35,287 bases of DNA from SAR202 cluster bacterium (GTDB lineage: Bacteria > Chloroflexota > Dehalococcoidia > Lucifugimonadales > UBA6952), in assembly GCA_009392515.1 (NCBI GenBank), contig VFGE01000013.1:1-35287 (forward strand), given 5' to 3'. How positions within the stretch are numbered: position 1 is the first letter of the stretch; every line of letters begins with the position of its first letter. The translations under genes and the position numbers were made by a program. Under the pieces are notes generated by a model. The model was not told where the DNA came from and made no database searches. It saw only the letters and a program-made list of their open reading frames with translations. Shown here piece after piece: positions 1-35,287 of this stretch.

Positions 1-490
1 TACTAAATCTGGAACTATCAACTTAGATTTTGCTGATGTCAAAACAATTATGAGTGGCGCAGGTCCAGCTTGGATGGCTATAGGTAATGCCCGAGGAGAA
101 GATCGAGCTGTTGAAGCTGCTAAAGCAGCTATCAATAGTCCTTTATTAGATGTATCGATAGATGGAGCCAAGGGTGTTTTATTAAATGTTTCAGGTGGAA
201 CAGATCTTACTCTTAATGAGGTCCAAAAAGCAGCGGATCTAATTGAAAGTATTGTAGATCCTGATGCTAATATCATATTCGGTATGTCAAATGATCCAAG
301 ACTGGAAGATGAGGTATCAATAACAATAATTGCTACGGGATTCCAAGCTGTAGAGAATGTGATTCCTAATAGTGACGATCTATTATCACAATTAGATATA
401 GAAGTTTTAGATTCTGAAGATGCATTAGATATACCTCCTTTTATACGTAGGAATAAAACCTTTAATAAAAGAGGAATCTTTGGGCTTTAA
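1..490 (+). CDS. ftsZ: Cell division protein FtsZ, C-terminal part (5' end outside window)
   Basis: FtsZ is the tubulin-like GTPase that forms the division ring at midcell. Only the last 162 codons are present; the reading frame is open from base 2 with no start. What remains is the C-terminal GTPase-activating subdomain: an NLDFADVKTIMSGAG stretch, an SSPLL-like NSPLLDVSIDGAKG segment, NVSGGTDLTLNEV and the IIATGF strand that ends the folded part. After it comes a very short acidic linker of roughly 25 residues, then DIPPFIRR, which matches the conserved C-terminal peptide that binds FtsA/SepF/ZipA-type partners. A basic tail follows this peptide to the stop. A strong terminator lies 50 bases downstream, so ftsZ appears to be the last gene of its transcript. 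The family call is certain; the linker being unusually short is seen directly. Confidence 0.97.
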   Translation, partial: TKSGTINLDFADVKTIMSGAGPAWMAIGNARGEDRAVEAAKAAINSPLLDVSIDGAKGVLLNVSGGTDLTLNEVQKAADLIESIVDPDANIIFGMSNDPRLEDEVSITIIATGFQAVENVIPNSDDLLSQLDIEVLDSEDALDIPPFIRRNKTFNKRGIFGL

Positions 491-540
491 GAACTCAATA
501 AATTAACCAAATTATACTTCCTAAAAGTTTTTATATAAAC

Positions 541-573
541 AAAACACCACAGAATAACATCTGTGGTGTTTTT
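541..573 (+). terminator. Rho-independent terminator after ftsZ
   Basis: The arms AACACCACAGA (543-553) and TCTGTGGTGTT (560-570) are perfectly complementary around a six-base ATAACA loop. Two more A-T pairs flank them, and a run of T follows. This is the clearest intrinsic terminator in the window. It separates ftsZ from the mogA-like gene on the same strand. Confidence 0.9.
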
Positions 574-599
574 GATTTATACGAAAACTTTTCTATGAT
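572..599 (+). promoter_or_regulatory. Candidate sigma70-type promoter for the mogA-trmD transcript
   Basis: TTGATT (572-577) and TATGAT (594-599) are separated by 16 bases and lie just after the ftsZ terminator. The start codon of the mogA-like gene is 38 bases beyond the -10 box. In DNA this A+T-rich such boxes arise easily by chance, so the position after a terminator is the main support. Confidence 0.4.
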
Positions 600-636
600 A
601 AAATGAGCAGAGATATAAAACTGTTGAGAATACAAA

Positions 637-1119
637 ATGTTTGAATTAGGTATTATAACCTGTAGTGACAAAGGCTCCAAAGGACAGAGAGATGATCTTA
701 GCGGTAAATTAATTCAAGAAATTCTTGAAAAAAATGGGTTTCATTTATATTTTTATGCCGTTATACCTGATGATTTCGACACTATAAAAGCCCAGCTTGT
801 AGAACTTTCTGATATTGATGAAATAGATTTAATTATTACCACAGGCGGTACAGGAATTACTAAAAGAGATGTTACTCCCGAGGCAACTAAAGCTATTGTC
901 GAAAAGGAAATATTAGGAATTCCAGAAATCATGAGAGTTAAAACTTATGATCTTAATCCTCTATCAATTATAAGTAGGTCAGTATGCGGTTATAGAAATA
1001 AAACACTAATAATTAATTTACCTGGGAACCCTAGAGCAATTAGTGAATGTTTGAATATAATACTTCCGGTATTAGATCATGCAATCAAATTAATACAAAG
1101 CGATTCTTTAGACCATTGA
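637..1119 (+). CDS. MogA/MoaB-family molybdopterin adenylyltransferase-like protein
   Basis: The 160-residue protein covers the whole MoCF-binding fold. Family members bind molybdopterin and adenylate it before molybdenum insertion (MogA), or serve related roles (MoaB), in the cytoplasm. Visible signatures are an N-terminal LGIITCSDKGSKGQRDD (the GIxTxSD strand typical of MogA/MoaB), TTGGTGITKRD at residues 68-78 and LPGNP at 129-132, followed by a C-terminal helix. Length is normal for the single-domain family; there is no MoeA or gephyrin fusion. The ribosome binding site is weak (TTGAGA). trmD starts 21 bases downstream, so they are probably co-transcribed, although their functions are unrelated. 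Which of MogA or MoaB it corresponds to cannot be settled by eye. It implies molybdenum cofactor use by this organism. Confidence 0.88.
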   Translation: MFELGIITCSDKGSKGQRDDLSGKLIQEILEKNGFHLYFYAVIPDDFDTIKAQLVELSDIDEIDLIITTGGTGITKRDVTPEATKAIVEKEILGIPEIMRVKTYDLNPLSIISRSVCGYRNKTLIINLPGNPRAISECLNIILPVLDHAIKLIQSDSLDH

Positions 1120-1140
1120 TACTGATAAAAGGAAAATCTA

Positions 1141-1866
1141 ATGATTAATTTTGAAGTTTTTTCACTTTTTCCTGACATGTTTGAAACAATATTTAAGGAT
1201 GGCATAATTTCACGAGCTTTAAATAACCAACTAGTAAAGATTAATCTACATGATTGGCGAGATAAATCTACAGATAATTATAAGACAGTAGATGATTATC
1301 AATATGGCGGTGGACCAGGAATGGTTCTAAAACCTGAACCATTGTTTGATAGTGTTGAATCAGTTATTACAAGGAAGAATGTACCTGTGATACTTTTATC
1401 TCCACAAGGAAAGAAATTCGATCAAAAGAAAGCTAGAGAACTTTCAAATTGTGATCAAATAGCTTTAATATGTGGAAGATATGGAGGATTTGATGAAAGA
1501 ATTAGAAAACATTTGGCTACAGAAGAATTAAGCATAGGAGATTACGTTATGAGTGGCGGCGAGTTAGCTGCAATGGTTGTTATTGATACCGTTTCTAGAC
1601 TTTTACCAGGTGTATTGGGAAATGAAGATTCATATAAACTCGATTCTTTCTATTCAGATTTGATACAATATCCACAATACACTCGGCCGTTTTCTTACAG
1701 AGGTTGGGATGTACCCGAAATCTTGTTATCGGGGAATCATAAAGAAATAAATGATTGGAGAAGAAAGCAATCTATAATACGCACAGCAAAAAAACGCCCT
1801 GAGATGATTGATCCTTCAGACCTATCTTTTGATGAATTAAGATTATTAGAACAAAATGATGAATAA
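1141..1866 (+). CDS. trmD: tRNA (guanine-37-N1)-methyltransferase TrmD
   Basis: TrmD methylates N1 of G37 next to the anticodon, using S-adenosylmethionine, and prevents +1 frameshifting. The 241-residue length is typical. The SPOUT trefoil-knot region is plain: YGGGPGMVLKPEPLF, LICGRYGGFDERI, and SIGDYVMSGGELAAM followed by LLPGVLGNEDS. The C-terminal half has YPQYTRP and the LSGNHKEINDWRRKQS segment that recognises the tRNA. The start is supported by AAAGGAAAA upstream. It lies two genes ahead of rplS, as in the widespread trmD-rplS ribosomal operons, but here a membrane-protein gene and a likely rplS promoter come between. Confidence 0.98.
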   Translation: MINFEVFSLFPDMFETIFKDGIISRALNNQLVKINLHDWRDKSTDNYKTVDDYQYGGGPGMVLKPEPLFDSVESVITRKNVPVILLSPQGKKFDQKKARELSNCDQIALICGRYGGFDERIRKHLATEELSIGDYVMSGGELAAMVVIDTVSRLLPGVLGNEDSYKLDSFYSDLIQYPQYTRPFSYRGWDVPEILLSGNHKEINDWRRKQSIIRTAKKRPEMIDPSDLSFDELRLLEQNDE

Positions 1867-1915
1867 TTAAGTCACTAATGTCAATTAATTACCAAGACAA
1901 TTATGGAGAAATAAT

Positions 1916-2482
1916 ATGGAAACATTTTTTTTAACATTTATTGGTTTATTATTATTTCTGGAATCATGGTACATATTGGGTTTTTATCTTGAGTCTAGAT
2001 TATTAGGGATTGTTACCATGATAGGTACGGTACCATTATTAATAGGAATATTTTTATGGGAAATATTCAAATTAGAGATAATTGGATATTCTATACTCGG
2101 CATACCATCGGGCACAGCTTTAATACTTACATTAGTACTTTATTTCTCTTTATGGACCATTTATTTTATAACCTCATCAATAACATATTTATGGTCATAT
2201 AATTCTCGGTTGTTAGGTTTTATATCTCTAATTATTGCTTTTCATTCGCTGATAATCTTTGGTATTCCATGGACCTATCCTGAGCAACAAGTCAGCAATG
2301 GAGCTGCTATGTTTATGAGTATTATTGGGATAATTTTGGGAATAATATCCACAATGAGGTTTTTTCAATTAGCAGTACCCTTTAGGTATATTACAAAGAT
2401 GACAGGATGGTTTTCACTTTTTGGTTCTGTGATTTTATTATTAGTTGCACAGGGTATCATATTGAAATTATTTAATTTTTAA
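1916..2482 (+). CDS. Six-helix membrane protein, possibly AmiS/UreI-like
   Basis: The 188-residue protein is almost wholly hydrophobic, with about six predicted membrane helices (roughly residues 4-24, 29-50, 64-90, 96-118, 128-148 and 163-186) and no signal peptide or soluble domain. The first helix region (LLLFLESWYILG followed by ESRLLGIVTMI) and the middle stretch (ITYLWSYNSRLLGFISLIIAFHS) resemble the repeated pattern of AmiS/UreI channels. Those proteins carry urea or short amides and have the same size and helix number. This is recognition by eye and remains uncertain; an uncharacterised membrane protein is the alternative. No amidase or urease genes lie nearby. GGAG sits just upstream of the ATG. 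Confidence 0.5.
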   Translation: METFFLTFIGLLLFLESWYILGFYLESRLLGIVTMIGTVPLLIGIFLWEIFKLEIIGYSILGIPSGTALILTLVLYFSLWTIYFITSSITYLWSYNSRLLGFISLIIAFHSLIIFGIPWTYPEQQVSNGAAMFMSIIGIILGIISTMRFFQLAVPFRYITKMTGWFSLFGSVILLLVAQGIILKLFNF

Positions 2483-2489
2483 ATAATTT

Positions 2490-2518
2490 TTGACAACTTG
2501 TTGTTTCGCAATTAAACT
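2490..2518 (+). promoter_or_regulatory. Candidate promoter for rplS
   Basis: A perfect TTGACA (2490-2495) is followed after 17 bases by TAAACT (2513-2518), with rplS starting 44 bases beyond the -10 box. The -35 box overlaps a small inverted repeat (ACAAC-TT-GTTGT, 2493-2504) that could be incidental. This is one of the better-looking promoters here. Confidence 0.5.
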
Positions 2519-2561
2519 AATTCAGTGTTATTTAATCATGAAAAATATTAGAGGTAATTAA

Positions 2562-2906
2562 ATGGAACCTAATCAACTGGTTCAAGCCCCAAATAAAGAA
2601 AATATAGATGATTTTTCACCCGGAGATACTATAAAGGTTGATGTTCGTATCATCGAAGGTAATCGAGAGCGTGTACAATCACTAGAAGGTGTAGTAATCG
2701 GAGAAAAAGGTTCTGGATTGCAACGAACCTTCACCTTACGTAGAACAACCAGAGGATTTGGTGTTGAGTTAACTTTTCCAATACACTCTCCTAAATTGGA
2801 GAGTTTGAAGGTTTTGCGTCGTGGAGATGTTAGACGTGCAAAACTTTATTATCTACGAAATCGTTCAGGAAAATCTGCCCGAATCAAGGAAAAAAGACAA
2901 TATTAA
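2562..2906 (+). CDS. rplS: 50S ribosomal protein L19
   Basis: L19 sits at the interface of the large and small ribosomal subunits. The 114-residue protein carries the family signatures [22 protein letters not shown], the [11 protein letters not shown] loop, [21 protein letters not shown] and the basic C-terminal [18 protein letters not shown]. Length is normal. A ribosome binding site (AGAGGT) precedes the ATG by six bases. The gene has its own candidate promoter and is followed closely by priA. Codon-level features look like those of its neighbours. Confidence 0.98.
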
Positions 2907-2930
2907 ATCTTATATTCCTTTGTGAGATTG

Positions 2931-5192
2931 ATGTTATATGCTGAAGTTGCTGTTGATGCACTAATTTTAGAACCTAAAACTTATACGTATTCCATACCTA
3001 AAGATATGAATATATCAGTGGGGCAGATGGTTCAGGTTCCATTAAGAAATAAGTTTGTAGATGGTATTGTTACTGAGGTAAAAGATTCTGTCGACTTGTC
3101 TTATATCAAACCTATATATAAATGTGATGATATAGGTGCTTTACTAAATTCTCATCAAATTTATTTAGCTAGATGGATTAGCGATTATTATTTTACTTCT
3201 TTTTATACATGCTTAGTGTTAATGATTCCACCTGGGTTTTCTAATCGATCTCAACAATATTTACAAGCCCACGAATCTAGTACAAATGATATGCCCGAGG
3301 ATTTATTTAAAGCCTTAGGAAAAAAATTAAAATTCAAAGGAAACATTGATCAGTTAAAAAAATTATTATCAAAAGATTCCGTAATTATTTTAAATAAACT
3401 AATCAAATCTAAAAATATTACTGTTGAATGGGATTGGGTTAACAAAACTACAATGCTTGATGATTTGAGAGTCCAACGATTAAGTGAGGCTGTGGATGTA
3501 AATCCTGTCATTGATAAAACTAAATTTCGGCCTAAAAATATATATACTGATGATTTTATTTTGACAGACTATCAGCATAAAGCTGTGCAAAAATTGAGTG
3601 AAGAAATTAAATCAAATAAGTTTTCAGTTAATTTACTGCATGGTATTACTGGGAGCGGTAAAACAGAAGTATATCTTAGATGTATAGAAGAATGTTTAAA
3701 TTTAAATAAAAGAGTTCTCTTTCTTATTCCAGAAATTTCTTTAATTGATCAAGTTATTAAAGAATTAGAAATGAGATTTCCTGGGAAAATAACTTATTTT
3801 CATAGTTCTATGAAAGCACGTGAACATAGAAAAGTTTGGTGGGATATTCATGCAAATAAATTTGAAGTAGTAGTTGGCCCTAGAAGTGCTTTATTTACTC
3901 CTATTGATAATATTGGATTAATAATCATCGATGAAGAACATGAATGGAATTACAAACAAGAAGAACCTAACCCTAGATATAATGCGCGTTCTGTGGCCAT
4001 GATAAAGGCTGAGAATTTAAATGCAACAGTATTATTGGGTAGCGCTACTCCAGATCTAATAACCTATCATAGAGCCAAAGTAATGGGTTCAATAAATATG
4101 CATGAATTGCCTTATCGTATTTCAGATAAATCCATGAATAGATCCAGTTATTCATGGAGTGACAATTTAGCTGATGTTGAAGTTGTTGATATGAAAGAAG
4201 AATTACAAAATGGCAATACAAGTATATTTAGCACGTCGTTGCTTGATAATATAAATCAGACTGCATATAGGGATGAACAGATAATTTTACTCGTTAATCG
4301 CAGAGGGACTTCTGTTTCTTTAAGATGCCAACACTGCTCTGAGATTGTATCATGCTCGAGTTGTAATGCTGTTCTAACATACCATTCTTCTATAGAAAAA
4401 TTGATTTGTCATCTATGTAACCGTAAATATAATACGAATTATAAATGTAGCAAATGCGAATCTAGTGATATTAAAATGTTAGGTTTTGGAACTCAAAGAG
4501 TTGTATCTGAAATTAAAGAGCATTTTCCTGACTTATTAGTTTCTAGGTGGGATAGAGATATTTCGCAAGAAAATCGACATGATCCAGAAGTGTTACGAGA
4601 TTTTTCTAATGGAAATGCTCAAATATTAGTTGGAACACAGATGGTAGCCAAAGGTCTAAATATACCAAACGTGACATTAGTAGGAATAGTTTTAGCAGAT
4701 ATAGGTTTGTTTATACCTGATTACAGATCAAGTGAAAAAATATTTCAATTGATATATCAAGTCGTTGGCCGTTCTGGACGAGGCGAAAAGCCAGGCAAAG
4801 GCATAGTACAGACATACTTCCCTGATAATTATGTTATTGATTTAGCATCCAAGCAAGATTTTTCTAGTTTTTATGAAGTGGAAGCAAAATTCAGACAAAT
4901 ACATAATTTACCTCCTTATAGTAGGATTGTTAAGTTAGTTTATTCTCATTTTGATCCACAAAGAGCTCAAAAAGAAGCTGAAAGAATGAAGAGAGAACTA
5001 ATGCAAATAAGAAGTAAATGGGATTATTGGTACATTGATATTTCCGGTCCGGTTCCATCCTTTTATAATAAATTGAGAGGAAAATATCGTTGGCAAATAA
5101 TTCTTCGAGGCCCAAATCCACGAGATATTATTAATAGAGTAAAAATCTCTGATAATTGGATTATAGATGTAGATCCTTTGTCGTTTAATTAG
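2931..5192 (+). CDS. priA: Primosomal protein N' / replication restart helicase PriA
   Basis: PriA recognises stalled or repaired replication forks, unwinds the lagging arm and loads the primosome. Counted from the ATG at 2931 the protein is 753 residues, normal for the family. An in-frame GTG at 2922 would add three residues; I prefer the ATG because MLYAEVAVD is the usual PriA beginning and no clear ribosome binding site precedes the GTG. Domains in order: the 3' DNA-binding N-terminal domain, the helicase core with Walker A GITGSGKT (about 238-245) and the DEEH box (about 334-337), then a zinc-binding segment. That segment has eight cysteines in four CxxC pairs (CQHC, CSSC, CHLC, CSKC, about 466-511). 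Helicase lobe 2 follows with VGTQMVAKGLNIPNVTLVG and QVVGRSGRGEKPG. All key motifs are intact. Confidence 0.97.
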   Translation: MLYAEVAVDALILEPKTYTYSIPKDMNISVGQMVQVPLRNKFVDGIVTEVKDSVDLSYIKPIYKCDDIGALLNSHQIYLARWISDYYFTSFYTCLVLMIPPGFSNRSQQYLQAHESSTNDMPEDLFKALGKKLKFKGNIDQLKKLLSKDSVIILNKLIKSKNITVEWDWVNKTTMLDDLRVQRLSEAVDVNPVIDKTKFRPKNIYTDDFILTDYQHKAVQKLSEEIKSNKFSVNLLHGITGSGKTEVYLRCIEECLNLNKRVLFLIPEISLIDQVIKELEMRFPGKITYFHSSMKAREHRKVWWDIHANKFEVVVGPRSALFTPIDNIGLIIIDEEHEWNYKQEEPNPRYNARSVAMIKAENLNATVLLGSATPDLITYHRAKVMGSINMHELPYRISDKSMNRSSYSWSDNLADVEVVDMKEELQNGNTSIFSTSLLDNINQTAYRDEQIILLVNRRGTSVSLRCQHCSEIVSCSSCNAVLTYHSSIEKLICHLCNRKYNTNYKCSKCESSDIKMLGFGTQRVVSEIKEHFPDLLVSRWDRDISQENRHDPEVLRDFSNGNAQILVGTQMVAKGLNIPNVTLVGIVLADIGLFIPDYRSSEKIFQLIYQVVGRSGRGEKPGKGIVQTYFPDNYVIDLASKQDFSSFYEVEAKFRQIHNLPPYSRIVKLVYSHFDPQRAQKEAERMKRELMQIRSKWDYWYIDISGPVPSFYNKLRGKYRWQIILRGPNPRDIINRVKISDNWIIDVDPLSFN

Positions 5193-5199
5193 AATATCT

Positions 5200-5228
5200 T
5201 TGCACTTATCAAATAACAAATCTATAAT
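5200..5228 (+). promoter_or_regulatory. Candidate promoter for def and downstream genes
   Basis: TTGCAC (5200-5205) and a perfect TATAAT (5223-5228) are spaced by 17 bases in the 67-base gap between priA and def. The def start is 32 bases beyond the -10 box. The -35 box is a poor match. Confidence 0.45.
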
Positions 5229-5259
5229 GGATAACTGAAATAAATTAAAAGGCGGTTTC

Positions 5260-5787
5260 ATGTCGATTTTAGAAATTAGAATAGTTCCTGATCCTATTCT
5301 AAAAATGAAAGCACATAAAATAAAAAAAATAGATGATTCGATTAAAACATTAGCATTTGATATGTTTGAAACACTTCAAGACGCTCATGGTGTAGGTTTA
5401 GCAGCGAATCAAGTAGGTGTATTAAAAAGAATCGCTGTCATTCAAACATCATTAGAAGACGATCCAATTTATATTATTAATCCTGAAATTACTGAAATAT
5501 CAGGTGAAAGAGAAGTTGAAGAGGGATGTTTGAGTGTTCCAGGATATATTGGAAATATTTTTAGGTCTGAAAATGTAAAAGTTAAAGCACAAGATTTAGA
5601 TGGAAAAAGAATAAAAATTAATGCTACTGGATTATTGGCACAAGCATTAGAACACGAAATCGATCATCTGAATGGTATTTTGTATTTAGATCATTTAAAA
5701 AGTCATGAAAACCTACGAAAAATTTCTGAAGAAACTGACACTGATATTGAAGGCGAAGAAGTAAGTCCTAAAGAGGTTACCTCATAG
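5260..5787 (+). CDS. def: Peptide deformylase
   Basis: The enzyme removes the formyl group from the N-terminal methionine of new proteins as they leave the ribosome. The three diagnostic motifs are intact: GVGLAANQVG (residues 44-53), EGCLS (88-92) and HEIDH (132-136). Cys90, His132 and His136 are the metal ligands and Glu133 is the catalytic base. The 175-residue length is normal. The start is preceded by AGGCGG. The priA-def order is common in bacteria, but methionyl-tRNA formyltransferase (fmt), the usual next gene, is not present here; a nucleotidyltransferase gene follows after 13 bases. The short acidic C-terminal tail (EETDTDIEGEEVSP) is unremarkable. Confidence 0.98.
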   Translation: MSILEIRIVPDPILKMKAHKIKKIDDSIKTLAFDMFETLQDAHGVGLAANQVGVLKRIAVIQTSLEDDPIYIINPEITEISGEREVEEGCLSVPGYIGNIFRSENVKVKAQDLDGKRIKINATGLLAQALEHEIDHLNGILYLDHLKSHENLRKISEETDTDIEGEEVSPKEVTS

Positions 5788-5800
5788 AAGTTAAAGTATA

Positions 5801-7276
5801 ATGCCGAAAGATATTTTATATAAACATATTACAGATTTGATAACAACTAAATATAAAGATATTACTATTTATGCTTGTGGTGGTTTTGTACGAGATTTAA
5901 TACTAGGTAATGAGCCAAAAGATTTAGATTTAGTCGTTACTAGTAATCCTGAAGTATTTGCTAGAGAACTTTCAAATATTCTTGAATCAAATTATTTTGT
6001 ATTAGATGAAACAAGAAATATCTTTCGCATCACATATAGAACAAGTGATGACATTTTAAACATAGATATTTCAGAGTTAGTTGTATCTATAGAAAATGAT
6101 GCTTTAACTCGTGATTTTACTATTAATTCATTATACATTCCTATCGATAAATTATTTGCTGTAGACTCTATACAACATATTTTGGACCCTTTGGAAGGGT
6201 TCTCACATTTAAATCAAAGAAAACTAATAGTAGTAAGTGAAACGGTATTCAATGATGATTCCATAAGGTTACTTCGTGCAGTGCGTTTATCTGAATTTTT
6301 AGATCTAGAAATAGATAATCAAACAAAAAAACAAATTCGTGATGATGCTAAATTAATACAAAATTGTGCACCTGAAAGAATACATGATGAATTGATGACT
6401 ATTATGTCTTTTGATTCTGGAACTATGAATGCAATTAAACAGTTAAATAATTTAGATTTGTTATTTAATCTAATTCCGGAATTAAAATTGGGTGTAAACG
6501 AAGATCAACCTAAAGAACATTATTGGGATATTTTTGAACATAATGTGCAAACAGTAGGGTATTTTGAAAATATCATTCACTCTAATAATATTGATACTTG
6601 GATCTTAGATGAGATTTATTGGAATCCACAATTAAAAGATTATTTTATGAATGATAATATTTCAGGTTATTCAAGATATTCTATGGTTAAGGTAGCTTGC
6701 CTTTTGCATGATATTGCAAAACCACATACTAAAACAATTGATAATGAAAGAATACGATTTAAAGGTCATCACAGAGAAGGTGCAATAATATCGGAAAAAA
6801 TACTTAAAAACCTTAGATTCTCTAAAAAGCATATACGAGGAATTAGTACAATAATTGATCATCATCTTAGGCCAGGACAAATGAGTCATGAAGGACAACT
6901 TCCTTCAGACAAAGCAATTTATCGTTTTTTCAGAAGTTCAGAAGATTTTGCTATTGATACTATATATTTGAATTTAGCTGATTATTTGGCTGCTCGAGGA
7001 CCACTTTTAGAAAAACAAGAATGGATCGATTATGTAACAAAGGTAAATCATATTTATTTACAGGGTACAAAACAACAAGATGATCCAAAGTATGAGAGAC
7101 TTATTAATGGTAGACAATTAATGCAGGAATTGGGCTTATCAACTGGCCCTATTATTGGTACCATCTTAGAGGAAATTCAAGAAGAGGTAATTTCTGGTAA
7201 AATTACAAAATATGTAGATGCTATTCAATATGCTAAAGTTATATTAAATAGAGAACAAATAGATAAGGAAAAGTGA
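5801..7276 (+). CDS. CCA tRNA nucleotidyltransferase / poly(A) polymerase family protein with HD domain
   Basis: Family members add or repair the 3' CCA end of tRNA using CTP and ATP; close relatives are poly(A) polymerases. The N-terminal class II nucleotidyltransferase domain has CGGFVRD (26-32) and the catalytic DLD pair Asp41/Asp43, then TRDFTINSLYI, the RRDFTINA-type motif. It continues with NDDSIRLLRAVRLSEFLDLEID and the neck domain that recognises RNA. The C-terminal half has an HD phosphohydrolase domain: HD at 303-304 and DHHLRPG further on. Total length 491 fits the HD-containing type. It starts 13 bases after def with only a weak ribosome binding site, which suggests translation coupled to def. 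CCA-adding activity is the likeliest role; eye inspection cannot tell it from an A-adding enzyme. Confidence 0.88.
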   Translation: MPKDILYKHITDLITTKYKDITIYACGGFVRDLILGNEPKDLDLVVTSNPEVFARELSNILESNYFVLDETRNIFRITYRTSDDILNIDISELVVSIENDALTRDFTINSLYIPIDKLFAVDSIQHILDPLEGFSHLNQRKLIVVSETVFNDDSIRLLRAVRLSEFLDLEIDNQTKKQIRDDAKLIQNCAPERIHDELMTIMSFDSGTMNAIKQLNNLDLLFNLIPELKLGVNEDQPKEHYWDIFEHNVQTVGYFENIIHSNNIDTWILDEIYWNPQLKDYFMNDNISGYSRYSMVKVACLLHDIAKPHTKTIDNERIRFKGHHREGAIISEKILKNLRFSKKHIRGISTIIDHHLRPGQMSHEGQLPSDKAIYRFFRSSEDFAIDTIYLNLADYLAARGPLLEKQEWIDYVTKVNHIYLQGTKQQDDPKYERLINGRQLMQELGLSTGPIIGTILEEIQEEVISGKITKYVDAIQYAKVILNREQIDKEK

Positions 7277-7277
7277 T

Positions 7278-9197
7278 TTGTTAATAAACAGAAGAAATAT
7301 AATTAGGTTGTTAATGATACTTGTGATTGGGTTTGCAACTTTTGGAGCACTATATCCCAGTAAATGGGATTTAAATCTAGGTGGCTGGACTTTTTCTAGA
7401 GGAAGTGATTCGTTACTTGGTATGAAACTTGGTTTAGATCTTCAAGGAGGCAGTCACTTAGTCTATCAAGCAAGAGGTACTAAGAATATTGAAATTGAAT
7501 TTTCAGATGTTCCTAATGTGAATTCAATTAACGAAAGTATAGTAACTTTTCATTTAGAAAACTTGTTAGACCCAGAGCAAATATATGCAAGTATAGGTAA
7601 GATTGATACCAATAATGAGTTGAGTGTTGATTTAAAAGTAAGAGAAACAAGTGAAATAGTAAGTTTAGCAAATTATTTGCCTGGTATTGAAAGTCGTTTG
7701 GAATATAGAATTTCTAATATCGATGAAATGTTATTTCCTATAGGAAATGATGAAGACATTGAAAATCTTAAAGAATTCACTTTTTCAATTAAGTTTGCAG
7801 AAGAAAATCAAGCTATATTACTTGAGCAATTTGTTACAGAAATCTTTTCTAATTTAGGATCCAGTAATAAAAGTATTAATGTCGGTGAAAACAATACAGT
7901 GGTTATTAATACCGAATTATCTACTCGAACTCCTGATGAAGAAATATTAAAAAGGGATTTAGAACAATATATTGCTCCAACCATTAAATATATTATTACA
8001 GATATCCCTGCAACTCCTACAGCTAATCAAATGGAAGGTGTGGTTGATATTATTAATCGTAGAGTAAATCCATATGGTGTATCTGAACCCATTATCCAGT
8101 CTATGGATGGCGATAAAATACTAGTTCAGTTACCAGGATTAAATAATGTTGAAGAGGTTAAAACATTAATTGGAAGAACAGCCCAATTACGCTTTGTTGA
8201 ACGTACTTGTTTGGAAAATTATAGACTTGTATCTGATGGTATTGAGTATTACCCTTGTGAAGTTAAAGAAAATCAATCAGATCAAGAAACTGGATTAACT
8301 GGCGATGATCTTGATAGAGCTTATGCTGGAACACATCCTCAAACAGGAGCGCCAATAGTTAATGTGGAATTTGATAGTGAAGGGACTAAAGTTTTTGCAG
8401 AACTAACTACAAAATTATCTGCTACAAGAGGAACTTCTTCTCCTGATAGATTTGTAGTTTTCCTTGATGATGAAGAAATTGTAGCTCCTGGAGTTTCTCA
8501 ACCCATACTAGGTGGTTCAGCCTTTATAGAAGGCCAGGCGTTTACATTCGATAGGGTAAATACAATAGCGATACAACTTGAATCTGGAAGATTGCCAGTA
8601 CCATTGGAGCTCATTTCTGAATTAACTGTAGACGCAACTTTAGGAGCGGAATCTTTGAGCAAAAGTTTAACTGCAGGTATTGCAGGTTTATTTCTAGTTT
8701 TGTTATTTATGATCCTTTATTATCGCGTTGCAGGTATTATTGCCGCATTTAGTCTTATTTTGTATACGGCTATTGTTTTAACTTTATTTAAATTAATACC
8801 TATCACTTTGACCCTTGCTGGTCTGGCAGGGTTTATATTGTCTATAGGTATGGCAGTAGATGCTAATATATTAATATTTGAAAGGACTAAAGAAGAATTG
8901 CGTTTGGGGCGTACACTCTTATCATCTATTGAAATCGGATTTAATAGAGCATGGACCGCAATAAGAGACGCAAGTATTTCGACACTAATCACCAGTGCCG
9001 TTTTAATATGGTTTGGTCAAAGATTAGGCGCAACAACTCTAGCAGGAGTAGGTACGACATTATCAATTGGAGTATTAGTCAGCTTATTCACTTCAGTCTT
9101 CGTTAGTAAAGTTTTATTACAAATAATTGGTTCAACATTTTTTGGTAAATGGAAATCTTTATTTTCGCCTGAAAATATTACAACATCTCGAGGGTAA
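7278..9197 (+). CDS. secD: Protein translocase subunit SecD
   Basis: SecD works with SecF and SecYEG, using the proton gradient to pull exported proteins across the membrane. The start is TTG at 7278, supported by AAGGAAAAG just upstream; the nearest ATG lies inside the first membrane helix. The protein has one N-terminal helix (about 10-25) and GLDLQGG (52-58), which opens the periplasmic P1 region. A large external domain follows, then five more membrane helices containing GFILSIGMAVDANILIFERTKEEL and the Ala/Gly-rich TLAGVGTTLSIGVLVS. The 639 residues are within the usual range. It sits one base after the tRNA nucleotidyltransferase gene and four bases before secF, so the three are surely one transcript. 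yajC is not adjacent. Confidence 0.97.
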   Translation: MLINRRNIIRLLMILVIGFATFGALYPSKWDLNLGGWTFSRGSDSLLGMKLGLDLQGGSHLVYQARGTKNIEIEFSDVPNVNSINESIVTFHLENLLDPEQIYASIGKIDTNNELSVDLKVRETSEIVSLANYLPGIESRLEYRISNIDEMLFPIGNDEDIENLKEFTFSIKFAEENQAILLEQFVTEIFSNLGSSNKSINVGENNTVVINTELSTRTPDEEILKRDLEQYIAPTIKYIITDIPATPTANQMEGVVDIINRRVNPYGVSEPIIQSMDGDKILVQLPGLNNVEEVKTLIGRTAQLRFVERTCLENYRLVSDGIEYYPCEVKENQSDQETGLTGDDLDRAYAGTHPQTGAPIVNVEFDSEGTKVFAELTTKLSATRGTSSPDRFVVFLDDEEIVAPGVSQPILGGSAFIEGQAFTFDRVNTIAIQLESGRLPVPLELISELTVDATLGAESLSKSLTAGIAGLFLVLLFMILYYRVAGIIAAFSLILYTAIVLTLFKLIPITLTLAGLAGFILSIGMAVDANILIFERTKEELRLGRTLLSSIEIGFNRAWTAIRDASISTLITSAVLIWFGQRLGATTLAGVGTTLSIGVLVSLFTSVFVSKVLLQIIGSTFFGKWKSLFSPENITTSRG

Positions 9198-9200
9198 ATA

Positions 9201-10124
9201 ATGGATATAGTTAAAAGAAGATTTTGGTATTTTACAATTTCAGCAGTATTACTCGTTATTTGCGTAAGCTCTTTAATAGTTCCTCCGCGGTTAACATTAG
9301 GTATTGATTTTTCTGGTGGATCAACTATGACTGTCGTTTTTGATTCTGAAATTAAATCTGAATCTGTCAGAGAAAGACTGAATCAGTTAGGCTATAATGA
9401 CGCAACCGTTCAACAAAGTGGAACTAACACAGTATTTGTCAGGATGAGTAAATTAGAAGAAGGAAATGAATCTACTGGAAGGAAATCTGATCGTTTACTG
9501 ATAGAAGAAGATCTATCAAATCTAGCAAGAATAGAAAGTGTAGATGTGGCCACAGTGTCAGGTGTTGTAGCAAATGATACTGTAAATAATGCAGTTATTG
9601 CCGTTGTTGTCGCTTCAATTGGTATATTAATATACGTAACATATTCATTTCGAGGAGTATCAAATCCATTTCGATATGGTGTAGCAGCTATTGTTGCGTT
9701 GATCCATGATTCTCTTATTGTTCTGGGTTTATTTTCGCTTCTAGGAAAATTTATGGGATTAGAAATTAATGCCATGTTTATACCAGGGATACTCGTTGTA
9801 ATAGGGTATAGTGTTAATGATACGATTGTAGTATTTGATCGCGTAAGAGAGAACGCTTCAATTGATCCCGATAGACCATTATCTATGATCGTTAATGATA
9901 GTATTACTCAAACAATTGGTAGGTCTTTAAATACAAGTGTTACATTATTATTAACTATTTTTGCATTGATATTTTTAGGTGGAGAAAGTATACGTAATTT
10001 TCTTTATGTTTTGCTAATAGGATTAATAGTTGGTACATATAGTTCAATATTCATAGCATGCCAATTTTTAGTTATGTGGGAACAAGGTGAATTAAGGTTG
10101 TCTTTTGGTAAAAAATCAAAATAA
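9201..10124 (+). CDS. secF: Protein translocase subunit SecF
   Basis: This is the partner of SecD in proton-driven protein export. The 307-residue protein has an N-terminal membrane helix, LGIDFSGGS (the SecF counterpart of the SecD GLDLQGG motif), an external domain of about 100 residues, and five C-terminal membrane helices. These include ALIHDSLIVLGLFSL and IPGILVVIGYSVNDTIVVFDRVREN, which are diagnostic. It starts four bases after secD. Its last nine bases overlap the 3' end of the convergent thioesterase gene on the other strand, and no terminator hairpin is visible there. Confidence 0.98.
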   Translation: MDIVKRRFWYFTISAVLLVICVSSLIVPPRLTLGIDFSGGSTMTVVFDSEIKSESVRERLNQLGYNDATVQQSGTNTVFVRMSKLEEGNESTGRKSDRLLIEEDLSNLARIESVDVATVSGVVANDTVNNAVIAVVVASIGILIYVTYSFRGVSNPFRYGVAAIVALIHDSLIVLGLFSLLGKFMGLEINAMFIPGILVVIGYSVNDTIVVFDRVRENASIDPDRPLSMIVNDSITQTIGRSLNTSVTLLLTIFALIFLGGESIRNFLYVLLIGLIVGTYSSIFIACQFLVMWEQGELRLSFGKKSK

Positions 10125-10526
10125 CAATTTTCTTATATCATCAGGTATTTTTTTTGATTTCTCTTTTATTCGATCATAACTTACGTATGTATTTTCAATA
10201 GAAGTAAGCAATTGTTTTTTTTGATTCATAATCTCAAATTCCATTGTAAAGCTGGAGTTGCCAATTTTTTTCACTTGGGTATATATATCTAATATTTCAT
10301 CTAACCTAGCAGGTAATTTGTAATTAATATTAGAATTTACAATAACTGAATCAAATATATTTTCTTTGCCTAATTCATAGATATTTAAATTTAATGAACG
10401 GAAATGTTCTTGAATGGCAATTTCAGACCAAATCATGTAGATTGCGTTAAATGCTATACCTTGCATATCACATTCAGACCATCTCACTCGCAATGTGGTT
10501 TTTGATTTGTAAGTATTTTTTTGCAT
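10116..10526 (-). CDS. Hot-dog-fold acyl-CoA thioesterase (4HBT/YbgC-like)
   Basis: The 136-residue protein has the size of a single 4-hydroxybenzoyl-CoA thioesterase domain. Near the N-terminus, RVRWSECDMQGIAFNAIYMIWSE matches the YbgC/FadM pattern, with Asp20 as the likely catalytic residue. It is followed by the long helix and by the strands IVNSNINYKLPARLDEILDI and FTMEFEIMN. These enzymes cleave acyl-CoA thioesters in the cytoplasm; the substrate cannot be told. It is the only minus-strand gene between ftsZ and 19661. It is transcribed away from hemW and ends inside the secF terminus. Confidence 0.85.
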   Translation of the reverse strand: MQKNTYKSKTTLRVRWSECDMQGIAFNAIYMIWSEIAIQEHFRSLNLNIYELGKENIFDSVIVNSNINYKLPARLDEILDIYTQVKKIGNSSFTMEFEIMNQKKQLLTSIENTYVSYDRIKEKSKKIPDDIRKLLF

Positions 10527-10540
10527 ATAAATTTTACCTT

Positions 10541-10570
10541 TTCAAACAATACATAAAGTGGTGTATTATA
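10541..10570. promoter_or_regulatory. Overlapping divergent promoter elements between thioesterase gene and hemW
   Basis: On the plus strand TTCAAA (10541-10546) and TATTAT (10564-10569) are spaced by 17 bases ahead of hemW. On the minus strand 10565-10570 reads TATAAT, in position to serve the thioesterase gene. A small inverted repeat (AATACA 10548-10553 / TGTATT 10562-10567) spans the element. The 78-base gap must hold both promoters, so overlap is expected, but the exact boxes are a guess. Confidence 0.35.
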
Positions 10571-10604
10571 TCATATCAATGATTTAATTTAGCTAAGAAG
10601 TATT

Positions 10605-11786
10605 ATGGAACCATTTTCTTTATATATACATATACCTTTTTGTAGGACTAAATGCCCTTATTGTGACTTTAATACCTATGAAAATATAGAACATTTGACA
10701 GAAGATTATATAAATTCATTAATTACAGAGTTAACGAATTGGTCAAGATATATTGATTTTAACTCCAAGAATAAATATATAAAATCAGTTTTTTTTGGAG
10801 GAGGCACCCCATCTTATATATCAGAAAATAATATTTCTAAAATTATGCAAACTATAGTTAATAATTTTAATTTATTGGATGAAGCCGAAATTTCTATAGA
10901 ATGTAATCCAAATGATTTATCTCAAGAAAAACTTCTATCGTGGGAAAATAGTAATATTAATCGGATTTCTATAGGGGCACAAAGTTTTAGTGATAAATTT
11001 TTACGTGTTTTAGGACGTGATCACGATTTTATAGAAATATCACAAGGTTTTATTAAAGCAAGATCATTAGGTTTCGATAATCTTAATTTAGATCTTATAT
11101 ATGGCATACCCGGTCAAAATATGGATGATTGGAAATCTACTATCAAGCAGGCTTTAAAATTAAAGCCTGATCATATTTCAATGTATGGCTTAACTATTGA
11201 AAAAAATACTAAATTTGATTGGATGGTTTCAGAAGGTTTAATGCCTAATCCTGACTCAGATGTTGCAGCAGATATGTATGAATATGTAGAAAAAGAAATG
11301 AATAATAATGGGTATACACATTATGAAATATCAAATTGGAGTCTTCCAGGCAAAGAATCTAAGCATAATTTAACATATTGGTATTCTCAAGAATATATTG
11401 GAATAGGTGCTGGCGCTCATTCATTTTATTCAGGTTTGCGATTCTGGAACGTAAATTCTCCCAATGAGTATATAAACTTATTAGAAAAGAATCGAACTAT
11501 ACAGAATAATACCGAAATTTGTAAAGGGTTTTGTGCAGTATCTGAAGTTGAGTATTATGACAATAATACAAGAATTGCTGATAAATTTATTCTTGGTCTA
11601 AGATTAGTTCAAGGTATTAATCAATCAATATTTACAAAATCCTTTATTGATTTAATATCTGAAAAATATGATAAAGAAATAAACGAATTAATTCATATGG
11701 GACTATTAGAAATAGCTAAAGATTCAATAAAATTAACAAGACGCGGAAGATTGCTTGCTAATGAAGTGTTTTATAAATTTCTGTAA
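10605..11786 (+). CDS. hemW: Radical SAM heme chaperone HemW (HemN-like)
   Basis: The protein is a radical S-adenosylmethionine protein with the cluster motif Cys13-x3-Cys17-x2-Cys20 in the context PFCRTKCPYCDFNT. That CPYCDFN form is typical of HemW, which carries heme to acceptor proteins, and not of true coproporphyrinogen dehydrogenase HemN, which has an extra cysteine. Further family features are FFGGGTPSYIS, EISIECNPNDL, RISIGAQSFSDKFLRVLGRDHD, NLDLIYGIPGQ, HYEISNW and the HNLTYWYSQEYIGIGAGAHSF segment, then a C-terminal winged-helix-like HemN_C region. The 393 residues are slightly longer than usual. selB starts eight bases later. Many such genes are annotated hemN in error; the sequence favours HemW. 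Confidence 0.93.
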   Translation: MEPFSLYIHIPFCRTKCPYCDFNTYENIEHLTEDYINSLITELTNWSRYIDFNSKNKYIKSVFFGGGTPSYISENNISKIMQTIVNNFNLLDEAEISIECNPNDLSQEKLLSWENSNINRISIGAQSFSDKFLRVLGRDHDFIEISQGFIKARSLGFDNLNLDLIYGIPGQNMDDWKSTIKQALKLKPDHISMYGLTIEKNTKFDWMVSEGLMPNPDSDVAADMYEYVEKEMNNNGYTHYEISNWSLPGKESKHNLTYWYSQEYIGIGAGAHSFYSGLRFWNVNSPNEYINLLEKNRTIQNNTEICKGFCAVSEVEYYDNNTRIADKFILGLRLVQGINQSIFTKSFIDLISEKYDKEINELIHMGLLEIAKDSIKLTRRGRLLANEVFYKFL

Positions 11787-11794
11787 GGATAAAG

Positions 11795-13663
11795 ATGTTT
11801 GTTATAGGTACAGCAGGACATATAGATCATGGTAAATCTGCTTTAGTTGAAAAGATAACTGGTACAGACCCTGATAGATTGTTAGAGGAAAAAAAAAGAG
11901 GAATGACTATTGATTTAGGTTTTGCTTGGTTTGTTCTTCCGATCGGTCAAGAAGTTAGTATAATTGATGTACCAGGTCACGAGAAATTCATAAAAAACAT
12001 GATAACAGGTGTTGGCGGTATAGATATGGCATTACTGGTAATTGCTGCAGATGAAGGAATAATGCCTCAAACTATAGAGCATTTTCAAATTATCAACCTA
12101 TTAGAAATAAAATCTCTTATAGTCGCAATTACAAAGAAAGATTTAGTAGATTTAGAATGGATCAATTTAATCAAAGAAGAAATCAAGGAGCTATTAAAAA
12201 AATCACCATACTTGAGTTCTCCAATTATTGAGCTTTCTTCTCATACTGGTGTCGGTGTTGATGATTTAATAGCTCACATAGAAAAAGAAGCCTCGATAAT
12301 TAATTTTAATAAAACTACAAATAAGCCAAGATTGGCAATAGATAGATCGTTTGTGGTTAGTGGTTTTGGAAGTGTTGTAACTGGGACACTAATAGAAGGA
12401 TCTTTAGATATTGGACAAGAAGTTGAATTGATTAAATCAAATCAAATTGGTAGAATTCGTGGCTTACATATACATAATAAGCCTTATGATCATGCTGAGC
12501 CTGGGAATCGTGTTGCGGTTAATATCTCAGGAATTTCTCATCAAAATATTTTGCGTGGAGATACTCTAACTACTCCAAATTGGTTATCAGTAACACGAGC
12601 AGTAGATGTGCAAATTAAATTGGTACCTAATACAAAAAAGATATTGAAACATAATTCCTCTGTTATGTTTTACACTGGTGCTTCAGAATCTATGGTTAAA
12701 GTTAGATTACTTACATCGAATGAAATGGTTTCTGGAGATGTAGGGTTAGCTCAATTTGTATTGGAGGATATGCTTCCATGTGTATCTGGTGATCGATTTA
12801 TAATTAGAACATCAAACGAGACCATTGGTGGAGGTATTATTATAGAAACAGATGTAAATCGGCATAAACGGAGTGATATAAGTATTATCGAACGTTTGTA
12901 TACCTTGTCGGAAGGGAAACCACTGGAGATTATTCAACAACATATTACTGATTCCAAAATCAGTAATATTGATTTACTAACATCTTTAACTAATTTTTCT
13001 ACAGAAGAAATCATATCTCTTATTCATAAATTAATCCAAGACAAACAAATCATTTTATTAGATTCAAAAAATAACAGTGAAATCAATAGTTTGATTTCTA
13101 CTACTTATTATGAATACATAAAAACTCGCACTATAAACTATTTAGAGAAATATCATTTAGATTTTCCATATCGTAAAGGTTGCACTATTAATGATTTGAA
13201 TAGAATATTAATGATACCTGATTCTTATTTACCATTGATTATTAACCAACTTATAGACGATGAGATATTAAAAATAACTAATCAGCTTATATCTTTAATA
13301 CAATTTTCAATTGATATAAGCGAAAATGATAATTTGTTGCTTAATGAATATTTAGAAATGGCTAAGTCTGAATTATTTATCAACATTAATTCTGTATTTA
13401 AGAATAGAGAATTAGTTAACTTAATGATACAAGAGGCATATTTGATAAAAATTGACGCAGAAATTGTAATGAGTTCTCAAGAGTACAACACAATGGTTAA
13501 TAAAATAATTGAATTGATGAAAAACAATCAAGATGTTAAGGTTGCTGAAGTGAGAGATTATCTTGGTATTAGCAGGAAAAATGCTTTACTCATTTTAGAG
13601 CATTTAGATGAACAAAAACTAACTAAGAGAAATGGAGATTTTAGATCTCTGAATATTAAATAG
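11795..13663 (+). CDS. selB: Selenocysteine-specific translation elongation factor SelB
   Basis: SelB is the GTPase that brings selenocysteinyl-tRNA to in-frame UGA codons marked by a SECIS hairpin. The N-terminal GTPase domain has GHIDHGKS (8-15), TIDLGFAW (the SelB-type switch region), DVPGH (58-62) and TKKD for guanine recognition. EF-Tu-like domains II and III follow, with RSFVVSGFGSVVTGTL and the late GDRFIIRT...TIGGGIII segment. The rest (about 350-622) is the winged-helix repeat region that binds SECIS RNA, ending in EVRDYLGISRKNALLILEHLDEQ. Full length of 622 is normal, so the gene looks functional. selA, selD and the selenocysteine tRNA are not in this window. The GHIDHGKS-TIDLGFAW combination excludes EF-Tu and IF2. 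Confidence 0.95.
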   Translation: MFVIGTAGHIDHGKSALVEKITGTDPDRLLEEKKRGMTIDLGFAWFVLPIGQEVSIIDVPGHEKFIKNMITGVGGIDMALLVIAADEGIMPQTIEHFQIINLLEIKSLIVAITKKDLVDLEWINLIKEEIKELLKKSPYLSSPIIELSSHTGVGVDDLIAHIEKEASIINFNKTTNKPRLAIDRSFVVSGFGSVVTGTLIEGSLDIGQEVELIKSNQIGRIRGLHIHNKPYDHAEPGNRVAVNISGISHQNILRGDTLTTPNWLSVTRAVDVQIKLVPNTKKILKHNSSVMFYTGASESMVKVRLLTSNEMVSGDVGLAQFVLEDMLPCVSGDRFIIRTSNETIGGGIIIETDVNRHKRSDISIIERLYTLSEGKPLEIIQQHITDSKISNIDLLTSLTNFSTEEIISLIHKLIQDKQIILLDSKNNSEINSLISTTYYEYIKTRTINYLEKYHLDFPYRKGCTINDLNRILMIPDSYLPLIINQLIDDEILKITNQLISLIQFSIDISENDNLLLNEYLEMAKSELFININSVFKNRELVNLMIQEAYLIKIDAEIVMSSQEYNTMVNKIIELMKNNQDVKVAEVRDYLGISRKNALLILEHLDEQKLTKRNGDFRSLNIK

Positions 13664-13676
13664 AGAGAGAGTATAT

Positions 13677-14102
13677 ATGGGATATTTAGCCTGGGCAGGG
13701 ATTGCAATGTGTAGTTATGGATTTACTATATTTTTTACAAAAATATCTCTGAAATATGTACCTAATGAAATTGCTGTTTTGGTTACTAATGGTATTTTGG
13801 TAGTTATTTCGTTTATTTTCTTTTGGATTAATCGACATAGTGTTTTGTCGGAAATAGACGGCAATATTTCTTTAGGTGTATGGTCGTTAATGGCGATTGC
13901 GGGTGGATTTTTAGGTTTAGCTGTTATGTCTTATTATTATGCACTTAGTCAAGGAGATGCGTCAGTAGTTGCTCCTATTTTTTCTATGTCATTTGTCATA
14001 GCAGTTTGTCTAAGCTTAATTTTTCTTGGCGAAGAAGTAAAATTGACCAAAATTATGGGTGTGCTCTTTGCTGGAATAGCGATATATTTGGTGACTAGAT
14101 AA
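13677..14102 (+). CDS. Half-size EamA-like permease (COG2510 type)
   Basis: The 141-residue protein has about five hydrophobic segments and corresponds to one of the two EamA repeats of drug/metabolite transporters. Visible family pattern: FTKISLKYVPNEIAVLVTNGILVVIS near the start, GLAVMSYYYALSQGDASVVAPIFSMSFVIAV, and the terminal GEEVKLTKIMGVLFAGIAIYLV. Such half-size proteins work as homo- or hetero-dimers in the cytoplasmic membrane; the substrate is unknown. It lies 13 bases after selB and 16 before the NurA-like gene, so it is probably carried along in the same transcript. The AGAGAGAG just before the start could serve as ribosome binding site. Confidence 0.82.
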   Translation: MGYLAWAGIAMCSYGFTIFFTKISLKYVPNEIAVLVTNGILVVISFIFFWINRHSVLSEIDGNISLGVWSLMAIAGGFLGLAVMSYYYALSQGDASVVAPIFSMSFVIAVCLSLIFLGEEVKLTKIMGVLFAGIAIYLVTR

Positions 14103-14118
14103 AAATTGAGATAGAATT

Positions 14119-15294
14119 ATGCCTTTTGATTTTGAGCTAATAGCAGAAAAACTACAAAAAGCGGTTAAATTAATTAAATCGGATGATAACTTATATTATC
14201 AAAGAGTTGATAAATTAATTGATTTTTATAAAAAATCTGACCCGTATTTGATAGAGCACAAACGGAATGAAGGTAACCATAAATGGTTAGCTGCAAAGTT
14301 TTTAGATAATAAGATTACAACTTATAGCCCAAAACAATTACCTAAAGATTATCGAGTGATTGCTGTTGATGGGTCCCATATTGATGTCGATAGACATAGC
14401 CCTATTAAATGTGTTGTTTTGAACATTGGCACTGTAATATTTACATATGGATCTAATCCAAGTGCAATTTTAAATAGTTCTCCGTTAACCTATATAGGAG
14501 AAGCGGAACTAAATATATTTGACAGTAACTCAACTAGTAGGTCTCCATTACAGGGAAATTTAATGGGTGTTAAGCGGGCAGTTATGGAACTTACTTTTCT
14601 TGCAGATACCCTAGAGAATTATGCTGACGGTATTCCTACTTTAGCTTTGGTGGATGGATCATTAATTTTATGGTCAATTCTTGGTGAACAAGAGTATGTT
14701 ATAGATCAATTACTACAAAAGGAATTTTTAGAACAATTACATAGAATTAAAAAATTATCTGATAAAGGAATTATTTTGGCGTCATATCTCAGTTATCCTG
14801 ACACATCGGATGTCATTAACTCGCTGAGAATTTGTCTATGTAATGAATACTGTTCAAATAATAATCCTTGTAAAGAAGGCTGTAGTTTAGTTTCGGGAAT
14901 TAGAGACAGAGATATTTTTATTAAATACCTTCCTAATACTGCTAGATCTTCATTGTTTCAAAGTACTTCAAATGTTATTGAAAAATACTACAAAGAAGAA
15001 TATGGAATTAATTTTTATTACCTGAATATATTTAATGAGATAGCCAGAATAGAACTCCCAAATTGGACAGCAAATAACCCAGATTTATTAGAATTAAGTC
15101 ATTCTTTGATTATTGATCAATGTAATAAAGGACTTGGCTATCCAGTGTCAATTATGGAGGCTCATGAACAGGCTGTTATTAATACAACTGATAGAGAGAA
15201 TTTTAAAATGCTATTAGATCGTTTATTGGCTCAACAAGGGATAAATTATAATACATCACAAAAAGATCGCTCAAAAAAATATAGATGGGTTTAA
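14119..15294 (+). CDS. NurA-domain nuclease-like protein
   Basis: NurA is a manganese-dependent nuclease that partners the hexameric translocase HerA in DNA end resection. The 391-residue protein has the three family landmarks in order. The first is RVIAVDGSHIDVDRH with Asp84. The second is LALVDGSLILW with Asp179. The third is the C-terminal GYPVSIMEAHEQAVI with His349, followed by an arginine-rich end. A five-cysteine cluster (Cys239, 241, 245, 251, 255) lies between the second and third landmarks and could hold a metal or iron-sulfur cluster. A short leading helical region precedes the domain. A HAS-barrel-like gene and a HerA-like ATPase gene follow, which strongly supports the call. It is not the archaeal form; catalytic competence is inferred from the conserved acidic residues. 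Confidence 0.85.
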   Translation: MPFDFELIAEKLQKAVKLIKSDDNLYYQRVDKLIDFYKKSDPYLIEHKRNEGNHKWLAAKFLDNKITTYSPKQLPKDYRVIAVDGSHIDVDRHSPIKCVVLNIGTVIFTYGSNPSAILNSSPLTYIGEAELNIFDSNSTSRSPLQGNLMGVKRAVMELTFLADTLENYADGIPTLALVDGSLILWSILGEQEYVIDQLLQKEFLEQLHRIKKLSDKGIILASYLSYPDTSDVINSLRICLCNEYCSNNNPCKEGCSLVSGIRDRDIFIKYLPNTARSSLFQSTSNVIEKYYKEEYGINFYYLNIFNEIARIELPNWTANNPDLLELSHSLIIDQCNKGLGYPVSIMEAHEQAVINTTDRENFKMLLDRLLAQQGINYNTSQKDRSKKYRWV

Positions 15295-15298
15295 TTTA

Positions 15299-15326
15299 TT
15301 GATATAATGAAATCATTCAATATAAT
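15299..15326 (+). promoter_or_regulatory. Candidate internal promoter before the HAS-barrel/HerA genes
   Basis: TTGATA (15299-15304) and a perfect TATAAT (15321-15326) are spaced by 16 bases between the NurA-like gene and the next gene. A second TATAAT lies at 15303-15308. With the downstream box, transcription would begin only a few bases before the ATG at 15338, almost leaderless; the upstream box would leave a normal leader but has a poor -35. Confidence 0.35.
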
Positions 15327-15337
15327 TGAGAGATCAA

Positions 15338-15943
15338 ATGAAAAATCAAAATACCATTGCAGAAATTATTGAATCATCTACTAAAAGTGTAATTGTTCAG
15401 TGCTATGAACTTTATCAAGCTCCTAAATTAGGAACTTTGATAAAAACTCAAGATGATCCGTCAATAATTGGCGTAGTATATAATGTGTTTACTGAACCAT
15501 TAGACCCTTCTAGAAGACCAATTGCTAGAGGGCCTTTTCAAAACGAACCAGAAAAGCTGTATGAAGATAATCCTCATTTATCATTACTTTTTCGGACTCA
15601 AGCAGAAATATTTATTCTGGGGCATATAGATCGATTAAAAAGTTATAAATATGAATTACCATTACTTCCAGCAAAAATACATACAGGGATATCTTTATTG
15701 GATGAGAAAGAAATACTGGCATTTACATCTTCAAGAACATTTATGGAATTATTGCTTGAGGGTATAGATGTTATAACAGATGAAATTTTTTCTATATCAA
15801 TTAGAAGGATATCCGTGTGTCATTTAGATCCAGAAAAATTTTTACATGATATAGGAATAGATGTAGCAAAGAATTTCCCACATGATCAACAAAAATTGAT
15901 TTCTTTACTCAGAAAATTAGGTAGAGGTCCAATAAATGAGTAA
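15338..15943 (+). CDS. HAS-barrel-like accessory protein of the NurA/HerA cluster
   Basis: I do not recognise this 201-residue protein by name. It is soluble, with no signal or membrane segment. Its N-terminal third (APKLGTLIKTQ, PSIIGVVYNVF, then a RRPIARG loop) looks like the small beta-barrel (HAS barrel) found at the N-terminus of HerA and ATP synthases. The middle part keeps RTQAEIFILGHID and ELPLLPAKIHTG, and the C-terminus is helical (FPHDQQKLISLLRKLGRG). I chose the ATG at 15338, preceded by GAGAG, over a TTG at 15326. It overlaps the HerA gene by eight bases, so the two are translationally coupled. The context suggests it is a structural adaptor between the NurA-like nuclease and the ATPase; this is inference. 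Confidence 0.7.
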   Translation: MKNQNTIAEIIESSTKSVIVQCYELYQAPKLGTLIKTQDDPSIIGVVYNVFTEPLDPSRRPIARGPFQNEPEKLYEDNPHLSLLFRTQAEIFILGHIDRLKSYKYELPLLPAKIHTGISLLDEKEILAFTSSRTFMELLLEGIDVITDEIFSISIRRISVCHLDPEKFLHDIGIDVAKNFPHDQQKLISLLRKLGRGPINE

Positions 15944-17573
15944 TGTAGAAGATAACCAAAAAATAGGAACTATAGTAGGAGGAGCTTTATCTTCAGGATT
16001 GGAAGTAAGATTAGATTCTGACTATTCTGTTGAAAATTTATATGTTGGTGATGGAATTACTATTGAGGGGCGAGAAAAGCGATATTTTGGTATTATTTCC
16101 GATATGATGTTGCAGTCCTCAGATTCATCTATTCGTTCTTTGCCTCCTAACAGTTCTGATTTTTTTGTAACTTCAATCCTGTCAGGAACTAGCGCATTCA
16201 CTATTCTTAAAATTAGCTTACAATTGGCAGTATCTTTGGATACAAATATTGATGAATTCGATAAACTCAGTTTAGATAACATAAGTTTTGGTCCGGCAAC
16301 CACACTTCCTCCACATTTTTCTCCTGTCTATAGAGCTACAAGTAAAGACTACACAGAGATTTTTGGTTCTGAAGATGAAAATCATGGTTGGATAGGTACT
16401 CCCAAAGGTCGTGATGCAGAGGTTAAAATTAATCTTGATTTAGAACAATTGATAAAACGATCAAATGGTGTTTTTGGCAAAACTGGCACAGGTAAAACTT
16501 TCTTAACACGGGTTTTATTATCAGAAATCATCAAAAAAGATTTAGGCGTTAATCTCATATTTGATATGCATAGGGATTATAGTGATTCTGTAAATGATGA
16601 ATCTGGCAAAAAAATAAATAGTTTGAAGCAGATATTTCCTTCAAAAGTGGAGGTGATGTCCCTTGGAAAATCTCTTAATAAAGGTCAAGTACGACCAGAT
16701 GCTGAAATTATGGTTTCTTATAATGATCTAGAAGTTCAAGATATTGAGATATTGTCAGAGACTTTAAATTTAACTTCCGCAGGACTACTTGCCGCACATG
16801 CATTAGATAGAACTTACGGTGATAAATGGCTTGGTTTATTTTTAAATATGGAACCTAGTGAAGATAAGGAAAATCCCAATAGTTTGAGTGCTGCGGCAGA
16901 ACGTACTGGACAGTTATATACTGTTTTACACACTTTGTGGAGAAGATTAGAAATTCTTAAAAAGTTTGAGTTTTTGCAACAAAATCCTGCAGAAGAATCT
17001 ATAAAAAGAATATTTACATCATTAGAAAGAGGCAAACATGTAATCCTTGACTTTGGTACACATCAAAGCAATGAAACCGCGTACATATTAGTTACTAGTT
17101 TGATCACCCGGAGAATTTATGAAAGATGGGCAGAACAAGACAATCAATTAGTAATTGCCATTGAGGAAGCTCATAAGTTTTTAAATTCTGAAGTGGCTAG
17201 CCAAACTATTTTTGGAACAATCGCTCGCGAAATGAGAAAATGGAAAGTAACTTTGCTTGTTGTTGATCAGAGGCCGAGTGGAATTGATGCAGAAGTTCTT
17301 AGTCAATTGGGAACAAAATTCATTCATCAATTAGAAGATAATAGAGATATAGACTCTATATTAGCAGGATCTTCTAGAGATTTAAGAAGCGTTGTTTCTA
17401 CTCTGGCTCCAAAACAACAAGCACTTGTTATAGGGCATTCTTTACCTATGCCTGTAGTCATAGATGTCAGATCTAATGACACTTTGGCAAATTTTATCAA
17501 TCCTGATAAAACACCTAATGAAATAACAAATATTGAAAGGGATAATGATGATTTATTTGGTGAGAAAAAATAA
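15936..17573 (+). CDS. herA: HerA-like DNA translocase ATPase
   Basis: HerA is a FtsK/VirB4-related hexameric ATPase that pumps DNA and activates NurA. The 545-residue protein begins with a HAS-barrel region (KIGTIVGGALSSGLEVRLDSDY, then VGDGITIEG and YFGIISDM). It continues with the RecA-like core: Walker A GKTGTGKT at 181-188, NLIFDMHRDYSD soon after, and Walker B LVIAIEEAHKF with Glu410/Glu411. A sensor region (LLVVDQRPSGID) and the typical ending QLGTKFIHQLEDNRDIDSIL ... LAPKQQALVIGHSLPMPVVIDVR follow. A helical insertion sits between the Walker motifs. All motifs look intact. It follows the NurA-like and HAS-barrel genes. The symbol is by family resemblance. Confidence 0.9.
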   Translation: MSNVEDNQKIGTIVGGALSSGLEVRLDSDYSVENLYVGDGITIEGREKRYFGIISDMMLQSSDSSIRSLPPNSSDFFVTSILSGTSAFTILKISLQLAVSLDTNIDEFDKLSLDNISFGPATTLPPHFSPVYRATSKDYTEIFGSEDENHGWIGTPKGRDAEVKINLDLEQLIKRSNGVFGKTGTGKTFLTRVLLSEIIKKDLGVNLIFDMHRDYSDSVNDESGKKINSLKQIFPSKVEVMSLGKSLNKGQVRPDAEIMVSYNDLEVQDIEILSETLNLTSAGLLAAHALDRTYGDKWLGLFLNMEPSEDKENPNSLSAAAERTGQLYTVLHTLWRRLEILKKFEFLQQNPAEESIKRIFTSLERGKHVILDFGTHQSNETAYILVTSLITRRIYERWAEQDNQLVIAIEEAHKFLNSEVASQTIFGTIAREMRKWKVTLLVVDQRPSGIDAEVLSQLGTKFIHQLEDNRDIDSILAGSSRDLRSVVSTLAPKQQALVIGHSLPMPVVIDVRSNDTLANFINPDKTPNEITNIERDNDDLFGEKK

Positions 17574-18255
17574 ATTGTTTATATTGTGTATAGCAATTTT
17601 TTCTTTTTTAGCCATGAGTGGTTGTAATATTACGGATTATCGTTTGGACGAAAAATCTCCAACTGTTTCCGAATTACGCCAAACACCAACACCAACACCT
17701 AAACCATATCGAACTAAACCTTTCGAAATGAGGATAGATGTAAATAAAACATATCTGGCAACAATTGTAACCGCTAAAGGTGATATAGTATTGGAACTAT
17801 ACCCAGATAAATCCCCAATAGCTGTAAATAATTTTGTTGCGCTATCACAAGAAGGTTTTTACGATAATATTACATTTCATAGAGTTATTCGTAACTTTGT
17901 AGCACAATCGGGTGATCCTACAGGTACAGGTCAAGGTGGACCTGGCTATACTATTGAAGATGAATACAATGATCTGTCTCATGAAACAGGTGTAATAGCT
18001 ATGGCAAATAAAGCTGTGACAAATTCAGCAGGATCTCAGTGGTATATAACACTTTCACCGCAACCGTTTCTTGATACCATGGAAAATGGCGAAAAAAAGC
18101 GTTGTACTTTATTAGGAACACACTGTCATACGGTTTTTGGTCGAGTAGTAGAAGGATTTGATGATGTTGTTAAAAAAATTACATATAGAGATCCTTCAAA
18201 AGCACCAAATTACCAGGGTGATATTATAAAAACCATAATTATTGAAGAAAAATAG
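17548..18255 (+). CDS. Cyclophilin-type peptidyl-prolyl isomerase lipoprotein
   Basis: The enzyme speeds proline cis-trans isomerisation in folding proteins, here on the outer face of the membrane. From the ATG at 17548 (seven bases after AAAGG) the protein has 235 residues. It opens with a positively charged start and a hydrophobic signal, then a lipobox ending MSGC, with Cys26 to be lipidated. A TPTPTPKP linker leads to the cyclophilin domain with FHRVI, GDPTGTGQGGPGYTIEDE, GVIAMANK and GSQWYITL in place of the common GSQFFI. Two cysteines in the loop KKRCTLLGTHCHTVFG might form a disulfide outside the cell. An upstream ATG at 17545 and a TTG at 17533 are alternatives. The gene overlaps the end of herA by 26 bases. 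Confidence 0.92.
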   Translation: MIYLVRKNKLFILCIAIFSFLAMSGCNITDYRLDEKSPTVSELRQTPTPTPKPYRTKPFEMRIDVNKTYLATIVTAKGDIVLELYPDKSPIAVNNFVALSQEGFYDNITFHRVIRNFVAQSGDPTGTGQGGPGYTIEDEYNDLSHETGVIAMANKAVTNSAGSQWYITLSPQPFLDTMENGEKKRCTLLGTHCHTVFGRVVEGFDDVVKKITYRDPSKAPNYQGDIIKTIIIEEK

Positions 18256-18263
18256 GAGGGTAT

Positions 18264-18614
18264 ATGTCTGGTCAATCGATATCATGGGATGATGTACCAA
18301 AAGAACAATTTATACCGGGCGTAACACGACAAGTAGCTCTTGGAGAAAAGGTAATGCTTGGGAGAATTTTATTTGACGAGGGGGCCAAAGTCCCTACTCA
18401 CAAACACGAGAGTGAACAAATTACGCATGTTTTAAGTGGTAAATTATTATTTATCATTGATGGGGTTGAATCTATTGTTGAACCGGGACAAACAATACAT
18501 ATTCCTTCTAATGTAGACCATAGTGCAGAAGCTATAGAAGAAACCGAAGAAATAGATGCTTTTAGTCCTATTCGTTCAGATTGGTTAGATGGATCCAATG
18601 TTTATCAAAATTAA
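18264..18614 (+). CDS. Single-domain cupin protein
   Basis: The 116-residue protein is one cupin barrel. Motif 1 is the metal-binding THKHESEQITHVLSGKL (two His, one Glu, then His). Motif 2 is VEPGQTIHIPSNVDHSAEA with its conserved His. Small cupins of this kind may be isomerases, dioxygenases or sensors, and the reaction cannot be read from sequence. It has the strongest ribosome binding site of the area (AGGAGGG before the ATG) and is tightly placed between the cyclophilin and alcohol dehydrogenase genes, so all three are probably one transcript. No DNA-binding domain is fused to it. Confidence 0.85.
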   Translation: MSGQSISWDDVPKEQFIPGVTRQVALGEKVMLGRILFDEGAKVPTHKHESEQITHVLSGKLLFIIDGVESIVEPGQTIHIPSNVDHSAEAIEETEEIDAFSPIRSDWLDGSNVYQN

Positions 18615-18632
18615 TATAAAGGAAAATGGTTT

Positions 18633-19664
18633 TTGAAAGCGGTAGTATTAAAACAACCTGGAACTATTCCTATATTATCCTACGTAGATGTGCCAGAACC
18701 AAAGATAAAATCTGACGAATTACTTATAAAAGTTTTAAGTACCGGATTTTGTCGACATGATTTTTTAGTAATGAATGGAACATTGCGACGAGGCATCCCA
18801 AGTGATCCCATATTAGGACATGAGGTATGTGGCGAGATTCTTGAAAAGGGAGAACAAGTAGAAAATTTTGACATTGGTGACAAAATAGTCACTTTATTAA
18901 CTCAATCCTGTGGGGTATGTGAGCAATGCATTTCAAATAATGAACATAGGTGTGAAAATGGAGCAGGTATTGGTCATGGATCTCAGGGAGGATTTGCAGA
19001 ATTTTTAGCAGTCAGACAAAATTCTGCAATACCAATCCCCGATTTTATTAGTCCTGATATTGCTCCTCTACTTACTTGTCCTATAGGTGTAGGAATACAG
19101 GCATTAACAGACATTACTGATATACCTTCTGGTTCATCTGTTGCAATAACAGGAGCTAGTGGTGGTTTAGGTATCCATGTTGCGCAGATTGCGAAAGCAA
19201 TGGGATGCTCTACTTTTGGAATAACATCTTCAGAAGGGAAGATATCATCTTTGATGGAATTAGGTTTAGATGAAGTTATATTAGCAACGGATGATTTGGA
19301 TTTTTCAGAAATTATTCAAGCCATGACAGCTGATATGGGTGTAGATGTTGTCATTGATTGTGTTGGTTCAAGATATTTTGCTTCTTGCATAAATAGCTTG
19401 GCAAGTAATGGGAAATTAGTACTATTAGGAGAGCTTGGAAATGCAAAAGCTCAAGTAAATTTAGCAGAAATTCTTTTTAGAGATTTGACCATTAGGGGTT
19501 CTACTGGTGCAAGAAGAAGTCATGTGTTAAGAGGTATTGAGTTAATAAAAAATGATTTACTCAAACCAGTAGTTCATACTAAGTTGCCATTAAAGGATTT
19601 GTTAATTGCATTTGGATGGATGCAAGAAAATAAATTATTTGGCCGGATAATATTTGCAGATTAA
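18633..19664 (+). CDS. Zinc-dependent medium-chain alcohol dehydrogenase
   Basis: The 343-residue protein belongs to the medium-chain dehydrogenase/reductase family, which oxidises alcohols or reduces aldehydes with NAD(P). The start is TTG at 18633; the nearby ATG at 18626 is out of frame, and AAAGGAAAA precedes. Catalytic zinc ligands are Cys40 and His63-Glu64 (GHEVCGE). Structural zinc is held by Cys93, Cys96, Cys99 and Cys107. The nucleotide-binding fold has ITGASGGLGIHVAQIAKAMG, then VDVVIDCVGS. The GASGGLG form of the fingerprint leans toward the quinone-oxidoreductase-like branch, but the zinc sites are complete. The substrate is unknown. Its last bases overlap the end of the minus-strand lipoprotein gene by four. 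Confidence 0.92.
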   Translation: MKAVVLKQPGTIPILSYVDVPEPKIKSDELLIKVLSTGFCRHDFLVMNGTLRRGIPSDPILGHEVCGEILEKGEQVENFDIGDKIVTLLTQSCGVCEQCISNNEHRCENGAGIGHGSQGGFAEFLAVRQNSAIPIPDFISPDIAPLLTCPIGVGIQALTDITDIPSGSSVAITGASGGLGIHVAQIAKAMGCSTFGITSSEGKISSLMELGLDEVILATDDLDFSEIIQAMTADMGVDVVIDCVGSRYFASCINSLASNGKLVLLGELGNAKAQVNLAEILFRDLTIRGSTGARRSHVLRGIELIKNDLLKPVVHTKLPLKDLLIAFGWMQENKLFGRIIFAD

Positions 19665-20002
19665 TTTAATCTCTTCTCTGGCAGGAGTAAATCGGCAACA
19701 ATTGTTGCCATGTGTTCACCTTCTGAATTAATGTAGAAAGTTACAGAAACAGGTTCTGCAATTAACATGTGTTCTTTCATGTGGGAAACAGTAATTCCTA
19801 CGTCTCCTATAGTTTTAAATTTGATAATCTTATCGGTGTTTAACTCTGCTAATGTGAACCCTTCAAGTTTTTCGAGTGAACTATTATCTATTGCTATAAC
19901 ATTACCATGACAGATATCTATACATATCGGTGTGGAATTATTACAAGATATTAGGATGACAAATAATATACTTATTAAACTGGTTATTGTTATTTTTTTC
20001 AT
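19661..20002 (-). CDS. Small predicted lipoprotein of unknown function
   Basis: I do not recognise a named family. The 113-residue protein has a short basic start, a hydrophobic segment and a lipobox LISC with Cys20, so it should be exported and lipid-anchored. Two further cysteines (CIDICHG) follow soon after. The mature part has the pattern HGNVIAIDNSSLEKLEGFTL, then IIKFKTIGDVG, HMKEHMLIAEPVSVTFYINSEG and MATIVAD. It reads like a small beta-rich domain with a conserved His-rich HxxEHM stretch, which might bind a ligand or metal. It starts 16 bases after the YchF-like gene on the same strand and overlaps the alcohol dehydrogenase 3' end by four bases. Confidence 0.7.
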   Translation of the reverse strand: MKKITITSLISILFVILISCNNSTPICIDICHGNVIAIDNSSLEKLEGFTLAELNTDKIIKFKTIGDVGITVSHMKEHMLIAEPVSVTFYINSEGEHMATIVADLLLPEKRLN

Positions 20003-20018
20003 AATAAATGAAAATTTA

Positions 20019-21065
20019 TCATTTGTTAAACATGAAGTGAGCTATATCTCCATCGTTCATAAGATATTCTTTTCCCTCAAGCCTCAATAAACCTAATTTT
20101 TTTGCTTCAGCCATCTTTTTACTTTCAATCATATTTTGGTAACCAATAACTTCAGCCTTAATGAAACCTTTTTGTATATCAGAATGTATTTGTCCAGCAG
20201 CTTCCAAAGCTGACATTCCTTGAGTTATTGTCCAAGCTTTTACTTCATCTGGACCAACTGTAAAAAATGATATCAAATTTAATAATGCATAACTTTTATC
20301 AATAAGTTTATTTTTACCTGACTCTTCAATGCCTAAAGATTCCCTAAACATTAATTGATCTTCTTCAGGCATTTCAGCTAATTCTTTTTCTAGTTGCGCA
20401 CAGATACTTATTGTATCCCGACTATCTTTATGATTAATTTTATCCTCGTCTATATTTAAAACACTCAGCAATGGTTTTGCTGATAAAAGTTGGAAATTCC
20501 ACACAATTTCAGCAGTATCCTTATCTAAATTTTGATCTTTTATAGGAATGTTATTTTCCAAGTTTTCTTTGACATTCGTTAATTGCCCGATTTCTTTGAT
20601 TATAGATTCTTTTTTATCGTTTCTTGCACCTTTAAGTTCACTATTTAATCTTTCAATTCTTTTATCAATTATTGTTAAATCTGAAAATATTAATTCCTCT
20701 TTCAATGTTTTTGAATCTCTTTTTATATCAATGGTTTCAAATATATGAGGAACTGAAGGATTATCAAAATAACGAATTACTTCTACTAAAGCATCCATAC
20801 GTTGAAGAATATTAAGATATTCTCCAGAAATACTTTGGCTTTTTCCTAAACTTTCTGGTGAAGTTGGTATATCAACAAATGTTACTTCAGCTTTACTGAT
20901 TTTTTTTGGATCAAATAATGCTACTAGTTCATCTATTCTTGGATCTTCTACTCTTGATATGCCAATATTTGTGTTTTTACTAGATTTATCTTTGAGAGTA
21001 TGTGTTATTGCTTCAAAAACAGTCGTTTTCCCACTTTGTGGAAGTCCTATAAGTCCTATTTCCAT
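20019..21065 (-). CDS. ychF: YchF-like P-loop NTPase with TGS/DUF933 domain
   Basis: YchF/OLA1 proteins are ribosome-associated ATPases of the Obg branch. Walker A is GLPQSGKTT (7-15). The usual NKxD guanine motif is replaced by NIDE (204-207), as in YchF, which favours ATP. A coiled-coil insert rich in charged residues (about 115-175) and the C-terminal TGS-like domain (FFTVGPDEVKAWTI, then EAAGQIHSDIQKGFIKAEVIGYQ) fit. The G3 region differs: DIAGL of canonical YchF is DIPTS here (65-69), with no glycine, and the P-loop has QSGKTT instead of NVGKST. It is therefore probably the divergent YchF paralogue with a DUF933 domain; the symbol is provisional. It lies 17 bases after the beta-propeller gene. 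Confidence 0.85.
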   Translation of the reverse strand: MEIGLIGLPQSGKTTVFEAITHTLKDKSSKNTNIGISRVEDPRIDELVALFDPKKISKAEVTFVDIPTSPESLGKSQSISGEYLNILQRMDALVEVIRYFDNPSVPHIFETIDIKRDSKTLKEELIFSDLTIIDKRIERLNSELKGARNDKKESIIKEIGQLTNVKENLENNIPIKDQNLDKDTAEIVWNFQLLSAKPLLSVLNIDEDKINHKDSRDTISICAQLEKELAEMPEEDQLMFRESLGIEESGKNKLIDKSYALLNLISFFTVGPDEVKAWTITQGMSALEAAGQIHSDIQKGFIKAEVIGYQNMIESKKMAEAKKLGLLRLEGKEYLMNDGDIAHFMFNK

Positions 21066-21082
21066 TTATATCTCTTTCTTTT

Positions 21083-22579
21083 TTACCCTAATGCGTATAA
21101 ATTTCCTTTTACTGTAGGGACATAGAGCGTGTCATTTACTAATATTGCTGAGCCATAAATTTCTTCGTCCAGCATATATTCCCACATTATAGATCCATCG
21201 TTTTTATTTATGCCATAAATAGTACCATTATTCATCAATTGTACTAAAGTTGATCCAGATAAAATTGGAGAAGATTGTATATTTGCCGATTTACTTATTT
21301 TCCACAAAGTATCACCATTTTTAATATCTATAGATCTAATATTGCCTTCAAATGTATTCACATAAATATATTCCCCATCAGTTGCTAAATTACTTCGCAC
21401 TTGTTCATTACGTATTTGAAAGCCACCAGTTTCTCTTCGTAGCTCTACTCCCCAATTATATCCTATAGGATTTGCAGGCTTTGGAGCCATATTCCATGCG
21501 TATAATTGAAACCACCACCTGATAAATCCTTGTGCAAATCGAACATTTTTCCGTTGTAGATTAAATGAATTTAATCTACTTCCAAATCTTGTAGCAGTTG
21601 TAAAATAGGCCGTATCGTCTATTATAGTGGGTGTGTTTTCTCCACTACCTAATTTAAGTTTGTATCTTAAATTACCGTTTTGAGCATTTAGTAAGTAGAA
21701 ATAACTATCATCTGATCCAACTGCAACAACATTATCTTTTACTGCTGGAGCCGTTATTACCCAAGATTCAGTAAAATAATCCCATAATAATTCACCTGTC
21801 TTTGCATCAATACTAAATACTTTTTTACCAGTATTACCGCCATAGACAGCGCCATTGTGTATAGTGACACTTCCAAATATGGCCTCGCCAGTATCGTAGG
21901 ACCAGATTTCTTTACCATTCTTTCTATCTAGCGCCAATATTCTTCCATCTCTCAAACTGGCGTAAGCAATATCTTTTGTTAATGATAGGGAAACATCTAC
22001 AGGAGAATTGACGGTGTTTTCCCAAATCACGTTCCCATTATTTGTATCTAATGCGATTATTTTATTATCACCAGTTCCAATGTAAATGGTATTTTCGACC
22101 ATTGCAGGCGTTGTGTGAATAAAACCGGTGGTTGTAAATTTCCATTTAACCCCTTCAGAAATGGTAAAATCATTTTCGCTAGCAAGACCGGTGTGATGAT
22201 TGTTTTTTTGGACCATAGACCAGTCATTTATATCTTGTGAATTGGATACTTTTGAGCTAGGTGAAATGGTTTCAATTTTAACATTAAATTGAAAAACATT
22301 AATTATCCAAGCAAGTATAAGAAACAATGTAATAGTTAAACCTAAGACCCATTTGATCATTGCTCTATTTGCTATAGTTTTTCTATAATCATTAAGATAT
22401 TGAGTTTCATATGATGACGAAACTAATTCAGGTTCTACTTTTGTGTTAAAACCTTTTTGTGTGAGACGGCCCCAACACTTCTTACACCTTGTAGCACTTG
22501 CGTCATTTCCAGTGTTGCATGCCTTGCAAATAATTCGATTTTTTAAATTTTGATTGTCAATTGTATTTTCCATTTGCAT
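21083..22579 (-). CDS. Membrane-anchored PQQ-like beta-propeller protein with N-terminal zinc ribbon
   Basis: The 498-residue protein has three parts. Residues about 18-41 form a CxxC-x10-CxxC zinc ribbon (CKAC ... CKKC), expected inside the cell. One membrane helix lies at about 75-100 (WVLGLTITLFLILAWIINVF). The large external part consists of repeats such as ALDTNNGNVIWENTV, ALDRKNGKEIWSYDT, SIDAKTGELLWDYFT, SIDIKNGDTLWKIS and GINKNDGSIMWEYM. These are PQQ/pyrrolo-quinoline-type propeller blades, also found in BamB-like scaffold proteins without cofactor. An aromatic insertion between blades (FIRWWFQLYAWNM) interrupts the regular pattern. A scaffold or sensor role is likelier than an enzyme. 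An alternative start lies two codons later. It heads the operon with the YchF-like and lipoprotein genes. Confidence 0.85.
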   Translation of the reverse strand: MQMENTIDNQNLKNRIICKACNTGNDASATRCKKCWGRLTQKGFNTKVEPELVSSSYETQYLNDYRKTIANRAMIKWVLGLTITLFLILAWIINVFQFNVKIETISPSSKVSNSQDINDWSMVQKNNHHTGLASENDFTISEGVKWKFTTTGFIHTTPAMVENTIYIGTGDNKIIALDTNNGNVIWENTVNSPVDVSLSLTKDIAYASLRDGRILALDRKNGKEIWSYDTGEAIFGSVTIHNGAVYGGNTGKKVFSIDAKTGELLWDYFTESWVITAPAVKDNVVAVGSDDSYFYLLNAQNGNLRYKLKLGSGENTPTIIDDTAYFTTATRFGSRLNSFNLQRKNVRFAQGFIRWWFQLYAWNMAPKPANPIGYNWGVELRRETGGFQIRNEQVRSNLATDGEYIYVNTFEGNIRSIDIKNGDTLWKISKSANIQSSPILSGSTLVQLMNNGTIYGINKNDGSIMWEYMLDEEIYGSAILVNDTLYVPTVKGNLYALG

Positions 22580-22605
22580 TTAATTTTGCATAAAAAAAAG
22601 ATCTA

Positions 22606-22634
22606 TTCAATTATAATAACCTAGGTATTATACT
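22606..22634. promoter_or_regulatory. Divergent promoter region between the beta-propeller gene and holA
   Basis: The gap between the two start codons is 92 bases and must hold both promoters. For holA, TTCAAT (22606-22611) and TATACT (22629-22634) are spaced by 17. On the minus strand two TATAAT boxes overlap this stretch. The centre CCTAGG with TAATA/TATTA flanks makes a near-palindrome (about 22614-22630). Boxes are weak and A+T-rich. Confidence 0.3.
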
Positions 22635-22671
22635 AAATAATTGATTTAATGATGGATTTATAGGTTTTGTT

Positions 22672-23736
22672 ATGTTTCAAAATGATAGAAGAATTGAACT
22701 TATCTGTGGAGAAAACGATTATCTTAAAAAACAATATATAAATTCTCTAGTTAGTAAATTCACATCAAATGATCAGGAAAGTTTTTCTGAAGTTATTTAT
22801 GTTGATGGTAAATCTGCTTCTATTGAAGAAATACAAAATGCATTAATGACAATCCCATTTTTTGCTAAATCTAATTTAGTTGTCATTTATAACTTAATTG
22901 ATAAATACAAAAACATTTCTAATACTAAAAAAAAATCTACAGCAAAGTCTTCAAATAATTGGAACACACTTCTGGAATTTTTGAATAATCTTCCTAATGA
23001 AAAACAAATACTTTTAGTTGAAGATTGGCAAAGCCCAAAAGATATTACTAATAATCTCAATGATGAAAGAAAAGATTTAATGGTAGAAGCTAAACGCTTA
23101 ATTGATAAATTGGGTTTAACAAATCAAACTCAAATACAATCGTTTAATAATTTACTTTCATTAGAATTAGAAAAATGGATTAGTAAACAACTTTTAGATA
23201 ATGGTAAGACAATAAGCAATAAAAATGCACGATTAATTGCTGATTATGTTGGAAACGATATGTGGACATTAAGTAATGAAATAGAAAAGGTAATAAATTA
23301 TTGCGAGGGTGAAGTCGTTGAATCAGAGCATTTAGATATCTTAATTAATAATCCAAAAGAAATGGTTATTTTTAAATTAGTTGACTTGTTACTCGATCAG
23401 AATATTGCAGTTTCATTTAAAAATATTCCATCAATATTTGAAAGTGGTCACTCTACTCAATATTTATTATCAATGATTTCTCGGCAAATGAGATTATTGA
23501 TAATTGCAAAGCAACTTACTAATTATAATTCTCCGAAAAGTTTATATAAAGAAAAATTGGGGATATATTCTGATTACGTTATCGATAATATTATTAATCA
23601 AGTCAAGCACCGAGACATAGATGTCTTGATGAATTTATATGAGAAGATTTCAGATTTGGATATAGGAATGAAGACTGGAACTATTAATGAGAACATTATA
23701 TTCGATAGTTTAATTTCTAATCGTATTGTTACTTGA
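22672..23736 (+). CDS. holA: DNA polymerase III subunit delta
   Basis: The delta subunit is the clamp-loader component that opens the sliding clamp. The 354-residue protein has the family layout: an N-terminal domain starting with LICGENDYLKKQYINSLVSKF and IPFFAKSNLVVIYNL, and a lid domain with LLSLELEKWISKQL and ARLIADYVGNDMWTLSNEIEKVINYC. The C-terminal collar helices contain VIFKLVDLLLDQN, YLLSMISRQMRLLIIAKQL and DIGMKTGTINENIIFDSLI. Length is typical. A lysine/serine-rich insertion near residue 85-97 is probably a surface loop. The gene stands alone on the plus strand with minus-strand genes on both sides, and its end overlaps the ABC ATPase gene by eight bases. Sequence conservation of this family is low, but the pattern is convincing. 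Confidence 0.9.
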   Translation: MFQNDRRIELICGENDYLKKQYINSLVSKFTSNDQESFSEVIYVDGKSASIEEIQNALMTIPFFAKSNLVVIYNLIDKYKNISNTKKKSTAKSSNNWNTLLEFLNNLPNEKQILLVEDWQSPKDITNNLNDERKDLMVEAKRLIDKLGLTNQTQIQSFNNLLSLELEKWISKQLLDNGKTISNKNARLIADYVGNDMWTLSNEIEKVINYCEGEVVESEHLDILINNPKEMVIFKLVDLLLDQNIAVSFKNIPSIFESGHSTQYLLSMISRQMRLLIIAKQLTNYNSPKSLYKEKLGIYSDYVIDNIINQVKHRDIDVLMNLYEKISDLDIGMKTGTINENIIFDSLISNRIVT

Positions 23737-24712
23737 TTTCAATTGGGTGGAAACAGGCTACCGAATGGTTTTCGTCAATAAATTTTAATGCCGGTTTTAA
23801 GCTATTTTTACAAAGCTCAGTTTTAAACTTACAGCGTGGTATAAAAGGGCATATTTCAAGTTCAATATCTTCACTTTGATCATCAATTGGTGCAAAAGAG
23901 TAGAGTTTTTTTTGATAATCATCGATTCTTGGAATTGCGTCTAATAACCCCTGAGTATATGGGTGGCGTGGATTTTTAAATAACTTAATTGTTTCACTCA
24001 TTTCTACAATTGTACCTTTATACATTACAGCCACATAATCAGCCATTTGTGCTATCACTCCCATATCATGGGTTATAAGTATTACTGTTATCCCGTATGA
24101 ATTTTTTAGTTGACGTATTTTTTGTAATATAGCAGCTTGAAGTGTTGTATCTAGGTTAGAAGTAGGTTCATCTGCAATTAGTAATTGAGGTTTTAAAGAA
24201 ACCGCCATAGCAAGCATGATTCTTTGACACATACCCCCACTTAGTTGAAACGAATAGGATTTGAGAATACGTTTAGGATCTGGTAATCCTATTGAAGAAA
24301 GAAGAGGGATTACTTCTTTTTCTGCATCTTTTCTAGATAAACCTGAGTGAGTTTCTAGAATTTCAGTTATTTGGGTTCCAATTGTAATACTTGGGTTTAA
24401 AGAAGCCCGGGGATCTTGAAAAATCATACTGATTTCTTTCCCACGTATTTTACGTAAATTTATTTCATCCATAGTTAATATGTTTTCAGAATTAAAATAA
24501 ATTGAACCGTTTTTTATTACTCCTGGATCTGGTATCAGATTTAATATAGATAAACCCGTGGTAGATTTTCCAGAACCACTTTCTCCGACTATCCCGACTA
24601 TTGTGTTTTTAGGGATACTGAGGTTGATATTATCAACTGCCTTAATTGACGATTCTTTTGATTCAAACACAACTTCTAGATTTTGTATTTCTATTAAATT
24701 TTCTTTATTCAT
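23729..24712 (-). CDS. Dipeptide/oligopeptide-type ABC transporter ATP-binding protein (DppD/OppD family)
   Basis: This ATPase would power import of peptides, nickel or similar solutes. The 327-residue protein has Walker A GESGSGKST (43-51), Q-loop FQDPRASLNP (98-107), signature LSGGMCQR (157-164), Walker B LLIADEPTSNLD with Asp181/Glu182, and the switch His215. The C-terminal oligo_HPY extension carries four cysteines (CPFIPRC, LCKNS, ACFHP), as in DppD. The signature has Cys162 where Arg or Gln is usual. The permease, binding-protein and second ATPase genes that normally accompany it are absent, so it is an orphan here, next to a PHP-domain gene. The substrate cannot be assigned. Confidence 0.92.
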   Translation of the reverse strand: MNKENLIEIQNLEVVFESKESSIKAVDNINLSIPKNTIVGIVGESGSGKSTTGLSILNLIPDPGVIKNGSIYFNSENILTMDEINLRKIRGKEISMIFQDPRASLNPSITIGTQITEILETHSGLSRKDAEKEVIPLLSSIGLPDPKRILKSYSFQLSGGMCQRIMLAMAVSLKPQLLIADEPTSNLDTTLQAAILQKIRQLKNSYGITVILITHDMGVIAQMADYVAVMYKGTIVEMSETIKLFKNPRHPYTQGLLDAIPRIDDYQKKLYSFAPIDDQSEDIELEICPFIPRCKFKTELCKNSLKPALKFIDENHSVACFHPIEIK

Positions 24713-24731
24713 ATTGCTGATTCTATTAGAT

Positions 24732-25370
24732 TTATTTTAGTAATATCGGTTTATATCTACCAATTTTTAATGTGCTAATTAGTTCCTCCAAAGTTGTTAT
24801 TTTTGTATCGAATTTTGTACCAACTTTACCAATATCTTCAACTTTATGAGCATCGCTTCCTCCAGTCGAGGGTAATTTTACTATTTCGCAAATTTTTGAA
24901 GAGAAAATATTTTGTATTTTGTCTCCTCTTCCGTTTAATGATTCTATTGCATCTACATTTTTAAAAATTAGATCATTTTTAGCATTAATAGCTGTTTTTT
25001 CAAGTTTAGTAGAATCCATTTGTGAAACACTATCAAATCTTCTCCTATATGGGTGTGCAGCAATCATAAAACCAGACTTATTTTTTACTACTTTTGATAA
25101 AAACTTTATATTATGCATTCCAAAAATATATTCATCTAAACCAAATACAATTACATGCCCTTCTTCGGTAGTAATTTCTGAACCTGGGAAAACTGGAAAG
25201 TTATATTTTACCTGTAATTCGTTTATTTGTTCCTGAGTCCAGAATTGATCATGATCAGTTAAGCAAATCCCATCTAAACCATTTTTTTTGGCGTTAACAA
25301 TTAAATCATCTGGAGAAAGCAAACTATCATCAGATTTTGGGTATGTATGATTGTGAAGATCTATTATCAA
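24732..25370 (-). CDS. PHP-domain metal-dependent phosphoesterase
   Basis: The 212-residue protein is a stand-alone PHP domain, which uses two or three metals to hydrolyse phosphoesters. Motifs are DLHNHT (4-9), LTDHDQ (37-42), GSEITTEEGHVIVFG with Glu and His ligands, AAHPYRR, and GGSDAHKVEDIG near the end. The YciV/RNase AM group and histidinol phosphatase share this layout; the short length and SDDSLLSP loop lean to the former group, but the substrate is not readable. It starts 20 bases before the ABC ATPase gene on the same strand and is divergent from the nuo operon. Confidence 0.87.
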   Translation of the reverse strand: MIIDLHNHTYPKSDDSLLSPDDLIVNAKKNGLDGICLTDHDQFWTQEQINELQVKYNFPVFPGSEITTEEGHVIVFGLDEYIFGMHNIKFLSKVVKNKSGFMIAAHPYRRRFDSVSQMDSTKLEKTAINAKNDLIFKNVDAIESLNGRGDKIQNIFSSKICEIVKLPSTGGSDAHKVEDIGKVGTKFDTKITTLEELISTLKIGRYKPILLK

Positions 25371-25407
25371 TAAAAGCCTTTTTATTAGTTAAACTCAATC
25401 CTATTAG

Positions 25408-25426
25408 ACTACTATTATTTAGTAGT
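25408..25426. repeat. Inverted repeat 1 upstream of nuoA
   Basis: ACTACTA (25408-25414) and TAGTAGT (25420-25426) are perfectly complementary around a five-base TTATT loop. It is the first of three consecutive inverted repeats between the PHP-domain gene and the nuo operon. Confidence 0.6.
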
Positions 25427-25428
25427 AT

Positions 25429-25452
25429 TGAAAAGTTCTATGCTACTTTTCA
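25429..25452. repeat. Inverted repeat 2 upstream of nuoA
   Basis: TGAAAAGT (25429-25436) and ACTTTTCA (25445-25452) form a perfect eight-base-pair stem with an eight-base loop (TCTATGCT). It follows repeat 1 after two bases. No T-run follows on either strand, so it does not look like a terminator. Confidence 0.6.
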
Positions 25453-25454
25453 TT

Positions 25455-25467
25455 ATCTAGTCTAGAT
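25455..25467. repeat. Palindrome 3 upstream of nuoA
   Basis: ATCTAG-T-CTAGAT is a perfect palindrome with a single central base, the size of a transcription factor half-site pair. It ends 16 bases before the candidate nuo -35 box. Confidence 0.55.
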
Positions 25468-25482
25468 TGTGTAATTTTTCAC

Positions 25483-25511
25483 TTGATACAATATAACTGT
25501 GGTGATATGCT
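25483..25511 (+). promoter_or_regulatory. Candidate promoter of the nuo operon
   Basis: TTGATA (25483-25488) and TATGCT (25506-25511) are spaced by 17 bases. This leaves a leader of about 55 bases before the nuoA start, with no clear hairpin in the leader. The upstream inverted repeats lie where an activator or repressor could act. Confidence 0.45.
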
Positions 25512-25572
25512 ATTGTGAATATATATTGAATCATAAAAACACCAATAATCTGGTTGATCCATGGGAGTTATT

Positions 25573-25959
25573 ATGGAGAATTATTTTCACCAGTATGGTC
25601 TTCTCGCAATGTTTATAGTTGTTGCCACAGCCGTTCCTATTGGTATGTTGCTAGTGTCATATTTGGCATCAATGGTTTCAATTAGACCTCATAAACCAAA
25701 TCAAACTAAGTCGACTATTTATGAATGTGGTGTAGAGCCCATAGGGCCAAATAAATGGGTTCAGTTTGATTTTAAATATTATATGTATGCGTTGCTTTTC
25801 GTAATATTTGACATTGAGACAATATTTTTATTTCCCTGGGCAATTCAATTTGGCAAACTGGGGATGTTTGCATTAATTGAAATGTTTATTTTTGTCATGA
25901 TTTTGTTAGTTGGCTTAATTTATGCTTGGAAAGTAAAAGCCTTAGAATGGGGGAAATAA
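25573..25959 (+). CDS. nuoA: NADH-quinone oxidoreductase subunit A
   Basis: NuoA is a small three-helix membrane subunit near the quinone site of complex I. I chose the ATG at 25573, which is preceded by GGGAG at five bases; an in-frame ATG at 25561 would add four residues but put the ribosome binding site inside the gene. The 128-residue protein has the conserved [41 protein letters not shown]. That includes the loop cysteine and the acidic Asp/Glu pair in the second helix. Helices lie at about 9-31, 63-85 and 95-117. nuoB starts one base after its stop. Confidence 0.97.
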
Positions 25960-25960
25960 T

Positions 25961-26560
25961 ATGAATTTAAATTCAAATTATTTTGATTCACAGTCATTAG
26001 ATATTGCAGAGGGTAAAGAAGTTCAAGAACTTAAAGACACATCACTTATTCCTATACAAGAGCCTTTAATTGAAGTTCCAAGTGATGTGGCTAATAATAT
26101 AGCTGTAACCTCAATAGATGCTTTATTAAATTGGGGGAGAAAATCAGCTGTATGGCCATTATCTTTTGGATTAGCTTGTTGTGCATTTGAAATGATGGCA
26201 AGTGCAATGTCTCGATTTGATTTATCTCGATTTGGAGCAGAAGTCTTTCGAGGTTCTCCCAGACAAGCAGATCTCATGATAGTTTCCGGAACAGTGACAT
26301 GGAAAATGGGTGCTGCTATTAAAAAATTATATGATCAAATGTTAGAACCCAAATGGGTAATTTCTATGGGTGCTTGCGCAACCAGCGGAGGCCCTTATTA
26401 TCAATCATACAGTGTTGTTCCTGGTGTTAATCATATTATTCCAGTTGATGTTTATGTTCCTGGGTGTCCACCAAGGCCAGATGCATTATTATATGGGATT
26501 ATGCAATTACAGGAAAAAATTAAGAGATATCGTCTTACACAAAATCCAGCAGGAAGTTAA
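25961..26560 (+). CDS. nuoB: NADH-quinone oxidoreductase subunit B
   Basis: NuoB holds cluster N2, the last iron-sulfur centre before quinone. The four ligands are present: Cys73-Cys74 (ACCAFEM), Cys139 (MGACATSGG) and Cys169 ([10 protein letters not shown]). [20 protein letters not shown] is also typical. The 199-residue protein has an acidic N-terminal extension of about 50 residues before [16 protein letters not shown], longer than in many bacteria. Its stop overlaps the nuoC start by one base (TAATG), which suggests coupled translation. Confidence 0.97.
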
Positions 26561-27012
26561 TGATTAAACAACTAAATTCAAATGAAATAATTAAATTACT
26601 AGGTACAGATTTTGGCATTCAAAATGATGGCCAAATTGAAAAAGAATTATATGTTTCTCCAGAACAATTAATAAATGTTGTGAAAAAATTAAAAAATTCA
26701 AAAGATGCATCTTTTGATTTATTAACTTGTATCTCTGGTATCGATTATGTTGAATATTTTCAGGTGGTATACCACCTGACTTCTACTGTTCATAAACATA
26801 GTTGTGTACTTAAGGTAAATTTATATGGCCGTAGTGATTTAGTTTGCCCTTCGGTATATGACCTTTGGCAGGGTGCTGATTTTCAGGAACGCGAAATATG
26901 GGATTTGTTAGGGATTTATTTTGAAGGTCATCCTAACATGAAACGAATATTTTTATGGGACGGATTCGAAGGACATCCATTACGCAGAGACTACTTAGAA
27001 TCTCCAAGATAA
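26560..27012 (+). CDS. nuoC: NADH-quinone oxidoreductase subunit C
   Basis: NuoC is the 30-kDa-type subunit of the connecting arm, without cofactor. The 150-residue protein ends with the conserved PSVYDLWQGADFQEREIWDLLGIYFEGHPNMKRIFLWDGFEGHPLRRDY. The N-terminal half shows only the general fold (FDLLTCISGIDYVEYFQVVYHL). It is separate from nuoD, not fused as in Escherichia coli. It overlaps nuoB by one base and precedes nuoD by 15. Confidence 0.96.
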   Translation: MIKQLNSNEIIKLLGTDFGIQNDGQIEKELYVSPEQLINVVKKLKNSKDASFDLLTCISGIDYVEYFQVVYHLTSTVHKHSCVLKVNLYGRSDLVCPSVYDLWQGADFQEREIWDLLGIYFEGHPNMKRIFLWDGFEGHPLRRDYLESPR

Positions 27013-27027
27013 TACAGGGTAGAGTAT

Positions 27028-28125
27028 ATGAATAGTGAATTAATGACAGTAAATTTTGGCCCTCAACATCCAAGTACACATGGTGTGTTTAGATTACGAA
27101 TTACATTAGACGGGGAAACAGTTGTTGCATTGGAGCCTGTTTTCGGATATTTGCATCGCGGGTCAGAAAAATTAGCTGAGGAACGTACATATACTCAAGT
27201 GATCACTTTGACGGATCGTATGGATTATACTTCTGCAATGACAAACAATCAGGCCTATGTTTTATCTTGTGAAAAATTAATGGAAATTACTCCACCTGTA
27301 CGTGCACAATACTTACGAGTCATTTCTGCTGAATTATCAAGAATTGCATCTCATCTTATTGGAACGGGCTTTTTGATTAATGATCTTGGGGCTTTTATAA
27401 CTCCTTTGATGTACTGTTTTAGAGAAAGAGAAAGGATCTTAGAGCTCTTTGAAATGTTGTGTGGGGCGAGAATAACGCTTACTTACATGAGAGTGGGAGG
27501 TGTTTTTCAGGATACTCCACCTGAATTTTGGCCAGCATTAGATAGCTTTCTTAGTGATATGGAATTACGTTTAGATGAATATGAATCATTACTCACTGGC
27601 AATGAAATATTATTGAGTAGGACAAAAGGTGTCAGTTCAATTACAACTGAACAGGCTATCAATGCTTCTATAACTGGACCAATTTTGAGAGCTACAGGCT
27701 ATGATTGGGATTTGCGTTCGGTTGATCCTTATGAAGTATATAACAGAGTAAAGTTTGAAATTCCTATTGGTCATAATGGTGACAATTTTGATAGATACTT
27801 GGTTCGAATAAAAGAAATGAGACAAAGTCTGTCAATAATAAAACAATGTGTAGAACAAATAGAACCTGGACAGGTTAGACTGGACTTGCCGTTCCTTATA
27901 CGCCCTGATTCAGGAGAGGCTTATGGGCGAGTTGAAAGCCCAAAAGGCGAATTAGGTTTCTATTTAATTAGCGATGGTTCTATATCACCGTATAGATGTA
28001 AAGTAAGGCCGCCTTCATTAATTAATCTTACCTTATTAAATGAAATGATTGTTGGTTGGAAAGTTGCAGATATGATTGTTACGCTAGGTTCACTTGATTT
28101 TAATATGGGAGAGGTAGATCGTTAA
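27028..28125 (+). CDS. nuoD: NADH-quinone oxidoreductase subunit D
   Basis: NuoD is the 49-kDa subunit that, with NuoB, forms the quinone-binding chamber. It is descended from the large subunit of NiFe hydrogenases. The 365-residue protein shows FGPQHPSTHGVFRLRITLDGE, GYLHRGSEKLAEERTYTQ, DRMDYTSAMTNNQAY and RIASHLIGTG, and a C-terminal GSLDFNMGEVDR. The Tyr in MDYTSAM and the His in PSTHG match the quinone-binding pair. No hydrogenase-type cysteine pairs are present, so it is not a hydrogenase. The stop overlaps the nuoH start by one base. Confidence 0.97.
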   Translation: MNSELMTVNFGPQHPSTHGVFRLRITLDGETVVALEPVFGYLHRGSEKLAEERTYTQVITLTDRMDYTSAMTNNQAYVLSCEKLMEITPPVRAQYLRVISAELSRIASHLIGTGFLINDLGAFITPLMYCFRERERILELFEMLCGARITLTYMRVGGVFQDTPPEFWPALDSFLSDMELRLDEYESLLTGNEILLSRTKGVSSITTEQAINASITGPILRATGYDWDLRSVDPYEVYNRVKFEIPIGHNGDNFDRYLVRIKEMRQSLSIIKQCVEQIEPGQVRLDLPFLIRPDSGEAYGRVESPKGELGFYLISDGSISPYRCKVRPPSLINLTLLNEMIVGWKVADMIVTLGSLDFNMGEVDR

Positions 28126-29333
28126 TGTTGACTGAAAACCTTTGGTTTCATAATATCTATTGTTTTTTATACACTGGTGATACCTCTATTTCAGGATGTG
28201 CTAATAGCACAGGCTTGTTACCAGAATCACTGAATTGGATGCCTTATTATATTGCTGGCTTTTCAATGGTTTTGGTTTTAGTAAATATTTTTATGGCCTT
28301 TGGCGCTCTTTATACTTATGCAGAAAGAAGGTTGATTGGTAGATTCCAATCGAGAGTTGGACCTAATAGAGTTGGTCCATTTGGAATATTACAACCGGTT
28401 GCAGATGGTATTAAATTATTAACTAAAGAATCCATGATACCAGATCAAGCAGATAAACCTGTATATAATATAGCTCCTATAATAATGCTTATACCTGTGA
28501 TATTAGTCGTAGCGGTATTGCCAGTAGGAGAGGGAACATTTATGACAGATTTAAATATAGCTTTATTGTTTGCAATATCAATAACAGCTCTGACTACAAT
28601 CGCAATTTTTATGGCAGGTTTTTCTACTGGGAATAGATTTGCGATGCTTGGTGCAATGAGGGCAGTAGCTCAACTAATTAGTTATGAAGTTCCAGTTGTT
28701 TTATCCACAGTAGGTATTATACTTTTGACAGGGTCATTATCATTGGTTGATGTTGTTGAAGCCCAAGCTATACCTTTTATCTTAGTGCAACCATTAGCAT
28801 TTTTAATATTTATTATTGGCGGATCTGCAGAAATGAATAGAACTCCCTTTGATACTGTTGAAGCTGAATCAGAACTCATTGCAGGTTATCATACTGAATA
28901 TGGAGGTATGAAGTTTGCTATGTTCCAATTGGCGGAATACGCTTCAGTGTTAGTTAATTCTGCTCTAATTACAACTTTGTTTTTGAGCGGCTGGGATGGT
29001 CCCTTTTCGTTTATACCTTCACCTGTATGGTTTTTATTAAAAATGTTTTTCATGGCTTTTTGTTTTATTTGGATAAGAGCTACCCTACCTCGACTTAGAA
29101 TGGATCAAGTTATGTCATTTGCATGGAAATTTTTATTACCATTAAGCTTATTAAATATATTTGTTACTGCATTTGAAGTTTTAATTTTTGGAGCTAATGG
29201 AATTTTTACTCAAGGTGATTTATGGCTGATGTCGGGTATCAATATTATTGTATCAATAATTGGTATTGTTATATTTAGTAAAATTCTTGAAATTGATTCA
29301 GGTTTCAATACTCAGTTTAAGGCAACAGTTTAA
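28125..29333 (+). CDS. nuoH: NADH-quinone oxidoreductase subunit H
   Basis: NuoH is the membrane subunit that links the quinone chamber to the proton channels. The 402-residue protein has about eight or nine helices. Landmarks are YAERRLIGRFQSRVGPNRVGPFGILQPVADGIKLLTKE and, later, SAEMNRTPFDTVEAESELIAGYHTEYGGMKFAMFQLAEY. The second motif has MNRTPFDTVEAESEL where NRAPFDLPEAE-type sequence is common; the key Glu residues remain. About 40 residues (including two cysteines) precede the first helix, longer than the usual start. The later part RATLPRLRMDQVM is also standard. Confidence 0.96.
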   Translation: MLTENLWFHNIYCFLYTGDTSISGCANSTGLLPESLNWMPYYIAGFSMVLVLVNIFMAFGALYTYAERRLIGRFQSRVGPNRVGPFGILQPVADGIKLLTKESMIPDQADKPVYNIAPIIMLIPVILVVAVLPVGEGTFMTDLNIALLFAISITALTTIAIFMAGFSTGNRFAMLGAMRAVAQLISYEVPVVLSTVGIILLTGSLSLVDVVEAQAIPFILVQPLAFLIFIIGGSAEMNRTPFDTVEAESELIAGYHTEYGGMKFAMFQLAEYASVLVNSALITTLFLSGWDGPFSFIPSPVWFLLKMFFMAFCFIWIRATLPRLRMDQVMSFAWKFLLPLSLLNIFVTAFEVLIFGANGIFTQGDLWLMSGINIIVSIIGIVIFSKILEIDSGFNTQFKATV

Positions 29334-29349
29334 ATAAGGAGAGAATAAT

Positions 29350-29943
29350 TTGTACGGACTTGGAATAATTAAAGGATTGTTAGTTACTCTCAGGAATTTT
29401 GTGCGTAAGCCTGCTACTATCAATTATCCAGAACAAAGAGCTCCACAACACTCACGATTTAGAGGAGAAGAATTTGCATGGTATGAAGAGAGATGTACGG
29501 GTTGTGCAAGCTGTGCAAAGTTTTGTCCTTTAGGAATCATTCATATCGTCACAAGTCCCAGTGAGGTAAATATTCCCGAAGGTGATTCTTACAAATTAGA
29601 AGCTTTTGATATAGATATAGCAAGATGTATGTTTTGTGGTTTTTGTGTCGAAGTGTGCCCTTATGATGCATTGTTTATGGGGAGTGGTTTTGAGGAAGCA
29701 CAATATAGTAGACAAGATCTAGTTCTTGATAAAATTAAAGATCAGAGAGAGGGTAAAAATAAATCTCCTAGCACATGGTTCAGGCCACAATTGGAATCCC
29801 AAAAATACCTACCTCTTTCTGATAAAGAAATGAAATGGGACGATGCCGGTCGAGAAGAATGGACCTATCACCCCGCAAAACGACCAAAAAGAGATTTATT
29901 ATCATGGAGAAATAAAAATTTTAAAAATAAAGGGGAAAATTGA
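29350..29943 (+). CDS. nuoI: NADH-quinone oxidoreductase subunit I
   Basis: NuoI carries two [4Fe-4S] clusters that pass electrons toward NuoB. Cluster ligands are Cys49/52/55 with Cys59 (CTGCASCAKFCP) and Cys93/96/99 with Cys103 (CMFCGFCVEVCP). The 197-residue length is normal and the C-terminal tail is basic. The start is TTG at 29350, supported by AAGGAGAG five to ten bases upstream. The stop overlaps the nuoJ start (TTGA). Confidence 0.96.
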   Translation: MYGLGIIKGLLVTLRNFVRKPATINYPEQRAPQHSRFRGEEFAWYEERCTGCASCAKFCPLGIIHIVTSPSEVNIPEGDSYKLEAFDIDIARCMFCGFCVEVCPYDALFMGSGFEEAQYSRQDLVLDKIKDQREGKNKSPSTWFRPQLESQKYLPLSDKEMKWDDAGREEWTYHPAKRPKRDLLSWRNKNFKNKGEN

Positions 29944-30461
29944 ATCTGACAGATATCTTTTTTATAATTTTTTCATTGGTAGCATTTACTTCTGCGTTAC
30001 TAGTAGTATTTATACAAGATTTATTTAAGAGTGCTTTGATGCTCGTAGTAACATTTATAAGTGTTGGTGGTATTTTCTTTTTATTAAGCGCAGAATTTTT
30101 AGGAGTAATACAGATATTAATATATGCGGGTGGAATAGCAATTATAATTATTTTTGGTATTTTAATGACAAAGGATATGGCAACTGCAAACACATCGAAT
30201 ATATTTATGTTCATAAATGGTCAAATTTGCTTAATATTTTTTGTTTTACTTTCATATTTTCTAATCAATGAAAAATGGGTTTTGCTAGACCTTACAAGTA
30301 CCTCATATGCGGAGCAGGCTAAAAATCTATTTTCAAATACTACAAATCATTTAGCTACTCTTCTTCTTAAAAATTGGGTAATTGCATTTGAGTTTAGTTC
30401 AGTTTTGTTGCTAGCAGTTATCATTGGTTCATTAGCAATAGTTAAGGATAAAAACGAATGA
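29940..30461 (+). CDS. nuoJ: NADH-quinone oxidoreductase subunit J
   Basis: NuoJ is a five-helix membrane subunit that links the proton-pumping parts. The 173-residue protein has FIQDLFKSALMLVVTFISVGGIFFLLSAEFLGVIQILIYAGGIAIIIIFGILM, the conserved third-helix region with its pi-bulge Tyr and Gly pair. The final helix is FEFSSVLLLAVIIGSLAIVKD. It starts with TTG at 29940, overlapping the nuoI stop, with AAGGGGAAAA just before it. Its end overlaps nuoK by four bases (ATGA). Confidence 0.94.
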   Translation: MNLTDIFFIIFSLVAFTSALLVVFIQDLFKSALMLVVTFISVGGIFFLLSAEFLGVIQILIYAGGIAIIIIFGILMTKDMATANTSNIFMFINGQICLIFFVLLSYFLINEKWVLLDLTSTSYAEQAKNLFSNTTNHLATLLLKNWVIAFEFSSVLLLAVIIGSLAIVKDKNE

Positions 30462-30811
30462 GTTTAGAGTCTGTATTAACATTATCAGCAGGTCTTTTTG
30501 CTATAGGCCTTTTTGGGGTATTAACCAAACGAAACCTCATTGCTGTTCTTATGTGTGTTGAATTGATGTTTAATGCAATTAATGTTGCTGCAGTTGGAAT
30601 GTCTCGTTATATTGCGCCATCTATGTTTAGAATTGCGGGGTCTGAATTAAATAATGATCAGATTGATTTGATACTATCTGGCCACGTGATTTCGATTTTT
30701 TCTATAGCAATATCAGCAGCTGAAGTTTCTATGGCGTTGGCAATTATTATTCTTATTTATAGAACTAAAAATACTGTTGATATTTCAGATATTAATAAAA
30801 TGAACGGTTAA
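30458..30811 (+). CDS. nuoK: NADH-quinone oxidoreductase subunit K
   Basis: NuoK is an Mrp-related three-helix subunit of the membrane arm. The two proton-path glutamates are present in LMCVELMFNAIN and in SAAEVSMALAI. The 117-residue protein is longer than the usual 100 because of an extra loop (SRYIAPSMFRIAGSELNNDQIDLI) between helix 2 and helix 3. It starts inside the nuoJ stop codon region and ends three bases before the next small gene. Confidence 0.95.
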   Translation: MSLESVLTLSAGLFAIGLFGVLTKRNLIAVLMCVELMFNAINVAAVGMSRYIAPSMFRIAGSELNNDQIDLILSGHVISIFSIAISAAEVSMALAIIILIYRTKNTVDISDINKMNG

Positions 30812-30814
30812 GAT

Positions 30815-31009
30815 ATGTGGATAAAATATTTAGAAGCTGAAAACTTATTTGTTGCCGAAAGTTGGAAGGAACTTTTTGAAGGTGAGGGCTTGCCTGTAAG
30901 GTTACTTCCCAATTTAGGTTTAGAAAACTGGTCTGATTCTAGTGAATTTTCTATCATGGTCCCACGTGGGCGTGAGCATGTAGCTGATGAAATAGTTAGA
31001 AAATTATAA
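30815..31009 (+). CDS. Small DUF2007-like protein inside the nuo operon
   Basis: The 64-residue protein has no signal or membrane segment. Its shape is that of DUF2007 (putative signal-transducing) proteins: LEAENLFVAESWKELFEGEGLPVRLLPN near the start and FSIMVPRGREHVADEIVRKL at the end, giving a beta-alpha-beta fold of ferredoxin-like type. It lies three bases after nuoK and 20 before nuoL, in the same direction, so it must be made with complex I. Whether it is an assembly factor, a regulator or an extra subunit is not known. The length and coupling argue that it is a real gene. Confidence 0.8.
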   Translation: MWIKYLEAENLFVAESWKELFEGEGLPVRLLPNLGLENWSDSSEFSIMVPRGREHVADEIVRKL

Positions 31010-31029
31010 TTATTGTGAAAGATGGATAA

Positions 31030-32952
31030 ATGTTGGAAATAGAAATTATAATTTCTTTGATTTTTGTAACTCCTTTAATTGTTGCATTTATTAATACTTT
31101 ATTAATTACCTTCGGTGAAAATACTGATGTAAGAATGGGATCTTATTTCTCGATTATTGGTATATTAATATCATTTATTTTTTCAATCTATATTTTTTCT
31201 CTAGCATATGGAGATGACTATTATAAAATTAGTGCTTCTTTCGAATGGTTTAGTATAGGGAAATTGCCCATTTTATTTGGATACTATGTGGATTTTGTTA
31301 CAGCTTCGATGTTGTTAGTAGTAACAGGTGTGAGTTTACTTGTACAAGTTTATTCTCTCGGATATATGGAGGGCGATAAGGGGCTTATTCGATATTATAC
31401 ATACCTATCCTTATTTACTTCATCAATGCTAGGAGTAGTATTATCAATTAATATATTACAAATGTATTTTTTCTGGGAATTAGTTGGAGTTTGTTCTTAT
31501 CTTTTAATAGGGTTCTGGTTTGATAGAAACTCAGCAAGGAATGCTGCTAAAAAAGCCTTTTTAATTACTAGAATAGGCGATGTTGGCTTTTTATTTGCAA
31601 TACTTTTAATTTTTTCAAATGGTTTGTCTTTAATAGATAAAGGATTAAACCCATTAATTATACAAGATATTTTATTAATGACCGGTGATTTTAGCACTAA
31701 CATAATACTGTTGATTTCTGTTGGTTTAATTGCTGGGGCAGTTGGTAAATCTGCTCAATTCCCGTTGCATACTTGGTTGCCAGATGCAATGGAAGGCCCA
31801 ACACCTGTTAGCGCCTTAATTCATGCCGCTACCATGGTTGCAGCAGGTGTGTTTTTACTAGTTAGATTCTTTGATTTTATAAGTGCTAGTTCTGCATCTT
31901 TATTGATTATATCCATCATTGGATGCACTACTTCGTTATTAGGAGCATCTATAGCTTTGGTGATGAATGATATCAAGAAGGTTTTAGCTTACTCAACGAT
32001 AAGTCAACTAGGATATATGTTTATGGCAATCGGTATTGGAGCTCCGGCAATTGCTATGTTTCATTTAGTTACACATGCATTTTTTAAGGCACTATTATTT
32101 TTAGGCGCTGGAAATGTCAGCCATGCAGTACATAGCTTTGAAATGGAAAAAATGGGTAATTTAAAGAGTAAAATGCCTGTAACCTATTATACTTTTATTT
32201 TAGGTTCTTTGAGTTTAGTAGGTATTTTCCCTCTTGCTGGGTTTTGGAGCAAAGACGAAATCATCAATACTGCGTACCATGGTGCAAATTTAGCTTCTAC
32301 AATTGTTTTAATTGGTAGTTTGATTGGTGTAATAATGACAGCTTTTTATACCTTTAGAATGGTATTTCTTACTTTTAATGATCGTATTAAATCTTCAAAA
32401 AGTATAGAAATCGAAGAGTCTCCTAAAACCATGCTTGTACCTGTTATTATCTTGTCAATTTTTGCAGTAATAACCGGATTTCTTATAAATCCTCCAATAG
32501 ATATATTCATGTTCGAAAAACATTGGTTTTTACATTATCAACATCATAAAATAATTAATATTAATTTGTTGATTGCAACAATTTCCACATTGTTAGCTAT
32601 TTTAGGTATAACCGCAGCATGGATATTTTATAAAAATAGAAATCTTACCAATAGGTTATTTACAAATGCAAGTATAAGCCACATATTACATAAGAAATGG
32701 TTTTTCGATGATCTTTATGAATTTATAATAGTTAAACAAATATTTTATCGTTTTATAACTCGAATGATACAAATATTTGATGACGTAATTATTAATCGAT
32801 TCTCTGATTTGGTTGGTAGTCTGGCTAAAAGCCTTGGCCGTCCAGTAGCTTTTTTCCAAAATGGTTCTGTTCAGTTCTACGGGTTAATTCTTACTATATT
32901 TTATGGTTTAGTTGTTACTTTAGGGGTGTTGTATCTTTATGTTGTTTCATAA
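31030..32952 (+). CDS. nuoL: NADH-quinone oxidoreductase subunit L
   Basis: NuoL is the distal antiporter-like proton pump of complex I, with a long lateral helix. The 640-residue protein has about sixteen membrane segments. Key landmarks are MYFFWELVGVCSYLLIGFWFDR with the channel Glu, GAVGKSAQFPLHTWLPDAMEGPTPVSALIHAATMVAAGV with Lys and His, and KKVLAYSTISQLGYMFMAIG. The C-terminal half has the helix that runs along the arm and ends in a final anchor (FYGLILTIFYGLVVTLGVLYLY). The start is ATG at 31030. Confidence 0.97.
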   Translation: MLEIEIIISLIFVTPLIVAFINTLLITFGENTDVRMGSYFSIIGILISFIFSIYIFSLAYGDDYYKISASFEWFSIGKLPILFGYYVDFVTASMLLVVTGVSLLVQVYSLGYMEGDKGLIRYYTYLSLFTSSMLGVVLSINILQMYFFWELVGVCSYLLIGFWFDRNSARNAAKKAFLITRIGDVGFLFAILLIFSNGLSLIDKGLNPLIIQDILLMTGDFSTNIILLISVGLIAGAVGKSAQFPLHTWLPDAMEGPTPVSALIHAATMVAAGVFLLVRFFDFISASSASLLIISIIGCTTSLLGASIALVMNDIKKVLAYSTISQLGYMFMAIGIGAPAIAMFHLVTHAFFKALLFLGAGNVSHAVHSFEMEKMGNLKSKMPVTYYTFILGSLSLVGIFPLAGFWSKDEIINTAYHGANLASTIVLIGSLIGVIMTAFYTFRMVFLTFNDRIKSSKSIEIEESPKTMLVPVIILSIFAVITGFLINPPIDIFMFEKHWFLHYQHHKIININLLIATISTLLAILGITAAWIFYKNRNLTNRLFTNASISHILHKKWFFDDLYEFIIVKQIFYRFITRMIQIFDDVIINRFSDLVGSLAKSLGRPVAFFQNGSVQFYGLILTIFYGLVVTLGVLYLYVVS

Positions 32953-32973
32953 AAATAGAAGGTATATAAATAC

Positions 32974-34452
32974 ATGTTAACTATATTGATTTTCATACCA
33001 ATATTGGGCGCTTTGATTATTCCTTTGATAAGAAATAATTCAAATTATATTAAATTCTGGGCTTTGATAATTACAGGCCTTGAATTGCTCATTTCAGTTT
33101 TCATGTTGATTAATTTTGACTTATCTAAAAATGGGTATCAATTTGTAGAAAGCTATGAATGGATTCCTTCACTTGGTATCTCTTATCATCTTGGGGTAGA
33201 TGGATTAAGCTTGCCATTAGTTTTTTTGACAACTTTATTATTTGTTTGTGCTATTTCAATTTCAATTCCTATTAAAACACGTGTTGCAGAATACTTTTTC
33301 TGGTTTTTAGTTTTAGAAACTTCAGTATTAGGTGTTTTTGTTTCGTTGGATCTTGTCCTTTTCTTTATATTTTGGGAACTAGAACTTATTCCAATGTATT
33401 TTATAATTTCTGTTTGGGGTTCAGGTAATAAAGAATACTCTGCAATGAAATTTGTGATATATACATTATTGGGATCGGCTTTTATGTTGGTTGGTTTATT
33501 GATAACAGGGTTATCGGTAGGCAATTTTAATATAGAACAACTTTCAACTATAACATTGACTGACGATAATTTCTTAGTATCCCCAGTTTATGTATTCATA
33601 ATGTTTTTTGTTGCTTTTGCAATAAAGTTACCTTCATGGCCCCTTCATTCTTGGCTTCCTGATGCTCATACAGATGCACCAACAGCAGGGAGTGTGATAC
33701 TTGCTGGGGTTTTAATTAAAATGGGTGGTTACGGGATTATAAGAATTTGTGTGCAAATATTTCAACAAGAAGCAAAAGATTTATCGTTGTTATTGGTGTT
33801 TTTGGGGGCCTTTAGTTTAGTTTACGGCGCTATTATTACTTTTAGACAAACAGATATAAAAAAACTTATTGCATTCAGTAGTGTAAGCCACATGGGTATA
33901 GTGTTATTGGGAATTAGTGCATACAAATCTGATAATGTAGAAGTTGCATCATTTGGATTAGAAGGCGCTGCGTTACAAATGTTCACTCACGGAACAATAA
34001 CCGGTTTGTTATTTCTTTCAATAGGTTTGATATATGATCGACTTCACACAAGAGAAATAAAACAATTACAAGGTCTTGTTTATCAGGCACCAATAATAAG
34101 CTTATTTTTTGTAATAGCATCTATGGCCTCATTGGGATTACCTGGGTTAAGTGGATTTGTTGCAGAAGTAACTGTTTTTATGGCAGCCTTTGCAGTCTGG
34201 AATTGGTTTACCGTGATTAGCGTTTTTTCGATAGTCCTCACAGCAGGATATATGTTGTGGCTAGTTCAAAGAGTAATTTTTGGAGATAATAATGGAACAG
34301 AAAAGAATTTACCCAAACTTTCATCATATGAATATGTTCCTGCTTTATTACTTGTTATTTCAATCATAGCAATAGGTGTATATCCTAATATTATTTTTGA
34401 ATATTTTGAGCAAGGTGTTATTGCTTTTGTGAATAATACAATAGGAGTTTAA
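32974..34452 (+). CDS. nuoM: NADH-quinone oxidoreductase subunit M
   Basis: NuoM is the middle antiporter-like pump subunit. The 492-residue protein has about fourteen helices, with FFIFWELELIPMYFIISVWGSG (channel Glu), FAIKLPSWPLHSWLPDAHTDAPTAGSVILAGVLIKMGGYG, and IKKLIAFSSVSHMGIVLLG. Length is normal. It starts 21 bases after nuoL and ends four bases before nuoN. The WELELIPMY form is typical of NuoM and separates it from NuoL and NuoN. Confidence 0.97.
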   Translation: MLTILIFIPILGALIIPLIRNNSNYIKFWALIITGLELLISVFMLINFDLSKNGYQFVESYEWIPSLGISYHLGVDGLSLPLVFLTTLLFVCAISISIPIKTRVAEYFFWFLVLETSVLGVFVSLDLVLFFIFWELELIPMYFIISVWGSGNKEYSAMKFVIYTLLGSAFMLVGLLITGLSVGNFNIEQLSTITLTDDNFLVSPVYVFIMFFVAFAIKLPSWPLHSWLPDAHTDAPTAGSVILAGVLIKMGGYGIIRICVQIFQQEAKDLSLLLVFLGAFSLVYGAIITFRQTDIKKLIAFSSVSHMGIVLLGISAYKSDNVEVASFGLEGAALQMFTHGTITGLLFLSIGLIYDRLHTREIKQLQGLVYQAPIISLFFVIASMASLGLPGLSGFVAEVTVFMAAFAVWNWFTVISVFSIVLTAGYMLWLVQRVIFGDNNGTEKNLPKLSSYEYVPALLLVISIIAIGVYPNIIFEYFEQGVIAFVNNTIGV

Positions 34453-34456
34453 ATTA

Positions 34457-35287
34457 ATGGATGTAGCAGATTTAATATACCTAGGAAGTGAATTAATTGT
34501 TGCAATAACTGCTACTTTGATGCTTCTGATGGGCATTTTTTCTGGAAGATATGTGCTTGCTAAAATCATTTCATTGTTTGGTATACTAAGTGGCTTAATT
34601 TATGCCATTGGACTATGGTTTATTCCTTCGACTTATGTTTTTTATAATACAATACATGCAAACCAATTCAGTGTATTTTTTAAAGTACTTGTTTTGGCAA
34701 CTTTGTTTTTGATTATTTTAGGTTCTTACGAGTATTCTAAGTATTTTGGAAAACTTAAAGTAGAATATATTAGTTTAATGATGTATTCAGCAGTAGGCAT
34801 GATGCTCCTGCCTGCAACTAACGATTTTATTACAGCATATATAAGTCTTGAATTAATTTCACTTCCATTGGTTGCAGTAATTGCAATGACTAAAGAAGAA
34901 AATTCTATTGAAGCAAGTTTAAAATTTTTAATAATTAGTGCTATAAGTTCTGCATTTTTATTGTATGGAATAGTCCTCCTATACGGATTTAGTGGCTCAA
35001 CTAATTTTGATGTTATTGCACATATTTTGTCAGGAAGAAGTGTTGATTCCAATGTTTCAATTGTATTAATAGCTATTTTATTTATTATAGGCGGTGTGGG
35101 ATTCAAGGTAGGGATTGTTCCATTTTATATGTGGATTCCTGATGTATATCAAGGAGCACCAACTCCAGTTGTTACATTTTTGTCTATAGCTAGTAAGTCT
35201 GCAGGATTTGCTTTGCTACTAAAAGTTTTTATCATTGCTTATGGATATCTAGATTGGACTTATGGTATCGCAATTATTGCAGCTCTC
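34457..35287 (+). CDS. nuoN: NADH-quinone oxidoreductase subunit N (3' end outside window)
   Basis: NuoN is the proximal antiporter-like pump subunit. The frame is open from the ATG at 34457 through the last base, giving 277 codons. The encoded protein begins MDVADLIYLGSELIVAITATLMLLMG and includes AYISLELISLPLVAVIAMTKEE with the channel Glu. Then come GGVGFKVGIVPFYMWIPDVYQGAPTPVV with Lys, and SIASKSAGFALLLKVF. These are specific for NuoN. About 200 residues should follow outside the window. It begins four bases after the nuoM stop, completing the nuoA-N order with nuoE, nuoF and nuoG missing. Confidence 0.95.
   Translation, partial: MDVADLIYLGSELIVAITATLMLLMGIFSGRYVLAKIISLFGILSGLIYAIGLWFIPSTYVFYNTIHANQFSVFFKVLVLATLFLIILGSYEYSKYFGKLKVEYISLMMYSAVGMMLLPATNDFITAYISLELISLPLVAVIAMTKEENSIEASLKFLIISAISSAFLLYGIVLLYGFSGSTNFDVIAHILSGRSVDSNVSIVLIAILFIIGGVGFKVGIVPFYMWIPDVYQGAPTPVVTFLSIASKSAGFALLLKVFIIAYGYLDWTYGIAIIAAL

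Follow-up and report, generated by a model that had tools for sequence, protein, structure and literature searches.

In HerA-NurA pairs of other organisms, the HerA ring acts as a motor and feeds double-stranded DNA to NurA, the cutter. In a SAR202 cluster bacterium (Chloroflexota), a third gene lies between the genes for these two proteins, raising the question of what its product is and whether it belongs to the same machine. In the current study, we analyzed this locus within a window of 35,287 nucleotides (the whole stretch of DNA under analysis, contig VFGE01000013.1). A first-pass annotation, made from the sequence alone, had described a NurA-domain protein, a HAS-barrel-like protein and a HerA-type ATPase encoded side by side, and had favored housekeeping DNA repair over phage defense.

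Results

Organization and motifs of the three-gene module

The proposed module is real: all three genes were found intact by ORF analysis of the window, and both enzymes have Pfam matches (Table 1). NurA matched PF09376 with 78 bits (cut-off 21), so that the absence of a NurA profile match, which would have refuted the annotation, did not occur; the residues it had singled out, Asp84, Asp179 and His349, are conserved in 28 relatives. HerA matched PF01935 (DUF87, the central domain) with 92.7 bits against a cut-off of 23.2, and its Walker A and B motifs are intact, as had been read from the sequence. The AlphaFold2 (AF2) model of HerA (pLDDT 84) had as its closest fold 9x1m, the HerA of the Thermococcus kodakarensis HerA-NurA complex (E 1.2e-26). 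Nuclease activity of the window NurA, and a hexameric ring and double-stranded DNA translocation for the window HerA, are inferred from these motifs only. The Pfam HAS-barrel model remained sub-threshold on HerA (E 0.068), and the barrel was recognized in the AF2 model instead. Since HerA thus keeps a HAS barrel of its own, the middle protein would be an additional subunit and not a split-off domain. The middle protein has 201 residues when counted from its ATG at 15338, and an in-frame TTG occurs at 15326. The eight-base overlap between the middle gene and herA, also correctly noted beforehand, suggests translational coupling. The grouping of the three genes is not due to chance, because they recur together in dozens of genomes.

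Table 1. Features of the nurA-middle-herA locus (positions in the window).
Feature	Position	Strand	Evidence
nurA, NurA-domain nuclease, 391 aa, ATG start	14119..15294	+	Pfam PF09376 E 1.1e-21; residue conservation in 28-sequence alignment
NurA Asp84	14368-14370	+	invariant in 28 relatives
NurA Glu157	14587-14589	+	invariant in 28 relatives
NurA Asp179	14653-14655	+	at least 90% conserved in 28 relatives
NurA His349	15163-15165	+	at least 90% conserved in 28 relatives
Middle gene, encoding a proposed third subunit with a HAS barrel, 201 aa	15338..15943	+	ORF; AF2 model; best Foldseek and VIA matches are HerA HAS domains
HAS-barrel part of middle protein, residues 5-120	15350..15697	+	model strands E6-13, E17-22, E34-37, E42-54, E85-97, E117-120; HerA N-terminus match Z 13.2
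Loop and acidic helix of middle protein, residues 56-76 (DP, R, AxG, then most acidic stretch)	15503..15565	+	conservation; charge profile, 97 sequences
C-terminal helical domain of middle protein, residues 123-194	15704..15919	+	model helices H123-130, H133-141, H143-159, H165-179, H184-194
8-base overlap, middle-gene stop / herA start, ATGAGTAA	15936..15943	+	sequence
herA, HerA-type hexameric DNA-translocase ATPase (hexamer and translocation inferred), 545 aa, ATG	15936..17573	+	Pfam DUF87 E 4.7e-26; AF2 model; closest fold 9x1m
HerA N-terminal HAS barrel, residues 9-121, retained	15960..16298	+	AF2 strands E9-17, E21-26, E40-44, E48-61, E87-100; helices H64-68, H76-85
HerA Walker A, GKTGTGKT, residues 181-188 (G181-T188)	16476..16499	+	sequence; invariant or almost invariant across 37 relatives
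HerA Walker B, LVIAIEEAH, residues 405-413 (E410 E411)	17148..17174	+	sequence; invariant or almost invariant across 37 relatives

Co-occurrence of the middle gene with herA

Among 59 relatives, the middle gene was found in 48 genomes (27 of the 34 of good quality), always in single copy and always together with HerA (48/48), and the same 11 genomes lacked both. The first-pass annotation had proposed that universal presence in related genomes would support housekeeping repair and patchy presence defense; the absences observed are partly clade-wise. It had also proposed a search for the same gene order across Chloroflexota and Cyanobacteria. When 301 Chloroflexota genomes were analyzed, 112 had the middle gene, 114 had this HerA subfamily and 110 had both, with NurA present in 111 of the 112. 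The middle gene and herA lay less than 3 kb apart in 67 of the 110 genomes and were unlinked in the remaining 43, in about 34 of which the middle gene adjoined nurA. One of the four HerA-bearing genomes that lacked the middle gene by the first search (G090) does have it, and in two HerA-bearing genomes with fragmented assemblies (G078 and G281) neither the middle gene nor NurA was found. HerA occurred in 14 of 194 genomes of the phylum Cyanobacteria, which were the same 14 with a strong middle-gene match, and it was present in 16/16 cyanobacterial and acidobacterial carriers of the middle gene. A two-protein machine with no third conserved gene is not what these genomes show, given that 110 of 114 with this HerA have the middle gene. 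The counted genomes are related to one another, and any significance calculated without regard to kinship overstates their independence.

A second lineage and linkage to mre11 and rad50

A second, deeply diverged lineage (type B) occurs in Chloroflexota, Cyanobacteria, Acidobacteria and on haloarchaeal plasmids, often in the order mre11-rad50-nurA-middle-herA. Profiles of the middle families A and B align as homologues across 158 columns (hhalign E 4.8e-9), and their HerAs form two deep clades, which we count in favor of a putatively ancient middle protein. In 42 of 57 type-B loci, the Rad50 gene is directly upstream of NurA, and the five-gene cluster is complete on three haloarchaeal plasmids; haloarchaeal examples are HYG81_RS45160-45180 and Halar_0185-0181. 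In type A, SbcD/SbcC-like genes follow herA in five relatives (L096, L111, L112, L115 and L289); in L289, from the same order as the window genome, an SbcD-like and a weak SbcC-like gene come right after it. No mre11 or rad50 gene lies alongside the window module, and an SbcD gene is located elsewhere in the genome (G000:C25). The earlier statement that no such genes adjoin this copy therefore holds, but it understates the link seen in L289 and in the type-B loci.

An apparent set of 70 NurA-bearing Chloroflexota genomes lacking the middle gene proved wrong where checked, as a diverged middle gene was present between adjacent type-B NurA and HerA genes; not all 70 were checked in this way. At several loci (L063, L065, L069, L076, L077 and L082), neither the middle gene nor HerA was found beside NurA.

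Fold of the middle protein

The middle protein had no threshold match in Pfam, NCBIfam, PADLOC or PHROGs. Its AF2 model (pLDDT 92, pTM 0.87) shows a HAS barrel followed by a helical C-terminal domain, and the latter is mostly included in the A-to-B profile alignment. The best solved structural matches were the N-terminal, NurA-docking HAS domains of HerA (Foldseek E 6.8e-8, 4d2i), and structural alignment gave Z 13.2 for HerA and about 10 for F1 subunits. By sequence, PF09378 matched 8 of 30 relatives with E values no higher than 0.1 (best E 0.003), all sub-threshold, and matched neither the window protein nor any of 23 type-B/cyanobacterial relatives; a PDB sequence search with the middle-family profile returned nothing significant. 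Comparison of the family A and HerA profiles aligned them in the correct register, though with little support (E 0.012, probability 3.6%), and homology to the HerA barrel consequently rests on structure, not sequence. The HAS-barrel-like reading, which a lack of any HAS-barrel match would have refuted, thus survives on structural grounds, though below the Pfam cut-off. Judging from its model, the middle protein consists of a HAS barrel on its own, extended by helices and without an ATPase, and its fold is homologous to the NurA-docking domain of HerA.

From the overall alignment ranges, we infer that the loop and helix at residues 56-76 are the positional counterpart of the NurA-docking loop/helix of HerA (PMC12977600, PMC9960219). 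The middle protein is at its most acidic here (residues 65-76; charge profile, 97 sequences), the acidic helix itself lying at about residues 67-76, and NurA is at its most basic in the C-terminal tail, at about residues 380-391. These charges hint at an interface between the two, for which there are no interaction data.

Discussion

We consider it likely that the locus is a chromosomal NurA-HerA module for DNA-end processing with three obligate components, in which the middle protein sits on the HerA ring and seats NurA. The fold, the homology, the obligate co-occurrence, the gene linkage and the association with mre11 and rad50 in relatives are observed. For the middle protein, the most likely role is that of an obligate third subunit, perhaps one that bridges HerA and NurA, physical contact being inferred. 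The HerA ring would pump double-stranded DNA to NurA for cutting, as inferred from the motifs of the window proteins; the middle protein would most likely join the HAS-barrel face of the ring and help to form the NurA seat; and the three may act as one machine with the Mre11-Rad50 (SbcD-SbcC) of the cell. Binding of the middle protein, its position between motor and nuclease and a role in break repair are all inferences. The distribution and the gene order mre11-rad50-nurA-middle-herA of type B point to processing of DNA-break ends and not to phage defense.

The archaeal HerA-NurA systems that work with Mre11-Rad50 (Sulfolobus, Pyrococcus, Thermococcus) share with the window module the NurA nuclease and a HerA ring motor with a HAS barrel, and their clustering with mre11-rad50 recurs in many relatives of the module, although not in the window copy. 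They have been described as HerA6-NurA2, without an extra HAS-barrel subunit (PMC12977600, PMC5715905). The NurA-HerA (HepA) pairs of Deinococcus radiodurans and Thermus likewise combine a bacterial NurA with a HAS-barrel HerA ring, and an acidic patch on the HAS barrel serves as the binding site for NurA (PMC9960219). The window module differs in having a third protein. Deinococcus NurA and HerA work in vitro as a pair (PMC9960219), and the Thermus genes are so tightly joined, with the nurA stop overlapping the start of hepA (herA), that no gene fits between them (PMC5448004); for these reasons, a third subunit is not a universal requirement. The HAS barrel of HerA (PF09378) and the barrel at the N-terminus of F1-ATPase subunits have the same barrel fold as the middle protein, but the latter is free-standing, carries its own C-terminal helical domain, lacks an ATPase and stays under the Pfam cut-off. 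No third HerA-NurA subunit appears in the structural or biochemical literature consulted, which describes two proteins at 6:2; it is not excluded that a stand-alone HAS-barrel neighbor was noted early on.

Whether the middle protein is a structural subunit can be disputed. It could bind only transiently, as a regulator or loader that opens or loads the ring or limits the nuclease; its co-occurrence with HerA even when unlinked fits a dedicated helper equally well, and the two-protein complexes of other lineages are active (PMC9960219, PMC12977600). We regard this as quite unlikely, since the middle protein shares its fold with the part of HerA responsible for ring assembly and NurA docking, and tight genomic coupling to herA or nurA, such as the eight-base overlap, suggests stoichiometric expression. 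The outcome of the reaction is a separate matter. Opinions differ on what the whole machine does in the cell because deletions of NurA or HerA in Deinococcus and Thermus have mild or even opposite repair phenotypes (reviewed in PMC9960219, PMC7776575). Along with the finding that T. kodakarensis HerA-NurA cuts both strands even when given long overhangs (PMC12977600), this leaves some room, albeit limited, for a module that serves mainly to degrade double-stranded DNA ends, or that works at stalled forks, instead of making recombinogenic 3′ tails. A 3′ tail has, however, been reported as the product of D. radiodurans NurA-HerA (PMC9960219), and the mre11-rad50 association in relatives is compatible with either outcome.

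Roles outside of repair fare worse. Pairs of HerA with an effector (SIR2-HerA, DUF4297-HerA) are well-known defense systems with solved structures, in which a HerA-fold ATPase is likewise joined to another enzyme, and PADLOC HerA models match the window HerA with E down to 2.6e-31. Yet the partner here is NurA, no known defense effector family is adjacent, the neighbors are housekeeping genes, and the NCBIfam antiphage HerA equivalog NF042943, which has a cut-off of 800 bits, scored only 85. The module is also order-wide, with single-copy occurrence in relatives and operons with mre11-rad50. Searches of plasmids by tblastn with the window HerA and middle protein gave no match, viral contigs searched with HerA gave only four weak ATPase-core matches, and no phage match was found for the type-B middle protein. 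Phage defense is accordingly very improbable, and the preference of the first-pass annotation for housekeeping repair is upheld. Even less credence is given to DNA pumping for transfer or uptake, as by the HerA-like ATPase TdtA and its NurA homologue in Thermus transjugation (PMC5365140): TdtA resides in an integrative element that also carries genes for an integrase and a restriction enzyme, and nothing of this kind adjoins the window module, and the module is widely conserved in its order.

Returning to the three-component module, the HerA-NurA machine probably has a third part omitted from published biochemistry, because the middle protein accompanies HerA across several bacterial phyla and some archaeal plasmids. 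The complete clusters on haloarchaeal plasmids are contrary to the view that nurA and herA are not apparent in haloarchaea (PMC12977600). The connection of Mre11-Rad50 to HerA-NurA has been called unclear (PMC8708640), and it is conceivable, if rather unlikely, that in bacteria and in some haloarchaea the middle protein is the physical link between them. It would then form a second tier of HAS barrels on the HerA ring, and the recognition of breaks would be united with long-range processing in a single five-protein machine. If an obligate third HAS-barrel protein is confirmed, Deinococcus-style reconstitutions would be missing a part in many bacteria, and the middle protein would offer a direct way to test the link between Mre11-Rad50 and HerA-NurA.

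Results

The three genes lie where the first-pass annotation had placed them (Table), the second and third overlapping by eight bases (ATGAGTAA), and the acidic and histidine residues of NurA and the Walker motifs of HerA that it singled out are conserved among relatives. The middle protein has no match in Pfam, NCBIfam, PADLOC or PHROGs. An in-frame TTG occurs 12 bases 5′ of its ATG (window 15326-15340), and the lengths of its relatives are compatible with both starts. The surrounding genes look ordinary: selB, an EamA transporter and a cyclophilin by Pfam and, judged by eye from translations, SecD/SecF-like export genes and a coproporphyrinogen oxidase-like gene. Neither a defence effector nor a mobile element was recognised beside the module in the annotation of the window. 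The selB-like gene is just upstream; no tRNA genes were found in the window by ARAGORN. The HerA itself is recognised by the HerA defence models of PADLOC and NCBIfam (E about 1e-24 to 1e-31), and automated annotation may therefore mislabel a repair ATPase as phage defence.

Table. Genes of the module, the selB-like gene and haloarchaeal plasmid counterparts
Feature	Position or locus tags	Strand	Basis
selB-like selenocysteine elongation factor gene	11795-13663		
nurA	14119-15294	+	ORF; Pfam NurA E 1.1e-21
middle gene, 201 residues	15338-15943	+	ORF
herA	15936-17573	+	ORF; Pfam HerA central domain E 4.7e-26
haloarchaeal plasmid cluster	Halar_0185 to 0181		
haloarchaeal plasmid cluster	P0R32_RS17570 to 17550		
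haloarchaeal plasmid cluster	HYG81_RS45160 to 45180		

An alignment of 30 same-order sequences gave a confident AlphaFold2 model of the middle protein (pLDDT 92, pTM 0.87), in which residues 5-120 form a small barrel and residues 123-194 five helices. Its top Foldseek matches were HerA chains (4d2i, E 6.8e-8), and VIA-align superposed the barrel on the N-terminal HAS domain of HerA (Z 13.2 with 4d2i; Z 12.5, rmsd 2.4 over 105 residues with 9c1m), the next matches being F1-ATPase barrels at Z about 10. The HAS-barrel-like character proposed in the first-pass annotation is thus supported by structure, while sequence evidence is marginal: the Pfam HAS-barrel model gave only sub-threshold hits, in 8 of 30 relatives (E 0.003 at best), and profile-profile comparison with HerA was weak, yet in register. 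Such a protein might be a detached piece of HerA. However, the barrel of the HerA model is complete (strands 9-17, 21-26, 40-44, 48-61 and 87-100), and on these predicted structures the middle protein is an extra HAS-barrel protein rather than a HerA fragment.

Among 59 relatives, the middle gene and HerA were found in the identical 48, and NurA in those plus one more; some of the 11 genomes lacking the middle gene and HerA come as same-family pairs (f6, f9, f29). One genome of the same order (G030, locus L294) retains a nurA of the window's lineage; neither a middle gene nor herA was found in it, and the module may be decaying there. Of 301 Chloroflexota genomes, 112 have the middle gene, 114 the window's HerA subfamily and 110 both (Fisher p 1e-74, uncorrected for relatedness). 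One seeming exception, G090, does have a middle gene, diverged in sequence and immediately upstream of herA. NurA was found in 111 of the 112. Physical linkage does not fully account for this co-occurrence, since in 43 of the 110 more than 3 kb, and as much as megabases within a single contig, separates the middle gene from herA, or the two are on different contigs. In about 34 of these 43 (counted by eye) the middle gene adjoins nurA instead; it is thus found alongside one partner or the other, consistent with a component touching both.

The gene order also recurs beyond the source order: a search of Chloroflexota and Cyanobacteria, envisaged in the first-pass annotation, recovered nurA-middle-herA in a second, deeply diverged lineage (type B). 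In Chloroflexota with other NurA and HerA sequences, considering only loci where nurA and herA neighbour each other, a diverged 200-residue middle gene lies between them. The two middle families are homologous (hhalign E 4.8e-9, 158 columns) and the HerAs form two deep clades, so that, judged from sequence comparison, the pairing is probably of long standing. When 84,980 species were scanned, the type-B middle family was found in Chloroflexota, Cyanobacteria and Acidobacteria, with the matching HerA in 16/16 cyanobacterial or acidobacterial carriers tested (E about 1e-210 to 1e-235; paralogues scored 1e-19 or weaker). When 194 genomes were drawn evenly from the Cyanobacteria phylum, the matching HerA and a strong middle-gene match occurred in the identical 14; one further genome, G493, gave only a weak middle-gene match (E 2e-4) and lacked the matching HerA. 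NurA was present in 88 of the 194, so most cyanobacterial copies occur without the matching HerA, and most of the 14 have two NurA genes. Chloroflexota-type copies were also seen in metagenome-assembled genomes titled Rubrobacter or Proteobacteria (L171, L080; L159, L180), and these records are probably mislabelled; the L171 HerA is identical to that of a Chloroflexota genome (G339).

Immediately upstream of nurA, 42 of 57 distinct type-B loci with enough sequence have a Rad50-type gene, which is preceded by an Mre11 gene in most of those loci that extend far enough. One locus, L066, reads mre11-rad50-nurA-middle-herA, and archaeal NCBIfam models match its Mre11 (E 3e-31) and Rad50 (E 6e-70), both below equivalog cut-offs. 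The same order occurs on three haloarchaeal plasmids (Table), where the middle gene is annotated "hypothetical protein"; a fourth plasmid carries middle-herA. A PLSDB-predicted "DES-1 beta-lactamase" (L220:2710-2871) coincides in part with the 3′ end of a haloarchaeal herA; this prediction is most likely wrong. Within the window's own lineage, genes resembling SbcD and SbcC, the bacterial Mre11 and Rad50 counterparts, lie just 3′ of herA in some relatives, among them L111, L112, L115 and, with weak matches, a locus of the same order (L289). SbcD scored above cut-off in 46/48 relatives with the module vs. 5/11 without (p 2e-4, resting on at most a few independent losses).

Discussion

No mention of a third protein was found in the HerA-NurA literature covered; Iyer et al. 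2004, who reportedly named the HAS barrel, fell outside that coverage and priority is not claimed. Known HerA-NurA complexes are described as two-protein, whereas the module here has a third; in Thermus there is no space between nurA and hepA (PMC5448004), where the middle gene sits in the window. The wide bacterial spread of NurA and HerA has been noted previously (PMC8708640).

In related HerA-NurA systems, six HerA subunits encircle DNA and drive it into two NurA molecules on the HAS-barrel face (PMC9960219, PMC5715905, PMC12977600). NurA is held through basic motifs bound by three acidic HAS-barrel residues in D. radiodurans (PMC9960219), and through the first HAS helices and preceding loops in T. 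kodakarensis (PMC12977600). Residues 56-76 of the middle protein form a loop and helix corresponding to this NurA-binding element, by overall alignment range rather than residue by residue; they are among its best-conserved parts and contain the family's most acidic stretch. The most basic stretch of NurA is its conserved C-terminal tail. Most likely, the middle protein takes a place on the HAS-barrel face and helps to seat NurA, an inference made without physical-contact data. There it might alternate with HerA barrels or form a second tier, and it might contact Mre11-Rad50. The case is firmest where statistics, fold and gene order coincide, and weakest on direct contact. Taken as a whole, the middle protein is a real, conserved and probably obligate third part of a known machine for processing DNA ends.
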